A stretch of DNA of 64,000 nucleotides from contig NZ_AP023367.1 of NCBI RefSeq assembly GCF_014218335.1, positions 2,791,501-2,855,500 of the forward strand, given 5' to 3'. Of the stretch, positions 1 to 64,000 are shown piece after piece; position 1 is the stretch's first letter; each line of letters begins with the position of its first letter. This stretch comes from Anaerocolumna cellulosilytica (GTDB lineage Bacteria; Bacillota; Clostridia; Lachnospirales; Lachnospiraceae). Both the position numbers and the translations under genes were made by a program. Below the pieces are notes generated by a model. The model was not told the origin of the DNA. It did not search any database and saw only the letters and a program-made list of their open reading frames with translations.

Positions 1-52
1 TAAGATACATATATTGGGTCCGAGTAAATCAAAATATTCATATTGAGCTATA

Positions 53-250
53 TTGTGGAGAATAATTCTGGATAAAAAGGAATCTAGTCCAATTCACTTA
101 TCGATTTATAAAATTAAGAGTCTAAAAATATGTGATGCAATAAGCATAGTTGAAATATGTACTAATTATGATTACCAAAACAAACTACTTAAAGCATATG
201 ACTTTTTGCAAAAAGGAGTAGAAAATGAAGTTCATAAATTCACCAACTGA
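53..250 (+). CDS. doubtful small ORF or gene remnant before the esterase
   Basis: A 65-codon open frame that can only begin at a TTG and has no visible ribosome-binding site; an in-frame stop lies just upstream at 44-46. It overlaps the first 26 bases of the esterase in another frame. No family is recognised. It could be the decayed 3' end of a gene lying off the left edge, since two other frames at positions 2-65 also read briefly before a stop. Weakly supported. Confidence 0.2.
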   Translation: MWRIILDKKESSPIHLSIYKIKSLKICDAISIVEICTNYDYQNKLLKAYDFLQKGVENEVHKFTN

Positions 251-974
251 GTCACCGGAAAATGTTATACACAAAACATATTATAGTCAGTTTATGGCTT
301 GCGATATCGGCTATAATATTTATTTACCACAGGGTTATAATGAGACTGACGAAAATTTTTCAGTTTTGTATCATTTACATGGATGGACCGGCAATGAATC
401 ATCCGAAGTGTGGACGATGGAAAAAATATACAAATCCAAATCAGAGATTACTGTGTTTCCTAATAATTCCCCGGTTATTGAAAAATATGAAAAATTGCCT
501 GTTGAGTTCATGTTTATTAACGAGTTAATACCACATATCGAAAGAGAATACAAAACGATAACAGCCCGCAGAGGCAGATCAATTTCAGGCTTTTCGATGG
601 GTGGCGGTATGGCGCTTAACTATGCTGTTAAATATCCTGATTTATTTTCTTCGGTAACAGCTTACGCAGGCACATATCACCATTATTATCACAAAGACTC
701 TAATACTGTGGGTGCAGATCCGAAGAAGGCCAATGAGCTGTATACAGATATGATGGCAGAAGAAAGATATTTTGACGATGGCAATATTTTGTGCTTGATA
801 AGGCAAAATGCAGAAAAGATTCGCGGCAGCCTGAATATAAATATGCATATAGGAACGGCTGATATATTGTTTTGTGATAATGAGATTTTGCATTTATACT
901 TGGATTCATTGCATATTCCGCACATGTACAACATATTCGAGGGTGCGGGACATGAACTGAATCAAATTCTATAA
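225..974 (+). CDS. alpha/beta-hydrolase, putative esterase (esterase D / Fes-like family)
   Basis: A cytoplasmic serine hydrolase of 249 residues with no signal peptide. The fold signature is clear: the HGWTG oxyanion-type turn near residue 52, the nucleophile elbow GFSMGG with Ser124, an acidic residue in the GTADIL stretch near 212 and a catalytic His in GAGHEL near the C-terminus. This is the putative-esterase family that includes S-formylglutathione hydrolase, enterochelin esterase and feruloyl/acetylxylan esterases. Without a secretion signal the substrate is probably a small intracellular ester, but it cannot be fixed from sequence. The ATG at 225 is preceded by AAGGAG at a good distance. 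It stands alone, with a different gene family on each side. Confidence 0.85.
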   Translation: MKFINSPTESPENVIHKTYYSQFMACDIGYNIYLPQGYNETDENFSVLYHLHGWTGNESSEVWTMEKIYKSKSEITVFPNNSPVIEKYEKLPVEFMFINELIPHIEREYKTITARRGRSISGFSMGGGMALNYAVKYPDLFSSVTAYAGTYHHYYHKDSNTVGADPKKANELYTDMMAEERYFDDGNILCLIRQNAEKIRGSLNINMHIGTADILFCDNEILHLYLDSLHIPHMYNIFEGAGHELNQIL

Positions 975-1017
975 ATTTATGATGTCTTATTGCTCTCAAA
1001 TTGTACTGACTTAATGT

Positions 1018-1045
1018 TTGAATAAGTGTAAAATTGTGGTATAAT
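1018..1045 (+). promoter_or_regulatory. candidate sigma-A promoter for the grpB-like pseudogene
   Basis: TTGAAT (1018-1023) and a perfect TATAAT (1040-1045) separated by 16 bp, about 75 bp before the start codon at 1119. Inferred from consensus only. Confidence 0.45.
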
Positions 1046-1118
1046 CTTTATATGTCTGTCACAATTGGTGGCAGTTGCGAACTGAAAGCTATTATTATTT
1101 TATGCAGAGAGGTGCTGT

Positions 1119-1597
1119 ATGTTAGGTGTTCCAAAATCTAAGGTTCGTTTAGTAGAACATGATGAAAAATGGGCAGAGGTGTTCGAAAAAACGAAACTGG
1201 CTCTAATAAATATTCACGGTGATAATATAGTCGATATTCAACATGTAGGTAGCACTGCGATAAAAGGTATAATTGCTAAACCCATGCTAGATATAGCGAT
1301 TCTATTTAAAAAAATATCAGACCCCGTTTTTAATGCAATGAAGAAAAGTGGATATGAGTATTATAGGTTTCTTTACAACATATACATTGTTATGAAGAAA
1401 AGCACCTTGAGCTTTTTCATGACCAGATAAAATTTAGAGATTTTATCCGTTCACATTCGGAATATGCAAAGGAGTATGAATTATTAAAGCAAGAGCTTTT
1501 TAAGATTTATTCCAATGATAGAAATAAATACACAGAAGGTAAACAAGCGTTTTTTGATAAAATAAAACAACTTGCAGATGAATACTCCGCTAAATAG
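1119..1597 (+). pseudogene. GrpB family (UPF0157) nucleotidyltransferase-like protein, frameshifted and internally deleted
   Basis: The first part (to about 1375) encodes a normal GrpB N-terminus with VxLVEHDxKW and the HVGSTAIKGIIAKP motif, which is typical of the nucleotidyltransferase-like fold. Near 1375-1382 the frame breaks: the original frame runs into a stop at 1430, while the +2-shifted frame continues with HIHCYEEKHLELF, then FRDFIRSHSEYAKEYELLK and a normal GrpB C-terminus ending at 1597. About 15-20 residues that the family has between these two halves also seem to be missing, so this is a deletion plus frameshift rather than a one-base error. GGTGC-type spacing before the ATG at 1119 is acceptable. 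The family's role is poorly known. Confidence 0.75.
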
Positions 1598-1697
1598 TAA
1601 AAGCATAATGTGCAGTTATTTTTGTTCACTATTGTTATCGAATGAGAAATGATTGCATTTTGATAAAGCCAATGAGGATTATCAGAAGTTAAGGGAT

Positions 1698-1730
1698 TTA
1701 AAATAGACTGCGAATGGCAGTCTATTTTAA
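1698..1730 (+). terminator. 14-bp perfect hairpin, homologous to the hairpin upstream of the intact arsR
   Basis: Arms 1698-1711 and 1717-1730 pair perfectly around a GAATG loop, with A-rich and T-rich flanks on the two sides. A diverged copy of the same hairpin lies at 7109-7138, in the same position relative to the intact arsR promoter, so it belongs to the duplicated arsR-cdr segment. Confidence 0.6.
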
Positions 1731-1740
1731 TAAGTATACA

Positions 1741-2085
1741 CATCCGACTCATATCGATATGTATACTATATTCAACATATCCATTAAAATAGATATGAGG
1801 TGACATTATGGACAAAATATATGAATATGAACAAAATGCTATTGTATTTAAAGCAGTACGAAAAGAGCCATATTGAAACTGCAAAGAGTATTCCACAAGG
1901 CAAATTAAGAAACGAATCATCAGAATTGGATAATGAAGAAATAGTAGTAACTTACTGTAACAAAGGTGTGACAGGTAATGCGGCCCAAAACATCCTCCTG
2001 GGTAGCGGAATGAAAAAAGTTTATAACTTATCTGGAGGCTAGTAGCATTACTGTAAGACACATGCCCAAAAATAAAAGTTAAGTT
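1741..2085 (+). pseudogene. deletion relic: arsR promoter and 5' end fused to the 3' end of a CoA-disulfide reductase/rhodanese gene
   Basis: From 1741 the sequence mirrors the region before the intact arsR at 7032: an ATATCGATAT palindrome (1750-1761), then a GAGGTGACATT leader and an ATG at 1809 reading MDKIYEYEQNAIVFKAV, nearly the N-terminus of that ArsR. At about 1848-1860 it switches to the rhodanese end of the CoA-disulfide reductase encoded at 5040-6689 (HIETAKSIP, VVTYCNKGVTGNAAQNIL, KKVYNLSGG). The two frames do not join: the arsR frame stops soon after the junction, while an 80-codon frame beginning at 1800 reads the rhodanese part and stops at 2042. Homology continues in decayed form to about 2085. 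The junction sits where both parents share AAAGCA/AAACAGTA-like bases, suggesting microhomology deletion of about 1.8 kb. Confidence 0.8.
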
Positions 2086-2191
2086 ATTGTATCAAATTAT
2101 TAATGGCGTAATTAACTGGAATATTCTTATATGGCGTTTCTAAAGCATTAAACAAAATGCAGTTTGTAGGGCAATATATGTGGAGGTTTTT

Positions 2192-2656
2192 ATGGATAGA
2201 ATGATTAGAAATTCAGCGAAGGCATTAATTATCAAAGACGGAAAGATGCTTGCAATTAAAATAAAGGACGAAAATGAAGAGTGGTACATTATGCCTGGTG
2301 GTGGACAGGAAACAGAAGAACTCCTTTCTAAAGCAGTATGTAGAGAAGTTGCTGAAGAGTTAGGAATGAATGTGGAAGCAAAAGAATTAGTTTTTGTTAT
2401 TGAAGGTGTACATGGAGAAAGATTTCATAGAGTAGACATGGTATTTTTATGTGAATATATTGGAGAAATCAAAAACTCTGTATTACATAGTGATACGAAC
2501 CAAGTGGGATTTGATTGGCTTGAGATAAAGACGCTGAATCATTTACCCCTTTACCCCTCAAGATTGCGAAGACAGATTATGAACTTATATGAGGGAAAAG
2601 AATACAAGGTATATTTAGGGAATGAAGGAATTGGAGACCCAGAAGTTACTGATTAA
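2192..2656 (+). CDS. Nudix hydrolase
   Basis: A 154-residue Nudix domain protein that should hydrolyse a nucleoside diphosphate linked to another moiety, using divalent metal. The Nudix box is complete: it begins at Gly37, with the REVAEELGM core at residues 51-59. The remainder is the expected mixed alpha/beta fold with no extra domain. I chose the ATG at 2192 because GGAGG lies 5 bases before it; an in-frame GTG at 2180 has no site of its own and would place the Shine-Dalgarno inside the gene. Substrate is not predictable. It is flanked by relic DNA on both sides, so it is probably a single-gene unit in an accessory stretch. Confidence 0.9.
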   Translation: MDRMIRNSAKALIIKDGKMLAIKIKDENEEWYIMPGGGQETEELLSKAVCREVAEELGMNVEAKELVFVIEGVHGERFHRVDMVFLCEYIGEIKNSVLHSDTNQVGFDWLEIKTLNHLPLYPSRLRRQIMNLYEGKEYKVYLGNEGIGDPEVTD

Positions 2657-2828
2657 CAAAAAATATAAAAAAGTATGTGGAATTTAGAGTTAATACCATA
2701 TGAGAAAAGCAAAACAGGAATATATCCTATAAGTTTGAAAGAGACATTGAAAGAAATCACAAGGATGTTTTAATTAATATTCATAATCAAGTATATGCTT
2801 TATGCTGGTAAGTAGATCTTAAGATACT

Positions 2829-2962
2829 TTTAGACAAATTTATGTCCGCATTATAACAATTAGACCAATTAATGTCCATATCATTATTTAGAGCGTACGG
2901 AGTATAGTGAATATAATTCGTTTAGAAAGAGTTATGTCCTTGATTTAGAAACATTTATGTCC
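2829..2962 (+). repeat. four direct copies of a 19-bp motif ending in TATGTCC
   Basis: Copies at 2829-2847, 2859-2877, 2921-2939 and 2944-2962 share the consensus TTTAGAMMAATTTATGTCC with a few mismatches. Multiple short direct repeats of this kind are known as transposase-binding sites at the ends of IS21-type and Mu-like elements. No transposase gene is nearby, so this would be an orphan element end. The assignment is inference. Confidence 0.5.
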
Positions 2963-3011
2963 CTCGAAAAGAGCAAATTTTTTTTGGTTATTTGGGGGTT
3001 ATTGTAAATAA

Positions 3012-3076
3012 AAGAGGCATGTAACTATTCGCGAAACGCAAGTTTAACGAATAGTTAAAGTGATTTTCTGCCTCTT
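3012..3076. repeat. nested inverted repeat (possible terminator or element remnant)
   Basis: Outer arms AAGAGGCA (3012-3019) and TGCCTCTT (3069-3076) enclose inner arms TAACTATTCG (3022-3031) and CGAATAGTTA (3048-3057). Both pair perfectly. The left flank is T-rich (2979-2989) but no U-tract directly follows either end, so termination is uncertain. Confidence 0.5.
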
Positions 3077-3136
3077 ACTGTTACTCATATAAAAAAAAAA
3101 ATAATGTTAAATTAAATATTTGTCAAATGTATTATA

Positions 3137-3293
3137 TTTGGTTCATAATATGAATTATTTAGGTTCACAACTTACTCTTTTTATCTTATATTACTCTAGG
3201 TAACTTATAAAATTAATGAATTAAATCTGGTTCATAGTTTGTTTTGTGAACCAGATTTAATTCATAATGTGATGTGAACCAAATTTAATTCAT
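3137..3293. repeat. GGTTCA/TGAACC repeat array with a 19-bp perfect palindrome
   Basis: The core is a perfect 19-bp inverted repeat, 3216-3234 and 3247-3265, with a 12-base loop. A third copy of the right arm with one mismatch lies at 3275-3293. Two further GGTTCA half-copies lie at 3137-3145 and 3161-3167. Five copies in two orientations in 157 bp suggest repeated protein-binding sites or a miniature element; no owner is identified. Confidence 0.6.
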
Positions 3294-3335
3294 TTTCTAT
3301 ATTAATAAATGTGTAAAATATTTCTATTTATACTC

Positions 3336-3503
3336 TTATAATTTATTGTTCTTATATACGATTTCATCTGGTATCCAACCTTTTATGGCGAATTGCCCCC
3401 CGGTATGTGCATCCACTTCTTGAATCCACTCGACTTCGTTGCTTGCTTTTGTAGCCAACAGCTGATTAGTGGTTCCAGACTGATATAGTGAAGCATTTTT
3501 CAT
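3336..3503 (-). CDS. small unrecognised protein translated after acr3
   Basis: A 55-codon frame beginning MKNASLYQSG and ending in DEIVYKNNKL. Its Shine-Dalgarno (AAAGGAG) lies inside the last codons of acr3 and its ATG starts 3 bases after the acr3 stop codon, which argues for real, coupled expression with the arsenite pump. The sequence is soluble and fairly hydrophilic, with Trp26 and Trp43, no cysteine and no membrane segment. I do not recognise a family. It could also be the N-terminal stub of a longer gene cut by the repeats that follow. A function in arsenic handling is only suggested by position. Confidence 0.5.
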   Translation of the reverse strand: MKNASLYQSGTTNQLLATKASNEVEWIQEVDAHTGGQFAIKGWIPDEIVYKNNKL

Positions 3504-3506
3504 TGA

Positions 3507-4586
3507 TTAATACTCCTTTTTCTTATCAATTATTTGTATTGGCTGTGGGAACCAATGTTTTGTTTTATTAACAAACTTAACAAGTAATAACATAACAGGA
3601 ACCTCTGTCAACACTCCTACCGTGCAGGCAAGTACTACCGGAGATGTTGGTCCGAAAATCGCAATTGCTACTGCCACAGAAAGTTCAAAAAAATCAGAAG
3701 CTGCAATCAGAGCTGCAGGTGCGGCTATGTTATGGGGTTGTTTTGTCCATTTGCATATCTGATACGTAAAAGTAGCTGATATAACATTTTGCAAAATAAG
3801 TGGTACAGCGATTAAAAGAACAAATAACGGCTGTGCTAAAATAATATCTCCCTGGAAGGTAAAGATAATTATAAGTGTCAATAGTAGGCCCAAGGTCGTA
3901 ATACCGTCAAATTTGGTAACAAATTTTTCATTGAGGTATTCTAGGCCTTTATTCTTAATCATAAAAGCGCGTGTAAGGAAGCCTCCAATCAATGGAACAA
4001 CTACAAATAGTACGATAGAAAATATTAGCGTATCCCAAGGAATCTGAACATTGTTAACACCTAATAAAAATCGAACTATCGGTACAAAAAGAATCAGTAT
4101 AAGAAGATCATTTATTGATACCTGTACAAGGGTATGTGCCGGATCACCCTTTGTCAGATTACTCCATACAAATACCATTGCAGTACAAGGAGCGGTACCT
4201 AATAGAACCGCACCTGTTACAAAATCTTGTGCTAAACCTGCAGGTATAAGCGCTTTAAATATCACAAGAAAGAATAATGATGCAAGCCCAAACATTAGAA
4301 AAGGTTTAATCAACCAACTACTACCGCTAGATATTACAATACCCAATGGATGTTTACCAACGTTTTTTAGTGATTGAAAATCAATCTTTATCATCATTGG
4401 ATAAATCATAATCCAAATGAGTACTGCGATGGGTATGTTTTGCCCTGCAAACTGCATTTTGCTTAAAATTTCAGGAATACCAGGTAAAAATCGTCCAATT
4501 AATATACCTGATACCATACAGAGAAGTACCCAAATAGATAGGTATTTCTCAAAAAAACCAATATCTTGTGCTTTTTCTTTTTTCAT
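3507..4586 (-). CDS. acr3: ACR3-family arsenite efflux permease
   Basis: A 359-residue integral membrane protein with about ten hydrophobic segments, the usual ACR3 size. It exports arsenite (and probably antimonite) across the cytoplasmic membrane. The family's GTAPCTAMVFVW stretch is present with Cys134 in transmembrane segment 4, the cysteine known to be essential in characterised ACR3 proteins, followed by the conserved KGDPAHTLVQVSINDL segment. A conserved Glu lies in GVLTEVPVML near the C-terminus. It follows arsR by 13 bases, so the two form an operon under ArsR control. The start at 4586 has AAAGGAG close upstream. Confidence 0.95.
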   Translation of the reverse strand: MKKEKAQDIGFFEKYLSIWVLLCMVSGILIGRFLPGIPEILSKMQFAGQNIPIAVLIWIMIYPMMIKIDFQSLKNVGKHPLGIVISSGSSWLIKPFLMFGLASLFFLVIFKALIPAGLAQDFVTGAVLLGTAPCTAMVFVWSNLTKGDPAHTLVQVSINDLLILILFVPIVRFLLGVNNVQIPWDTLIFSIVLFVVVPLIGGFLTRAFMIKNKGLEYLNEKFVTKFDGITTLGLLLTLIIIFTFQGDIILAQPLFVLLIAVPLILQNVISATFTYQICKWTKQPHNIAAPAALIAASDFFELSVAVAIAIFGPTSPVVLACTVGVLTEVPVMLLLVKFVNKTKHWFPQPIQIIDKKKEY

Positions 4587-4599
4587 TTTTATAACTCCT

Positions 4600-4947
4600 T
4601 TAATGTGGTTCTTTACTGCAATTGCATAATTCCTGTGCTTTGAATTTTCTATACGTTTCCTGATCCGATATAAAAGTTGGAAGCTTAGTTAGCTTTTGTT
4701 GCAGATAATCCCATAGCTCTTTGTTCTCCTGGATAAAATCTTTATGAACCCGATAATAGGTCCATTGAGCATTTTTGTAACTGTTGAGTATTCCGCACCT
4801 TTTTAATACTGATAGATGGCGAGAAGCATTGGATTGTGTCATTTTAAGACATGATTCAATTTCACAAACACACAATTCACCGTCCCATATTAACGAAAGT
4901 ATCCGTAATCTACTTTCTTCAGATAAGGCCTTAAAGATTTCTACCAT
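4600..4947 (-). CDS. arsR: ArsR/SmtB-family arsenite-responsive repressor
   Basis: A winged-helix repressor of 115 residues. The arsenic-sensing motif ELCVCEIE places Cys26 and Cys28 in the usual helix-3 position, with Cys33 five residues later, and the recognition helix reads MTQSNASRHLSVLKRCGIL. Further cysteines sit in the tail (CNCS). It is the first gene of the arsR-acr3 unit and should repress it until arsenite or antimonite binds. AGGAGG precedes the ATG at 4947. Candidate operator repeats lie immediately upstream at 4971-5001. It is only distantly similar to the second ArsR at 6706-7032. Confidence 0.93.
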   Translation of the reverse strand: MVEIFKALSEESRLRILSLIWDGELCVCEIESCLKMTQSNASRHLSVLKRCGILNSYKNAQWTYYRVHKDFIQENKELWDYLQQKLTKLPTFISDQETYRKFKAQELCNCSKEPH

Positions 4948-4970
4948 GGTATATTCCTCCTATTATTAAA

Positions 4971-5001
4971 TATATGAGCATATATGTATATAAGCATATA
5001 T
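4971..5001 (-). promoter_or_regulatory. candidate ArsR operator upstream of arsR-acr3
   Basis: Two 15-bp direct repeats (4971-4985 and 4987-5001) differ at one base and have the form TATATRAGCATATAT. Each is rich in ATA/TAT half-sites like known ArsR/SmtB boxes, and the pair lies 24-54 bp before the arsR start. Assignment is by position and composition. Confidence 0.45.
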
Positions 5002-5039
5002 ATGATAATAAAAACCTTTTGTTACAATACTCCACAATA

Positions 5040-6689
5040 TTATTTCTTATTTTTAGTATGTATCTTGCTGTATTGCATTTGGCCGCCGGATAGGTTATAT
5101 ACTTTTTTCAAGCCTCTGCCTATGAGAATGTTTTGGGCTGCATTACCTGTCACACCTTTATTACAGTAAGTTACCACTACTTCTTCTTGATCTATCTCAG
5201 ATAATTCGATTCTTAATTTGGAATGGGGAATACTTTTTGCAGTTTCAATATGGTTCTTATCATACTGTTTTACTACTCTAGCATCTATCAAGGTATACTT
5301 TTCGCCGGATTCAATTAGTTCATCCAATCCCTGTGCAGTCATCAAGGCTCTGCCATTATGAATTGCATTGTCAAGTATCATACCAGTATACATTACCGGA
5401 TCTTTTGTTGTTGAAAAAGGTGGTGCATATGCTAAATCCAGATGGAACAGATCTTCTACATTCGCTTTAAATGTGATTGCGGTTACAAATACATCAATTC
5501 TTTTATCTACACCCTCATATCCAATAATTTGTGCCCCAAGAAGTCTGCCGGTTACCTTATCAGCAATCCCCTTAATTACCATTTCTTTGCCACCCATATA
5601 ATCCGGTTTATTTGGTTTTATATTATGGCATACTACAACATCATATCCTAGTTCGTGTGCTTCTCGTTCTGAAAGACCTGTTTGTGCTACTGTCTTATCA
5701 AATATTTTAAAGATTCCTGTACCGAGAACTCCTCTAAATTCAAGATTGCCTCCTGTTATGTTATCTCCAGCTATTCTTCCAGTTTTATTGGCGGTAGAAC
5801 CTAAGGGTCTATAAACAGGTTTACCGGTCACTACATGAAATTGCTCAATACAATCTCCACAGGCATAGATATTTTTTAGGTTGGTCTCCATTTTGCTATT
5901 TACCTTAATGGCACCCGTTACTCCAAGTTCGATACCTGCCGCTTTTGCCAGTTCAATATTTGGCCGAACGCCCGTAGATAGCAGGACCATATCAGCTGTT
6001 AGCTTTGTATCATCTGATAATATTACATGGTTTTCAGAAATCTCTTTTACCGAGATATCTGTCATCACGGATATATCTTTATGTCTTAGATGTTCTTCAA
6101 CATAGACAGCCATATCAGAATCCAACCCAGGAGTAACCTGTGATAATCTTTCTATTAATGTTGTGCTCATTCCAATATTTTTTAAGTTTTCACACACTTC
6201 TAAACCAATAAATCCGGTACCAACAATCACTGCGGATTGTGGATGATAGCTATCGATATAATCCTTAATACGATTCATATCATTTATGTTGCGTAATGCG
6301 AATACATGTTTAAAGTCAGTACCTTTTATAGGTGGAATAACTGCTCTTGCTCCTGTAGAAAGTACCAGCTGGTCATAATAATCTGTAAACACCTCATCCG
6401 TTAAAAGGTTTCTAATCGTTATTTCTTTCTCATCTGGATGGATAGACAAAACTTCATGAAGTGTATAGATATCTACGTTATATTTACTTTTGAAGAAAGC
6501 TGGATCACGTGGAGTCAGTGTATCAGCATTTTCAATCTCTTCCCCGATATAATAAGGCATACCACAACCGGAGTAAGATATAAAGGTATCCTTTTCATAT
6601 ATTATAATTTCTGAATCTTCACTATTTCTTCTGGCTTTTGCTGCAGCGGATGTTCCAGCAGCTACAGCACCGATTATAATAATTCGCAT
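5040..6689 (-). CDS. cdr: CoA-disulfide reductase / NADH oxidase with C-terminal rhodanese domain
   Basis: A 549-residue pyridine nucleotide-disulfide oxidoreductase fused to a rhodanese domain. The N-terminal FAD-binding GAVAAGTSAAA motif, the redox Cys42 in SYSGCGMPYY, a second NAD-binding GTGFIGLEVCENL motif and the FAD-binding ACGDC segment are all present. Residues from about 455 form the rhodanese domain, with Cys509 in YCNKGVTG. The family reduces CoA-disulfide, persulfide or polysulfide with NAD(P)H. I chose the ATG at 6689, which has AGGAGG 7 bases before it, rather than a longer frame from 6737 that would overlap arsR further. It follows arsR by 16 bases, so expression is probably coupled to that repressor; a thiol or persulfide role in the arsenic response is plausible but inferred. 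A truncated relic of this gene lies at 1860-2085. Confidence 0.92.
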   Translation of the reverse strand: MRIIIIGAVAAGTSAAAKARRNSEDSEIIIYEKDTFISYSGCGMPYYIGEEIENADTLTPRDPAFFKSKYNVDIYTLHEVLSIHPDEKEITIRNLLTDEVFTDYYDQLVLSTGARAVIPPIKGTDFKHVFALRNINDMNRIKDYIDSYHPQSAVIVGTGFIGLEVCENLKNIGMSTTLIERLSQVTPGLDSDMAVYVEEHLRHKDISVMTDISVKEISENHVILSDDTKLTADMVLLSTGVRPNIELAKAAGIELGVTGAIKVNSKMETNLKNIYACGDCIEQFHVVTGKPVYRPLGSTANKTGRIAGDNITGGNLEFRGVLGTGIFKIFDKTVAQTGLSEREAHELGYDVVVCHNIKPNKPDYMGGKEMVIKGIADKVTGRLLGAQIIGYEGVDKRIDVFVTAITFKANVEDLFHLDLAYAPPFSTTKDPVMYTGMILDNAIHNGRALMTAQGLDELIESGEKYTLIDARVVKQYDKNHIETAKSIPHSKLRIELSEIDQEEVVVTYCNKGVTGNAAQNILIGRGLKKVYNLSGGQMQYSKIHTKNKK

Positions 6690-6705
6690 TAATTTTCCTC
6701 CTTCA

Positions 6706-7032
6706 CTATTCACAATCACATGATTCATCCATGTCAATTAATATAGCTGCTTGCATGATGTCTTGTAATAAACTATTAGCTTTTGCAAATCCCTTTTGTC
6801 TGAGAGAATAATTCATCCATTTACCTTCTCTTCTACAATTTATTAATCCTGATTCACATAAAAGTTTCATATGATGAGATAAGGTTGATTGGGATATATT
6901 CATTTCCTCTAATAAATCGCATGCACATTTTTCTCCGCTTTTTAATAGGCCAATTATCATTAATCTATTGGAGTCGCACAATGCTTTAAATACAATAGCA
7001 TTTTGCTCATATTCATACATTTTATCATCCAT
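6706..7032 (-). CDS. ArsR/SmtB-family repressor of the CoA-disulfide reductase gene
   Basis: A 108-residue winged-helix protein with the motif EKCACDLLEE (Cys36, Cys38), the recognition helix ISQSTLSHHMKLL and a C-terminal Cys105-Asp-Cys107 pair. The spacing of the two cysteine groups would allow a thiolate metalloid or persulfide-sensing site; which of these applies cannot be decided from sequence. It heads a two-gene unit with the disulfide reductase. A GAGGTG Shine-Dalgarno precedes the ATG. The upstream paired palindromes at 7053-7091 are likely its operator. The 5' end of a former paralogue survives in the relic at 1809-1860. Confidence 0.92.
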   Translation of the reverse strand: MDDKMYEYEQNAIVFKALCDSNRLMIIGLLKSGEKCACDLLEEMNISQSTLSHHMKLLCESGLINCRREGKWMNYSLRQKGFAKANSLLQDIMQAAILIDMDESCDCE

Positions 7033-7052
7033 AATGTCACCTCACATCTATG

Positions 7053-7091
7053 TTTATCGATATGTTATATCATAATACTCATATCGATAAA
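7053..7091 (-). promoter_or_regulatory. paired 12-bp inverted repeats, likely operator of the arsR-cdr unit
   Basis: TTTATCGATATG (7053-7064) and its exact reverse complement (7080-7091) are separated by 15 bp, directly upstream of arsR. Each arm contains the palindrome ATCGAT. One arm, CATATCGATATG, is also kept in the relic at 1750-1761, supporting a conserved regulatory site. Confidence 0.6.
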
Positions 7092-7108
7092 TGTCAATGT
7101 GTTTAGAG

Positions 7109-7138
7109 AAAAATAGACTTTCAATGCAGTCTATCTTT
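7109..7138 (-). terminator. hairpin between the GNAT gene and the arsR-cdr promoter
   Basis: ATAGACT (7113-7119) pairs with AGTCTAT (7128-7134), followed on the minus strand by TTTTTC. It would end transcription of the MarR-arsM-GNAT unit. A better-preserved homologue is at 1698-1730. Confidence 0.5.
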
Positions 7139-7144
7139 AAACGA

Positions 7145-7642
7145 TTAGTTTCCTACTTTGCCGCTTCTTCTTTCTACTAATACAACATCATGCCATTTAC
7201 CATTATCCATCTTACCAAGTTTCTCTCTATAACCAATCTCTCTGAAGCCACATTTCTTATGTAAATTTAGGCTAGCAACGTTCTCTCTGATTATACCTGA
7301 TTGCAGTGTCCAATAGCCTTTATCTTCAGACAATCTAATAAGTTTATTTAAAAGTACTGTCCCAACTTTCTGGCCACGGCTTTCAGGAGATATGTAGATA
7401 CTAAGTTCAGCCACCCCTGCGTACACACAACGGCTGGAAACTGGAGATAATGCAGCCCACCCAAGTATTGTATCTCCTTTTCTTGCAACTAACCGGCATT
7501 CCCTGCAATGTCCGTTATTCCAATCTTCCCAACTTGGCGCTAAATTTTGAAATGTTGCTATTTTCGTATTGATTCCTTCCATATAGATAACAGCAATTTG
7601 GTCCCAATCAGTATCCTTCATCTCATCTATAATATAGTCCAT
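7145..7642 (-). CDS. GNAT acetyltransferase of the phosphinothricin/ArsN1 type
   Basis: A 165-residue GNAT protein. Its layout (DWDQIAVIY start, ATFQ...EW..H....RLVA, GWAALSPVSSR, AELSIYISPESRGQKVGTVLL acetyl-CoA loop, HKKCGFREIGYREKLG) matches the PAT/bar family. In arsenic operons this family is known as ArsN1, which acetylates arsinothricin; here the context of arsM remnants and ars genes supports that assignment. I place the start at the ATG at 7642, with AAGGAG 9 bases upstream; the same frame stays open back into the arsM relic to 7693 but those codons look like arsM debris. A paralogue lies at 8598-9098. Substrate is inferred from family and neighbours. Confidence 0.85.
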   Translation of the reverse strand: MDYIIDEMKDTDWDQIAVIYMEGINTKIATFQNLAPSWEDWNNGHCRECRLVARKGDTILGWAALSPVSSRCVYAGVAELSIYISPESRGQKVGTVLLNKLIRLSEDKGYWTLQSGIIRENVASLNLHKKCGFREIGYREKLGKMDNGKWHDVVLVERRSGKVGN

Positions 7643-7655
7643 CTTCTTTGTCTCC

Positions 7656-7954
7656 TTATTTATATGTCTTAACATGCGCACCGGCAAGTACATCTATGCC
7701 TCCGCCACTAACTAAATCTAAAACACTTCACATGGTTGTAAGTTAGCTAGCACAAGAGGATTTGCACAGCCTAACACATTTATGGCTTCCACTGGCAACC
7801 CTTTGATAAACTCTTCTGAATAAGTAACAGATTCCTTAGTAATATCTCCATAGCAAGACTCTTCACATACACAGGAATTATCAGTATCTTTATTTACTTT
7901 CCTGGTAATACCACCGTAATACTAGTTGATTTCATCCTTCTTGCTTTTAGACAT
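7656..7954 (-). pseudogene. arsM: truncated arsM (arsenite S-adenosylmethionine methyltransferase)
   Basis: A good Shine-Dalgarno (GGAGGT) and ATG at 7954 start MSKSKKDEIN, typical of ArsM, but codon 11 is a stop. Reading through it gives YYGGI, VNKDTDNSCVCEESCYGDI with the N-terminal cysteines, then SVTYSEEFIKGLPVEAI and LGCANPLVLANL. After a frameshift near 7730 comes VLDLVSGGGIDVLAGAHV, the decayed S-adenosylmethionine-binding loop (normally LDLGSGGGIDV). The gene then ends at 7656, having lost about two thirds of its length, including the rest of the methyltransferase domain. The next gene's start overlaps the ruins. The organism has therefore lost arsenic methylation at this site while keeping efflux. 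Confidence 0.8.
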
Positions 7955-7991
7955 ACAAGCACCTCCTACTATTTTTCATTTTATAGAATAC

Positions 7992-8432
7992 TTAGCAACA
8001 CCTGTTTGCTTCAACTGCACACGTTAGTAGTTGCAGGCTTTCTAATACCTGATTCCTTTTATCCTCCGGAACGGAACTAAAAATGCTTTGATAATAGCTA
8101 TTCATACTTTCTTCTGTGTTTTTAAACACAGTTCTTCCATTATCCGTTAACTGAATGATTACATACCGTCTATTTTCCATATCCAATTCCCTAAGGACTA
8201 GATCAGCTTCAACAAGATTGTTTATCGTTCGGCTCATAGTACTTTTATCCAGTCCCAATAAATCAGCTAACTCCACTAAAGTTATTCTTCCTCTTCTACC
8301 AATCTCAACAATGGCATGACACTGCGCTATACTTATACCACAGCAAGAGGCATCACTTTTTTCTAAAATACCTAAATCTCTGACTAAAATTCTTAGAAGT
8401 TCTCTTAATACATTATTTCCTCTGGTTTCCAT
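7992..8432 (-). CDS. MarR-family regulator with cysteine pairs
   Basis: A 146-residue winged-helix regulator with the MarR recognition segment LADLLGLDKSTMSRTINNLV and the wing DMENRRYVIIQLTDNG. Unusual cysteines stand out: Cys30-Cys31 and Cys38 near the dimer/ligand region and Cys145-Cys146 at the very end. Because it stands directly before the arsM relic, ArsN-like gene and the arsR-acr3 genes, thiol-based sensing of arsenicals is a reasonable guess. I use the ATG at 8432, with GAGGTG 6 bases upstream; a GTG at 8441 lies inside that Shine-Dalgarno. Autoregulation is likely through the overlapping palindromes at 8460-8482. Confidence 0.88.
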   Translation of the reverse strand: METRGNNVLRELLRILVRDLGILEKSDASCCGISIAQCHAIVEIGRRGRITLVELADLLGLDKSTMSRTINNLVEADLVLRELDMENRRYVIIQLTDNGRTVFKNTEESMNSYYQSIFSSVPEDKRNQVLESLQLLTCAVEANRCC

Positions 8433-8459
8433 TTCAATCACCTCGCAATCATACTAACA

Positions 8460-8482
8460 TACAACAGTTGTAATATACAACT
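8460..8482 (-). promoter_or_regulatory. overlapping palindromes, likely MarR operator
   Basis: TACAAC-A-GTTGTA (8460-8472) overlaps the perfect 17-bp palindrome AGTTGTA-ATA-TACAACT (8466-8482). They lie about 30 bp before the marR start codon, the usual place for an autoregulatory MarR site. Confidence 0.6.
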
Positions 8483-8494
8483 ATTATTTTAAAG

Positions 8495-8538
8495 AATGCC
8501 TCAAATCTATAATGTAGTATTTATAAATTTGAGGCATT
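8495..8538 (-). terminator. 12-bp stem after the upstream GNAT gene
   Basis: AATGCCTCAAAT (8495-8506) pairs perfectly with ATTTGAGGCATT (8527-8538); the minus strand continues with CTTTAAAAT. It separates the 8598-9098 gene from the marR promoter. Confidence 0.6.
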
Positions 8539-8597
8539 AATCATTTGCTGTATATATAATCTAAATTTAGAGAAGTATAATCTTTCATATAAGAAAA

Positions 8598-9098
8598 TCA
8601 ATATATAATCTGGCTTCGCCTTTCGAGCAGTAAGGTATTAATCCATTCACCAGTCAAGGTTTTTCCGATCTTTTCACGATAACCAACTATTCGAAAGCCG
8701 TGCTTTTCGTGGAGTTTCACACTGGCCATATTGGACTCAAAGATTGCAGATTGGAGCGTCCAAAAACCGAATTCTTCGGATTTGTTTATCAATTCTGATA
8801 TTAAAAGGCTGCCAATGCCTTTTCCTCTATAATCCTCATGTATATAAATACTTACTTGAGCAACCCCCTTGTATACCAGGCGATTACTAAAGGGTGTTAA
8901 GGCAACCCAGCCGATTATCCTATTATTCTGTTCTGCTACTATTCTACATTCCTTTAGATGACCACTATCCCACTCCTTATACTCAGGTATCTCTGTCTGA
9001 AAAGTGGATTCGCCTGTGATTAAAGCTTGCTCGTATATCACTGCAACCTGTTCCCAGTCTGTTGGTTGCATTTCTCTTAATGTTATTGTATGATTCAT
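8598..9098 (-). CDS. GNAT acetyltransferase of the phosphinothricin/ArsN1 type (paralogue)
   Basis: A 166-residue GNAT with the same architecture as the protein at 7145-7642: TDWEQVAVIYEQALITGESTFQ, GHLKECRIVAEQ, GWVALTPFSNRLVYKGVAQVSIYI, the acetyl-CoA loop EDYRGKGIGSLL and HEKHGFRIVGYREKIG. The two proteins match at roughly half their positions by eye. It carries its own terminator, so it is a separate unit just before the marR operon. AGGAG precedes the ATG at 9098. A role in acetylating an amino-acid-like arsenical or herbicide-type compound is inferred from family and location; general N-acetyltransfer is the safe statement. Confidence 0.87.
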   Translation of the reverse strand: MNHTITLREMQPTDWEQVAVIYEQALITGESTFQTEIPEYKEWDSGHLKECRIVAEQNNRIIGWVALTPFSNRLVYKGVAQVSIYIHEDYRGKGIGSLLISELINKSEEFGFWTLQSAIFESNMASVKLHEKHGFRIVGYREKIGKTLTGEWINTLLLERRSQIIY

Positions 9099-9240
9099 TC
9101 CAAACTGCTCCTAAGGATTTAATGTAATATTGCAAATTCAAGTATAGCATCTTTTTATTAGATAGCAAGTTAAATATTTCAGATACATAATATTATTATG
9201 TAAACTAAATAGCGATTTTTCGGTTCTTATGTATGTACTA

Positions 9241-9272
9241 AAAAAAGCCAGCAGAAAACTGCTGGCTTTTTT
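9241..9272. terminator. bidirectional terminator between the arsenic island and the surface-protein genes
   Basis: AAAAAAGCCAGCAG (9241-9254) and its exact complement (9259-9272) form a 14-bp stem with an AAAA loop, T-tracts on both strands. It serves the 9297-11705 gene on the minus strand. Confidence 0.85.
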
Positions 9273-9296
9273 GGTACATATAGATTCGGTTAAAAC

Positions 9297-11705
9297 TTAT
9301 AATATCTTTAATAATCTATCAACTCCAGGTTTGCACACCTTATTATAAAAGAAATCGTATCTAAAGAACATGAAACCATCTACTTTACCTGTTTTACGAC
9401 TATATTCTATCTGTTTTTTCAAAACATCCGGGTCGTTTTTCCAATCCGTTTCCAAGGTCGAGCCAGCTCTGTAATTTGCAATTCCCACATAGACTTTTAC
9501 AGATGAACTGGTGCGATATGATAACCATTTATCCAATGTTTTGTCAAATGGATAGGTTTTATGAGAAAAAGTCCAGTATATTTGCGGGCAGATATAATCA
9601 ATGTAGCCATCGGAAGACAACCAAGTCTTAACATCAACATAGTAGCCCAGATCGCTGGCTAATGAATCAATAAACCCTCCCGGGCTAATTCCAAATTGCA
9701 CATTGGGGTTTATAGCTTTTATAGAAGAATAAACATTCTTTACAAGAGTATTTACATTATTCCTTCTCCAATCCGCTATTCCCAAAGCCTTCGTTCCGTT
9801 TGTCTTACACTCTGCTGTATAGGCTTTATATTCAACGGAGTCGAAATTAGATGCATATTTACTTCCCAGAGAAGGATAGAAATAATCATCAAAATGGATT
9901 CCATCAACATCATAATTTGTGACAATTTCCTTAATACCGTTGGTAATTAACTCCTGCACTTCCTTAACTGCGGGGTTATAGTATAGGTTGCCTCCAAATG
10001 ATAATACATTACGGTCATTGGAGGTATCCTTATCTTCCCTCCACATTCTGGCAGGGTTATCCTTAGAAAGACTTTTGAAATCCGTACTGGATGTAGTTAC
10101 ACGATATGGATTTAACCAGGCGTGAATTTCCAGACCTCTATCATGTGCAGCTGTTACCATATATTTCAAGGGGTCAAAGCCGGGATCTTTGCCTTGTGTT
10201 CCGGAGATATATTTTGACCACGGAAAATATGCAGATGGATACATGGCATCTCCAAAAGGGCGTACTTGTACGATTACTGCATTCATTTTCAAATCAACAA
10301 TATTGTCAAACATCGTATCAATGGTTTTTTTGAAGTTCGCTTCTGTATATCCATTCTTTCCATATGCCTGAAATTCAAGAAAAGAAATCCAGACAGCTTT
10401 CAGTTCTAATTCCACATATATTTCTTGGATTGTTCGATTACCCGCTAAATCTTCTACCATTATGCTGTAATTGCCGGCTGACGTTACTTTAAAGTTGTTG
10501 CTCTTTGTAACATCCTTAGCACTATTCCATTTATCAGAAGAAATATCGGTATTTGTGCCTTTTAGATAGCGTACACTTGCTATACCTGCCGCATCCGTTA
10601 CCGTATAGGTAATAGTGGCTGCCTGATTTATAGCAGCGTAATTCAAAGAAATAGTTGGATTCTTTGTATCAATATTAGTTACATCAATCATCTGAAGCGT
10701 TTCGTTTCCGGCATTGTCAGTTAATAACACAGTAAAAGTATTATTTGTATCTGTTTTAAAACTACTTTTTCCATTTGCATCTAGCTTAAGGTCTATGGGC
10801 GCAGAGTCACTTGTGTCCCCAAAATCTGTTATGGTTTTACTTCCGGTTAAATACTGTGCCTTTGCTATACCTGAACCATTATCTGTTCCCGTAATTGTTA
10901 CAGTGACCGGTTGATTGGTTGGTTTGCTTGTATTAAGTGTATAGGTAAGAGTTGGTGCTGTCTTATCAATATTTTCGACGTTTGTAGTCGTCAGATATGT
11001 ATTTCCGGCACTATCAATAACTAAGAAGGTAAAAGTATTGTTTGTTTTAACCGTAAGCCTGCCGCTGTACAAAAAGATGTTCTTTGCCTCTTCTGTCTCG
11101 GTACTGGTTCTAGTTAATTTTATCACTTTACCTGCATTTTTAAAATCATTCTCCGTTTTTGAACCAATTAAGTAACGTAAACTTTTGATGCCAAGTCCCT
11201 CGTCACTTACAGTAAAATTCAATACAACATTCCCTTTTGTTAAATCTTCTGTACTCTTTGTCACATTTAATGAAGGCGCAATAATATCTATGGTGGAAAT
11301 TGTGAGTTTCTTTATTGCTTCATTGCCGGCCTTATCTATTGCATAAAAAGTATAAGTACCGTTCTTAGCTATAGTTACACTGGCATTGTTTTTACTTAAT
11401 GTGAGGTTTGTTCCATTGCTTTTGAAATAGGACACTTTTCTGTTTCCAGTGGCCCATTTGACGGTCTTAATACCAGAAGCATCGGTGGCATTCACTAAGA
11501 CCTCCAATTTCTCATTGGTTGGAGTGACTGTATCCGCAGTCAAAGTTATCTTAGGCTTTGTAGTGTCAGCGGCCAGTACATGGTTTGTACCTATTGTAAA
11601 AATACTGAGGAATAACAGGAGGAACACCTGTATATACCATCTTATCTTCTTATTTTTCATCATTTGTCTGAATCCTTTCAAATATATAAACTTATTTGGA
11701 ACCAT
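9297..11705 (-). CDS. secreted Ig-repeat protein with GHL10 (DUF187) glycoside-hydrolase-like domain
   Basis: An 802-residue exported protein. A signal peptide covers about residues 15-45 (MMKNKKIRW, then a hydrophobic run ending VLAAD). Residues 46-430 contain four Ig-like modules of roughly 95 residues, each closing with a DxAGN motif. Residues 430-800 form a GHL10 TIM barrel starting AVWISFLEF and including the HAWLNPYR segment and the acidic GIHFDDYFYP motif; members act on or near cell-wall or exopolysaccharide glycans, but the substrate here is unknown. The ATG at 11705 has GGAG 7 bases upstream; an internal ATG at 11663 would give a more ordinary signal peptide and is a fair alternative. 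No sorting signal is visible. Confidence 0.85.
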   Translation of the reverse strand: MVPNKFIYLKGFRQMMKNKKIRWYIQVFLLLFLSIFTIGTNHVLAADTTKPKITLTADTVTPTNEKLEVLVNATDASGIKTVKWATGNRKVSYFKSNGTNLTLSKNNASVTIAKNGTYTFYAIDKAGNEAIKKLTISTIDIIAPSLNVTKSTEDLTKGNVVLNFTVSDEGLGIKSLRYLIGSKTENDFKNAGKVIKLTRTSTETEEAKNIFLYSGRLTVKTNNTFTFLVIDSAGNTYLTTTNVENIDKTAPTLTYTLNTSKPTNQPVTVTITGTDNGSGIAKAQYLTGSKTITDFGDTSDSAPIDLKLDANGKSSFKTDTNNTFTVLLTDNAGNETLQMIDVTNIDTKNPTISLNYAAINQAATITYTVTDAAGIASVRYLKGTNTDISSDKWNSAKDVTKSNNFKVTSAGNYSIMVEDLAGNRTIQEIYVELELKAVWISFLEFQAYGKNGYTEANFKKTIDTMFDNIVDLKMNAVIVQVRPFGDAMYPSAYFPWSKYISGTQGKDPGFDPLKYMVTAAHDRGLEIHAWLNPYRVTTSSTDFKSLSKDNPARMWREDKDTSNDRNVLSFGGNLYYNPAVKEVQELITNGIKEIVTNYDVDGIHFDDYFYPSLGSKYASNFDSVEYKAYTAECKTNGTKALGIADWRRNNVNTLVKNVYSSIKAINPNVQFGISPGGFIDSLASDLGYYVDVKTWLSSDGYIDYICPQIYWTFSHKTYPFDKTLDKWLSYRTSSSVKVYVGIANYRAGSTLETDWKNDPDVLKKQIEYSRKTGKVDGFMFFRYDFFYNKVCKPGVDRLLKIL

Positions 11706-11825
11706 CCTTTTGCTCCATTAGCTGTTGCCCCGCCACAAATTTGGGTACGAACTCGGTTAACGTGATACATAATATTTCAATTTCTAAATGTAAAAATATG
11801 GTTATTAAAACAGATAGAAATATAA

Positions 11826-11880
11826 GCCTGCCATAGTATCTAATATCTGGTTAAATCATTTTTTTACTATTATGGCAGGC
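11826..11880 (-). terminator. terminator of the stalk amidase gene
   Basis: GCCTGCCATAGTA (from 11826) pairs with TACTATTATGGCAGGC (to 11880) around a T-rich loop; the tract lies right after the stop codon at 11906. Confidence 0.6.
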
Positions 11881-11905
11881 CTATTTATTTCTGTTTATTT
11901 ACAGC

Positions 11906-14512
11906 TTATCTACCGGTTGGGTAAGAATCAAATACACTGCAGGTTATTTCGTAGATTGCTTTTGCGGTTTTCTCTTGAAAACTGGAAGATGTCATTAATG
12001 CTAAATCTCCCTTGTTTGACATAAAAGCTAACTCAATTAAAATAGCCGGTACTGTATTCTCACGTATAACTACATAATTCTGAGCTGATATATAGCGTTT
12101 GTTAGTACCAATTTTACCTGGCAGGGAATTTAAAAAAATGTTAGCCAGATTTTTACTGGTTAAGCCGGATTCAGTAACAGAATTATTGGTATTACTGTAG
12201 TATATTTCTGTACCATTAGGCGAAGTGTTATTATTAGCATTCATATGAAGGCTTATAAAGATATCAGCACCAACCTTTTTAGCAAAGGCGGCACGTTCAT
12301 ACAAATCAACCTTTGTATTATCGTATCTTGAATAGTAAGCCTTAACTGGTGAATCTGTCCCATTAAAATATTTCTGTGTCAAATCGTACATTATTTTAAA
12401 GTTAATATCTCTTTCATAAATGGTTTTACCATTTAAGGTACGAACAGCACCTGGGTCAGTTCCGCCATGACCTGCATCTAATACAACAATGTTTTTGTAA
12501 ATATCGCTTGGATTACCCAAAGCTATACCAACCTTTTTATCTATTCTGGCCAGCTTATAGCCCTGTAATTTAGTGGTGGTAATCACAATTTCCGTTCTGC
12601 TATTGGCATAATTTACAGTAATACTTTTAACTACCGGATTTCCGGATTTCACCGGATTTGATTTGTAGTAGCTAACTTGATTACCGGGAACCATTATAGC
12701 AATCTGATTCTTGTAGTAACGGTCTTCTGTTGTAATATCAGAATATAAGATATCACTTGGCAGGTCGAATTGAACGGAATAATCTAATGACTCCACTTCT
12801 TCTTCCATAAAAATAACTTTCATACTGTTTCCGTTTTGTTCCACTTTGTATTCAGAAGCAGCGGATTTTTCTAAGATAATGCTAACCGTTCTGCCATTCG
12901 TTGTACCAGTAACAGATTTCAGTGTATCTAAACCGGTAACGATGTAGTTATCACCAATCCCATTTACTGTGTTGGTAAACTGTAAAGTGACTAAATCATC
13001 CGTTTCAGTTATTACAGGTATTAAATTTTTCATTCCCGTTATTTCAATGTAATCATTGCCGCCACTATGTCCTGCTGTAATCGTATTAAGTGAGTTTGAA
13101 TACAATGTTACATATATAGTGCACTTATCTTCTGATAAAGATAGAGTATACATAGTATTTTCATATAAAAGCGGAAAGCTGATATTGGTGGAGATATCTT
13201 CTGCTGTTGCTGCCGAAGTAATCGTTCCTATTAAGCTTCCACCTAAAGTATATTCATTGGCATTGATGGTGGAATTATTGATATGTAAATTTAATACCTG
13301 TTCATTTTGGGTAAGTTGCGCTTTACTGAACGGAATGCTAGAACGTATTGCATAAACTTCTTTATTGATACTTGCAACCGTTTCTATTGCTATCCCATCA
13401 ATAAATGCTGTTGACCCGGTATCATCAGAAACTTCAGTAATACTTGTTATGTTGCTTAAATCAGTATATTCTGTTACATTGTCAGAATCCAATCCCCAGT
13501 TAAACGCGATTATATCTGGTAATGAATCTCCACCCAAATCAGGACCATCATCTTTGTCTGGATCTGGCTCTACCGGAGTTGTTCTGGTTGTAAGCTGAGA
13601 TGTCTTTGTAGCTGAATTCCAGGAATAATCATACCCAAGATAAGATGATACATTACTTCCCGGTACCATAACATAAGAAAGACCTGTTTCCAGATTGTCA
13701 ACTACCAAAGGCGCTGCCGACATAGTCCTTGCCTTGCCATTAACATAAGCAGTTTTACTGCCCATTGTAAGTTTTACTACTGTATCTCCTTTTGTTAAGG
13801 TTAATTCCTTAGTAGCGGAATTGAATCGATAGCCGGCTTTAATGGAGGTGGCTCCAAATACCTTCCACGCCCTTATCATAGCGGTATCATTAATAACAAT
13901 ACTTGGCATATCGTTCTGTTTTACTTTGTTTCCATTGATGGTAACAGCACCTTGGGTTCCTGTATAGGATACCGTTTTGTTGTTATAATACAATTTTAAA
14001 GACTGTGATATAGCTGCGGTTGAAGTCTGACTGTTCCATACATAAGAATAACCGAAAGATTCCGCTACAAATCTTGTTGGTACCAACAATTTTGTAGATT
14101 TGGCATCTTTAAATTTAACTTTCATGGGTGCAACCGACATATTGACCTTTTTGCCATTTAAAGTAGCAGTTTTACTACCTGTGGTCAGTACTAAGGTTGT
14201 ACTGCCTTGGGATAAAGTTAGAATTCCCTTTGCCTCATTATAGGTGTATTTTAGTTTTATAGGCGATTTAACGAATACATCATTAAAGGACGCAAGAGCT
14301 GTACCATCAATAATGATACCCGGTGTATTCCTCATATTAATCGCCTTACCGTCGTAGGTATACTTCACCTGTTGTCCGGTATATGTTACATTTTTTTTCG
14401 TTGTGTGATAATATAAATTTAATTTAGAGGCAGCCAGGGCATTTGTAAATGGCAGGCAGACTAAAATAAACACAATCAACAAATGTTTCGCATTGACCCA
14501 TTTTTTTAACAT
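11906..14512 (-). CDS. N-acetylmuramoyl-L-alanine amidase with copper-amine-oxidase-like N-terminal repeats and AMIN-like region
   Basis: An 868-residue exported peptidoglycan hydrolase. A signal peptide ends at ALAAS (about residue 29). Two repeats of a copper-amine-oxidase N-terminal-like module follow (to about 315), each with the pattern PxxIIDGTA and SFGYSYVWNS or YLGYDYSWNS. A middle section (about 330-660) is beta-rich and resembles an AMIN domain used for wall or septum binding. The C-terminal 190 residues are Amidase_3: VLDAGHGGTDPGA, YERDIN, SLHMNAN and the ILIELAFMSN end carry the zinc-binding His/Glu/His and catalytic Glu residues, all intact. It should cleave the lactyl-peptide bond of peptidoglycan outside the cell. 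AAAGGATG precedes the start. Confidence 0.9.
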   Translation of the reverse strand: MLKKWVNAKHLLIVFILVCLPFTNALAASKLNLYYHTTKKNVTYTGQQVKYTYDGKAINMRNTPGIIIDGTALASFNDVFVKSPIKLKYTYNEAKGILTLSQGSTTLVLTTGSKTATLNGKKVNMSVAPMKVKFKDAKSTKLLVPTRFVAESFGYSYVWNSQTSTAAISQSLKLYYNNKTVSYTGTQGAVTINGNKVKQNDMPSIVINDTAMIRAWKVFGATSIKAGYRFNSATKELTLTKGDTVVKLTMGSKTAYVNGKARTMSAAPLVVDNLETGLSYVMVPGSNVSSYLGYDYSWNSATKTSQLTTRTTPVEPDPDKDDGPDLGGDSLPDIIAFNWGLDSDNVTEYTDLSNITSITEVSDDTGSTAFIDGIAIETVASINKEVYAIRSSIPFSKAQLTQNEQVLNLHINNSTINANEYTLGGSLIGTITSAATAEDISTNISFPLLYENTMYTLSLSEDKCTIYVTLYSNSLNTITAGHSGGNDYIEITGMKNLIPVITETDDLVTLQFTNTVNGIGDNYIVTGLDTLKSVTGTTNGRTVSIILEKSAASEYKVEQNGNSMKVIFMEEEVESLDYSVQFDLPSDILYSDITTEDRYYKNQIAIMVPGNQVSYYKSNPVKSGNPVVKSITVNYANSRTEIVITTTKLQGYKLARIDKKVGIALGNPSDIYKNIVVLDAGHGGTDPGAVRTLNGKTIYERDINFKIMYDLTQKYFNGTDSPVKAYYSRYDNTKVDLYERAAFAKKVGADIFISLHMNANNNTSPNGTEIYYSNTNNSVTESGLTSKNLANIFLNSLPGKIGTNKRYISAQNYVVIRENTVPAILIELAFMSNKGDLALMTSSSFQEKTAKAIYEITCSVFDSYPTGR

Positions 14513-15199
14513 ACTGAAATCATCCTTTTGTATTTTATCATTACTTAGTAATATTAACTAATAATGTATCATGCTATACTTAGCTTTCCTCGTTTACAAG
14601 TTACTTTTTGGACTTCTGCTATTTTCCAAAACTACTAGTTCCATTAGTCAATGGGTAAATACAGTAAGTCTCATTCTTATGAATTATGTACTTTATATTC
14701 CCTCATCTTTTGTTAGCGAGTTACCTGCAACACCTCCTGACTTTTTAGTTTTCTCTTCTTTTGTATATATTTCCTATTACACTTAATACATGACTAACAT
14801 TAATGTTAAATAGTGTTAAAATTATGTCACTTTTTTGATATTTTTCATTTTTTATATACATGACATTTTTTACCTGCAAGCTTAGTAATATCTTTACTCT
14901 ATGATTATTTAGTAAAACTGGAATATACGTCATATCATAAGTCATCTACTTATAGGACGTACATATACTATTTGCAAAATTATGGTCATATTGTTATTTT
15001 AATGATATAATAAATAGAGAATTGTGAAACAGTCATTTCCTGTGGAGGAACCAATCGAAATCGCCAAATCGGATTACAATTATTGGAAACCCGTTTTCTT
15101 TTGATGATTTTATCCACTTTCTCCTTCTAAACAAAGTGTTTCACAAGACTAGATATAATTAAGAAAGTGTAAGAACTAATATACAAAGAGGAATGATTT
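14513..15199. other. 687-bp AT-rich stretch before the recombinase gene
   Basis: No coding frame has a start with a convincing ribosome-binding site. It holds divergent promoters for the amidase and recombinase by implication, and the inverted-repeat element at 15022-15146. Nothing else is evident. Confidence 0.5.
15022..15146. repeat. inverted repeat enclosing about 105 bp upstream of the recombinase
   Basis: TTGTGAAACA (15022-15031) and its exact complement (15137-15146) bound an interior that also has CCAAT/ATTGG pairing (15051-15055 with 15081-15085). This could be the closing stem of a structured leader or a recombination region. Recombinases of the XerS type have their dif-like site directly upstream of their gene, but no known dif consensus is recognised here. 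Confidence 0.4.
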
Positions 15200-16255
15200 A
15201 TGGCAGAACGTACATATCATGAACAAAAAAATATAGAAAATACCATGCGTTTACGCTCAATAATGGCGGAGTTACCCAGTTTTTGCAGTGATTTTTTTCG
15301 TGGCATTGAACCTACTACATCATCTCTGACACGTATAGCATATGCATATGACCTTAGGGTGTTTTTCAACTTCTTGTACCAAATGAATCCGTCTTTAAGA
15401 AGCACACCAATTAGAGAATTAAAAGTTGAAATATTAGATCAGATTAAAGCAATTGATTTAGAAGAATATTTAGATTATCTAACGTATTACAAAAAAGGCG
15501 TTTCAGAACACCTAAACCAGGAAAATGGAAAAAAGCGAAAGTTAATCTCTTTAAGGAGCTTTTATAATTATTATTTTAAAAAAGAGATGATTCAAACCAA
15601 TCCGGCGGCACTGGTTGATATACCAAAGCTTCATCAGAAAGAAATTATCAGGCTAGACATTGATGAAGTTGCTAAAATGCTGGATGAAGTAGAATCTGGT
15701 GAGAAAATGACAAAATCCCAGCAGAAATTTCACGGTAAAACAAAAGTTAGGGATCTTGCGATTATTACGCTTCTTCTCGGGACTGGAATTCGTGTATCCG
15801 AATGTGTCGGATTAGACTTAAATGATATAGATTTTAACAATGACGGCGTAAAGATAAGAAGAAAAGGCGGATCTGAATCAATTATTTATTTTGGGGAGGA
15901 AGTACGGGAAGCTTTAGAGGATTATCTTAAGGAACGGGAACAGGTACTCATAGCGGAAGGACATGAAGACGCACTATTTTTATCCTTGCAGAAAAGACGA
16001 ATTAGTGTTAAAGCTGTCGAAAACCTAGTTAAAAAGTATGCTGGTCTGGTTACGAAGCTTAAAAAGATAACACCCCACAAATTAAGGAGTACCTATGGTA
16101 CCAGCCTTTATCGTGAAACAGGAGACATTTATTTAGTAGCAGATGTTTTAGGACATAAGGATGTTAATACCACCAAAAAGCACTATGCAGCAATAGAAGA
16201 TTCTAGAAGAAGAAGTGCTGCTAATAAGGTTAAGTTAAGGGAAAAAATGGAGTAA
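15200..16255 (+). CDS. tyrosine recombinase, XerS-like
   Basis: A 351-residue site-specific recombinase. An N-terminal SAM-like core-binding domain (to about 150) precedes the catalytic domain. All six catalytic residues are present: Arg198 in TGIRVSE, Lys222 in RRKGG, His293 and Arg296 in HKLRSTYG, His319 in GHKD and Tyr329 in TTKKHYA. Size and the insertion between the domains (around 160-185) fit the single-recombinase XerS type and related Lachnospiraceae recombinases more than 300-residue XerC/XerD. There are no phage or transposon genes around it, so a housekeeping role in chromosome dimer resolution is plausible. GAGGAA precedes the ATG at a good distance. Confidence 0.85.
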   Translation: MAERTYHEQKNIENTMRLRSIMAELPSFCSDFFRGIEPTTSSLTRIAYAYDLRVFFNFLYQMNPSLRSTPIRELKVEILDQIKAIDLEEYLDYLTYYKKGVSEHLNQENGKKRKLISLRSFYNYYFKKEMIQTNPAALVDIPKLHQKEIIRLDIDEVAKMLDEVESGEKMTKSQQKFHGKTKVRDLAIITLLLGTGIRVSECVGLDLNDIDFNNDGVKIRRKGGSESIIYFGEEVREALEDYLKEREQVLIAEGHEDALFLSLQKRRISVKAVENLVKKYAGLVTKLKKITPHKLRSTYGTSLYRETGDIYLVADVLGHKDVNTTKKHYAAIEDSRRRSAANKVKLREKME

Positions 16256-16299
16256 TTACATACGAAAAAGTTAATAAATTTTATTTTTATAAGAGATAT

Positions 16300-16336
16300 A
16301 GCACTCACAAAATCTGTGAGTGCTAATATTTTTTCT
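16300..16336 (+). terminator. terminator of the recombinase gene
   Basis: AGCACTCACA (16300-16309) pairs with TGTGAGTGCT (16315-16324), followed by a T-rich run to 16336. Confidence 0.85.
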
Positions 16337-16434
16337 TTCTGGATGTTTTATTATAATGACTTTTGAAGGTATACAGGCTTTGAAACAATTATAAGATTGC
16401 TTCGGTTTGCAGCAGTGATGGTCTTTTAATAAAC

Positions 16435-17334
16435 TTAATCAAGAGTATAGGCTTCATTAATTATGATATTATAATTGTCATATAAAATGTCGTAATTATT
16501 ATTATCCAAAGGAATGGCAAACTCAACCTTCTTACTTTTTTTAGATTTTAAATTGTTGACATTTTGCTTTTTATAACCCACAAGAATATTATTGCTATAA
16601 TACAATATTATTAAATCTATTTCATTCAAAGTTACATTGGAATTGTTTGTTACTTTTGCTATTATTCCATCTGTTCCAATAGTAGACGAAACCGATACTT
16701 CGTTAACATAACTCTTTAATTGCGGCACAGAATCCATAGTAACAGTCGGAATTATCTCAAATCTATCGTATTTTATCTTTTTATTATTTTTATTGCGTGG
16801 GTAATTAAAATCCACTACTGCCAGACCACCGGATTTCATTGTTTTAATATGATAATTGTCCGTTGATACTATATCTCCATTCTTACCATAGTACACAACT
16901 TTCACTTCGGTTGCTACATCTAATGTGTTATCATTTTGCAGTATGACTATTAATCCGTCATTTGTTTCTTGGGTTACGTATTGAATATTTTCTGTGGCTT
17001 GTTCAGAGGTTAAAACTGACTTTACTGTTACTTTACAAGTGTATTTTTCACCATTAACAGTAGCAGTTATAGTAACAATTCCAGCTGATTTAGCCGTTAC
17101 CAATCCTTTAGATGATACAGTAGCTACTTTTTTGTTACCGGTTGCCCATCTTACAGCTTTCTTTGTTCCACTTACATTTAGTGTAGTAGTTTCTCCTACC
17201 CCCATGGTGATTTTGGTCTTACTAATCCTTACAGTCGCTGCTGCAACATAGTTATGAGTATAAGGAACTGGAGTAACAAAAGACAAGATGAGTAAAAGTG
17301 ACAGCGGTAAAATAACTTTTTTTGACCATTTCAT
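16435..17334 (-). CDS. secreted Big_2 (Ig-like group 2) domain protein
   Basis: A 299-residue exported protein. The signal peptide runs to about residue 33 (charged MKWSKK start, hydrophobic run, VAAAT). Residues 35-105 are one bacterial Ig-like group 2 module with the usual ITMGVGETTTL, RWATGNKKVATVSSKGLVTAKSAG and TVKS elements. The remaining 190 residues are beta-rich with alternating polar residues, without a family I recognise; they resemble two repeats of about 85 residues (each with a VTNNS/LQNDN-type turn followed by VVYYG or LILYYS). It has no anchor motif. AGGAGG lies before the ATG. Role at the cell surface is unknown. Confidence 0.8.
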   Translation of the reverse strand: MKWSKKVILPLSLLLILSFVTPVPYTHNYVAAATVRISKTKITMGVGETTTLNVSGTKKAVRWATGNKKVATVSSKGLVTAKSAGIVTITATVNGEKYTCKVTVKSVLTSEQATENIQYVTQETNDGLIVILQNDNTLDVATEVKVVYYGKNGDIVSTDNYHIKTMKSGGLAVVDFNYPRNKNNKKIKYDRFEIIPTVTMDSVPQLKSYVNEVSVSSTIGTDGIIAKVTNNSNVTLNEIDLIILYYSNNILVGYKKQNVNNLKSKKSKKVEFAIPLDNNNYDILYDNYNIIINEAYTLD

Positions 17335-17780
17335 TATAAAATCCTCCTGTAGTTTTATGTTTTATTAAAAAATTATGTACTATACGCTATAATGTGTCAA
17401 CATAATATCGACTTATATCTAGATACACTCCTAACTGCCCGAAATAAGACTACTAACTATAATTTATTCTATTACTATGAATACAATTTACCTTATCCTT
17501 TTAACAAGAGCAGCGTCTTTCCGACCTTTACTGGAATTCTATTGTCTCTATAATAGCATAAAATATGTAAATTGCATAGCTAACATTATGAATTGGAAGC
17601 CTATCCGAACCTCTATAATAGGCATTGTTTATCTCCAATTCTTTCTTTTTGCTATTTTAGTTTTTATCGTATATAAATAACAAAATATATATTTTAGGAA
17701 TGAAAGATAATACATTTAGTTTTTTACGCATCAATGCTATTATATAATTACATGAATCAAACAGGAGGATGAAATTAATT
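17335..17780. other. 446-bp intergenic region between divergent genes
   Basis: It carries the promoters of the Big_2 gene (minus) and ABC gene (plus). A TATATAAT run about 30 bp before the ABC gene is a possible -10 element. A 67-codon frame at 17477-17680 has no ribosome-binding site and is not accepted. Confidence 0.4.
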
Positions 17781-19583
17781 ATGACAGAAGGAGCAACATG
17801 TAGTAAATCGAAGCGTCACGGTACAAAAAGTTCGTTTAAACGCTTTTTGCGTTACGTCAGGCCACATATCTGGCTTATTGTTATCGCAGCGGCGGGGGGT
17901 ATCATTAAGTTTACTGTGCCGCTTATATTCCCTCGTATTATGCAGCATTTTATAGATGATGTATTTAGTTCAAACAGTGTTCTCAGTGCTTCAGAAAAAA
18001 TATATCAGTTGAATTACTGGACACTCATTATTGTTGGAATTTATACCTTTCTTTGGATTCCGGGAACTTATGTCAGGCATTATTTTACATCAAAAGCAGG
18101 TAATCAGGTGACTTTTGCCTTACGTTATGATTTATATAAGCATATGCAAAGGATGTCCGCTTCCTATTACAGTAAACACCAATCGGGAGGTATTGTATCC
18201 GTATTAATGAATGATATTGCCCTTGTTTCTAATTTAGTGGGCAATGCTTTAACCAATATATGGATGGATGGAGTGCTGGTGATTGCGCTGCTATTTATTT
18301 TACTACGGATGGACTGGGTGCTTACTCTGGCTTCCCTTTCTATTTTCCCCTTTTATCTGGTCGTCAGTAAAAAAATTGGCCGTAAGGTTAAGCGTAACAG
18401 CCATATGGTACAGGATGAGACAGAGGAAATGTCAGCCCATGTACAGGAGAAAGTAGGTGGCTATTCTGTTGTGCAAGCTTTTACCCATGAAGAATTTGAA
18501 AGAAAACGCTTTCGTAATGAAGCCGCCAAATTACTAAATTTCCAATTGCAAAGCGGAATGCTATCTTCTCTTAATACTACTGTTACCGGTTATCTGACAG
18601 CTCTCGCACCTATTATTGTAGTATGGGTAGGATGCCAGCGAATTAATAGCGGTGTACTTACCATAGGTGAATTAATTACCTTTTATGCTTATCTTGGAAG
18701 TTTCTATCTTCCCATTAACCGCTTTGCCGAATTAAACGTTGTATATTCTACCTCTATGGCTGCTCTGGAACGGGTACTACATGTAATGGATGAAACCCCT
18801 GATATTCAGGATACCCCTAATGCAGTAGAATGTACAAATGTTCGTGGTGAAATACTACTGAAAAACATTAGTTTTAGTTACGAAGAAAACGAAAAGATTA
18901 TCAAAAATATGAATCTTTCCATTCATGCTGGAGAACGTATTGCGCTAGTGGGGGCCAGTGGCTCTGGTAAATCCACCCTAGTGTCCTTAATTCCCAGATT
19001 CTATGACATAGACTGCGGCAGTGTCTGTTTGGATGGCAGGGATATCAGAGAATACAAGGTTCATTCATTAAGGCAGCAGGTCGGTATTGTGCCTCAGGAA
19101 ACAATTTTGTTCAGTGGTTCTATACGTGAAAACATTCTCTATGGAAACCCTGAGGCTTCTGAAGAGGATATCATTGCAGCTGCAAAAGCTGCTAATGCAT
19201 ATGATTTTATTGAGGGCATGCCGGATGGCTTTGATACGGTACTTGGCGAGCGAGGAGCAAAACTGTCCGGCGGTCAAAAACAACGTATCGCTATTGCCCG
19301 GGTATTTATTAAAAATCCTAAAATCTTAATCTTGGATGAAGCAACTTCTGCACTGGATTCGCAATCAGAAAGATTAATACAGGAGGCATTGGACAGGCTT
19401 ATGGTTGGTCGTACTACCATCCTAATTGCCCATCGACTTTCTACTGTGGTCAATGCAGATGAAATAGTCGTAATGAATAAGGGTAAAATCATTGAGAAAG
19501 GTAGTCATATACAACTCCTGGCTCAAAACGGTGCTTATGCCAGGCTATACCACACACAGTTTGATGAGGCGATCGGCGAATAA
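17781..19583 (+). CDS. ABC exporter, fused membrane and ATPase domains (MsbA/LmrA type)
   Basis: A 600-residue half-transporter that should work as a dimer. The first 340 residues are the six-helix type 1 exporter membrane domain. The ATPase domain follows: Walker A GASGSGKST around residue 393, Q-loop GIVPQETILFSG, signature LSGGQKQRIAIAR, Walker B ILILDEATSALD and H-loop AHRLST. The family exports lipids, peptides or drugs; the substrate here is unknown. GGAGG at 17764-17768 directly abuts an in-frame ATG at 17769, which cannot use it; the ATG at 17781, 12 bases on, is the likelier start. It is a single-gene unit with its own hairpin downstream. Confidence 0.9.
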   Translation: MTEGATCSKSKRHGTKSSFKRFLRYVRPHIWLIVIAAAGGIIKFTVPLIFPRIMQHFIDDVFSSNSVLSASEKIYQLNYWTLIIVGIYTFLWIPGTYVRHYFTSKAGNQVTFALRYDLYKHMQRMSASYYSKHQSGGIVSVLMNDIALVSNLVGNALTNIWMDGVLVIALLFILLRMDWVLTLASLSIFPFYLVVSKKIGRKVKRNSHMVQDETEEMSAHVQEKVGGYSVVQAFTHEEFERKRFRNEAAKLLNFQLQSGMLSSLNTTVTGYLTALAPIIVVWVGCQRINSGVLTIGELITFYAYLGSFYLPINRFAELNVVYSTSMAALERVLHVMDETPDIQDTPNAVECTNVRGEILLKNISFSYEENEKIIKNMNLSIHAGERIALVGASGSGKSTLVSLIPRFYDIDCGSVCLDGRDIREYKVHSLRQQVGIVPQETILFSGSIRENILYGNPEASEEDIIAAAKAANAYDFIEGMPDGFDTVLGERGAKLSGGQKQRIAIARVFIKNPKILILDEATSALDSQSERLIQEALDRLMVGRTTILIAHRLSTVVNADEIVVMNKGKIIEKGSHIQLLAQNGAYARLYHTQFDEAIGE

Positions 19584-19643
19584 ATGATAGATTCAACTAA
19601 AATTTAATACATACTATATAATGTTGCAAACGCGATAAAAACT

Positions 19644-19694
19644 AATAAGGTTATACTCTGTAAAGCTTATGCTAAACATGAATATAACCTTATT
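19644..19694 (+). terminator. terminator after the ABC exporter
   Basis: AATAAGGTTATA (19644-19655) pairs exactly with TATAACCTTATT (19683-19694), followed by TATATTTC. It lies 60 bp past the stop codon. Confidence 0.6.
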
Positions 19695-19768
19695 TATATT
19701 TCAAAAACACGTTCTACTATTATGTACTACCCTATTATACAAATACAAAACCCATTTTGACCCGTTGA

Positions 19769-20281
19769 TTAAAACGCCTGACTTGTCTCATTATACGTTG
19801 TACCGGCTGTGATTCCTTTTGCAAACTGTGCAATACGCTCCTCAAAGTAGGTAGCGGTGTTCACAGCATTACCCTTAATTTTTTTCATAATTAATTTATC
19901 AAAGAAACGCATCTTGTCAAACGAGAAAGCATATCCAAGTACATTTTTTGTAGTGGCATGAGCATGCAATTCCGACGGAAAGGCTCCGAGCAGTTCCTTG
20001 TAGCATTCTTCTTGCGTTTGTGCACCTGCGCTGATGTACAGACCAATCTTTTTTGTAAGCAACTGTTCTAAATTAGTTGTACAAAACAAAGTCATCTCTT
20101 TTTGAACTTTACCAATGTAAATAGATCCCCCTAGAATAACGGTATCAAATGTGTCTAGCAGTGGCACACTTTCCTTCTTGATATCAATAATCGTACATTC
20201 GTCCCCAAGCTCTTTTTGTATTCGTCTTGCTACTTCAGCAGTGCAACCATAACGTGTTGTATATATGATTATGCTTTTCAT
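19769..20281 (-). CDS. flavodoxin-domain protein (HemG-like)
   Basis: A 170-residue flavodoxin-fold protein that should bind FMN. The phosphate loop reads YTTRYGCTAEVA near residue 8 and the second flavin-contact segment is LGGSIYIGKVQ near 52. The family includes protoporphyrinogen oxidase HemG and many menaquinone-dependent reductases, but most clostridial members are uncharacterised. It is the last gene of a tetR-membrane protein-flavodoxin operon, 15 bases behind the membrane protein, so it may supply electrons or a redox signal to that partner. AAAGGAAG precedes the ATG. Confidence 0.85.
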   Translation of the reverse strand: MKSIIIYTTRYGCTAEVARRIQKELGDECTIIDIKKESVPLLDTFDTVILGGSIYIGKVQKEMTLFCTTNLEQLLTKKIGLYISAGAQTQEECYKELLGAFPSELHAHATTKNVLGYAFSFDKMRFFDKLIMKKIKGNAVNTATYFEERIAQFAKGITAGTTYNETSQAF

Positions 20282-20296
20282 ATAAATTTCTTCCTT

Positions 20297-21184
20297 TCAT
20301 TGTTTGATAGCTTTATCGGCATCAGGTTCTTTAATTTTTGTCATAAATGCAAATACACCAATCAAAACAAGAACATTTGCAGCAGGAAAAATCACAATTT
20401 CGGCAATGGACATTTTTACTCCGGCAAGTGCTTGGTTAATTACCATACCCGTAAGTGAGGTCAACATGGTCGCACCTTTCATACACATGACAGAAGAAAG
20501 CAGTAATCCAATAGGCTTTCTACGTATGAGCAATATAGCTGACAAAAAAGATACTGGGATGACAAAGCCCAAATCCAGCACCTGTATGACAAGGGTCGTG
20601 TAATGTTCCAAGATAGATGGAGTACCTCCATTAACCAAAGACGGTACAATTCTCCCCAGCCACATGAGTGAAATTGCACAGGCAAATATAATTATGAGAA
20701 TACCGATTGTTTTAACTGGCAAGTCCTCACTAAACGCCTTTTTGAGTTCTAGTAAATCAAATGAAACCATGACCAGAGTCAAAGCAAAAAAACTCATGGA
20801 CATTAAAGCCACATAAACAAAAAACAAATGATTATACATGCAAAGAAATGAATAGGACATATATGTATATAGGAAATAGGCAAGTGTTCCGGCTAATAAT
20901 ATTCTAGCTCTTAGTGAGTTTTTTCCTGAAAAAATACATGAAAAAATAAGTAAGGGAACTCCAAGAAATACTGTAACCCAGTCTTGTGCAATAGCTTGTG
21001 CAGCCGCAGCAACCGAGTCATTTACATATATGCCTTTGCCATAGAGGTGGACAATTTCACTATTAATAGATAGAAAAGTCTGAGTCCCGGAACCTCCCAT
21101 AGACAGAATACCGATGATACCTGCCAGCAGGGACAGTAATACAATTAAAACAATAAGTACATTGACACTTTTCTGATACTTCAT
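20297..21184 (-). CDS. polytopic membrane protein of unknown function
   Basis: A 295-residue protein with about eight hydrophobic segments, the first immediately at the N-terminus, an extracellular-looking stretch of about 45 residues (30-75) and a short charged tail (KIKEPDADKAIKQ). I do not recognise a transport signature. Its operon partners are a TetR regulator upstream (26 bases) and a flavodoxin downstream, an arrangement common for Lachnospiraceae stress or efflux operons. AGGAGAG before the ATG supports the start. Function unassigned. Confidence 0.7.
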   Translation of the reverse strand: MKYQKSVNVLIVLIVLLSLLAGIIGILSMGGSGTQTFLSINSEIVHLYGKGIYVNDSVAAAAQAIAQDWVTVFLGVPLLIFSCIFSGKNSLRARILLAGTLAYFLYTYMSYSFLCMYNHLFFVYVALMSMSFFALTLVMVSFDLLELKKAFSEDLPVKTIGILIIIFACAISLMWLGRIVPSLVNGGTPSILEHYTTLVIQVLDLGFVIPVSFLSAILLIRRKPIGLLLSSVMCMKGATMLTSLTGMVINQALAGVKMSIAEIVIFPAANVLVLIGVFAFMTKIKEPDADKAIKQ

Positions 21185-21209
21185 TCAATTCTCTCCTGAT
21201 TCTAATCCG

Positions 21210-21830
21210 CTACTTTTTAAGTGCACTTAAAATAAAATCTGTTGTATAATCGATTAACCGCTGTTGCTGTACATCATCCACTTGCTCAACAATGAGTCGT
21301 AATGAGAGTCCAAAGGAAAGTGACCAGATGGTTTGTGCTGTCAGCTCCACTTGGGTATCAGCCTTTTTATTAAAACCCGGCAGTTCCCGCAAGGTCTTGC
21401 ATAACATGCCGATTGCTGGACGTTCACAAGCAGCTCCCTGCTGTAATACAGAAGTATGCGAGAGTACTGTGACTGAGTTATTTAACATTATGCTTTTATA
21501 GGCATCACCCATTTGCACAGCTAATCGAATGAAACTTATAATACTTTCCTTCAGCTTTTCTTCCGGTGTTTTTTCACAGGCATCAAGCAAAGACAAATCC
21601 GCAAGTATCTTTCGATACTTTTCTTCAATTAGGATTTCAATGATTTCCTCTTTGTTTTTAAAGTAGTGATAGATAATGGCTGGCGAATATTCAATCATTC
21701 CTGCAATTTTGCGTACGGATATTCCGTCCACTCCGTTGTCGGCTAATATTTTGCGGGCAGCATTTAGGATATCTTCACGCATTTCTGCTTTCTCTCGCCC
21801 TTTTCGTTCTGCAATACTGATAATAGACAC
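21210..21830 (-). CDS. TetR/AcrR-family repressor
   Basis: A 206-residue regulator. The N-terminal helix-turn-helix (residues about 17-62) includes ILADNGVDGISVRKIAGMIEYSPAIIYHYFKNKEEI, the hallmark of TetR. The C-terminal ligand domain is helical and unremarkable. It heads the operon with the membrane protein and flavodoxin, and a palindromic site directly upstream indicates autoregulation. The frame starts with a GTG at 21830 that lies inside the GGGGG run; a start at the nearby ATT or at the ATG of residue 17 (MREDIL) is possible, so the exact N-terminus is uncertain. Confidence 0.88.
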   Translation of the reverse strand: MSIISIAERKGREKAEMREDILNAARKILADNGVDGISVRKIAGMIEYSPAIIYHYFKNKEEIIEILIEEKYRKILADLSLLDACEKTPEEKLKESIISFIRLAVQMGDAYKSIMLNNSVTVLSHTSVLQQGAACERPAIGMLCKTLRELPGFNKKADTQVELTAQTIWSLSFGLSLRLIVEQVDDVQQQRLIDYTTDFILSALKK

Positions 21831-21837
21831 CCCCTTT

Positions 21838-21866
21838 TAAACAGTGTTTATTTATTGAACACTGTT
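21838..21866 (-). promoter_or_regulatory. TetR operator
   Basis: AAACAGTGTT and AACACTGTTT form an inverted repeat around a short A/T centre directly before the tetR start, a typical autoregulatory operator. Confidence 0.65.
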
Positions 21867-21952
21867 TAATTTATCATATTATTATGTTATTGTCAATAAT
21901 TTTGTTATATTTAGGGTGTTCAATAATCAAATAATTCAGTAAATAATAAAAA

Positions 21953-21981
21953 ACTCGTGCATAGAATCACTATGCACGAGT
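21953..21981 (-). terminator. terminator of the ABC-2 exporter operon
   Basis: ACTCGTGCATAG (21953-21964) pairs exactly with CTATGCACGAGT (21970-21981), with TTTTTTATTATTT following on the minus strand. Confidence 0.8.
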
Positions 21982-22124
21982 CACTCTGTTGATTGACACG
22001 CATATGTTGCGTAAATTACTCTTTCACGAGTATTAATGTTTTTTATAATGCCAATTTTTATTATCAATTAATTTGGTAATTTTTATATAATTTTATTTAG
22101 GTATAACGTATCAAAGACTTATTC

Positions 22125-22961
22125 TTATCCCCAAATAGCATTTGCATCCGTAGCACTTCTGTTTAAACGTGAAAAATCTGTTTTAATAAAAGAAATCGTG
22201 GACAATAATAAAAACACCACTCCAATGATTAATATAATAACAAAAGTCATAAAAGGAGTAACTGCATAGCCGTTTATCACAACTACCAATTCCTCACTTA
22301 TTAGCTCTGGAATGGAAAGATTGGCTTTTTCTAATACAATCATACGAAAGAAAGCAGTGGCATAGGTCATTGGATTAAAATATGCCGCAAATTTCAGCGT
22401 ACCAGGCAGCATGGACAGAGGAATATAGGCACCTGATAAAAACGTAAGAGGCATTGTCACCGCTGTCTTTACAATCTGAAATGTTTGCCCGTTACGAACC
22501 TTCGTTGCTAAAAATAATCCAACTCCAGAAAATACAATACCTATAAAGACCATAGAAAAGAGAATAAGAAACGGTGTAGTCCATTCAGTAAACTTAATTC
22601 CGATAAATAAACCAATCACTAATATTAATACTCCCTGTAACGTAGCTACTGTTGCGGCAGATAATAACTGCCCTAATGCAACAAATATTCTTTTAGCAGG
22701 GGACACTAACACTTCTTTCATAAATCCGCTAACCATGTCATCTACTGTGGAGGAAGCTAGATTAAGCGCACTTTCAAACACTGTCGTTATAATAACACCT
22801 GAAAGCATATAAGCAATCGGATTTTCTATAAAATCATTTTTAAAGATTGCTCCAAAAACATAAACAAAGAAAAAAGGGAATATCAATGAAAAAATGAGCC
22901 CTGTTTTATTTCTTATAAAAGCTTTTAGTCCTCTTTTCCACAATGCAAATACAGTATTCAT
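22125..22961 (-). CDS. ABC-2 type permease (DrrB-like)
   Basis: A 278-residue membrane protein with six hydrophobic segments in the ABC-2 arrangement: a first helix after FIRNKTGLIFSLIFPFFFVYVFG, a cytoplasmic loop with the EVLVSPAKR element, and the LPGTLKFAAYFNPMTYATAFFR motif near the C-terminus, which marks the daunorubicin-resistance and Nod-type subgroup. It starts one base after the ATPase gene's stop, so the pair is co-translated and forms a two-component exporter. Substrate is unknown; drug, lipid or peptide export are all possible. Confidence 0.9.
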   Translation of the reverse strand: MNTVFALWKRGLKAFIRNKTGLIFSLIFPFFFVYVFGAIFKNDFIENPIAYMLSGVIITTVFESALNLASSTVDDMVSGFMKEVLVSPAKRIFVALGQLLSAATVATLQGVLILVIGLFIGIKFTEWTTPFLILFSMVFIGIVFSGVGLFLATKVRNGQTFQIVKTAVTMPLTFLSGAYIPLSMLPGTLKFAAYFNPMTYATAFFRMIVLEKANLSIPELISEELVVVINGYAVTPFMTFVIILIIGVVFLLLSTISFIKTDFSRLNRSATDANAIWG

Positions 22962-22962
22962 A

Positions 22963-23883
22963 TTACGCCTCCTCTCTGATTTTTCTTCCTGTTATTTCAA
23001 GGAATACATCATTAAAAGTACCTTTTTTAATTTCTATATTAGTAATAAATTCTTTATGAAGACTAAGAACCTCCAGCAAGTTAGTCAAATCTTCTGCCTC
23101 TGCTTTATAATATCCATCTTTTTTCATATAATCCAAATGATATGCTGCCAGCAAGCGTTCCAGTTCCTCTTCATTATTTGTAGTGATATATGCCTTATCC
23201 TTCGTGTACATTTTCTTCAAGGCAAAAGGCGTATCATAAGCAACAATCACACCACCATCAATGATTGCTACCTTGTTGCATATTTCTGCTTCCTCCATAT
23301 AATGGGTTGTTAAAAAGATTGTAATATTTCTTTCTTTTTGAAGTTTTATTATATATTCCCAAATGTGCGCTCTGGTTTGAGGGTCAAGTCCTGTTGTTGG
23401 TTCATCTAAAAATAAAACCTTCGGATAATGAATTAAACCACGGGCAATCTCTACACGCCGTTTCATACCACCTGACAAAGCAGAAACCATCTTTTTTCTT
23501 TCACCCAATAAATCTACTAGCTTTAGGACAAATTCGATTCGCTCTTCTACTTCTTTGCTTGGAATATTATAAAAGACGCAATGCATTTTTAGGTTTTCTT
23601 CTATGGTCATTTTCGCATCCAAAGTTGAATCCTGAAATACTACCCCGATTGCAGATCGAACTTCACTTTTTTGGGTTGTTACATCTTTTCCGTCGATTAA
23701 AAGCGAGCCGGATGTTTTTTCAAATATGGTACACAAGGTGTTAATCGTAGTGCTTTTTCCAGCACCATTTGGACCCAAAAATGCAAAAATACTACCTTCT
23801 TCCACATCAAAAGAAATATCATTTACCGCAATAAAATCACCATATCGTTTGGTAAAATTCTTCACCTGAATAATTGAATTCAT
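22963..23883 (-). CDS. ABC transporter ATP-binding protein (DrrA-like)
   Basis: A 306-residue ATPase, partner of the permease downstream. Walker A GPNGAGKST is near residue 38, the Q-loop is GVVFQDSTLD, the signature LSGGMKRRVEIAR and Walker B LFLDEPTTGLDPQ, with the switch His in TTHYMEEAE. The C-terminal 90 residues carry the extra small domain that DrrA-like ATPases use for contacts with the permease. GGAAGTG precedes the ATG. The 20-bp palindrome at 24064-24083 lies 180 bp upstream and might be regulatory. Confidence 0.92.
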   Translation of the reverse strand: MNSIIQVKNFTKRYGDFIAVNDISFDVEEGSIFAFLGPNGAGKSTTINTLCTIFEKTSGSLLIDGKDVTTQKSEVRSAIGVVFQDSTLDAKMTIEENLKMHCVFYNIPSKEVEERIEFVLKLVDLLGERKKMVSALSGGMKRRVEIARGLIHYPKVLFLDEPTTGLDPQTRAHIWEYIIKLQKERNITIFLTTHYMEEAEICNKVAIIDGGVIVAYDTPFALKKMYTKDKAYITTNNEEELERLLAAYHLDYMKKDGYYKAEAEDLTNLLEVLSLHKEFITNIEIKKGTFNDVFLEITGRKIREEA

Positions 23884-24063
23884 ACGTTTTTCACTTCCTT
23901 ATCTTTATATTATATTGTGTTTCTATTTTTCTGTTTGGTTTCCTATGTTTTACATTTTCCCCTCTATTTCGGTTTATATCCATATTTTAGTAGATAGTTA
24001 CCCGATATGTAGATTTATTTTAACATAATCGTACACAATTGGAAACAAAAATTACTAAAAGAA

Positions 24064-24083
24064 AGGTTGCCAATTGGCAACCT
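24064..24083. repeat. 20-bp perfect palindrome
   Basis: AGGTTGCCAATTGGCAACCT is fully self-complementary. It lies between the feo operon terminator and the ABC ATPase gene. It may be an operator for the ABC unit or a tight hairpin; there is no U-tract directly after it. Confidence 0.5.
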
Positions 24084-24094
24084 AAAGAATATAA

Positions 24095-24130
24095 AAAATG
24101 GTTCTAGGATGTACTTTCTAGAACCATTTT
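24095..24130. terminator. terminator of the feo operon
   Basis: AAAATGGTTCTA (24095-24106) pairs exactly with TAGAACCATTTT (24119-24130). T-runs flank it on both strands. It lies 40 bp after the last feo-operon gene. Confidence 0.75.
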
Positions 24131-24170
24131 TCTTATACTATGATTTAAAAACGATATATTATTGTAAGTC

Positions 24171-24323
24171 TTAAGACTGTTCTTCCTGACCGCAACCTGT
24201 ACTGCAGCCATCACAGCCGCAGCCACAACCTGCACTTTTTCCTTTTTTAAGACGCACTACGCTTCTTACAATGATACTTACAACCAGAATTGTTACAGTT
24301 GCAGCTATTATATAATTGATCAT
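24171..24323 (-). CDS. FeoB-associated cysteine-rich membrane protein
   Basis: A 50-residue protein with one N-terminal transmembrane helix (INYIIAATVTILVVSIIV), a basic linker (RSVVRLKKGKS) and a cysteine cluster GCGCGCDGCSTGCG carrying five cysteines. This is the FeoB-associated small protein family found at the end of clostridial feo operons, thought to assist Fe(II) transfer at the membrane, although its exact role is unproved. GAGGAGG lies 9 bases before the ATG at 24323. The gene begins inside the fur-like gene, which ends 77 bases further on in another frame. Confidence 0.85.
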   Translation of the reverse strand: MINYIIAATVTILVVSIIVRSVVRLKKGKSAGCGCGCDGCSTGCGQEEQS

Positions 24324-24786
24324 CGCAATTATCCTCCTCTTTATTCTTATTTTTAATAAGAATAGATATATTGTCTATGTCAGTAATTCCCTGGCTAGCT
24401 AAAACTTTCTGTAATTCTTTAAACCAGCTGCCTTTTTCAACCTCCACTACTTTATCCGAATTGGCATCAACAAATAATACTTGCTGGTCCTGCTTTAAAT
24501 CCAGGTTTTCATAGTCAATCAGATATAGATTTTTACGATTTATTACCCCTAAATCTTCCAGGGTCTTCACCATACGGTACACAGTAGCTATACCTACAGT
24601 AGAATCTCTTTTTATTGCCTTATAATATATCTCTTTACAGCTGGAGCATTCATCTTCCAATATTACATCTATAAGAAGTCTGCGTTGCTCTGTGATACGA
24701 AATCCTTTTTTACGCAGCTGCTCCAAGATAATCTCTCGTTTGTGTATTTTTACCAAAACAGGTTCATTTTCTATTGTTACGTTCAT
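24247..24786 (-). CDS. Fur-family regulator, atypical metal site and cysteine-rich tail
   Basis: A 179-residue Fur-like protein located in the feo operon behind feoB. The N-terminal DNA-binding domain is clear: KKGFRITEQRRLLIDVI, CSSCKEIYYKA and TVGIATVYRMVKTLEDLGVI. The dimer domain lacks the usual His-rich HHDH-type metal motif; the corresponding region reads DLKQDQQVLFVDANSDKVVEVE. The last 26 residues hold five cysteines (154, 162, 164, 169, 173) and overlap the FeoB-associated gene in another frame. The ATG at 24786 has AAGGAG 7 bases upstream and is preferred to an ATG at 24840. It may sense iron differently or act as an auxiliary regulator of feo; both are inference. Confidence 0.85.
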   Translation of the reverse strand: MNVTIENEPVLVKIHKREIILEQLRKKGFRITEQRRLLIDVILEDECSSCKEIYYKAIKRDSTVGIATVYRMVKTLEDLGVINRKNLYLIDYENLDLKQDQQVLFVDANSDKVVEVEKGSWFKELQKVLASQGITDIDNISILIKNKNKEEDNCDDQLYNSCNCNNSGCKYHCKKRSAS

Positions 24787-24907
24787 AGTGTCTCCTTTCT
24801 GAGAGGCCTTGTTGCAAGGTATCAAATTGTAATTCATCATTTCAATATGTCATATAAATTACAGTAATTATTAAGGGACAGAAGAACCAAACCAATTTTA
24901 TTAATGA

Positions 24908-26941
24908 TTAAAAGATAAGATTACCGATATTGTAGACAAGGAACGCTACAACCCAGGCTGTTAACATTTGAAATCCTACCGTTCTAAGCGTCCATTTTAA
25001 GGAACCCATTTCTCTTCTGATTGCACCTACTGCCGCAAAACAAGGCATGCACAATAAGTTAAATGCCATGTAGGAATAAGCTGAGACCTTAGTAAAAATT
25101 TCAGTAACACCCGGGAGTGCTCCGGCACCTTCTGCTGCTGCGGTAGCAACATCTTCAGAAGCTCCAAAAAGTACACCAAAAGTAGATACAATGTTTTCTT
25201 TTGCAATAAAACCTGTGAAAGTACCTACAGTTGCTCTCCAGTTACCAAAACCAAGCGGTGCAAATATAAATGCAAATGTATTTCCGATAGAAGCTAAGAA
25301 ACTGTCTTCCATATCAACCATACCGCTGAAATTAAAGTTACTCAATAACCAAATCAAAACAGTAGATGCAAAAATTACTGTACCGGCTTTAATAGCAAAG
25401 CCTTTTAATTTATCCCAGGCATGAATTAATACACTTCTAAGTGTCGGAATTCTATACTGAGGAAGTTCCATTATAAAATTGGATATATCACCTTTAAACA
25501 ATGTTTTGCTCAAAATAATACCACTTAAAATAGCTACCGCAAGTCCTAGGAAGTAAATAGAGTAAACCACCAAAGTCTGATTATCATTTGGGAACAAAGT
25601 TGCGGCAAACATTAAATATATCGGTAATTTAGCACCGCAAGACATGAAAGGTGTAATCATCATGGTTAATCTTCTGTCTTTTTCATTTTCCAGTGTTCTG
25701 GAAGCCATTAATGCCGGAACGGAACAACCAAAGCCCATTAAAAGAGGAATGAATGATTTTCCGGAAAGGCCGAATCTACGGAAAATTCGGTCCATAACGA
25801 AGGCTACCCTCGCCATGTATCCACTATCTTCCATAAAGGATAGTAACAGGAATAAAACAAGTATTTGAGGCAGGAAGGAAATAATACCGCCAAGACCTGC
25901 TAAAATTCCATCAATGACTAGAGATAAAGCCCAGTCTGCCGCACCTGCATTCACAAGGAATTCTTCTATGGCAGTTGTTAGCGGGCCATCCCAAAAATCT
26001 GTTACAATCGTTTGAAGCCATACACCCACACCAATCGGACTTTCTCCGAAAGTAATAGCAAAAATTAAATACATAATTCCTGCAAATAATGGTATGGCAA
26101 GGATACGATTGGTTAGTATCTTATCTAATTTATCTGAAGTGGTTTCCACATGTCCGGTATTTTTTTTCTTAACTGCAACCTTTACAGTTTTTGAAATAAA
26201 CTGATATCTCAAATCCGCAATTTTAGCTTCGGTATCACCATCCGCATGTTTCTCTGCTTCTTTTACAACCTTTTCAGCAGAAACTTTTACCGGTTCTGAA
26301 AGGCTGTTCGTTACAATTTCATCACCTTCCAGGATTTTAATTGCTTTCCACAAACGTTCTTCTGCTTTTGCATCATCTAAAAGTTCTTCAATTTTGCTGA
26401 CTGCTGAACTGATATTATCATCAAACAGGTCAAGAACTTCCGGCTTCTTTGCAGCTTTTGCTACATCAACAGCCACCTCCATTAACTCCTTTAAACCTCT
26501 GCCGGAACGAGCTACGATAGGTACCACCTTAACGCCCAGGAGCTTTGATAATTTATTAATATCTATGATATCGCCTCTTGCCTCAACTTCATCCATCATG
26601 TTTAAGGCAATTACCGTTGGAATCTGAGTTTCTAAGATTTGCAGTGTTAAATATAAGTTACGTTCAATACTAGTAGCATCAACTATGTTTATAACCGCAT
26701 GGGGCTTTTCTTTTACTATGTAATCTCTTGCTACAATTTCCTCCGCCGAATAGGGTGAAAGCGAATAGGTACCGGGTAAATCAAGTATTGTTATTTCCTT
26801 ATTCTTTCTATAGGTACCTTCTTTTTTGTCAACTGTAACGCCTGGCCAGTTGCCGACATGTTGTTTTGAGCCTGTTAACTCGTTAAACAATGTTGTTTTT
26901 CCACTATTGGGATTACCTGCTAGTGCTATGGAATAGTTCAT
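24908..26941 (-). CDS. feoB: ferrous iron transporter B
   Basis: A 677-residue Fe(II) transporter in the cytoplasmic membrane. The N-terminal G domain has G1 GNPNSGKTT (residues 9-17), the VGNWPGVTVD switch I, G3 DLPGTYSLSPYS and G4 NMMDE. A helical GDI-like region with charged residues follows (about 165-270), then the permease with two Gate motifs (GYMARVAFVMDR, GCSVPALMASRT; later PLGFGNWRATVG, FTGFIAKENIVS) and about ten helices. It is somewhat shorter than 700-plus-residue members but complete. Operon order is feoA, feoA, feoB, fur-like gene, FeoB-associated gene. Confidence 0.96.
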   Translation of the reverse strand: MNYSIALAGNPNSGKTTLFNELTGSKQHVGNWPGVTVDKKEGTYRKNKEITILDLPGTYSLSPYSAEEIVARDYIVKEKPHAVINIVDATSIERNLYLTLQILETQIPTVIALNMMDEVEARGDIIDINKLSKLLGVKVVPIVARSGRGLKELMEVAVDVAKAAKKPEVLDLFDDNISSAVSKIEELLDDAKAEERLWKAIKILEGDEIVTNSLSEPVKVSAEKVVKEAEKHADGDTEAKIADLRYQFISKTVKVAVKKKNTGHVETTSDKLDKILTNRILAIPLFAGIMYLIFAITFGESPIGVGVWLQTIVTDFWDGPLTTAIEEFLVNAGAADWALSLVIDGILAGLGGIISFLPQILVLFLLLSFMEDSGYMARVAFVMDRIFRRFGLSGKSFIPLLMGFGCSVPALMASRTLENEKDRRLTMMITPFMSCGAKLPIYLMFAATLFPNDNQTLVVYSIYFLGLAVAILSGIILSKTLFKGDISNFIMELPQYRIPTLRSVLIHAWDKLKGFAIKAGTVIFASTVLIWLLSNFNFSGMVDMEDSFLASIGNTFAFIFAPLGFGNWRATVGTFTGFIAKENIVSTFGVLFGASEDVATAAAEGAGALPGVTEIFTKVSAYSYMAFNLLCMPCFAAVGAIRREMGSLKWTLRTVGFQMLTAWVVAFLVYNIGNLIF

Positions 26942-26962
26942 GTTCTTTCTCCTTCACTCCTA

Positions 26963-27187
26963 TTAAAATTTGCTGACTTCTATTTGTGCAGCTTCATCCT
27001 TCCTTAAACTAAGTTCATAGCCTCGAATATTAACTTCTATGGGGTCTCCCAAAGGGGCTACTTTAATAACCTTAACTTCTGCACCCGGCGTTACACCCAT
27101 ATCCATGATTCGGCGTCTCATAGGTCCTTTTTCACCAATCCCTACTACCTTACCTTTTTCACCAGGTTTTAAATCTTTTAATGTCAT
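26963..27187 (-). CDS. feoA: FeoA-domain protein (second of two)
   Basis: A 74-residue SH3-like FeoA protein: LKPGEKGKVVGIG, MRRRIMDMGVTPGAEVKVIKVAPLGDPIEV and RGYELSLRKDEA fit the family closely. FeoA is thought to bind and regulate FeoB. The ATG at 27187 lies 9 bases behind AGGAGG; the longer frame to 27208 would need a TTG inside that site. It is 21 bases upstream of feoB and 13 bases behind the first FeoA. Confidence 0.92.
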   Translation of the reverse strand: MTLKDLKPGEKGKVVGIGEKGPMRRRIMDMGVTPGAEVKVIKVAPLGDPIEVNIRGYELSLRKDEAAQIEVSKF

Positions 27188-27200
27188 ATCCTGTTTCCTC

Positions 27201-27413
27201 CTAAGCAACCATTATTTTAGATGCTAATCCTTTATTTATAGCCACTCTAACTCCTTTAACCAAAAGAATTAGACCACTTTCATTTTCAGATAAGAGTTTT
27301 ACACTTTCGCCCTTCACAAAACCCATATCCTGTAAATGTCTTTTTATCTCATCTTTACCGGTAAAATCAACGATTACTCTTGTTTCACCAATGCCTGCTA
27401 ATGCCAGTGACAT
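27201..27413 (-). CDS. feoA: FeoA-domain protein (first of two)
   Basis: A 70-residue FeoA protein, MSLALAGIGETRVIVDFTG start, with RHLQDMGFVKGESVKLL and LVKGVRVAINKGLASKIMV. The first gene of the feo operon. Only a minority of its residues match the second FeoA, so the tandem pair is old rather than a fresh duplication; two distinct FeoA proteins are common in clostridia. AAGGAGAG lies before the ATG at 27413, and Fur boxes are directly upstream. Confidence 0.9.
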   Translation of the reverse strand: MSLALAGIGETRVIVDFTGKDEIKRHLQDMGFVKGESVKLLSENESGLILLVKGVRVAINKGLASKIMVA

Positions 27414-27437
27414 GTCTATCTCTCCTTCTTTTTTGGG

Positions 27438-27512
27438 AATGATTATCATTTGCAATTATTATATGCCTATCATTTTTGCTTGTCAATAACCTTATTGAAA
27501 ATAATTATCAAT
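27438..27512 (-). promoter_or_regulatory. two Fur boxes in the feo promoter
   Basis: The perfect palindrome AATGAT-T-ATCATT (27438-27450) and a second, looser box with ATTGA/TCAAT ends (27494-27512) match the GATAATGATAATCATTATC-type Fur consensus. They lie 25-100 bp before the first feoA, so iron-dependent repression is expected. Confidence 0.75.
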
Positions 27513-27582
27513 AATACGATTGACACCACAAAAAAATATCTAATTGATACTTTTAATTATCAATTAGACACTCTTTTTTACC

Positions 27583-27753
27583 TTATACCGTATATTTTCG
27601 ACGGCGGAATTTTTTTACAAATAATAGTACGGCTAGGAATAAAACCAGTCCAATACCTGTAATAATTACTTCCTTTGTATTGTCTTCCTTAGAAGCTGTA
27701 AGGGTATTTCTTTCCTTTTTAATTTTTCCTTCACACCAGCCCTCATAACATAA
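27583..27753 (-). pseudogene. C-terminal remnant of a membrane-anchored protein
   Basis: A 56-residue open end with no start codon, entered after a stop at 27754-27756. It reads YEGWCEGKIKKE, a polar linker, then the helix EVIITGIGLVLFLAVLLFV followed by KKFRRRKYTV, the layout of a C-terminal membrane anchor with a basic stop-transfer tail. The rest of the gene is gone or frameshifted. It lies directly upstream of the feo promoter; a lost iron- or heme-related surface protein is possible but unproven. Confidence 0.5.
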
Positions 27754-27913
27754 TCATCTGCTTGTAGATGGTGTACTGCCTCAAATCAGGGTGCGAAATC
27801 ACTTTTTTCACATAATCAACGATTGTTTTAGGACGCAATAGCTGATATTTCTATATGATTAACTTGTGTATTATTTGTGATAAAAAGGTGAATTTTACCA
27901 TGAAACCTTTGAC

Positions 27914-27945
27914 AAAAAAGTGCCGGAGCTATCTATCTCCGACAC
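27914..27945 (-). terminator. terminator of the DUF815 gene
   Basis: GTGCCGGAG (27920-27928) pairs with CTCCGACAC (27937-27945) with one mismatch, followed by TTTTTT on the minus strand. Confidence 0.75.
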
Positions 27946-27963
27946 CAAAGGGTATTACAAACT

Positions 27964-29370
27964 TTATTTTGTTTCTGAAATATGTTTACCAGATAAGTAA
28001 TTAATAAATTGTTGGGCAGTACGTCCGGATCGTCCCCCGTGACTCATTTCCCAAATATTTGCCTGCGCAAGCAGCTCTGTCTCATCTAACTTAATGCCTT
28101 CTGTTACAGTCGCAAGTCCTTTTACTATTTCAAAGAATTCCTTTTGGTTTGGTGCAGAATAATTAATAGTTATACCAAACCTGGCTACTAGAGATAATTT
28201 TTCCTGCATAGTGTCACTACGGTGTAATTCATCCTTAGACATGTCAGAACGATCCGACCAGGTTTCACGAATTAAATGTCTGCGGTTAGAGGTTGCATAG
28301 ATAAGAATGTTATCAGGCTTTGTTTCCAGACCACCTTCAATTACAGCTTTCAGATACTTATACTCTATTTCAAATTCTTCAAAAGATAAATCGTCCATAT
28401 AAATAATGAACTTATAATTACGGTTTTTCAGTTGTGAAATCACGGCTGACAAATCTTTAAACTGATGCTTATATATTTCAACCATTCGAAGTCCTCTGCC
28501 ATAATACTCATTTAGTATCGCTTTAACACTGGTAGATTTACCTGTACCACTATCGCCAAATAATAGAACATTATTTGCCTTGCGTCCTTCTACAAAAGCT
28601 TCCGTATTATCAATCAACTTTTTCTTTTGAAGCTCATAGCCGATTAAATCAGATAAATGAATATCTTCTGTATTGGTTACGGGCTGCAATATCAATGCAT
28701 CATCTATCGATTGAATACGAAACGCTTTGTTTAACCCAAACGCACCAACACCATAATCTTTGTAAAATTCAGTTACTATCGTTAGGATTTCTTCCTCATC
28801 CTTTGCTGCTGCAAGTTTTGTACTTAGAAGTCTAACCTTTTCGCTGACATTTCTATTGTAGCGTTTGCCATTTTTCTCAACCGCTTTATACTGCAATAAA
28901 ACCTGAAAACAATTGATTGAAAGTTCTTTTTCCAAAGCCGAAAAATCGTAATGAAACAGCTCCATAAATACCTTAAAGTCGTTCTTAGCAAACTGGTTTA
29001 CACTTCCTGTTAACCCTCCATGTTTTTCGCAGGTTATACTAAAAGGATTTTCACTGACAGCAAGTAAGTATGCCAGATAGTTTTGCCATAAATTATCATC
29101 AAAGCCATAGTCCGTTGCCAGTTGCAGAAGTTTATGGATTTGTTCATAAATATCTGAAATGATTTCTTCGTGATTGCTATTATCTGCCGCTTGAGTCTCC
29201 AAAGTTTTTTCCATGCGTTTTATAATATTGCTTAAGGCATATAATATACTGCCTTCTTTTAAATTGCGATAAAGTATCAATCTTGCTACTTTATTATACA
29301 TTCCTCTATCTCTCCCTTGCCCATGAATCTGTAAAAGAGCCGTAAAAGCCGCCCTTTCGGATTGCTCCAC
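27964..29370 (-). CDS. DUF815-family P-loop ATPase
   Basis: A 468-residue protein with a helical N-terminal half (about 1-220) and an AAA-like ATPase in the second half. Walker [16 protein letters not shown] sits near residue 270 and Walker B is [30 protein letters not shown] follows as sensor-like region. DUF815 proteins are widespread and still without an agreed function. The frame starts at a GTG with only a weak ribosome-binding site, and the frame is open further upstream without a better start codon, so the N-terminus is uncertain. It follows argS by 48 bases and is probably co-transcribed with it. Confidence 0.85.
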
Positions 29371-29418
29371 GACTCTTTTCTCAAATGAAGCAAAAATCGT
29401 TGCTATTTGTTAATTTTC

Positions 29419-31185
29419 TTACATCCTGTCCGGTGCATCAAAGCCAAGAAGTTCAATACATTGTTCTAAGATTCCTTTTACAAGGGTAATAAGTGTAATC
29501 CAGGACTGCTGTTTTTTCTTGTCTTCTTCAGAAATAATTTTGTTTTCATGATAAAAGCTGTTGAAAGCATTGGCAAGATCATAAATGTATTGGCAAATCT
29601 TATGGGGTGCATATTCATAAAAACTGTGTTCAATCACATCATTGAACTTAGCAGCTTCTAACATTAAATTTACTTCACTTGGTATCACAGATGGTAGTAT
29701 TTCTCCCCTATCCGATGTCTTGTTCATTTCATTGTATTTGTTTATAATAGACTTAATACGGACAATCGTGTAGAGGATATAAGGGCCGGTATTTCCTTCA
29801 AAAGAGATAAAGCGGTCAATATCAAAGATATAATCCTTGGAAGCCTGATTGGATAAATCCCCATACTTTAAAGCAGCGAGTCCGACTTTCTTAGAGATGG
29901 TACGACTCTCTTCTTCTGTCATGTCCCTGTTTTCAACCATCTTCTGATAAACCGCATCATTAATACTTCCAATAAGGTTTTCAAGTCGCATAACACCGCC
30001 GTCTCTTGTCTTAAATGGTTTTCCGTCTTTTCCGTTCATCGTACCAAAGCCTAAGAAAGTGAGTTTTACATTTTCCTCTACAAGCTTTGTTTTCTTAGCA
30101 CAACGGAACACCGTTTCAAAATATAATTCCTGTCTCTTATCTACCACATAGATAATTTCATCCGGTCCGAATAACTCCATACGTTCAATCATAGTAGCCA
30201 GGTCAGTCGTATTATAAAGTGTTGCACCATCACTTTTTAGAATCATACAGGGAGGAATTTCTTTGGTGTCAGACTCTTCCTTTACGTCTACAACTAAGGC
30301 CCCTTCACTAATACGTGTATAATTATGTTCTTTTAGATATTCTACCATGCCTGGAATATACGATTGCGCATCACTTTCCTTTTTCCATAAATCGAAACTA
30401 ACATTAAGATTTTCATAATTTTTCTTCAAATCATTTACGGATACATTGAGTATATGATTCCATAGTGCTGCATATCCGGCTTTTCCGTTTTGTAAAAGGT
30501 AAGTGGCTGTTTTTGCTTCTTCTTTAAACTCAGGATGAGATTTAGAATATTCGTTGGCTGCAGGATATATTTCTTCTAATTCCGTTATAGTAAACGGAGG
30601 TTCCACCGGATATTCACCAGTGTAGTTATCATCAAAATACACCAACTCGGGCTGTCTTTTCTTTAATTCAGTAATAATTAATCCCATCTGTAGACCCCAG
30701 TCACCTAAATGGACATCACCAATTACATTATGTCCTAAAAAGCGGCTGATGCGCTTTATACTTTCACCGATAACTGCTGAACGCAAATGACCAACATGTA
30801 ATGGTTTTGCTACATTGGGACCGCCATAATCAATTACAATCGTTTTGGGTAGTATTGCTTTTTCACAACCGAATCGTTCCTCTTGACTAATACTATTTAA
30901 ATAGTTTACTAAATAATCATTATTAAGTGTTATATTAATAAAACCTGGCATGATAGCTTCCATTTTTTCAAAGGCTTTACTCCCCTTTAGGCTGTCTACC
31001 ACTTCATTTGCTATCATAATAGGTGCTTTTTTATATATTTTTGCTGCTGCTAAAGCTCCATTACATTGATACTGGCATAAATCAGGGCGATTGGATAAAG
31101 TAACCATACCAAATTTGCTTTCATATCCCTTATCTTCAAAGGCCTGCTTTACTTCGTCAGTAATCAAATCAATTAATTTCTTCAT
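29419..31185 (-). CDS. argS: arginyl-tRNA synthetase
   Basis: A 588-residue class I aminoacyl-tRNA synthetase that charges tRNA-Arg. The N-terminal Add1 domain (residues 1-95) is followed by the catalytic core with KPLHVGHLRSA (HIGH equivalent at 130-133), the DVHLGDWGLQMG segment and the KPFKTRDGGVMRLENLI region that replaces a canonical KMSK, as in many ArgRS. The DALR anticodon-binding domain ends in DAPDRM. The ATG at 31185 sits 5 bases after GGAGG. An intact, housekeeping gene. Confidence 0.96.
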   Translation of the reverse strand: MKKLIDLITDEVKQAFEDKGYESKFGMVTLSNRPDLCQYQCNGALAAAKIYKKAPIMIANEVVDSLKGSKAFEKMEAIMPGFINITLNNDYLVNYLNSISQEERFGCEKAILPKTIVIDYGGPNVAKPLHVGHLRSAVIGESIKRISRFLGHNVIGDVHLGDWGLQMGLIITELKKRQPELVYFDDNYTGEYPVEPPFTITELEEIYPAANEYSKSHPEFKEEAKTATYLLQNGKAGYAALWNHILNVSVNDLKKNYENLNVSFDLWKKESDAQSYIPGMVEYLKEHNYTRISEGALVVDVKEESDTKEIPPCMILKSDGATLYNTTDLATMIERMELFGPDEIIYVVDKRQELYFETVFRCAKKTKLVEENVKLTFLGFGTMNGKDGKPFKTRDGGVMRLENLIGSINDAVYQKMVENRDMTEEESRTISKKVGLAALKYGDLSNQASKDYIFDIDRFISFEGNTGPYILYTIVRIKSIINKYNEMNKTSDRGEILPSVIPSEVNLMLEAAKFNDVIEHSFYEYAPHKICQYIYDLANAFNSFYHENKIISEEDKKKQQSWITLITLVKGILEQCIELLGFDAPDRM

Positions 31186-31280
31186 TCTGTCCTCCAATTA
31201 TTTCTTATCTGTATATAATATTCCTATTTTAAATAACTCTACCATAATTAGACATGGATGTAAATATAGTAACGTCAGAA

Positions 31281-31344
31281 AAACTGCCGTATCTTACCCG
31301 GACTGGATGCTCTGTAAGTATCCACCGCATAAAGACGACAGTTT
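31281..31344 (-). terminator. terminator after the PspC gene
   Basis: AAACTGCCGTATCTT (31281-31295) pairs with AAAGACGACAGTTT (31331-31344) with a few mismatches around a large loop; the minus strand continues with TTTTTCTGACG. Confidence 0.6.
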
Positions 31345-31385
31345 ATTTCTCTTTTCATTAGACTTCAGGCCTTTGATTCCTTATC

Positions 31386-31571
31386 TTATAATTTTACCGG
31401 AATAACAGCGGCTGCAACTAGATAAGCCAGAATACCAGCTCCTGTAAGACCGAATATAACGAATAGCAGTCTGACAACAGTTGGGTCTAAATTAATATAT
31501 TCTGCTATCCCTGCACAGACACCTGCAATTACTCTGTCTGTGTTAGAGCGATATAATTTTTTTGGTTCCAT
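31386..31571 (-). CDS. PspC-domain membrane protein
   Basis: A 61-residue protein made of a single PspC domain: LYRSNTDRVIAGVCAGIAEYINLDPTVVRLLFVIF then a hydrophobic end. PspC proteins are linked to envelope stress. AGGAGG precedes the ATG. It stands 115 bp behind the DUF4097 gene, with its own terminator, so it probably belongs to the same stress module of padR, DUF1700 and DUF4097 genes. Confidence 0.93.
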   Translation of the reverse strand: MEPKKLYRSNTDRVIAGVCAGIAEYINLDPTVVRLLFVIFGLTGAGILAYLVAAAVIPVKL

Positions 31572-31686
31572 AACAATTTCCTCCTATTAAATCAATTTTT
31601 ACTTATATTATTTATAGTATAATACTTATTATCTGTTTTCACATTAAAATTATTAAAAATACCTAGTAACATAGCAATATCTTATA

Positions 31687-32775
31687 TTATCTTATTTTTA
31701 AGTCAATTTTACCAATTTCGCATTTTAGTGAAAAGGAATCTTTCGCACCAGTATTCTTTATACTTTCAGAAGCGATTCCTGAGTACTTATTATTGTTAAT
31801 CCGGACAGTTCCTATCCCTGAACTAACATCATAATTATAATCCTCTTCCTTACCATTTATATCCATTTCAACACTACCGATACCACAATTTACTTCATTA
31901 ACACCTTTTATTATTCCGGACAAAGAAATAGCTCCAATCCCACATTCCACATCTATATCCCTGCCTGTAAAGTCCTCAATTATTAATTCTCCGGCTCCTA
32001 CTGAATAACTGGAAGCGTTCTCCACATTAAGTTCATCTATTCGAATCCTTCCGGCCCCCACATTAACAATAGCGGTCTTTGCCTTTAGAGAATCTGCTTG
32101 GATAGCACCGGCTCCAATGGACAATGTTAATTTATCTGCTTTAAATTCTTGTGGAAGTGTAATTTCTATACGGGTATTGTCAGGCCAACTTATATTATTC
32201 TTGTCGGTTCTCACTTTGACTCCAAATATGCTAATCACATGGACTTCATCATTTCTGTCTGCATTGAAATAACCGCTGTCCGTTATCTTCAATATACCAT
32301 CACTAACTTCACTTTTCACATAGTCCGCACCGGCTTCGTTTACATCCACAGAAAATGTTTCACCTTCTTTTATCGTAACAGTTCCGCTTGAAACATCTAG
32401 TTTCAGTGAATCAACTTTTTTATAGGATATGGGATAATCAAGGCTGTCATTGTATATATCTTTTCTATCTGCTTCTTCCCAAGAACCTATACCTTCATTA
32501 TCTTCATATTCGTCCCAGTCATCCTCATCCCAATCCCTCTCATCCTTGTAAGATGTTTTAGGAACTGTATCTTTCTTAGCCGTCTCTGTTGTTGCCTTTT
32601 CCCCAAACCAGAAACCAGCTCTATTACGGAAATTTCTTCCCAAGATGCTATAAGAAAAATCCTCTGGCCGCTCAAACATTGTAGTATCCATACTAAAACC
32701 GGCAATCATTAGAATTATACCGATTAATAACGCAATACCCGCAATCTTTAGCAGATTTTTCATAAAAACTCTCAT
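31687..32775 (-). CDS. DUF4097-family beta-repeat protein with N-terminal membrane anchor
   Basis: A 362-residue protein with one N-terminal hydrophobic segment (LLKIAGIALLIGIILMIAGF), an acidic linker rich in Asp and Trp (DERDWDEDDWDEYED), and a C-terminal beta-repeat region (about 130-362) of DUF4097 type with repeated IxVGAG/SIGAGAI/CGIGSVEM turns. Such proteins are coupled to PadR and DUF1700 genes in membrane-stress operons. Its ATG overlaps the DUF1700 stop codon (ATGA), indicating translational coupling, with GGAGGG 7 bases before. Confidence 0.9.
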   Translation of the reverse strand: MRVFMKNLLKIAGIALLIGIILMIAGFSMDTTMFERPEDFSYSILGRNFRNRAGFWFGEKATTETAKKDTVPKTSYKDERDWDEDDWDEYEDNEGIGSWEEADRKDIYNDSLDYPISYKKVDSLKLDVSSGTVTIKEGETFSVDVNEAGADYVKSEVSDGILKITDSGYFNADRNDEVHVISIFGVKVRTDKNNISWPDNTRIEITLPQEFKADKLTLSIGAGAIQADSLKAKTAIVNVGAGRIRIDELNVENASSYSVGAGELIIEDFTGRDIDVECGIGAISLSGIIKGVNEVNCGIGSVEMDINGKEEDYNYDVSSGIGTVRINNNKYSGIASESIKNTGAKDSFSLKCEIGKIDLKIR

Positions 32776-33539
32776 GCTGATACCCTCCTTCCCTTTAAAG
32801 GAAGTTTACATAAATCCACAATCCACTGGTATAATACAGGAAATACCTTGGTGCTTAAACCAATCGTAGCCAGGCTAAATAATATACCAATTCCCAGTAC
32901 AAAGATTCCGCTTCCCGTCATAAAAAACCCAACTGCCGGAAGCCCTATTACCTTAATAACTCCTACAATAGTAAGTATAATGCCTGTTATTATTAAAACA
33001 ACTGATAATATAGCAAAAGCCAACCATAAGGCACCAACGGTTATAACCGCAGCCAAAATGAATGAAAATATAGTGGCTACTACAGGTATGCCAACAGGTA
33101 TGGCAAAAATACATAAAAGTATAATTACTATAACTCTGGACGCTGCGTTATTTTTTTGGTAATTCGTTCTGTCATAGCTTCCCTCATTGACGCTATCGCT
33201 CTGTTTATCATCTGCTGTACTACTTCTGCTGTAAGTCTGCTGTCTCTCAGTATTGTCTCTGGAAAGCTCTAACTTAGGCCCTTTCAGACCATCATCTTCG
33301 TAACCTTTTTCAGTAAAATACCCTCTGTTTTTTATATCCTGCTCATTGGCATTTAATAAGGCCTTAATACTGGCTGCTACCTTAACAGGGGATTCAAGTT
33401 CTTTAATAATTTCGTCTTCATGTTCCCATCCGGCATCTTCAAAATAAGTCTCATAGTAAGCCAATGCCTCCATTCTCTCCTCTAGGGGGATATCTAGTAA
33501 TAAGTCCTCTAATTCCTTTAAAAAATCTTGTTTTGTCAT
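32772..33539 (-). CDS. DUF1700 (HAAS) membrane protein
   Basis: A 255-residue protein. The N-terminal 70 residues are the HAAS helical domain (FLKELEDLLLDIPLEERMEALAYYETYFEDAG), followed by a polar Ser/Asn-rich linker and four or five transmembrane helices (about 130-245). HAAS proteins are membrane partners or anti-factors of adjacent PadR regulators. It starts immediately after the padR stop codon and overlaps the DUF4097 gene by 4 bases, so the three are one operon. Confidence 0.92.
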   Translation of the reverse strand: MTKQDFLKELEDLLLDIPLEERMEALAYYETYFEDAGWEHEDEIIKELESPVKVAASIKALLNANEQDIKNRGYFTEKGYEDDGLKGPKLELSRDNTERQQTYSRSSTADDKQSDSVNEGSYDRTNYQKNNAASRVIVIILLCIFAIPVGIPVVATIFSFILAAVITVGALWLAFAILSVVLIITGIILTIVGVIKVIGLPAVGFFMTGSGIFVLGIGILFSLATIGLSTKVFPVLYQWIVDLCKLPLKGRRVSA

Positions 33540-33860
33540 TTAAGTGTTCACCCCCACAAACATATTATTAATTTTACCGCAATAAATCTTCCATTCATTG
33601 ATGTACAATCGCAACTGTACTTTACCCTTATCCGTTATTTTATAATATCGGCGATTCCGTCCATCAAAAGCTAAATCATAAACTTCTAAGCAATCGTCCT
33701 TTTGCAGCCGCCTTAAAACAGGATACAAGGTAGATTCCGATATTTCAATTACCTGGCGGACATCCTGTGTTATTTTATATCCGTAGGTACCTTCTCTTTC
33801 TTTGGATACAATTGCAAGAACAATCGCATCGAGTAAAGCTGCACCTGTATTAAATACCAT
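33540..33860 (-). CDS. PadR-family transcriptional regulator
   Basis: A 106-residue winged-helix regulator: DAIVLAIVSKEREGTYGYKITQDV, SESTLYPVLRRLQKDDCLEVY and FDGRNRRYYKITDKGKVQL are textbook PadR. It heads the DUF1700-DUF4097 operon and probably represses it. GGGAG lies 8 bases before the ATG at 33860, which I prefer over an in-frame ATG at 33884. The upstream region is very rich in ATATTATA-like motifs, a possible binding area, but no clean palindrome is seen. Confidence 0.92.
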   Translation of the reverse strand: MVFNTGAALLDAIVLAIVSKEREGTYGYKITQDVRQVIEISESTLYPVLRRLQKDDCLEVYDLAFDGRNRRYYKITDKGKVQLRLYINEWKIYCGKINNMFVGVNT

Positions 33861-34115
33861 TCGATCTACTCCCTTCCAAAACATACTTATTCAATACTAC
33901 CGTCATATCTGGAGAACATGTATGGTTTATATATAATAATGTATTCATCACTATATTATATGATGTATAATATTATGTGTTGAATATAATATATACGAAA
34001 GGATTATATTTGTCAATTATTTTTTTCTATGATTACAAAGTACAGACGGTATGCCTACAACCAATTACATTTCGGTAGGTTTGTTAGAGATAAGAAAATT
34101 AAAAATAGAATAAGA

Positions 34116-34166
34116 GCTGCACATTTATAAAATAACTAAACAGTTATTCATAATAAATGATGCAGC
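34116..34166 (-). terminator. terminator of the beta-helix gene
   Basis: GCTGCACATTTA (from 34116) pairs with TAAATGATGCAGC (to 34166) with one bulge, T-rich on the minus strand beyond. Confidence 0.55.
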
Positions 34167-34172
34167 ATTCAT

Positions 34173-35273
34173 TTAAAGATTGGAAAAATAATTATTATTA
34201 TATACACAATAGGAAGTACAGTCTGTAATCCTTATGGGATTTTCAAATACCATATTATTGGTGTTATTGGTTACAACCACATTATTTACAAGATTAAAAT
34301 CAGCCATGTAGTGAGTTTTTAAGGAATCTAGTTTATTGCTGATAAAGATATTGTTCATTACTTGAATATTTCTATGCGGCACACCATTGTAAGATATTCC
34401 ATAAACACCGTTCGCCATGTATCTTTCGTATAAGGTAGCGGTATTTCCTGCTATCTGTATATTATCACAATAGGAGTTTGTTCCATCCGTTATCTTGGTT
34501 CCATCTGCTCTAAATTCTGTTTTGTTGGAATAAATTCTTACAAATCGGGTATAGCCTTCCACCAGGTTATCAATAATTTTAACATTCCGGAAATTAACAC
34601 AGTTTACAAAAAATCCATAGGCACCTACGCCTCCACTGCCTTTTGCCACATTTCCTGCTATTAAGATATTTCTGGATTTTTCTGTACTATTAGGTTGAGA
34701 ATGGGTACCAATGGCGTTTAAGGGAGCAGGATATCTCTCACTTTTATCAAAAGTACAACCTAGTATACGGATATTTTCACAGCATGCCAGGTCATAATAA
34801 GGAGAATCTGGCGGGAAAATCGGCAAGGCATTGGCAGAAGCAAAATCAATTTGTATTGCCTCCCGAAATGGTTCCGGTGTATTTACTTTATATCCAAGAA
34901 AACGGCAGTTAAGTATTGATACATCCTTTGAGGCGTTGATATCAATACTGTGAGAGCCAAGGGTGTCTAAAAATACTACATTTTCCAGAGTAATATGTTC
35001 TGACTGAAAGATATAGCTTATATTAGCATAGCTATCGCTGCTTAATCCCGGCCCTTGCCCGTTTAATACACCGCCTTTTATCCATATGTTTCTAGAGTAT
35101 GGAATAGTCCCGAATATAGGTATATTGGCTCTACGAATAAGCCTAACCTTGGGAGACATTACAAGCATAGTATCTGAGCCTATGAATAAGGTTTCGGTAA
35201 TTGTGTAATCGCCATCCGGTAAGAGAATATACCCTTTCTTATTTAACAGCTCTTGTATATAACCTGAGTTCAT
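34173..35273 (-). CDS. right-handed parallel beta-helix protein
   Basis: A 366-residue protein of pectate-lyase or polygalacturonase-like fold. It opens with LNKKGYILLPDGDYTITETLFIGSDTMLVM, the cap strand of GH28/PL-like helices, then repeats of the NIxIxGN type (NIRILGC, NILIAGN, NVKIIDN, NIQIAGN, NIQVMNN). No signal peptide and no clear GH28 catalytic pair (NxD, DD) is seen, so it may be an intracellular or non-enzymatic member, or a related carbohydrate-binding protein. AGGAGG precedes the ATG. It stands alone, between the padR operon and sdaAA, with its own hairpin. Confidence 0.7.
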   Translation of the reverse strand: MNSGYIQELLNKKGYILLPDGDYTITETLFIGSDTMLVMSPKVRLIRRANIPIFGTIPYSRNIWIKGGVLNGQGPGLSSDSYANISYIFQSEHITLENVVFLDTLGSHSIDINASKDVSILNCRFLGYKVNTPEPFREAIQIDFASANALPIFPPDSPYYDLACCENIRILGCTFDKSERYPAPLNAIGTHSQPNSTEKSRNILIAGNVAKGSGGVGAYGFFVNCVNFRNVKIIDNLVEGYTRFVRIYSNKTEFRADGTKITDGTNSYCDNIQIAGNTATLYERYMANGVYGISYNGVPHRNIQVMNNIFISNKLDSLKTHYMADFNLVNNVVVTNNTNNMVFENPIRITDCTSYCVYNNNYFSNL

Positions 35274-35347
35274 ACAGAACCTCCTATAGCGGACATGTCA
35301 TCGCTTTTATAATATATTATATTCTAATATATTATATATTTTACATT

Positions 35348-36220
35348 TTAAGGGCACTTTTTACAACGGCTGCATGCACTGGGTGCTGCTGCCATTCCTC
35401 CAAGCGCTGTCTCCTTTAATTCATTCGGAAGACTGCGCCCCACATTATACATAACTGCCACTGCTTCATCAAAAGGAACAATATGCTCTATACTGCTTAA
35501 AGCTATCTCGGCACAGACTAAGGCATTTGATACTCCCATGGCATTTCTCTGTTGGCAAGGTGCCTCCACAAGCCCTCCAATGGGATCACAGACAAGGCCT
35601 AATAGATTGGACAAGGCACTGGTTGCAGCATGCAGACATTGTCTTGGACTTCCGCCTAACAGCTCAGTTATTGCAGCGGCGGCCATGGCAGAAGCAGAGC
35701 CAACCTCCGCCTGACACCCACCTTCTGCTCCCGCTACCGTAGCGTTATGTGCAATTAGATAACCAATGGCGCCGGCATGGAATAATGCCTTAATCATATC
35801 ACTGTCAGAGAAATGCATCTCTTCTTGTATCGCCAGAAGAGCACCCGGTATTACACCGGAAGAACCTGCGGTAGGTGCTGCGACTATCAGCCCCATAGAA
35901 CTGTTAACTTCCAGCACTCCCATAGCATACATAATTGCCTTTGACATTAGATTACCGCATACAGATACATTTCCTGTTAAACGTCTGTTATTAATTTTAG
36001 CTGCTTCTCCTCCGATTAAACCGCCCATAGATTCGATTTTTTTAGCAAGGGCATGCCTGGCAGATTTTTTCATGATTTCCCAGGCATGTTCCATCTTTTT
36101 AATCACTTCTGCTTCCTCACTGCCCAGAAATTGTACTTCTCTTAAAAGCATAGCGTCGGATATGGATATATTTTTCACATCACAGATTTCCAGTAAAGCC
36201 TGACCTGACTTAAAATTCAT
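35348..36220 (-). CDS. sdaAA: L-serine dehydratase, iron-sulfur-dependent, alpha subunit
   Basis: A 290-residue subunit carrying the [4Fe-4S] active site that converts L-serine to pyruvate and ammonia. The signature segments GAEGGCQAEVGSASAMAAAA, LVCDPIGGLVEAPCQQRNAMG supply the cluster cysteines, and AAPTAGSSGVIPGALL is the conserved core. The C-terminus ends with a CSRCKKCP tail that has three more cysteines (283, 286, 289), where many homologues end in a PTG motif; this is odd. It follows the beta subunit gene by 158 bp on the same strand, so both should be one unit. Confidence 0.94.
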   Translation of the reverse strand: MNFKSGQALLEICDVKNISISDAMLLREVQFLGSEEAEVIKKMEHAWEIMKKSARHALAKKIESMGGLIGGEAAKINNRRLTGNVSVCGNLMSKAIMYAMGVLEVNSSMGLIVAAPTAGSSGVIPGALLAIQEEMHFSDSDMIKALFHAGAIGYLIAHNATVAGAEGGCQAEVGSASAMAAAAITELLGGSPRQCLHAATSALSNLLGLVCDPIGGLVEAPCQQRNAMGVSNALVCAEIALSSIEHIVPFDEAVAVMYNVGRSLPNELKETALGGMAAAPSACSRCKKCP

Positions 36221-36378
36221 AATTGAGTCCTCATCTATACCACAATAATGGATATATTACCACTTTTTAATTGAAGGATTTCTGTGGTTCCTTCCTTTAT
36301 CTATATTTTCCTTCAATTTCGTATTTCTTAAATTACCATGTTAATGGTTAAAAAGATAACTGTATTTTATTCATAATT

Positions 36379-37059
36379 CTACAATTTTTCAATAAGAAAG
36401 GCTTGAAACACATTACCTAATTCTTCAATTCTATCAATAATTTCTTCAATAAGAGATTCGTCCGTTTCAATGATTGAGTAAGCAATAGTTCCCCTATTCT
36501 CACGGTATAGTTTCATAAATGCAATATTAATATTATATTTACTAAGGATATCTGTTACAGCAGCTACTACACCCGGTAAATCTCTATGGCGGATTACAAC
36601 CGTATAATAATCACCTGATAAATCAATCTCGACACCGTTTATTTTCTTTAGAACGGCTCTTCCCCCGCCAATGGATACACCGGTTATGGTAGTGGTTTCT
36701 CCTCCTTCTACCGTAATCTGAATATCCACAGTATTTGGATGTACATCCACCTTGTTCGTATCTAATTTAAACTGATATTTCAGCCCTGCCTCTTTGGCAA
36801 ACGTAAAGGATTCTTTTATCCTTTCATCCTCCGTGTCAAAACCAAGCATACCTGCAACTAAAGCTTTATCAGTACCATGCCCCTGATATGTCATCGCAAA
36901 GGAACCATATAAAACGAAAGTTACTTCCTCTATGGGTCTTTTTACCATGTTTCTTGCAAGCCTGGCAATTCGTAAAGCGCCTGCCGTATGCGAACTGGAA
37001 GGACCAATCATATTTGGTCCGATTATGTCAAACACACTCATTTCTTTCGTTGAATACAT
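36379..37059 (-). CDS. sdaAB: L-serine dehydratase, iron-sulfur-dependent, beta subunit
   Basis: A 226-residue subunit. Residues 1-145 are the beta-domain with SVFDIIGPNMIGPSSSHTAGALRIARLARNM, the signature segment. Residues 150-226 form an ACT domain (VVIRHRDLPGVVAAVTDILSKYNINIAFMKLYR), the probable serine-sensing part. With the alpha subunit it forms the clostridial serine dehydratase, feeding serine to pyruvate. Start at 37059 is preceded by GTGAGGA. It is the first of the two genes. Confidence 0.95.
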   Translation of the reverse strand: MYSTKEMSVFDIIGPNMIGPSSSHTAGALRIARLARNMVKRPIEEVTFVLYGSFAMTYQGHGTDKALVAGMLGFDTEDERIKESFTFAKEAGLKYQFKLDTNKVDVHPNTVDIQITVEGGETTTITGVSIGGGRAVLKKINGVEIDLSGDYYTVVIRHRDLPGVVAAVTDILSKYNINIAFMKLYRENRGTIAYSIIETDESLIEEIIDRIEELGNVFQAFLIEKL

Positions 37060-37369
37060 GAAAAATCCTCACTTTTAGTTATTTATTTTTAAGGTTTTAT
37101 AAAACTTTCTTTCAGGATAGTATTGCGTAATAATTAGAATTAAATACCTGTCCTTTTGTTGACCTGCTTGTAAACCAAGTCATATTATAGCATACTTTAT
37201 TGAATTTTCTACCAGAAAGCAATTGATTTTACAGAACCTTATCAATGAAATTAATAGCGGCATTCTACTTAATAAACGAAAGAAAACTGCTGTCAGGCTT
37301 TACAGTATCATTACAACCTGTAACTCCTAACAACAGTTTCAATTTATTTTTAACAGAGATAATCTTTTA
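37060..37369. other. 310-bp gap between sdaAB and galT
   Basis: It contains the galT operon terminator (37284-37339) and the presumed sdaAB promoter. Nothing else is evident. Confidence 0.4.
37284..37339 (-). terminator. terminator of the galactose operon
   Basis: AAACTGCTGTCAGG (37284-37297) pairs, allowing G-U, with CCTAACAACAGTTT (37326-37339). On the minus strand a T-containing tail (CTTTCGTTTATT) follows. Located 30 bp past the galT stop. Confidence 0.55.
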
Positions 37370-38926
37370 TTATAAGGATGATAGAAATTTACAAAAAGCC
37401 TTCTGACCATTTTCATCCCGTTTATAAACACCTGCATGCTCTAATACCTTTGAAAATACAATACCGACTTCTTCCTGTAATATAGTATCTATAGTATCCT
37501 CTGTTATCTGCGTATACTTAAGCAGCAGCGTTTCCACCCACAGCTTATGCTTTCCAATTCTTTCATCAAATGAGATATCTTTTTTGCAAAGTAAGGCTTC
37601 TCTTAATAATTCCATTTCTTCCTTAAGACGTGAAGGAAGCACTGCAAGCCCCATCACCTCTATCAAACCAATATTTTCTTTTTTAATATGATGCAGCTCT
37701 TCATGAGGATGATATACACCAAAAGGATGTTCTTTGGTGGTTACATTATTTCTAAGCACCAAATCAAGCTCATAAAACTTACCAGCCTTTCGGGCTATAG
37801 GGGTTATAGTATTGTGAGCCTCATAGTTTGTTAGGGTATCAAAAGCAAGGGCTTTTACTTCATCCGCTTTAAGTAGTCTGCCTTCCTTATCAGAAAAAGC
37901 ATATACAAAAGCCTCTTCATCCGTATAATTTCTCCACGAAGTAAGGATATGACTTCCAAGTTCAATAAGAGAATTCGTATCTTCAGCCTGAAGTCTTATA
38001 ACTGACATAGGCCATTTTACAATGCCAACCTTAACTCCTTCAAACCCTTTTACAGTTTGTGCCTTCTCTATCGGTGCCTTTGCCATTGCAAATTCATAAT
38101 TACCACCTTGAAAATGGTCATGTGTCAGAATGGAACCGCCTACAATTGGCAAATCCGCATTAGAACCAACAAAATAGTGAGGAAACAGTTTTACAAAATC
38201 AAATAATTTAATAAAGGTATCCTTATTTATCTTCATTGGGGTGTGCTCTGAGTGAAACACGATACAATGCTCGTTATAATATACATATGGTGAATATTGA
38301 AGTCCCCAATTCTGATTTTGAATTTTAACTGGTATTATCCTGTGGTTTTGTCTTGCAGGGTGGTTTACATTACCATAAAAGCCTTCATTTTCCTTGCACA
38401 GAAGGCATTTTGGATAACCGGTTTGCTTTTTTAACTTTGCAGCGGCTATAGCCTTTGGATCCTTTTCAGGCTTGGAGAGATTAATTGTAATATCCAAATC
38501 TCCATATTCTGTGGATGTAATCCATTTTTTATCTTTTGCTATTCGGTAACGCCTGATATAATCAGAATCCTGGCTTAATTTATAATAATATGCCGTTGCC
38601 TTTTGGGGATTATCATTAAAGTATGCATCAAATTGTGTTATTATTTCAGTAGGTCTTGGTACCAGAAGCCCCATTAGCTTGGTATCAAACAAATCCCGGT
38701 ATACAATACTGTCTTCTAATAAACCTTTTTCAACTGCAAAATCAAGAATTCCCTTTAAAATTTCCTCAAGGTTATCAGACAATTCTTCCTGTACTTTAGT
38801 CTTCTCATAATCTTCCAGTTGCAGTACTTCTAAAATCCGGTTTACTGTATATACTTCATCGTATTGTGTAATCAAACCGGTTTTAAGACCATATTCTATC
38901 AATGCCGTTATATATTGGTTAATCAT
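37370..38926 (-). CDS. galT: UTP-hexose-1-phosphate uridylyltransferase, class II
   Basis: A 518-residue galactose-1-phosphate uridylyltransferase of the long Firmicutes class (GalT2), which lacks the short-form HPH motif arrangement of class I. PECULIAR class landmarks are LVPRPTEIITQFD near 110, CLLCKENEGFYGNVNHPARQNHRI, YNEHCIVFHSEHTPMKI and GGSILTHDHFQGG. It transfers UMP from UDP-glucose to galactose-1-phosphate in the Leloir route and pairs with GalK and GalE upstream. AAGGACGG precedes the ATG. Last gene of the operon. Confidence 0.95.
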   Translation of the reverse strand: MINQYITALIEYGLKTGLITQYDEVYTVNRILEVLQLEDYEKTKVQEELSDNLEEILKGILDFAVEKGLLEDSIVYRDLFDTKLMGLLVPRPTEIITQFDAYFNDNPQKATAYYYKLSQDSDYIRRYRIAKDKKWITSTEYGDLDITINLSKPEKDPKAIAAAKLKKQTGYPKCLLCKENEGFYGNVNHPARQNHRIIPVKIQNQNWGLQYSPYVYYNEHCIVFHSEHTPMKINKDTFIKLFDFVKLFPHYFVGSNADLPIVGGSILTHDHFQGGNYEFAMAKAPIEKAQTVKGFEGVKVGIVKWPMSVIRLQAEDTNSLIELGSHILTSWRNYTDEEAFVYAFSDKEGRLLKADEVKALAFDTLTNYEAHNTITPIARKAGKFYELDLVLRNNVTTKEHPFGVYHPHEELHHIKKENIGLIEVMGLAVLPSRLKEEMELLREALLCKKDISFDERIGKHKLWVETLLLKYTQITEDTIDTILQEEVGIVFSKVLEHAGVYKRDENGQKAFCKFLSSL

Positions 38927-38970
38927 ATCTATTTCCGTCCTTACTCTATCGTCGGCTGTTTATTACTCAC

Positions 38971-39975
38971 TCAATTCTTTGAACTATTATCATTAAAACC
39001 ATTTGGATGACTCTGATGCCATTTCCAGGCAGAAGCAATAATATCTTCAATGTCTTCAAACTGTGGTTTCCATCCTAATATACGCTTAGCTTTTTCACTG
39101 GAGGCAATTAACTTTGCAGGATCACCCGCTCTTCGGGGGGCAACTATAGCAGGAATTTCAGAACCTGTTACTTTTCTGGCTGCTTCGATTACTTCCTTTA
39201 CGGTAAAACCGATACCGTTACCAAGGTTAAAGATATTACTTTCATTCCCTTCCATTAAGTATTTTACGGCAAGTATATGTGCCATAGCCAGGTCTGTTAC
39301 ATGAATGTAGTCTCTAATACAGGTACCATCTTTCGTATCATAATCATCACCATATATGTTAATGGCTTCCCGCTTATGATTGGGTACTTGCAAAATCAGT
39401 GGAATTAAATGAGATTCAGGATTATGTGCTTCTCCGATTTCTCCGCTTTTATGTGCACCGCAGGCGTTAAAATAACGCAGAGATACATAACGGATGCCAT
39501 GTGCCTTATCTGTCCATTTAAACATTTTTTCCATAGACAGTTTGGTTTCTCCGTAAGTATTGGTGGGTTCTGTTTTATCTGTTTCAAGGATAGGAATTCT
39601 TTCTGGTTCTCCATAAGTGGCTGCGGTTGAGGAAAATACGATTTTATTAATATTATGAGCCACCATGGATTCTAATAATACTTTGGTACCGTACACGTTG
39701 TTGTCATAATATTTAAGAGGATTTTCCATACTTTCCCCAACCAGTGAGTTCGCTGCAAAATGGATGACCGCGTCTATTTCTTCTTTATCAAACACGCTGT
39801 CAATAAATTCTCTGTTACGAATATCTCCTTGATAAAAACGCGCTTTGGGATGTACTGCCTGTTTGTAACCGGTTTCCAAGTTATCTACAATTACAACATC
39901 ATTTCCTTTGTCAATCAATTCATACGTTGTGTGGGAGCCGATATAACCTGCTCCTCCTAATACTAATATTGTCAT
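38971..39975 (-). CDS. galE: UDP-glucose 4-epimerase
   Basis: A 334-residue short-chain dehydrogenase-fold epimerase that interconverts UDP-galactose and UDP-glucose. The NAD-binding [10 protein letters not shown] motif opens the protein; the catalytic Ser/Thr-Tyr-Lys group appears as [10 protein letters not shown] and [13 protein letters not shown], and the substrate loop is [13 protein letters not shown] lies 6 bases before the ATG at 39975; the four extra codons upstream would need a TTG. It lies between galK (119 bases) and galT (44 bases). Confidence 0.96.
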
Positions 39976-40094
39976 ATTAAACTCCAATCTGTGTGCTTAA
40001 GTGCAAACTTGATTGCACATGCACACGTGCTAATCAAGAGGTTGAAAAATGTTTTCTTCAACTTAACTCTAATCTGTATGCTTTACGAATAAAG

Positions 40095-41258
40095 TTATAA
40101 TTTTTTAGGACCGTCCCCAATATCAACTACATAAAAATCTGCTTTATACCCAATTTTGTCTTCATAGGTTTTACCAACCTTCTCAATAAAATCATCCACC
40201 TTATCATCCATAACAATGCTTACCGTACAACCTCCAAAGCCTGCTCCTGTCATACGTGAACCAAGCACACCATCAAGTCCCCAGGCAGTCTCAACCAGAG
40301 TATCCAGTTCGATACCGGTTACCTCATAATCATCTCTTAAGGAAACATGGGAAGCATTCATTAGCTGTCCAAAGGCTGTAACATCCTTTGCCTTTAATGC
40401 TGCTACTGCCTTTATGGTTCTTTGATTTTCATAGACTGCATGTTTGGCACGTTTTATACGAATTTTATCACCTATAATATCTTTATGCTTTTCAAATTCT
40501 GCTTCACTTAAATCACCAAGACTTTGAATTTTTAGAATCGACTGCAACGCTTCCAGAGCATCTTCACATTCTTTTCTTCTTTCGTTATATTTTGAATCAC
40601 CAAGACCGCGTTTTTTGTTGCTGCAAGCAATGATTATTTTGGCTGATTGTAATTTTATCGGTGCATATTCATAAGAAAGATTGCTGGTATCTAAAAAAAT
40701 AGCATGCTCTTTTTTACCCATGGCAACAGAGAACTGATCCATAATGCCACAATTGACCCCGATAAAGTTGTTTTCTGCAAATTGACTTACCAGAGCTAAA
40801 TCAATTAGTGAGATGTCAAATCCCATAAACTCTTTTATAATGTAACCGGTTAAAACTTCTAATGAAGCTGAAGAGGAAAGTCCGGAGGCATTGGGTATAT
40901 TACCAAAATATAGTATATCCATACCCTGTTCTGCCGTGTAGCCTTTTTCTTTTAATGCCCAGTACATGCTTTTGGGATAATTGGCCCAGTCATCTTCTTT
41001 TTTATATTCTAGATTTGTAATATTTGCATTTATAACTCCAAGGTGTTCAAAATTCATGGAATAAACCCGCAGTGTCTTATCGTCCCTTTTTCTGGCCGCA
41101 GCATAGGTTCCGATGGTCAATGCACAGGGAAATACGTGGCCTCCGTTATAATCAGTATGTTCACCGATAAGATTTACCCTTCCCGGTGCAAAAAAGACTT
41201 GTGCTTCTTTACCTTCGCCAAATATTTTAGCAAATTCCTGTAACAATTTCTCCTTCAT
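40095..41258 (-). CDS. galK: galactokinase
   Basis: A 387-residue GHMP kinase that phosphorylates galactose. PGRVNLIGEHTDYNGG near residue 26 is the galactokinase signature, PNASGLSSSASLEV is the GHMP ATP loop, and GRMTGAGFGGC (here SRMTGAGFGGCTVSIV) is the third motif. AAGGAGAG precedes the ATG. It follows the putative operon regulator by 61 bases and precedes galE. Confidence 0.96.
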   Translation of the reverse strand: MKEKLLQEFAKIFGEGKEAQVFFAPGRVNLIGEHTDYNGGHVFPCALTIGTYAAARKRDDKTLRVYSMNFEHLGVINANITNLEYKKEDDWANYPKSMYWALKEKGYTAEQGMDILYFGNIPNASGLSSSASLEVLTGYIIKEFMGFDISLIDLALVSQFAENNFIGVNCGIMDQFSVAMGKKEHAIFLDTSNLSYEYAPIKLQSAKIIIACSNKKRGLGDSKYNERRKECEDALEALQSILKIQSLGDLSEAEFEKHKDIIGDKIRIKRAKHAVYENQRTIKAVAALKAKDVTAFGQLMNASHVSLRDDYEVTGIELDTLVETAWGLDGVLGSRMTGAGFGGCTVSIVMDDKVDDFIEKVGKTYEDKIGYKADFYVVDIGDGPKKL

Positions 41259-41319
41259 ATTGCTCTCCTTCTGCCTTATTTAGGCTTTTTTATGGTGTGT
41301 ATTTATGAATTTAATCGAA

Positions 41320-42261
41320 TTAAAAAAACACCTTCATGCGGATATCCTGCGAATAGTCACCAAAGCCGCTGCCAAACAGGTTGACCCCTCCTGCATGTTT
41401 TGCATCCTCTTTAATACCAATTCGTACGGATATATAAGCCTTCTCTGACAATCGGTAGTCCTGAATGCATGAATCACTTACTTTTTCCTCATCAATATAA
41501 GTGCCCTGTTCGGTTAATTTCCAAGTCTTTAAATCCCCATACTGGGTATTCTTATCCGGCCACCAGGCTGGATTTAACTTGCCTCTTCTACCGCCATAAT
41601 CACTGGGGCACCTAAATGTTCCAGCTTCTAATCCATTAATCCATACGGTTATATCCGAGGGAAAATCAAGATTATATTCATGATCCTCCGAACAGAGTTC
41701 CATAGATAATTCCAGCCTTTTTTCTTTGCGATTTGTCAAGACATGATTGGGAAAACGGTATTCTAAATATCCCTTTCCAAACCACAATAATTTTGCTTTT
41801 GTCCGATTAGGGTTATAAAAGCACCGGGGTTCATCTTCTTCATCTATATGCCCTTTCTCACTTACAATACCGCAGGTTGGCTCAACATAGTAGTCTACAA
41901 AGTTACCGATAGGCATATTTATAATCTCCATCTCGTCACCGATATCTGCACACAAATCAATGCTTAAGGCATCAAGATTCTTGCTGCATACCTTCATTGA
42001 ACCCCTTACCGCAGGAAGCAGAGTGGTTGCGATTAATCCTGCTTCTTCAAGTGCTTTTACGTGAGCTGCTGCCGAGGATTGGGGAAGTTTCAGTATTTCT
42101 GCTATCTCATTAATGTTTAGGTCATACCTGCAAAGTAACCTTAATATTTCAAGTCTAATCTCCGAGGACAGGGCCTTCGCCAGGAGTGCCAATTGTTTTG
42201 TATCATCCAAATTCAGTTGAATGTTCTTTTTCAAAGCATCGCTCCTTTTGTTTTTATTCAT
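41320..42261 (-). CDS. ArsR-type HTH regulator with long C-terminal domain, likely regulator of the galactose operon
   Basis: A 313-residue protein. Residues about 18-85 are an ArsR-like winged helix (LALLAKALSSEIRLEILRLLCRYDLNINEIAEILKLPQSSAAAHVKALEEAGLI). The last 220 residues are not a standard metal-sensor domain; they have a CRCF...KAKLLWFGKGYLEYRFPNHVL segment and beta-rich stretches reminiscent of a carbohydrate-binding or jelly-roll fold, which would suit sugar sensing. Cysteines at positions 43 and 103 are not in a sensor pair. It heads the galK-galE-galT operon, 61 bases before galK. Family name for the C-terminal part is unknown to me. Confidence 0.8.
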   Translation of the reverse strand: MNKNKRSDALKKNIQLNLDDTKQLALLAKALSSEIRLEILRLLCRYDLNINEIAEILKLPQSSAAAHVKALEEAGLIATTLLPAVRGSMKVCSKNLDALSIDLCADIGDEMEIINMPIGNFVDYYVEPTCGIVSEKGHIDEEDEPRCFYNPNRTKAKLLWFGKGYLEYRFPNHVLTNRKEKRLELSMELCSEDHEYNLDFPSDITVWINGLEAGTFRCPSDYGGRRGKLNPAWWPDKNTQYGDLKTWKLTEQGTYIDEEKVSDSCIQDYRLSEKAYISVRIGIKEDAKHAGGVNLFGSGFGDYSQDIRMKVFF

Positions 42262-42415
42262 ACCAGAATTTCTGTTATGAATCTATTTTTCTGTTATAAT
42301 AATTGTAGCACGCATAATTTAATTTGAAAAGAAGAAAATGATAAAAAACTGCATAAAGAGTTATTTTATTTTTGGTACTATTTCCCTGTTGCAAATGATA
42401 TTAATTAAGCTTAAT

Positions 42416-42487
42416 AAAAAGAGGCACTAAAGCTTTTTATACACAGGAATCTAAAACTGTGTATAAGAAAAGCATAGTGCCTTTTTC
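42416..42487 (-). terminator. terminator of the arabinofuranosidase gene
   Basis: A long stem: AAAGAGGCACTAAAGC and TATACACAG on the left pair with CTGTGTATA and AGCATAGTGCCTTTTT on the right, bounded by T-rich sequence on both strands. Confidence 0.75.
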
Positions 42488-42533
42488 TTTATTTCATTAA
42501 AATACTATGTTCTATACGCAACAACATAGTAAA

Positions 42534-44171
<1,638 letters not shown>

Positions 44172-44320
44172 TTAAATTATTATAGTATTTATAATAGTCC
44201 AAAAGATTACTAGTGTGAAATGCTTTGATTTTTGCGGATATAATTTTTACTTTATATTTTTGTAAAATAATATATATACATTTTATTATAATAATAGACT
44301 CTATATGCATTTGCAGGGCA

Positions 44321-45985
44321 TTATTCTATTAGTCCATAGCCCCAGCCCGGATTCGGATATAAGTGTTCATTACTACGTACAGCGGAATTAGTTAAAAAAT
44401 ATCTTATGGAGATGCTGTTCATACCGGGCATGTTACCTTGCAGGATTCCCCATTCCAACAGCCCTGCAGATATTCCGCCTGCAAAGGCAGAGGCAAGACT
44501 GGTACCGGATAAGGGAATAAAGGTATTTATTATTGTAGGAACTAATATGTGTTCTCCAGGTGCCGCAATATCTGGTTTTGGTACAAAGGAAGCCGTAAAC
44601 CCTCTGCCGGCACTTTCAGATAATTCACGACTTATGGGATTATATGAGGTTGTTGTTAGTATATTCAAGGCATTTCCTGGTATGGATATGGTTGTAAATG
44701 GATTTGCATAATGGAAATACGTCTCACTTGTTAAAAAATTGCGAATGGGAAGCCAGATGTGGTATTGACTAATTAAATCGTAGGTACCTGAAGTGCGGAA
44801 ACGCCAGATTCCCTCTGGAATATTTTTAAAACGAAATAATATTAACTGCTCTTCTGAGTAAGTTTCACTAATATAGCTGTCTACATATATTATCATTTCT
44901 TGGTATTCAATGGTGTAATTACGCTGCCCAACAAAATCAGGCCTTAGCACTGCCACGGAATCGCCATCAGGATTTATAATCTCCACAGTAACTACATTGG
45001 GCAAATATCCCCATAATTCCATTGAAAAATATCTGTCCAGTGGACCAACTTTAAGCTCAACTAAATCGTATGGTTCCGGAGGTACAATTTCACCAAAGTA
45101 ATGGTGACTGGTATCACCCTCGTTTCCTGCTGCTACTACTATTGCTATCCCAGCGGCAGTTGCGCTTTCAGTCAAATAATTACTCATAATGTCCTCGCCC
45201 TTATGAGACCCCTGTGAGGAACCAAGACCCACACAGATTACTATGGGCCTATTAAGCCTTCTGGATAGATTCATAAGATACTGAATCCCCATCATAATAT
45301 CATTCATTTGATAACAATACGTATCCTGTGGTATGCCATAAAAATCCATAATATTATTTTTTGCTTGCTTTAACTTTACTACAACCAATTCTGCCCCAAC
45401 CGCTACTCCGGAAAATCCATTATCCTCTGACTGATATCCTGCGGCTATACCTGCCATAGCTGTTCCCTGACCAATGGTGTCCGTACTGGGGACTATTTGT
45501 AAGGGTGTCTCCGATGCCAAGGCATGACTTATTTCCTCCTGACTGTATTCAGTACCATAAAACATTCCCTCCGGATATCTGCCGCTGTCTATGGTTTGAT
45601 CCCAAATGGCTTTCACTTTACTGGTATTATCAGCATTTATAAATATTGGATTTGTATACACGATACCTGTATCAATAATTCCAACCAGTACGCCGCTTCC
45701 GGTAAGATTGTACTCCGGAAAGCTTCGAACAGTATATTCTCTCTCTACCTGCTCTTTTAGATATGTTAATAAACCATAGCATTTAGGAATAGCGAAATAC
45801 CCGAAATTTCTAATGGCATTTTCATCTAAAGCTTCCGCAGGAATATGAATAATTGCATATTTATCGTTTATCAGGTTATAAGAATATTCACCGAATCTTT
45901 CAAAGTATGACATATTATTATTATATTCAATAACTATATCTGCAAAATCATCGCTAATAATTTTAAACCGCTCATTATCATTCAT
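44321..45985 (-). CDS. S8 (subtilisin-like) family protein with a substituted catalytic His, predicted pseudoprotease
   Basis: A 554-residue subtilase-fold protein of the long clostridial Csp-like type, without a signal peptide. Catalytic Asp105 is in GIIDTGI, the oxyanion Asn is in AAGNEGD, and Ser496 is in SGTSLASAF. The His motif, normally GHGT, reads IGQGTAMAG with Gln173 in the His position (codon CAG instead of CAC/CAT), so the triad is incomplete and proteolysis is doubtful. In Clostridioides difficile, CspA and CspC are pseudoproteases in spore germination, so a similar non-catalytic role is an inference. The start is set at 45985, 5 bases after GGGG; an ATG at 46003 is possible. Confidence 0.87.
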   Translation of the reverse strand: MNDNERFKIISDDFADIVIEYNNNMSYFERFGEYSYNLINDKYAIIHIPAEALDENAIRNFGYFAIPKCYGLLTYLKEQVEREYTVRSFPEYNLTGSGVLVGIIDTGIVYTNPIFINADNTSKVKAIWDQTIDSGRYPEGMFYGTEYSQEEISHALASETPLQIVPSTDTIGQGTAMAGIAAGYQSEDNGFSGVAVGAELVVVKLKQAKNNIMDFYGIPQDTYCYQMNDIMMGIQYLMNLSRRLNRPIVICVGLGSSQGSHKGEDIMSNYLTESATAAGIAIVVAAGNEGDTSHHYFGEIVPPEPYDLVELKVGPLDRYFSMELWGYLPNVVTVEIINPDGDSVAVLRPDFVGQRNYTIEYQEMIIYVDSYISETYSEEQLILFRFKNIPEGIWRFRTSGTYDLISQYHIWLPIRNFLTSETYFHYANPFTTISIPGNALNILTTTSYNPISRELSESAGRGFTASFVPKPDIAAPGEHILVPTIINTFIPLSGTSLASAFAGGISAGLLEWGILQGNMPGMNSISIRYFLTNSAVRSNEHLYPNPGWGYGLIE

Positions 45986-46133
45986 ATCATCCCCGCTTAA
46001 CATATCCTATTAAATATTCTTATTGTAATTTATGATAGGCATGCGGAATTGATACTAAAATACCTAATATTCATCTCTCCATATCGATAGACTGAGCAAA
46101 TCTGCGTTACATATATTTTCTATATTTTTCCTG

Positions 46134-46162
46134 TTGACATCTTTTAACCCAGTTGTTATAAT
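46134..46162 (+). promoter_or_regulatory. sigma-A promoter of the ilvB leader
   Basis: TTGACA (46134-46139) and TATAAT (46157-46162) with the ideal 17-bp spacer. Transcription would begin about 46169, shortly before the T-box leader. Confidence 0.85.
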
Positions 46163-46186
46163 AATAAAAATTTCATCTAAGAAAAG

Positions 46187-46517
46187 CGTTGAAAAGGAGT
46201 AGTACATACTCACCAAAAGCACAGAGAGAAGATGGATGGTGCGAATCTTCATGGAGGGAGTAAAGCTTAAGTTATTCTAAAGTATGTTTTAGAATGGCGT
46301 ACGGCTTAGGCAGGTGCCTTGGAAGTAGCCTTGGAGCTGTGAACCGAACAAATTCTTTAGTAGGCTTCATCGGAGTTTCCGCCGTTACAAGGAAAGCAGT
46401 ATCAGATAGTTGTATTCTATCCCGTACTGACAGAGAGCAGAGAGAAATCTCTGAATTTAGGTGGTAACACGGACCAGATAGTTCGCCCTAAGCTGATATT
46501 CAGCTTAGGGCTTTTTT
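46187..46517 (+). promoter_or_regulatory. T-box riboswitch controlling ilvBN
   Basis: A leader of about 330 bases. The stem I entry has AGAGAG followed by a hairpin with GGATGGTGCGA, the AGGTGGTAACACGG T-box lies at 46459-46472, and an intrinsic terminator follows at 46485-46517. The T-box anneals to the acceptor end of uncharged tRNA and stabilises an antiterminator. The specifier is not certain; by comparison with the pattern GAA-NNN-GCCTTGGAG, GTA at 46325-46327 would be the codon, implying tRNA-Val, which fits branched-chain synthesis. ilvB starts 23 bases after the terminator. Confidence 0.85.
46485..46517 (+). terminator. T-box terminator
   Basis: GCCCTAAGCTG (46485-46495) and CAGCTTAGGGC (46501-46511) form an 11-bp perfect stem, followed by TTTTTT (46512-46517). 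It overlaps the antiterminator partner strand, as expected for a T-box switch. Confidence 0.9.
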
Positions 46518-46539
46518 AATGCAAAGAAAGGAGTCTTTT

Positions 46540-48261
46540 ATGATACCAGGAACAAGTTTATTTGTAAAAGCTTTAAAAGAAGAAGGTGTAACTACACTAT
46601 TTGGTTATCCGGGAGGCTATGCCATTGATATTTTTGATGAGTTGTACAAACAGGATGATATTGAAGTCATACTCCCAAGACATGAACAGGCACTTATTCA
46701 TGCCGCTGACGGTTATGCTCGTTCAACTGGAAAAACCGGTGTCTGTCTTGTAACCAGCGGCCCTGGTGCTACCAATCTGGTAACCGGTATAGCCACTGCA
46801 AATTATGATTCTGTGCCTCTTGTATGCTTCACAGGACAGGTACCAACCCACTTAATTGGAAACGATGCCTTTCAGGAGGTTGACATCATTGGTATAACAA
46901 GAAGTATCTGTAAGTATGGTGTTACTGTACGTAATCGCGAAGACTTGGGGCGAATCATAAAAGAAGCTTTTTATATTGCAAGAACCGGAAAACCAGGTCC
47001 TGTTGTAGTCGATCTTCCAAAGGACGTTATGTTAGCTCTTGGAAGTACAGCCTATCCAAAAGAAGTTAATATCAGAAGCTATAAACCGAATCTTAAGGTT
47101 CACAGCGGACAGTTAAAAAAAGCTCTTGATATGCTTAAGTCTGCCAAAGAACCAATCTTTCTTGCCGGTGGGGGTGTTACTATCGCAAGGGCAAACAAGG
47201 AATTTACCGAGCTCGCAGAATTAACAAAGGTCCCGGTTATAACCACTATCATGGGGCGTGGTGCAATTCCTACAAACCATCCGTTATTTATCGGTAATAT
47301 CGGAATGCATGGCAGTTATGCTGCAAATCAGGCTGTAAGCGAATGTGACCTTCTTTTTTCCATTGGAACCAGATTCAATGACCGCATAACCGGAATGCTG
47401 GTAGAATTCGCACCTAAGGCAAAGATAATTCATATTGATATTGATTCTGCTGCTATATCTAAGAATGTAGTCGTTGATGTTCCTATTGTAGCAGATGCCA
47501 AACAAGCTGTTGAACAAATGCTAAAGGATGCCGCTTCCTGCAATACGGAGGTATGGTTATCACGAATACAAAATTGGAAGCAGGAACATCCTCTTTCAAT
47601 GGCAGCAAATAAGGGGATTACCCCTCAGAAAATAATAGAAAAAATAAATACTCTCTTTCCAAAAGCTATTGTTGTTACAGATGTTGGTCAACACCAGATG
47701 TGGACCACACAATATCTTAAAATGGATGAAGGCAAGCAGCTTCTAACCTCCGGAGGTCTTGGTACCATGGGCTATGGATTTCCCGCTGCTATGGGGGCAA
47801 GCATTGGCAATCCGAATACTCCTGTAATCTGTATCTCCGGGGATGGTGGGTTTCAGATGAATATTCAGGAAATGGCTACCGCTGTAGGGCAAGAATTACC
47901 GCTTATTCTTTGTGTATTTAATAACAGTGTTCTAGGTATGGTTAGACAATGGCAAACCCTGTTCTATGATAAACGCTATGCCTCTACCTGCTTAAGATCC
48001 AGAAAATCCTGTAGTAAAACCTGTAAAAAACCAGGTGAGAATTGCCCGCCTTACTCGCCGGATTTTTTGAAACTGGCAGAAAGTTATGGTGCTTACGGAA
48101 TCCGCATTGAGCGTGAGGAAGACATCGAAGCCTCCTTTTTATATGCACTTGAGAATAAGAAAGCTCCCACCATCTTAGAGTTTATGATTGATAGTGAAGA
48201 AATTGTACTCCCGATGGTACAGGGCGGAAAACCCTTAAGTAATATGATTTTGGAGTGCTAG
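46540..48261 (+). CDS. ilvB: acetolactate synthase, large subunit
   Basis: A 573-residue ThDP enzyme for the first common step of valine, leucine and isoleucine synthesis. Catalytic Glu49 is in RHEQA, the ThDP-binding GDGGFQMN motif is near 434, and FAD-binding and GPG(A/V) segments are present. Just before the C-terminal PDFLKLAESYG segment there is a cysteine-rich stretch with Cys484, 491, 495 and 502 (C-x6-C-x3-C-x6-C), absent from the better known enzymes at this spot. GAAAGGAG lies 7 bases before the ATG at 46540; an ATG at 46519 precedes that site and is not used. It is under T-box control. Confidence 0.95.
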   Translation: MIPGTSLFVKALKEEGVTTLFGYPGGYAIDIFDELYKQDDIEVILPRHEQALIHAADGYARSTGKTGVCLVTSGPGATNLVTGIATANYDSVPLVCFTGQVPTHLIGNDAFQEVDIIGITRSICKYGVTVRNREDLGRIIKEAFYIARTGKPGPVVVDLPKDVMLALGSTAYPKEVNIRSYKPNLKVHSGQLKKALDMLKSAKEPIFLAGGGVTIARANKEFTELAELTKVPVITTIMGRGAIPTNHPLFIGNIGMHGSYAANQAVSECDLLFSIGTRFNDRITGMLVEFAPKAKIIHIDIDSAAISKNVVVDVPIVADAKQAVEQMLKDAASCNTEVWLSRIQNWKQEHPLSMAANKGITPQKIIEKINTLFPKAIVVTDVGQHQMWTTQYLKMDEGKQLLTSGGLGTMGYGFPAAMGASIGNPNTPVICISGDGGFQMNIQEMATAVGQELPLILCVFNNSVLGMVRQWQTLFYDKRYASTCLRSRKSCSKTCKKPGENCPPYSPDFLKLAESYGAYGIRIEREEDIEASFLYALENKKAPTILEFMIDSEEIVLPMVQGGKPLSNMILEC

Positions 48262-48388
48262 GGATTGATTTTTTGAGATGATTGAGAAACAATCTTTAAA
48301 AAATATTCTTATTTTAGCATAAATAATTTTTCAATTACTTGCTATTTAAAAAATTAGAAAGGGATGCCACAAAAGTATCAAACATAAA

Positions 48389-48913
48389 ATGGTGGCAATG
48401 AATAGGTACAATACAATGAAAAAAAGATGGGTTTCCTTGTTTGTAGAAAATGATATTGGAGTATTAGCAAAGATATCCGGATTATTTTCCGGCAAATCCT
48501 ATAACTTAGAAAGCCTTACCGTGGGTACCACGGAAGATAAAAGCATCTCCCGTATGACTATTGGTCTGGTAAGTGATGACATTACCTTCGAGCAAATAAA
48601 AAAACAGTTAAACCGACTTGTAGAAGTCATAAAAGTATTGGATTTTACCAATACTCCAACCCACATGAAGGAAATATTGTTTATTAAAGTAAAAAGCTGT
48701 ACAAAAGAAGAAAAAACGGAGCTTTTTCAAATTGCATGTGTGTTTAAGGCTTCTGTAACAGATTATGGGTTAGATAGTGTCTTATTGGAATGTGTTCAGA
48801 CAGAAACAAAGAATGATGACCTTATTAGACTGTTAACCGGACAATTTAAGCAATTAGAGATTGTAAGGGGAGGCAGTGTTGCTATTGAATCCATAAGCAT
48901 GACAGATCGCTAA
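48389..48913 (+). CDS. ilvN: acetolactate synthase, small (regulatory) subunit
   Basis: A 174-residue regulatory subunit. The N-terminal ACT domain, RWVSLFVENDIGVLAKISGLFSGKSYNLESLTVGTTEDKSISRMTIGL, is the feedback site for valine-type effectors; the second domain includes HMKEILFIKVK. It is 127 bp behind ilvB and shares its T-box. Start codon choice is uncertain: the ATG at 48389 has no clear site, and ATGs at 48398 and 48416 are possible. Clostridial-type subunit length is normal. Confidence 0.93.
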   Translation: MVAMNRYNTMKKRWVSLFVENDIGVLAKISGLFSGKSYNLESLTVGTTEDKSISRMTIGLVSDDITFEQIKKQLNRLVEVIKVLDFTNTPTHMKEILFIKVKSCTKEEKTELFQIACVFKASVTDYGLDSVLLECVQTETKNDDLIRLLTGQFKQLEIVRGGSVAIESISMTDR

Positions 48914-48922
48914 GCTAATAGT

Positions 48923-48982
48923 AATAAAACCGGATAGCCTTACAAGTATGCACTTTTACTGAAAAGGCTATCCGGTTTTATT
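48923..48982. terminator. bidirectional terminator between ilvN and the hydrolase
   Basis: A 19-bp perfect stem: 48923-48941 (AATAAAACCGGATAGCCTT) with 48964-48982, T-rich on each strand. It serves ilvN on plus and the 49044-49928 gene on minus. Confidence 0.9.
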
Positions 48983-49043
48983 ATCTTGTTATGTCTGAAA
49001 GCTCTTTATTTCAGGATAAACAGTTTTTAGATAAAACGCATCC

Positions 49044-49928
49044 TTAAATCTCTAGAAAGAATTCGATAATACACTTGTTTATCACATCCGGTATCTCATG
49101 GTTTATTCCATGACCCACCCCTTTATAAAACCGATAGTTTAGTCCCAATCTTTGAAATTCTCCCTCCGTTCGCTCTCTGCTGCCAAGGGGATCATCTTCA
49201 CCACATAAAAATAATGCCTTGTTTTTTAAGCTGTAATACTCAGCTTCTGTAAAATACTCCAGTTTATGATAAGACATTGCCATAGTCTGAAATCCCTGCA
49301 ACAAATCTTGATAATGATTTAATATATCTGTATTATCGGTAAACATAAAACTATTATCACCGGTAAGCTTTTTAATCAGTTTTATGACATTCTTTTTTGT
49401 AGGGAACAGCGCCTCCGGCAGAAATACCTTAAGCATATTTTTCAACGGGCTTTTCTGCTTATTTGTCAGAATGGAACCCGACATACTGATTACTTTAATT
49501 ACCCGCTCGGGCTCTCTTATGGCAAATAGCTGTGCAAGATAGCTGCCGTTAGAAACTCCGGCTATGTATACTTGTCTTAGTTGTAAACCCTTCATTACCT
49601 CCTTAAGCCAAAGAATCGTTTTAAAATCTTTATTATATGTATGTCCCGGTACACTTTTCCCCGGTCCGCCAAGTGTATCCACCGCGTAAATACTAAAGTG
49701 CTCAGACAGAGCTTTACAGTTATAGTACCACATTAAAGCTGAATTATCTCCCACACCATGAAACAAAACCAGAGGCGGTTTGGTTTTATCTCCAAATTGA
49801 ATTATATGAGTGCTGCCATACTGTGTAAGCACCTCTCTTTCTTCTATTTCCACCTCCCAATGCTTTAAAAGCAGGTCATAGGAGTTATATATTTTTTGTT
49901 TAGCACGTTCATTTTTAAATACTTTCAT
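49044..49928 (-). CDS. alpha/beta hydrolase
   Basis: A 294-residue alpha/beta-fold hydrolase with the HGVGDNSALM oxyanion strand near residue 55, the nucleophile elbow GVSNGSYLAQL near 121, an acidic residue in GEDDPLG and the catalytic His in GVGHGINHE near the C-terminus. It overlaps the upstream TetR gene by 14 bases, so the pair is co-translated, and the regulator probably responds to a substrate or product of this enzyme. No signal peptide. Substrate unknown. AAGGAG precedes the ATG. Confidence 0.88.
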   Translation of the reverse strand: MKVFKNERAKQKIYNSYDLLLKHWEVEIEEREVLTQYGSTHIIQFGDKTKPPLVLFHGVGDNSALMWYYNCKALSEHFSIYAVDTLGGPGKSVPGHTYNKDFKTILWLKEVMKGLQLRQVYIAGVSNGSYLAQLFAIREPERVIKVISMSGSILTNKQKSPLKNMLKVFLPEALFPTKKNVIKLIKKLTGDNSFMFTDNTDILNHYQDLLQGFQTMAMSYHKLEYFTEAEYYSLKNKALFLCGEDDPLGSRERTEGEFQRLGLNYRFYKGVGHGINHEIPDVINKCIIEFFLEI

Positions 49929-50556
49929 ATTTATCTCCTTTTGCTGAACTTATACTATATGTGTCATAAAACGTATTTAAATGTATACACAACTCGTGTT
50001 TGGCAATTAACTTAATCTCTTCCCTTACTTCTCCGGTTGCAAAGTATCTTTGGAACAGTACAAAAAAAGGACTAAAGTAATGCAAAGCCAAGTATTCTGG
50101 GTTTTCCTGTTTAAAATATTTTTTATGAATTAAATATTCAAATACCTGATGATTATGCTCTAAGGGGTTTTCAAACATTAGTAACTGATATAGTTGTGCT
50201 GCTTCTTTGTTGGTATATTGATCAATCATGAGCATCCGTAAAAATTTTAATACCGTATTCTCTAACAAATATTGAAAAAAGTAAGCAAGACCTGCATCTA
50301 CAAAAGCTGCCTTTTGTATTTCAGCCACCCTGCCTAGTTCCTGCTGAAAACCTTTCAGTATGTTCTGCGTTAATGTCCGAAATTCTGACAATAAAACATC
50401 ATATATTTCTTGTTTATTTTTAAAATGATAATATAAGGTACTTTCTTTAATGCCAACTATCTTCCCAATCTCCCGAATAGATACATTGCTATACCCTCTC
50501 TGGGAAAATAAATCTAGCGCTGTTTCTTGTATTTTTAATTTTGTCCCGCGTTCCAT
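49915..50556 (-). CDS. TetR/AcrR-family regulator
   Basis: A 213-residue TetR repressor with a clear helix-turn-helix: ALDLFSQRGYSNVSIREIGKIVGIKESTLYYHFKNKQEIYDV. The C-terminal domain is helical. It is autoregulated by the paired palindromes just upstream and co-translated with the alpha/beta hydrolase. GAGGAG lies right before the ATG at 50556. Confidence 0.92.
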   Translation of the reverse strand: MERGTKLKIQETALDLFSQRGYSNVSIREIGKIVGIKESTLYYHFKNKQEIYDVLLSEFRTLTQNILKGFQQELGRVAEIQKAAFVDAGLAYFFQYLLENTVLKFLRMLMIDQYTNKEAAQLYQLLMFENPLEHNHQVFEYLIHKKYFKQENPEYLALHYFSPFFVLFQRYFATGEVREEIKLIAKHELCIHLNTFYDTYSISSAKGDKYESI

Positions 50557-50567
50557 GCCTTTCTCCT

Positions 50568-50606
50568 CTAACAGTTGTTAGAATTATTTTATCTAACAAC
50601 TGTTAG
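50568..50606 (-). promoter_or_regulatory. paired TetR operators
   Basis: CTAACAGTTGTTAG (50568-50581) and CTAACAACTGTTAG (50593-50606) are reverse complements of each other and each nearly self-complementary; centre-to-centre distance is 25 bp. They lie just upstream of tetR. Confidence 0.7.
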
Positions 50607-50690
50607 ATTGTCAAGTAAAAGAAATCAAATAAAGCAACAAAAAAGGAGCAGACTTATACACAGCCACTCCTCTTTACCACACACTATACT

Positions 50691-50787
50691 ATTCTTTGTT
50701 CTCGTACTATCAGCATACTATATCCGAGGATTTAGTACTTTACATGTTAGATTCTTTACTCTCGTACTATTAAGGTACTATATCCTT
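50691..50787 (-). repeat. 60-bp tandem duplication of the amidase 3' end
   Basis: Positions 50691-50725 and 50751-50785 match at about 29 of 35 bases with a period of exactly 60 bp. The right copy encodes the last codons of the SPOR amidase (GYSTLIVRE) and its stop; the left copy reads GYSMLIVREQRIV in a frame after the gene and is a non-coding duplicate. Confidence 0.6.
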
Positions 50788-51520
50788 GCTGGCGTAACTC
50801 CCTCTCCAGTTCGGCTGCGTCTTCCATTGTTACAAATTCTCCAACCTGTACGGCATAATATTCTCCCTGATTACTCAGATATGTTTCATATCCCGCTGCA
50901 TTCAGATTATTCTGAAGGTTTCTGGCATTATCCAATACCCTGAATAATCCAACCTGGATACGGTAAATAGGCGCTTCTTCCGGTTGTTCTGCCCCTAAGC
51001 CATCTAAAATACCGGAGGCTATTCCATAAGCTATGTCATTAAATCTTTCATCAAATATCTGATTATCTGAATCCGTGTTCAGGAACCCTGCCTCAATTAA
51101 AAGCGAAGGCATATTTGTCCTTCTAAGTACTGCTAAATCTGTCCGCACATCAATCCCAAGATTTGTAAATCCAAGAGCTTCTAACTCCTGATTAATATTT
51201 TCGGCTATGATATATTTCACGCCGGTTTCATCATAAATAAGGGTTTGTACTCCACTGTAAGTATTTGGGGTGGCGCTTGAATTTCTGTGTATAGAGACAA
51301 ATAAATCGGCATCTTCTGCATTTGCCAAATATGCTCTTTCCAAAGGTGATACATATGTGTCATCGATTCTGGTAAACAATACATCTATGCCGTTGTTAGC
51401 CAGTATCTCACCGACCGCCAGGGCAAGATCCAGATTATCTTCTTTTTCCAGACGTCCGTTGTAGACAGCACCACTATCATATCCGCCATGTCCCGCGTCA
51501 ACTACGATTCTATATGCCAT
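50756..51520 (-). CDS. N-acetylmuramoyl-L-alanine amidase with SPOR domain
   Basis: A 254-residue amidase without a signal peptide. Amidase_3 fills residues 1-175: VVDAGHGGYDSGA, EKEDNLDLAL, SIHRNSS and LLIEAGFLN carry the zinc and catalytic residues. Residues 185-254 are a SPOR domain (YRIQVGLFRVLDNARNLQNNL ... YYAVQVGEF) that binds denuded glycan. A cytoplasmic amidase plus SPOR resembles CwlC-type enzymes that lyse the mother cell late in sporulation, which is inference. AAGGACAA precedes the ATG. Its 3' end is duplicated downstream. Confidence 0.9.
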   Translation of the reverse strand: MAYRIVVDAGHGGYDSGAVYNGRLEKEDNLDLALAVGEILANNGIDVLFTRIDDTYVSPLERAYLANAEDADLFVSIHRNSSATPNTYSGVQTLIYDETGVKYIIAENINQELEALGFTNLGIDVRTDLAVLRRTNMPSLLIEAGFLNTDSDNQIFDERFNDIAYGIASGILDGLGAEQPEEAPIYRIQVGLFRVLDNARNLQNNLNAAGYETYLSNQGEYYAVQVGEFVTMEDAAELERELRQQGYSTLIVRE

Positions 51521-51634
51521 ATTGTCCTTAATGGATATACTTTTTTTATAATATATGCTCTCTTTTGGTAATTGTTACGGCCAATTGCAAGGATTCTATT
51601 CATGAATAATAATAGAGATACCTTCCATTTATCA

Positions 51635-52537
51635 TTATATATTATCTAACGCACAAGTATAATAGTCGTATTGTGTCGCTATCTCAAATCCGCAATTTCT
51701 ATACATGGCAAAAGCTTCGATACTTTCACTGGCAACCTCCAGGGTTATAGATTTTTTCCCTTTCTCTTCTGCCTGTTTTATAACCTGATACAGCAAGGCG
51801 TTACCATAACCTTTGCCTCTTTCAGATAACGTAATGCCAAGTCCAAAGATTGATGCAGTTTCTGAATGAAAACTTAAGCTACAAAGCCCCTTAAGTTTGT
51901 TTCCTATAAAGAAACCGTAACACTCCATATTCTCAGAATCAAGTCCACTGCGAATGATATGCTCTGCCTCTTCCATAGAATTTTTAAATATATTCTGGTG
52001 TAGTTTTACAGCTTCAAAAGATTCCTCTTCCTTTATTGCTCTTAACACCCACCCTTTAGATTGGTTTGTTAATATTTCTTCTTTCTGATGTCTTTTCCAT
52101 CCTTCAGTTACAGTGTTGATTTTTAATTGCAGTAAATAGTCAGATCTTTCATAGGCTGCTTCAAAAGCTCTTGCAGTTGAAATACCTGATTTACTCTCAG
52201 GCTCAATTACAAATTGAACATGAGAAATTTCATAACCTTCCAACTCATCTGCGGCTCTATAAAAAAGTTTTGTAAAGCAGCCTTTTCTTCGATATTCCGG
52301 CAATGTATAAGCTGATATCTCAGCTGTATCCATATAAGGCTCAAGAATGGTAAGTACACTAATCAATCTGCCTTTTTCATAAAGCAGGTAAAAACTGTCC
52401 AGATTCTCATAGAAGTTCAAGTCATTTTCCAAGTATAAGGTTCTTTTTAGTTTATCAAATTTGAGACATACCGCAACAAGTTCATCAACTGCTTTTTTTT
52501 GACCTATACTTAGACTATGGAGCTTTATCAGTTTCAT
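51635..52537 (-). CDS. GNAT acetyltransferase with two tandem domains
   Basis: A 300-residue protein with an N-terminal GNAT-like half (EISAYTLPEYRRKGCFTKLF near 85) and a complete second GNAT domain (GLGITLSERGKGYGNALLYQVIKQAEEKGKKSITLEVASESIEAFAMYRNCGFEIATQYDYY). The second half carries the acetyl-CoA loop ERGKGYGN. Double GNATs of this kind usually acetylate small amines or proteins; the substrate is unknown. AAAGG lies 9 bases before the ATG at 52537; a longer frame from 52609 has no site. Confidence 0.87.
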   Translation of the reverse strand: MKLIKLHSLSIGQKKAVDELVAVCLKFDKLKRTLYLENDLNFYENLDSFYLLYEKGRLISVLTILEPYMDTAEISAYTLPEYRRKGCFTKLFYRAADELEGYEISHVQFVIEPESKSGISTARAFEAAYERSDYLLQLKINTVTEGWKRHQKEEILTNQSKGWVLRAIKEEESFEAVKLHQNIFKNSMEEAEHIIRSGLDSENMECYGFFIGNKLKGLCSLSFHSETASIFGLGITLSERGKGYGNALLYQVIKQAEEKGKKSITLEVASESIEAFAMYRNCGFEIATQYDYYTCALDNI

Positions 52538-52563
52538 TGTATTTAACCTTTCTACATTAAAAG

Positions 52564-52632
52564 AACCCGGTAGTATAACCGCCTTCCTTGGAACAAATGT
52601 GTATTCCAAGGAAAGGATTTATAAATACCGGG
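52564..52632 (-). terminator. terminator of the pyruvate kinase gene
   Basis: Outer ACCCGGTA/TACCGGGT (52564-52571, 52625-52632) and inner CCTTCCTTGGAA/TTCCAAGG (52581-52592, 52603-52610) arms form a nested stem, with T-rich sequence on the minus strand after it. It ends 16 bp before the pyk stop codon. Confidence 0.6.
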
Positions 52633-52647
52633 TAAATGTTTCAATAA

Positions 52648-54078
52648 TTAATATTGGTTTCCAGCAATATGAACCTTAATTAAGTTAGTAGTACCAGAAA
52701 CTCTTAACGGTACCCCTGCTGTAATTACAGTTAATTCGCCTTTTTGGATTAATCCTTTTTCTTCTACAAGAGAAACTGCATGCTCAAATAGTTCAAAAGT
52801 ATCTTTTTCTTCACGAATCATCATAGGCTTAACACCCCATGATAGATTTAATTGTCTGCTTACATGCTCTTCCGTTGTACAACCGATAATTGTGCAAGCT
52901 GGACGATATCTGGAAATCATTCTTGCAGTTTTTCCGGATTTTGTAACAGTTATAATCATGGCTGCATTTAAGTCATGAGCTGTAGTGCAGGTAGCATGAG
53001 ATATTGCATCCGTAATATCAGGATTTTCCTGTGACTCCAATGCACGGAATCTCTTCTTATAATCAATATCCTGTTCTGTACGGACAGCAATACGATCCAT
53101 AGTCTTAACAGCTTCAATTGGATATGCGCCGGCAGCAGTTTCACCAGAGAGCATGATTGCACTGGTTCCGTCATAAATTGCGTTGGCAACGTCAGTAGTC
53201 TCTGCTCTTGTAGGTCTAGGATTTTTTATCATAGAATCAAGCATCTGTGTTGCAGTAATAACCTGTTTTCCGGCATTGTATACTTTTTTAATAATCATCT
53301 TCTGAATAACAGGAACATCTTCATTGGGAATTTCAACACCCATATCACCGCGGGCAATCATGATACCGTCAGATACATCAATGATTTCATCGATATTTTC
53401 TACACCTTCAAGATTTTCAATTTTTGCAATTATATTAATTGTATTGCAGTTATATTCTTCAAGAATTTTACGGATATCCATAATATCCTGCGCATTTCTT
53501 GTAAAGGATGCTGCAATAAAATCATATCCCTGCTGAATAGCAAATATAATATCGTCTCTGTCTTTTTTACTGATGAAAGGCATTGATAATTTTGAACCAG
53601 GTACATTAACACCCTTATTGTTGGAAACAACGCCATCATTGTTTACCTGACAAATAATATCTGTGTCAGTCAGCTCTTTAACAACAAGTTCTACTAAACC
53701 GTCATCAATAAGTATGATGGAACCAACCTGTATATCTTGAATTAACTTTTCATAATTAACATATACACAAGTCTCTGTTCCTTCAATATGCCTCACAGTT
53801 AAAGTAAATGTTTGGCCTTTCTTTAACTGTATTTTTTTGTCATCCTTAAATTTACCAATACGGATTTCAGGTCCCTTAGTATCTAAAAGTGCCGCAATAG
53901 GAAGTCCCAATTCTTTGCGGATTTCTCTTAATTTTGTTAATCTCCCCATATGCTCCTCATGATCAGCATGGGAAAAATTAAATCTGGCCACATCCATTCC
54001 AGCTATTACCAATTCCCTTAATACACCTTCACGGTCCGTTGAGGGTCCTAATGTACATACTATTTTTGTCTTTCTCAT
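52648..54078 (-). CDS. pyk: pyruvate kinase
   Basis: A 476-residue glycolytic enzyme making pyruvate and ATP from phosphoenolpyruvate. Signature segments: KIVCTLGPSTD, ARFNFSHADHEEH, LDTKGPEIRIG, ASFTRNAQDI, KIENLEGVENIDEI, ARGDMGVEIP and TATQMLDSMIKNPRPTRAE. The extra C-terminal PEP-synthase-like domain of some Bacillus enzymes is absent, so it is the short form. AAGGAGGAA precedes the ATG. A single-gene unit. Confidence 0.97.
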   Translation of the reverse strand: MRKTKIVCTLGPSTDREGVLRELVIAGMDVARFNFSHADHEEHMGRLTKLREIRKELGLPIAALLDTKGPEIRIGKFKDDKKIQLKKGQTFTLTVRHIEGTETCVYVNYEKLIQDIQVGSIILIDDGLVELVVKELTDTDIICQVNNDGVVSNNKGVNVPGSKLSMPFISKKDRDDIIFAIQQGYDFIAASFTRNAQDIMDIRKILEEYNCNTINIIAKIENLEGVENIDEIIDVSDGIMIARGDMGVEIPNEDVPVIQKMIIKKVYNAGKQVITATQMLDSMIKNPRPTRAETTDVANAIYDGTSAIMLSGETAAGAYPIEAVKTMDRIAVRTEQDIDYKKRFRALESQENPDITDAISHATCTTAHDLNAAMIITVTKSGKTARMISRYRPACTIIGCTTEEHVSRQLNLSWGVKPMMIREEKDTFELFEHAVSLVEEKGLIQKGELTVITAGVPLRVSGTTNLIKVHIAGNQY

Positions 54079-54655
54079 CTTGTCATTCCTCCTTAAAAGT
54101 TATCATAACACTCTTGCTGCAACTAATTTATCCTAAATAATTTTTATTGATTGAAGATTAAAAGAATTTATGCACCTTGTAAAAATCGCTAATTCTGATT
54201 CTTCCAATCTATTTATTACAGCACATTCCAGATTGACTGGATATGCATTGAGCATGCTACAAAATATTTTTGATATTCTAATAAAAAAAACCACGGGATT
54301 AATGATACACCATTTTCCAAAAGAAATCTATAGAAATATTTCAAAATATTCATATTTTAATCACATACATACATTATTCTATTTTTAGGAATTTGTCTAT
54401 ACAGCAATTTTACAAAGAATTAATTCATTATTGATAAATTCTTAATACTAGTTTACAATTAGAACGAAAGGAGGACAAAATAATGCTTGGATATGAATAT
54501 TTTGACAGCACTAAAACCATTTTTTGCTGTTCTTTGCCCTCATTATCAGGAAGTAACCCGCTGGTAGTACCAAGTATTATATTTTAAATAACCGTGTATG
54601 AGCATCTGCTCTAACATAATGATTTACTTAAACTTTAACAGGAGGTTTTCATATA
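54079..54655. other. 577-bp region between pyk and the Na/Pi cotransporter
   Basis: Divergent promoter region. The only coding candidate is the 34-codon ORF at 54483-54587, listed separately. Otherwise AT-rich with no structure that I can support. Confidence 0.4.
54483..54587 (+). CDS. 34-codon small ORF before the Na/Pi cotransporter
   Basis: A short frame (MLGYEYFDSTKTIFCC, ends SIIF) directly behind an excellent Shine-Dalgarno (AAAGGAGG) 10 bases before the ATG. It carries a Cys-Cys pair and a hydrophobic end. Located 68 bases before the cotransporter. It could be a leader peptide or a small protein; no family is known. Confidence 0.4.
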   Translation: MLGYEYFDSTKTIFCCSLPSLSGSNPLVVPSIIF

Positions 54656-56251
54656 ATGAAAATCACAGATTTATTTGCACTATTAGGGGGACTTGCTTTA
54701 TTTTTATATGGCATGAAAATTATGGGAGATGGGCTTGAGCTGGTAGCCGGGTCTCAACTGCAAAAGATACTTGAAAAATTAACAACTAACCGATTGCTTG
54801 GTATGCTAGTGGGTGTTGCCGTTACAGCAGTTATACAAAGTTCTTCCGCTACTACGGTTATGGTTGTTGGATTTGTAAACGCAGGTCTTATGAATCTGTC
54901 CCAAGCTGTAGGCGTGATTATGGGTGCAAACATTGGAACCACCGTTACCGGACAGTTAATAGCGCTGGATATTGGTGCAATTGCACCAGTGCTGGCTTTT
55001 ATCGGAGTTCTGTTTATTTTATTCGCTAAGAAAAAACGGATTAATTATCTCGGAATGGTTATCATCGGTTTAGGAATGTTATTTATCGGAATGGGTACCA
55101 TGAGTGACGCTATGAAGCCTCTGCGTGAGGTACAGGCATTTCGTGATATGATGACAAACTTCACCAATCCATTTATTGGTGTATTAACCGGTCTTTTAGT
55201 TACCTGCATTATACAAAGTTCCTCTGCCAGCGTTGGTATATTACAAGCATTGGCGGGTCAGGGTCTTATTGGTATCGGCGGTGCAATGTATGTTGTATTT
55301 GGACAGAACATTGGAACTTGTATAACCGCTATGCTTGCTTCAATCGGAAGTAATAAAAATGCCAGACGTGCTGCTCTGTGCCATGTTCTATTTAATGTAC
55401 TTGGTACTGCTTTGTTTATAGCCGTCAGCTTTATTCTACCTTTTGACCACTGGATGGAATTGTTGGCTCCGGGCAATACAGTAAGACAGATTGCGAATCT
55501 TCATACCATCTTTAATATTGTAACAACCGTATTATTGCTGCCTTTTGGTTCCATACTTGTTAAAATTGCTTTAAAAATTATAAAGGGTGAAGACAAGATT
55601 GAAAACCAAATTAAGTTAGAGTTTATTGATAAAACGAAGGCAATTGATACATCTGTTGCCTTAATCAGTATGGATGCTGAACTTCATCGTATGGAAAATG
55701 TAACAAGAGACAACTTTCTTTTAGCAACATCTGATTTTTGTGCTCCGACGGCAGAGACAATTGCACAGGTAAATTATCAGGAAGATTTAATCGACTTTTT
55801 AAATAAAGAAATTAAAAAGTATATTATAAAAACCAATGAATTAAATTTATCCAAAGAATCTGCCAGAGCCGTAAACAGACTTTTAGTCATTACTAGTAAC
55901 TATGAGCGTATCGGAGACCATGCATTAAATATAGCAGAGCATGCACAGCATTGTGTGGAACGTAAGCTTTCATTTTCAACAGCAGGTCTAAAAGAATTAG
56001 GTGATATTAGAAATACAATTCAGGAAATGTTTACACATTCTAATAACAAAGCACTTTCACCCGCAGAGCGTAAAGAAAAAGTTTACTATCTAGAAGCTCA
56101 GGTGGATCATTATACGGAAGAATATCGGAAAACTCATATTAACAGAGTAACAAATGGTGAATGTGATATTGAAGCCGGTATGCTTTTTGACGAAATCTTA
56201 ACGGATTTAGAACGCATTGCTGATCACCTTATGAATATCGCTGAAGCATAA
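54656..56251 (+). CDS. Na+/phosphate cotransporter with PhoU-like domain (NptA type)
   Basis: A 531-residue membrane protein. Two inverted repeats of the PNaS fold, each with the QSSSA motif (AVIQSSSATTVMVVGFVNAGL near 60, CIIQSSSASVGILQALAGQG near 190), make up the first 310 residues. The C-terminal 220 residues are helical and PhoU-like, with two LxRIxDHxxN-type motifs (YERIGDHALNIAEHA, LERIADHLMNIAEA). It should import phosphate with sodium. AGGAGG precedes the ATG. Terminator at 56266-56316. Single-gene unit except for the small ORF upstream. Confidence 0.94.
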   Translation: MKITDLFALLGGLALFLYGMKIMGDGLELVAGSQLQKILEKLTTNRLLGMLVGVAVTAVIQSSSATTVMVVGFVNAGLMNLSQAVGVIMGANIGTTVTGQLIALDIGAIAPVLAFIGVLFILFAKKKRINYLGMVIIGLGMLFIGMGTMSDAMKPLREVQAFRDMMTNFTNPFIGVLTGLLVTCIIQSSSASVGILQALAGQGLIGIGGAMYVVFGQNIGTCITAMLASIGSNKNARRAALCHVLFNVLGTALFIAVSFILPFDHWMELLAPGNTVRQIANLHTIFNIVTTVLLLPFGSILVKIALKIIKGEDKIENQIKLEFIDKTKAIDTSVALISMDAELHRMENVTRDNFLLATSDFCAPTAETIAQVNYQEDLIDFLNKEIKKYIIKTNELNLSKESARAVNRLLVITSNYERIGDHALNIAEHAQHCVERKLSFSTAGLKELGDIRNTIQEMFTHSNNKALSPAERKEKVYYLEAQVDHYTEEYRKTHINRVTNGECDIEAGMLFDEILTDLERIADHLMNIAEA

Positions 56252-56265
56252 ATAAATATATATGC

Positions 56266-56316
56266 AAAAGAGCATAAACTAAATTGTATTTGAATTCAAT
56301 TTACGTATGCTCTTTT
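56266..56316 (+). terminator. terminator of the Na/Pi cotransporter gene
   Basis: AAAAGAGCATA (56266-56276) pairs with TATGCTCTTTT (56306-56316) and is followed by TTTTAT. Confidence 0.8.
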
Positions 56317-56338
56317 TTATATCTATTCATTTCTATTT

Positions 56339-56458
56339 TTACTTACCATTCTTTGTCTCCTGTTTATTAGATGCTGCGGAACTGGTTACTGCTTCCGTTT
56401 TTAATTGATGGTCTTTTTTGTTAATATTATTTCTGCCTTTATTATCTTTTTTTGCCAT
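56339..56458 (-). CDS. small basic protein behind the HD-domain gene
   Basis: A 39-residue lysine- and asparagine-rich protein (MAKKDNKGRNNINKKDH start) with AGGAG 8 bases before the ATG, beginning 3 bases after the HD-domain gene's stop. No cysteine or membrane segment. Small basic proteins of this composition are common in clostridia, some in spores, but I cannot name a family. Confidence 0.55.
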   Translation of the reverse strand: MAKKDNKGRNNINKKDHQLKTEAVTSSAASNKQETKNGK

Positions 56459-56461
56459 AAG

Positions 56462-57091
56462 TTATCTCCTATTCTGTACCTTATTTAAGAAAAGTTTGAT
56501 ATTCTCTTCTTCGATTTCTCTATCCGGCTTTAGTCGTCCCAGGCGGTCACATAATCCAAGAAGTGCAAGCTCATTTACATCGGTATTTTCTTTCATATCC
56601 TTGATGTTTCCAAAGGATAAATCCTTAACTATATAGAGTATATGCATATGATAGCGTACCAAGGCTGACACTTTTTCTATAAAGTTCTCTTCACAAGAAA
56701 AAAAGCTAAGGAATTCTTTTGACATCTTAGCACCAACCCGGTCATGGTCATAGGAAGTAATTTTACCTTTTCGGACTCTGGTGGTGACCGGCTTTCCGAT
56801 ATCATGCAATAGTGCGGCCCACATAAATACTTCCCCTTCTTTACTATCCTTACGTCTCCTGGCAGCTTCATCTACTACCAGTAAAGTATGCTTCCAGGCA
56901 TTCCCTTCCGGATGATGCACTGGTGATTGCTCTGCTTTTGTCAGGTTTTTTATCATAGAAAAAGGATATTCGCTAAACAACGGTTCTAACAAAATAGTAC
57001 TCAGGTATTCAGAAGGACGTTGATCCTCTAATAAATGCAGGTGAATCTCTTCAAAAAGTTTTTTCTTTTTTGCATTTTCCACTTTATACAC
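56462..57091 (-). CDS. HD-domain phosphohydrolase
   Basis: A 209-residue HD protein related to the HD part of tRNA nucleotidyltransferases. The metal site is HHPEGNAWKHTLLVVDEA, then LLHDIGKPVTTR (HD pair), a later YDHDRVGAKMS and the C-terminal LALLGLCDRLGR with Asp. It should hydrolyse a phosphomonoester or nucleotide. It starts at a GTG with a weak site, and the reading frame upstream has no better start. Coupled to the small ORF downstream. Confidence 0.85.
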   Translation of the reverse strand: MYKVENAKKKKLFEEIHLHLLEDQRPSEYLSTILLEPLFSEYPFSMIKNLTKAEQSPVHHPEGNAWKHTLLVVDEAARRRKDSKEGEVFMWAALLHDIGKPVTTRVRKGKITSYDHDRVGAKMSKEFLSFFSCEENFIEKVSALVRYHMHILYIVKDLSFGNIKDMKENTDVNELALLGLCDRLGRLKPDREIEEENIKLFLNKVQNRR

Positions 57092-57296
57092 CTGTAAAAT
57101 ACCGCCATTATAAGAGTGCTGACAATATCATATACGGTATCCTTTCCCTTGTTATTCAATACAAAATTAGTATTTCCACTATAGCCGTAACTATGTAAGA
57201 ATATACGAAGTATTTAATCTTACATAGTTTATTCTAACACAAGAGTGGGTGTAAAACCTATATTTCTTCATTTATTTCACAATAATTCCATAGGAT

Positions 57297-58541
57297 TTAG
57301 CTGCTGAAATCTCTGGTAAATATGTCACTATGCTCTAAGAGACTCTCAACCGTATCAAAGCCCAGCTGATGAAGCAATTCTATAACATATGGATTATCAA
57401 TGGGCGTTTTAAAAGTTGCCGTTTCTCCGTACTCGATTACATTTTCACGCCCCTTTTCCCTGTTAATCATAACCTTGGGACCTCCAACACAACCACCGAC
57501 ACAACCCATCCCCTCAAAGAAGTTTGCTTCAATTTTTCCTTCTTTCAAACGGTTAATCATCTCCTTACAGGCAGGTACACCATCTGCCTGGGTGGTTCTT
57601 ATAGATATCTCTCTGTGAGGATTCAACCTTTCAAGAGTCTTTTCTACTGCCTCACTGACCCCTCCTGTTCTGGCATAAATTCTGCCTGCTCTTGAGGAAT
57701 GATCTTTTTCACTTTCCCCCATGTCCGCGGGATTTATTTCTGCCACCTCAAAGATATCCTTTACTTCCTGGAAGGTTAATACAAAATCAACAGCATCACA
57801 AATATCTTTTTCCCTAGCTTCTGCTTTTTTTGCCAGACAAGGTCCAATAAAAATCGTTAAGGCATCCGGATGCAGCACTTTGATAGTACGTCCGCAAGCC
57901 ACCATAGGTGATACAGCACCTGGTACATGAGGCATTAAATCGTTGTATACCTTCCTTATCATACCTATCCACATAGGGCAACAGCAACTGGTCAATTGAA
58001 AATCTGACTCGGTGAGTATATTTTTATCAAATTCCAGTGCTTCTTTTAGGGTAAGAATATCAGCAAATAATGCCACCTCAATCATTCCCGAAAAACCTAA
58101 TTTTTTAAAAGCATTTCTTAACTTACCGGGTGTTACCTCCTGACTAAATTGTCCTAAAAATGCAGGGGCAATGAGTGCGTAAACGGGCCCCTTTGCTAAA
58201 CGTATCGCATTTAAAGCAGGGAGAATATCCCGACTGGCTGTTAATTTTTCAGATTTACAATTATCGATACAGGCATGACAACCGACACATTGATCCTTAT
58301 CTATACGTATTACGCCGTCTTCTCCTTGGACAATTGCATCAAAAATACAACTTCTCTGACAGGCAGAAGGTTTGTCCGGAGGACAATTACAGTCACCGAT
58401 TTTTAAAACCGGTGCAAATTTATCAGGGTGGAGCAAACAATCTAAATGGTGTGGGTCATAATCAGCAATCTCACTGCTATTGTCCTCTTTTCCAAGAGAT
58501 TGTTTAACAAGTTTTCGATACAGTTCTTCAAATGTTGTCAT
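57297..58541 (-). CDS. [FeFe]-hydrogenase-like protein (group C/D type)
   Basis: A 414-residue iron-only hydrogenase with two N-terminal [4Fe-4S] cysteine groups (Cys51, 53, 61, 65; Cys85, 88, 91, 95 in CVGCHACIDNC) and the H-cluster domain. The L1 motif, normally TSCCPxW, reads TSCCCPMW (three cysteines at 186-188); L2 is FIGPCLAKK (Cys235); L3 is EGMGCVGGCVGG (Cys347, 351). Absence of the MPC start of L2 and lack of partner subunits resemble sensory or group D enzymes rather than a production hydrogenase. The ATG at 58541 has AAGGAG 6 bases before it. It stands alone. Confidence 0.92.
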   Translation of the reverse strand: MTTFEELYRKLVKQSLGKEDNSSEIADYDPHHLDCLLHPDKFAPVLKIGDCNCPPDKPSACQRSCIFDAIVQGEDGVIRIDKDQCVGCHACIDNCKSEKLTASRDILPALNAIRLAKGPVYALIAPAFLGQFSQEVTPGKLRNAFKKLGFSGMIEVALFADILTLKEALEFDKNILTESDFQLTSCCCPMWIGMIRKVYNDLMPHVPGAVSPMVACGRTIKVLHPDALTIFIGPCLAKKAEAREKDICDAVDFVLTFQEVKDIFEVAEINPADMGESEKDHSSRAGRIYARTGGVSEAVEKTLERLNPHREISIRTTQADGVPACKEMINRLKEGKIEANFFEGMGCVGGCVGGPKVMINREKGRENVIEYGETATFKTPIDNPYVIELLHQLGFDTVESLLEHSDIFTRDFSS

Positions 58542-58883
58542 AGTAACTCCTTTTCCTTTTTTACACATTCATCTGTTATATTCTTATCCCAAATATCCGC
58601 TTTTACTCAGAATATCCAGAATTATTCCTGAATTGTAAAAATTCTTTTTAAATAATGGACGTATGAATTAGTGAATTCGGTTAATAAATACCAAAATGTG
58701 GTTTATTGTAAAATCCTTGAAAACCTGATAGAATACTATTGTAAATTGTAAAAATCAGTTGATTTATGTATTTTCAATCCATTTACTGGTAATATACCGG
58801 AAGTGGTTATTTATTACCGAAGAAAGGAGTGTATTGATATAACTTTGAGGTAAAAAATCAGATTATATCAAAGACAGAGAATT
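58542..58883. other. 342-bp gap between the hydrogenase-like gene and the ferredoxin
   Basis: AT-rich divergent promoter region with no credible coding frame, repeat or hairpin that I can support. Confidence 0.4.
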
Positions 58884-59072
58884 ATGAAAGTAGCTATTGC
58901 AAAAAGAGGGTGTAACGGGTGCGGTTTATGCACAGATATCTGTCCAACAATTTTTAAAATGAATAAAAATATTTATGCTGAAGTTTCCTCCAAAGAAATC
59001 CCGTTTGATAAAGAAAAGGATGTTTTAGAGGCAGAAATCAACTGCCCCGTATCAGTAATAATCTTAAATTAG
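58884..59072 (+). CDS. single-cluster [4Fe-4S] ferredoxin
   Basis: A 62-residue ferredoxin of the short type. The cluster ligands are CNGCGLC with CP (Cys10, Cys13, Cys16, then Cys20) and the lone C-terminal Cys54 in NCPVS. Such one-cluster ferredoxins serve as electron donors in anaerobes. The ATG lacks a strong site. It stands alone between the hydrogenase-like and suf genes, so co-functioning with either is only suggested by proximity. Confidence 0.88.
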   Translation: MKVAIAKRGCNGCGLCTDICPTIFKMNKNIYAEVSSKEIPFDKEKDVLEAEINCPVSVIILN

Positions 59073-59118
59073 ATTATATTATATATCTAAATTCGTACAT
59101 ACCAAATGAAAATAAAAG

Positions 59119-59157
59119 GGTCTGTTGCCTCATAAATTAATCATTTAGCAACAGACC
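59119..59157 (-). terminator. terminator of the suf operon
   Basis: GGTCTGTTGC (59119-59128) pairs exactly with GCAACAGACC (59148-59157), with TTTT on both strands nearby. It lies just past the sufU stop codon. Confidence 0.75.
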
Positions 59158-59161
59158 TTTT

Positions 59162-59590
59162 TCACTTTCTATGAACAGATTCCTTTAGCGTATGCCAGCC
59201 CAAAACGGCACATTTTACTCTTGCAGGCATATGGGATATATCTTTTAATGCAATCGCATCTTCTAATATTTCCAGCTCTTCTTCCTCCGTTATTTCATGT
59301 TTTATCATAGAAAAAAAACGGTCAGCCAGTACTAATGCCTCATCAACAGGCTTATCTTTAATAAGGTCTACCATAATAGAAGCTGACGCCTGAGAGATAG
59401 CACAGCCACTACCGGTAAATCCCGCCGCTTCGATTCTCCCGTCTTTAATCCGTAGTTCCAATTCAATTTCATCTCCACAACTGGGATTAATTCCTTTTTG
59501 TACAATCGTTGGATTTTCAATATGATGTTTATTACGATTGGAACTGGTATGTTCCCGCAACACCTCAGAATAAATTTGTTCAATTCCCAT
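59162..59590 (-). CDS. sufU: iron-sulfur cluster scaffold SufU
   Basis: A 142-residue NifU-like zinc/iron-sulfur scaffold. The three ligand cysteines are in NPSCGDEIE, GSGCAISQASAS and VKCAVLGWHTL, and an aspartate in CGDE completes the Zn site. In Firmicutes, SufU receives persulfide sulfur from SufS. GGAGG lies 10 bases before the ATG at 59590, which sits inside the 3' end of sufS; the frame from 59611 would add codons upstream of the Shine-Dalgarno. Confidence 0.95.
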   Translation of the reverse strand: MGIEQIYSEVLREHTSSNRNKHHIENPTIVQKGINPSCGDEIELELRIKDGRIEAAGFTGSGCAISQASASIMVDLIKDKPVDEALVLADRFFSMIKHEITEEEELEILEDAIALKDISHMPARVKCAVLGWHTLKESVHRK

Positions 59591-60806
59591 TATTAAGCCA
59601 CCTCCTGACATTGCTTAAACTTTTGACAAAAGCATCAACTTCCTCCAGCGTATTATAAAAATAGAAACTAATTCTACAGGTTGCTGCTAATTTCATATAT
59701 TTCATAAGGGGTTGAGCACAGTGATGGCCGGCACGGACTGCAATACCATCTGCATCCAGAATGGAAGCCGTATCATGTGGATGAATACCATTAACGTTAA
59801 AAGATATTACACCACTTCTATAATTGCTGACTACAGATTCTCCATAAACCGTTACTTCCGGTATACCAGCCAGTTGATTTAGTGCATAATCCGTCAGTTC
59901 ATGTTCTATCTTTTGTATCGTGTCATAACCGACCCTGTTTATATAACTGATAGCCTCAGAAAGTCCTACCGCTCCGCCTACATTAACGGTACCTGCTTCA
60001 AATTTTTGGGGTAATGGTGCAAAAGTGGCTGCCTGCTCGCTTACAGATTCAATCATTTCTCCGCCGGTTAAAAACGGCGGCATTTTAAGTAAGAGTTCTT
60101 CTTTCCCGTACAGCACTCCAATACCCATAGGTCCTAACATTTTATGACCAGAAAATACTGCAAAATCTACATTAAGTTTTTTTACATCCAACGGATAATG
60201 CGGAATGGATTGGGCACAATCTAGTACAACAACAGCCCCCTTTTTGTGTGCTTTTTCAATAATATATCTTACAGGGTGGATTGTACCAAGTACATTGGAT
60301 ACCTGTGCAATAGCGACAATTTTAACCTTTTTTGTAATCTTTTTTTCAATTTCTTCCTCAGGGATTTGTCCTAAGGCATTCACATATAGATACGTCAGCT
60401 TCGCCCCTTTTTCTTTTGTAATTTGCTGCCAAGGGAGAATGTTACTATGATGCTCTGATATGGCTACTACCACCTCGTCTCCTTTTGTAAGAAATTCTCT
60501 TCCATAACTGTAGGCAATAAGATTTATACTTTCTGTGGTGTTTCTGGTAAAGATTATTTCTACCGGTTTTCCGTTAATAAATTCTGCGGTCTTTTTTCTG
60601 GCATGTTCATAACTTTCAGTAGCTTTAGTACTTAAATCGTATAACCCCCGGTAAGGATTGGAGTTTTCTTCTATATAATATCTTTCCATTGCCTTAAGCA
60701 CGGCTTCCGGTTTTTGTGTCGTAGCCGCATTGTCAAAATATATAAGTGGTTTTCCTTGATAAGTTTTTGCAAGTAAAGGAAAGTCTTTTTTATAGGGATT
60801 TAACAT
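59580..60806 (-). CDS. sufS: cysteine desulfurase SufS
   Basis: A 408-residue PLP enzyme that removes sulfur from cysteine. The N-terminus YFDNAATTQKPEAV, the TRNTTESINLIAYS segment, the PLP-binding FSGHKMLGPMG and the active-site Cys in RAGHHCAQPLM are all present. It overlaps sufU by 11 bases downstream and sufD by 17 upstream. AGAGAGG precedes the ATG at 60806. Confidence 0.96.
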   Translation of the reverse strand: MLNPYKKDFPLLAKTYQGKPLIYFDNAATTQKPEAVLKAMERYYIEENSNPYRGLYDLSTKATESYEHARKKTAEFINGKPVEIIFTRNTTESINLIAYSYGREFLTKGDEVVVAISEHHSNILPWQQITKEKGAKLTYLYVNALGQIPEEEIEKKITKKVKIVAIAQVSNVLGTIHPVRYIIEKAHKKGAVVVLDCAQSIPHYPLDVKKLNVDFAVFSGHKMLGPMGIGVLYGKEELLLKMPPFLTGGEMIESVSEQAATFAPLPQKFEAGTVNVGGAVGLSEAISYINRVGYDTIQKIEHELTDYALNQLAGIPEVTVYGESVVSNYRSGVISFNVNGIHPHDTASILDADGIAVRAGHHCAQPLMKYMKLAATCRISFYFYNTLEEVDAFVKSLSNVRRWLNNGN

Positions 60807-61890
60807 GGTCTAACCTCTCTTTTACGTATTCTAACAGTTGTCCTTGTAATATTTCATCTGGAATTTTCTGAATAACTGGTTCAAACCAGGCTTCAAGTAT
60901 TACCCTTTTTGCCGTTAGTTCATCAAGACCTCTGGACATCATATAAAATAATACATCTTCGTCAATCCTGCCGCTATTAGCAGCGTGTTTTCCTTCTACG
61001 TCGTCTTCACCACATAAAATTAAAGGTGCAGAGACATTTTTAATACCGGGACTAAACAGCAGATTATTTTCACTTTGCTGGCCTTTGGCACCTTTTGCCC
61101 CTTTTTTGAAATCAATGGTACCTCTAAATAACTTTTTACTGGTGTCCATTAACGCACCATTTATATTCATTTCGCTGACAGAATGCTTTCCATAGTGATT
61201 CATAACATAATTAAAGTCAATACTTCTGCTCTTATCTCCTAAATATATGGTATTAAGAGAGAAGTTGCTGTTATTCCCATCAAGATCTGCCATAACACCA
61301 CCGGCCAGAGTACCTGCTCCCAGTTCACCCAGCGTAATCTGAACCGTACTGCCATCCTCTAAAACTGCCCCAATATTATTCATATGCGTTATACTATCAT
61401 CAAACACCTGGGCCTGCACAAGATGTATAACTGCATTTTTCCCTGCTTTTATATAGGTTAAGCTGCCATGAAAGCCGGAGCAAGCCGTCTTATTTTTATA
61501 GTCTATAACCAGTGTTATTTCTGCATCTTCTTCCAATATAATTTCGTTATACTCAAGGATGGAAGGATTTGCTTCATCTATGCAATACTGAAGCAATACC
61601 GGTTCTATTTGTTTTGTTCCTTGGGTAAGATGAAGTGAAATCCCGGCATTTTTGTGATTTTTAATGAACTCTTCTGCCTCCTTACCCATACCGGTAGAAA
61701 TTTTTCCAATATTATCCTGCCATCTCCTATATTGTAATTGAATCTCTTTGGGTAATGCCTTATTTTTCAACGGATTGTTATCATAAGGACTACTATCAGG
61801 TATATCCTGCTGTAATTTTAATTCATTTACCTTAAGCCAACTCCAGGTTCGTACCGGAAGTTGATTGGCTTGTTTTAATTCCAAATTCAT
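60790..61890 (-). CDS. sufD: SufD, SufBC2D subunit
   Basis: A 366-residue beta-helix subunit of the SufBC2D scaffold. RGTIDFKKGAKGAKGQQSENNLLFSPGIKN and CGEDDVEGKHAANSGRIDEDVLFYMMSRGL match the SufB/SufD family core. GGAGGA lies 7 bases before the ATG at 61890; a longer frame runs back into sufB. It lies between sufB and sufS in the operon. Confidence 0.93.
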   Translation of the reverse strand: MNLELKQANQLPVRTWSWLKVNELKLQQDIPDSSPYDNNPLKNKALPKEIQLQYRRWQDNIGKISTGMGKEAEEFIKNHKNAGISLHLTQGTKQIEPVLLQYCIDEANPSILEYNEIILEEDAEITLVIDYKNKTACSGFHGSLTYIKAGKNAVIHLVQAQVFDDSITHMNNIGAVLEDGSTVQITLGELGAGTLAGGVMADLDGNNSNFSLNTIYLGDKSRSIDFNYVMNHYGKHSVSEMNINGALMDTSKKLFRGTIDFKKGAKGAKGQQSENNLLFSPGIKNVSAPLILCGEDDVEGKHAANSGRIDEDVLFYMMSRGLDELTAKRVILEAWFEPVIQKIPDEILQGQLLEYVKERLDHVKSL

Positions 61891-61903
61891 AACTCTTCCT
61901 CCT

Positions 61904-63319
61904 TTAGCCAATGCTTCCTTCCATTTCAAGTTGAATCAAATGATTCATTTCCACGGCATATTCTAAAGGCAATTCTTTGGCAATGGGCTCTGCAAATCCG
62001 CTTACTACCATAGCTTTTGCCTCCACTTCACTCATTCCTCTGCTCATAAGATAGAAGATAGTCTCATCACTTATCCTTCCTATCTTTGCCTCGTGACCAA
62101 TGTCAACTTTATCATTACGTATATCCATAACCGGTATAGTATCAGATCTGGAAGAGTCATCTAACATTAAAGATTCACAAGATACTGAAGACTTGCTGTT
62201 CTCTGCATTTGCCGCAATTTTTACAGCACTGCGGAAGGTAGAAGAGCCACCATCCTTTGAGATAGATTTCGAACTCATATGAGAAGAAGTGCCAGGGGCT
62301 GCATGTACTACCTTAACACCGGTATCCAGATTCTGACCGTTCCCAGCAAAGGTTATTCCTGTGTATTCCATTCTGGCGTTTTCTCCTTTTAAAATACTCA
62401 TCGGATACAGATAAGATACCCGTGAACCAAAAGAACCAGAAACCCATTCCATCACTCCGTTTTTTTCTACTACAGCTCTTTTGGTATTTAAGTTGAACAT
62501 ATTTTTTGACCAATTTTCAATTGTCGAATATCTAAGTCTGGCACCTTCACCCACGAATAATTCTACACAGCCTGCATGCAAATTGGCTACATTATACTTT
62601 GGAGCAGAACATCCTTCAATAAAATGAAGATCAGCCCCTTTATCAACGATAATCAGAGTATGTTCAAACTGTCCTGCACCCGGTGCATTAAGCCTAAAAT
62701 ACGATTGTAAGGGTATCTCCACCTTCACTCCCGGAGGAACATAGACAAAGGAACCTCCTGACCAGACCGCACCATGAAGAGCTGCAAATTTGTGGTCGGA
62801 TGGCGTCACCAATTTCATAAAATGTTCTTTAACCATTTCTTCATATTCTACCAGTGCGCTTTCCATATCCGTGTATATAACACCCAGACTTTTTACTTCT
62901 TCCCTCACATTATGATATACTACTTCTGAGTCGTATTGTGCACCTACGCCTGCCAGAGAAGTACGCTCAGCTTGCGGAATACCCAGTCTTTCAAATGTAT
63001 TTTTAATATCCGTCGGCACTTGTTCCCAAGTAAGATTCATATTAGTATTTGGTCTTACATAAGTAACAATATCCTCCATATGCAAGCCCTCTAAGCTTGG
63101 TCCCCAAATGGGAGGTTTTATATCCTGATATATTTTTAATGCCCTTTGTCGAAACTCCCTCATCCAGGACGGATCATTTTTTTCGAGGGATATTTCATTC
63201 ACGATACCCGCTGTTAATCCTTTTGCTGATTTATAGGAGGCATTAACTTTATCCTTTACATCGTATATGCTTCTGTCTATGTCCGAAACATAGGTTTTAT
63301 TTTTTATTGCCTGTTCCAT
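61904..63319 (-). CDS. sufB: SufB, SufBC2D subunit
   Basis: A 471-residue scaffold core. VYVPPGVKVEIPLQSYFRLN, HFIEGCSAPKYNVANLHAGCVELFV and the CESLMLDDSSRSDTIPVMDIRNDKVDIGHEAKIGRI segment are the SufB signature; the cysteine and glutamate ligands thought to build the cluster lie here. AGGAGG precedes the ATG. It follows sufC by 14 bases. Confidence 0.95.
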   Translation of the reverse strand: MEQAIKNKTYVSDIDRSIYDVKDKVNASYKSAKGLTAGIVNEISLEKNDPSWMREFRQRALKIYQDIKPPIWGPSLEGLHMEDIVTYVRPNTNMNLTWEQVPTDIKNTFERLGIPQAERTSLAGVGAQYDSEVVYHNVREEVKSLGVIYTDMESALVEYEEMVKEHFMKLVTPSDHKFAALHGAVWSGGSFVYVPPGVKVEIPLQSYFRLNAPGAGQFEHTLIIVDKGADLHFIEGCSAPKYNVANLHAGCVELFVGEGARLRYSTIENWSKNMFNLNTKRAVVEKNGVMEWVSGSFGSRVSYLYPMSILKGENARMEYTGITFAGNGQNLDTGVKVVHAAPGTSSHMSSKSISKDGGSSTFRSAVKIAANAENSKSSVSCESLMLDDSSRSDTIPVMDIRNDKVDIGHEAKIGRISDETIFYLMSRGMSEVEAKAMVVSGFAEPIAKELPLEYAVEMNHLIQLEMEGSIG

Positions 63320-63333
63320 CTGCTTCCTCCTAT

Positions 63334-64000
63334 CTATACTAATTCAAAAAATTCTTTGTAACCATTTTTGTTGACCTGCCCTATTAAAGAAGCATCTCCT
63401 GTTTTTACAAGCTTACCGCCCAATAGTATGTGTACATAGTCTACATGAAGATATTCTAATATTTTTGTGTTATGGGTTATGATTAACAGTGAATTCTTTT
63501 TATCTTTAAAGTTTTTTACACCTTGTGATACGATTTTAACTGCATCCACATCAAGTCCGGAATCAGTTTCATCGAGAATTGCCAACTTTGGCTCTAACAT
63601 TAACATCTGTAATATTTCTGCTTTCTTTTTCTCACCACCAGAAAAACCAACATTCAGATATCTATCCCCATACTGTTTATCCATTCCCAAATTATCCATT
63701 GTCTTATGAAGTTCCTTTTTAAAGGCCATAATACGTACCGGCTTAGAGCTAACTGCTGTTTTAGCTGTACGTATAAAATTTTCCAAAGTAACACCAGATA
63801 ACTCCTCTGGGTTCTGAAAGGATAAAAAGATTCCTTTTTTTGCTCTGATATCCGGTTTTTCTTCTGTAATATCTTCTCCTTCAAAATGAATGCTTCCGCT
63901 TTTAATTTCATACTTTGGATGACCCATAATGGTATAGCCTAAAGTGGATTTACCTGCTCCATTGGGTCCCATTATAACATGCACTTCTCCCTGATTAATT
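63334..64000 (-). CDS. sufC: SufC ATPase, 5' end beyond the window
   Basis: At least 222 codons of the SUF ATPase are inside; the upstream reading frame continues to the right edge (INQGEVHVIMGPNGAGKST), so about 25 N-terminal residues are missing. Walker A is GPNGAGKST, Q-loop FLSFQNPEEL, signature FSGGEKKKAEILQ and Walker B LAILDETDSGLD. First gene of sufCBDSU as seen here. Confidence 0.95.
   Translation of the reverse strand, partial: INQGEVHVIMGPNGAGKSTLGYTIMGHPKYEIKSGSIHFEGEDITEEKPDIRAKKGIFLSFQNPEELSGVTLENFIRTAKTAVSSKPVRIMAFKKELHKTMDNLGMDKQYGDRYLNVGFSGGEKKKAEILQMLMLEPKLAILDETDSGLDVDAVKIVSQGVKNFKDKKNSLLIITHNTKILEYLHVDYVHILLGGKLVKTGDASLIGQVNKNGYKEFFELV

Follow-up and report, generated by a model that had tools for sequence, protein, structure and literature searches.

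Arsenic-resistance operons of relatives and of the window

The closest described counterparts of the locus studied here are the arsenic-resistance operons of G014 (locus L019) and of Clostridium sp. KNHs205 (L075, which gives the same matches as the G012 locus). Both contain the three sequence blocks of the relic described below, in the same order and at 79.7 to 84.9% identity to it. Unlike the relic, they carry full genes between the blocks, and each genome has a single copy of this type. They are syntenic, at 87% identity, with the fuller operon of the window (the whole stretch of 64,000 nucleotides from Anaerocolumna cellulosilytica that was analysed). The G014 operon keeps arsD-arsA, whereas the G012 operon lacks them. 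Like the relic, the ars cluster of G009 (L021) is gutted: cdr residues 30 to 51 are followed by 36 bases and then by acr3 residues 295 to 337, with about 2.8 kb lost between the cdr and acr3 pieces and about 0.1 kb before. In contrast to the relic, its arsR, arsD and arsA are whole and the deletion endpoints are different. Two cdr loci also occur on a contig of Galacturonibacter soehngenii (L077 and L101, about 14 kb apart; their proteins are 78% and 64% identical to Cdr of the window), but this pair is near full length, on the same strand and more diverged than the pair in the window. Among the matches listed for the family sample, G181 was the only genome with two hits that both lie in cdr, and the first of these gives the same match to the relic as L077.

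Titles and opening lines of abstracts on Anaerocolumna and arsenic contained nothing on such a relic. For ars operon pseudogenes with arsR and rhodanese, only an Acidithiobacillus genome paper surfaced in the portions of the literature that were seen.

The fuller operon of the window lies on the minus strand and is a syntenic orthologue of the G014 operon (87% over 3.66 kb), with MarR, GNAT, arsR, cdr, arsR2 and acr3 genes in the same order. The first arsR (6706 to 7032, profile matches), the second arsR (4600 to 4947, Pfam and NCBIfam profile matches) and acr3 (3507 to 4586, TIGR00832 above its cut-off) are intact. So is cdr (5040 to 6689), which matches profiles for Pyr_redox_2, dimerisation and rhodanese domains; CoA-disulfide reductase models match it below their cut-offs. 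The GNAT acetyltransferase gene (7145 to 7642) is nearest to ArsN1 family A, with 135.6 bits, below the cut-off of 170.

The original prediction had called this neighbouring copy intact, which turned out to be incorrect, as most of arsM and of arsD-arsA is gone through internal deletion. Comparison with G012 identified an arsM remnant at 7656 to 7954 (minus strand), which comprises about the first 90 and about the last 10 codons; about 514 bp are deleted relative to G012, with a 2-base overlap. The remnant has stops inside; its neighbours are the MarR gene on one side and the ArsN1-like acetyltransferase gene on the other. At the other end of the operon (3336 to 3503, minus strand), the start codons of arsD are fused to about the last 50 codons of arsA, with about 2.03 kb deleted relative to G014. 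The resulting open reading frame is a 55-codon chimera in which the ribosome-binding site and start of arsD are joined in frame to the arsA tail; its NCBIfam ArsA tail match is well below the cut-off.

Remains of a second operon

A blastn search with positions 1500 to 2400 as query against the whole window yielded three blocks of homology to the fuller operon. Positions 1697 to 1855 match 7141 to 6982 (minus strand, 132/164 identical, 80%, E = 5e-33), 1836 to 2090 match 5284 to 5034 (minus strand, 203/255, 80%, E = 6e-58), and 2111 to 2174 match 4503 to 4440, which is part of acr3 (49/64, 77%, E = 2e-7). Beyond these blocks and a self-match of the hairpin (E = 6e-7), the next-best match in the window had an E value of 0.17. 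The three blocks are collinear with the operon order of the window copy, G012 and G014.

The first two blocks confirm the proposal that two ends of an arsR-cdr pair were kept and the middle was lost, and aligning the relic with the reverse complement of the fuller copy gave the predicted two blocks and large gap. Relic and fuller copy are on opposite strands, tail to tail, and thus form the inverted pair that had been described. A former second copy was also correctly recognised, but its extent had been limited to arsR-cdr, and an acr3 piece comes next in order. Because G014 and G012 have the three blocks in identical order, the lost copy, as read from these blocks, extended at least from the hairpin into acr3, with arsR, cdr and arsR2 in between, and was arsR-cdr-arsR2-acr3 or larger.

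All pieces of the relic, assigned by blastn and alignment, are on the plus strand. The arsR part (1808 to 1855) covers the first 16 codons, that is, the start codon at 1808 and 15 further codons (MDKIYEYEQNAIVFKA); the frame continues for six codons to a stop at 1874 to 1876 and is closed after 22 codons. It is followed by the 3' end of cdr (1854 to 2090), the gene for a CoA-disulfide-reductase-like protein, from the rhodanese domain. In the 102-position Pfam model this piece starts around position 24, so the beginning of the domain is missing. It runs for 62 codons (1854 to 2039) up to a TAG at 2040, after which a decayed tail and spacer follow. Twenty bases (2091 to 2110) separate the cdr block from an internal piece of the arsenite efflux permease gene acr3 (2111 to 2174, about codons 29 to 49), which is without a start.

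Upstream of arsR, folding predicted a hairpin at 1698 to 1730 (plus strand, -18.6 kcal/mol, z = -6.5). In the fuller copies, its counterpart sits between arsR and the acetyltransferase gene upstream; alignments recovered the hairpin in G014, G012 and G009 and at 7109 to 7138 of the window. The alignment with 7109 to 7138 bears out the suggestion that the unit took in the spacer. By its position only, the relic hairpin may be called terminator-like; a terminator scan scored neither copy of it in the window.

The arsR promoter of the relic, CCGACT-17-TATATT (1744 to 1772, plus strand), is degraded to 8/12 consensus matches, with a damaged -35 box. In the same register, the fuller copy has TTGACA-17-TATGAT (11/12), and G014 and G012 have all 12 consensus bases. 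A promoter scan of 1600 to 2260 returned 3 sites, against 3.4 expected from shuffling, with none in the relic leader; the scan of the intact leader picked up its 11/12 site. The operator (1750 to 1787, plus strand) was read from the sequence as two half-sites, CATATCGATATG (1750 to 1761) and CATATCCATTAA (1776 to 1787). It had been described as a retained palindrome, which is true of one half-site; the other is altered, as is the -35 box. Counted by hand, 8/12 positions of the relic operator are symmetric, compared with 12/12 in the intact copy, 10/12 in G012 and 9/12 in G014, a measure that is weak alone.

On its left, the relic borders on the end of a VOC (glyoxalase-like) gene, and homology to the operon starts at the hairpin. 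The last bases of this gene and its downstream flank (1651 to 1691, plus strand) are 90% identical over 41 bases to G009 (L058 7783 to 7743). The G009 match holds the last 13 bases of the open reading frame 7771 to 8157 plus flank, and this frame reaches 20.7 bits with Pfam Glyoxalase, barely above the cut-off of 20.6. The right edge is at 2172 to 2174, where an unrelated NUDIX gene segment starts (2172 to 2661, plus strand, Pfam NUDIX, 97% to G008, L056 9725 to 9236). Its counterpart in G008 is not preceded by an ars operon.

The first deletion in the relic measures 1,716 bp, both with the window's own copy and with G014 as template; the missing stretch had been put at about 1.8 kb. It took out the sequence after codon 16 of arsR up to the rhodanese end of cdr. 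A second deletion of about 0.5 kb, reaching from cdr to mid-acr3, eliminated arsR2 and the start of acr3. The right end was cut where the NUDIX segment now starts. As for the mechanism, microhomology had been put forward, but the exact overlap at the arsR-cdr join is just two bases, CA, which is at chance level (P of an overlap of at least 2 bases, 0.19 to 0.20 among random position pairs). Moderate support comes from an imperfect 20-base repeat, ATGCTA..GTA..AAA.CA, at both endpoints of this deletion; its score was reached by 0.035% of random pairs with the window template and by 1.8% with the G014 template, in a test that was post hoc. The exact junction bases are uncertain because the templates have diverged. 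Together with the arsD-arsA and arsM junctions of the fuller copy, the arsR-cdr junction belongs to three measurable joins that each overlap by 2 bases, each alone at chance level (P = 0.19 to 0.20). The relic deletion likely occurred at a short imperfect repeat, and illegitimate recombination at such repeats may have produced the relic deletions once the copy was dispensable.

On these grounds, the relic is very probably an inert remnant of a second arsR-cdr-arsR2-acr3 arsenic-resistance operon, which was lost by internal deletions and a cut at the right end; no product would be made from it. The disabling lesions are the 1,716 bp deletion, the deletion of about 0.5 kb, the truncation and the loss of the -35 box. 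Over the 62 rhodanese codons, changes found only in the relic fall on codon positions 1/2/3 in a ratio of 6/3/10, and those found only in the intact copy in a ratio of 0/0/8, so constraint was relaxed on the relic branch (positions 1 and 2 versus 3, Fisher P = 0.026, with small counts). The lean of the relic towards position 3 (10/19, compared with about one third under neutrality) suggests that the branch was partly functional or that some constraint persists. Also against complete inertness, the 62 rhodanese codons still form an open stretch with the CNKG active-site motif. Elsewhere in this genome, at 4.98 Mb and close to a TrbL conjugation gene, there is another ars operon, arsR-acr3-arsD-arsA-arsC (arsD named by its likeness to that of G014, arsC by an LMWPc match), and loss of the relic copy would therefore have been tolerable.

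It is highly improbable that the relic still works, either as a decoy operator or through a small rhodanese open reading frame. One half-site is a perfect 12-base palindrome on its own, and the rhodanese stretch of 62 codons is open. However, degradation has affected the second half-site and the -35 box (8/12 positions symmetric by hand count, promoter 8/12), the first part of the rhodanese domain is gone, and the listed open reading frame begins with the GTG at 1800, within a GAGGTGA that resembles the former ribosome-binding site of arsR. The relic as a natural fused gene was also considered and rejected, as no match elsewhere spans the arsR-cdr join: it was spanned in none of the 14 other genus genomes, in none of the matches listed for the family sample of 397 and in no plasmid or phage record.

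Age and origin of the second copy

A recent lineage-specific duplicate can be rejected, since the relic is 80% identical to its neighbour, less than the 82 to 85% to G014 and G012 (two long blocks) and less than the 87% between the intact copy and G014. Over 186 bases of the rhodanese part, the distances are 15.1% between relic and G014, 16.7% between relic and neighbour and 9.1% between neighbour and G014. In a rhodanese tree of 16 sequences, relic, neighbour, G014 and G012 group together with a support of 98. Within this group, AU tests rejected none of three orders (relic with neighbour, P = 0.41; relic basal, P = 0.50; relic with G012/G014, P = 0.53). Support within the group was 10 to 38 in a concatenated tree, except for G012 with G014 at 96; this tree places the G009 row, which consists of the leader block only, beside the relic. 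These comparisons would date the split of the relic from its neighbour to about the time when the species G000, G012 and G014 split.

Two histories are compatible with an inert operon remnant as the best explanation. The original prediction proposed a local inverted duplication in this lineage, followed by decay. The inverted arrangement stands and the copies are 3 to 5 kb apart; moreover, relic and window copy share 13 sites versus G014 and G012, with 3 conflicting, in an unrooted comparison. The 13 common sites are, however, compatible with any root position, the relic differs more from its neighbour than from G014, neighbour and G014 are closer to each other, and an extra arsR codon of the neighbour (MDDK) is missing from the relic, G014 and G012. 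With 80% identity to the neighbour and all three orders surviving the AU test, we consider this duplication possible but lean against it. It had also been suggested that related genomes might hold both copies intact. We found no such case: two full copies of this type, defined by 68% identity or more, occur in none of the 15 genus genomes, some of which are only 63 to 81% complete.

Separate acquisition, in which an ars operon from a related strain landed beside the resident one, has a chance just short of even. Both edges of the relic adjoin pieces known elsewhere (the VOC end similar to G009, the NUDIX segment 97% identical to G008), and the further ars operon of the same genome lies near a conjugation gene. 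Against this, no donor closer than G012 and G014 was found in the genomes, phages or plasmids sampled. The search covered the 14 other genus genomes and the matches listed for the family sample of 397 genomes, which includes the own genome and had two candidates scored per listed genome. Phages gave no match, and plasmids gave two Enterococcus records with 72 to 74% over 116 bases.

Gene loss across ars clusters of the genus

We compared six clusters (the relic, the window copy, G012, G014, G009 and G006) and counted eight internal deletions in four of them, from three genomes. Two are in the relic, two in the window copy and the remainder in G009 and G012; in G012, two deletions, one of about 1.5 kb and one of about 0.5 kb, reduced arsD-arsA (sizes by arithmetic from coordinates). 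The G014 and G006 clusters had no internal deletion in the parts compared, and G014 is without arsM. It seems unlikely that the genus has a deletion hotspot in its ars clusters, with the operon middle removed repeatedly and the ends kept, perhaps at short imperfect repeats and favoured by a second arsA operon. Kept ends are the outcome of any internal deletion, and the pattern alone calls for no special mechanism.

Redundancy may have contributed to the loss of arsD-arsA. In G000 and G012, arsD-arsA are lost from this cluster and a complete arsA is present elsewhere in the genome; G014 keeps arsD-arsA and has no other arsA; in G009, arsD-arsA are kept and a second copy is decayed. G006 counts against the idea, as its only arsA is broken. 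This is a tally over five genomes and not a test, it leaves out arsA genes with at least 68% identity in G002, G003, G004, G008, G010 and G011, and we regard it as suggestive only. The broken arsA of G006 (L022 10694 to 12401) is in three overlapping pieces, one of them with a stop, and the second, broken arsA of G009 (L061 7423 to 8134) is located about 20 kb from the complete one.

Ordinary decay of an operon most likely produced the relic, and more of its stages can be recognised than had been described originally. For annotation, this means that 1800 to 2042 should not be labelled a rhodanese gene and that 3336 to 3503 and 7656 to 7954 are leftovers of arsA and arsM. Within the genus, one operon can be seen at several stages of gene loss, which could make it useful for testing whether redundancy drives such loss.

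Further observations concern the surroundings of the two copies. The region 2660 to 3120 as an insertion sequence gained no support, because it has no second copy in its own genome. A hairpin sequence at 3017 to 3057 occurs once in the window, and from 3023 on, 32 to 44 bases match eight other genus genomes at 88 to 100% identity. Acetyltransferase paralogues at 7145 to 7642 and 8598 to 9098 (minus strand) flank the MarR gene, and the latter is about 50% identical to the G014 version of the former. To the left of the relic, a GrpB-family gene (1119 to 1597, plus strand) carries a frameshift near 1370 to 1430, and its C-terminal half continues in another frame. The short stretches 1013 to 1071 and 1651 to 1691 are conserved in G009 around different genes, with GrpB between them here and an acetyltransferase and a glyoxalase in G009, as if the genes between fixed ends had been exchanged.
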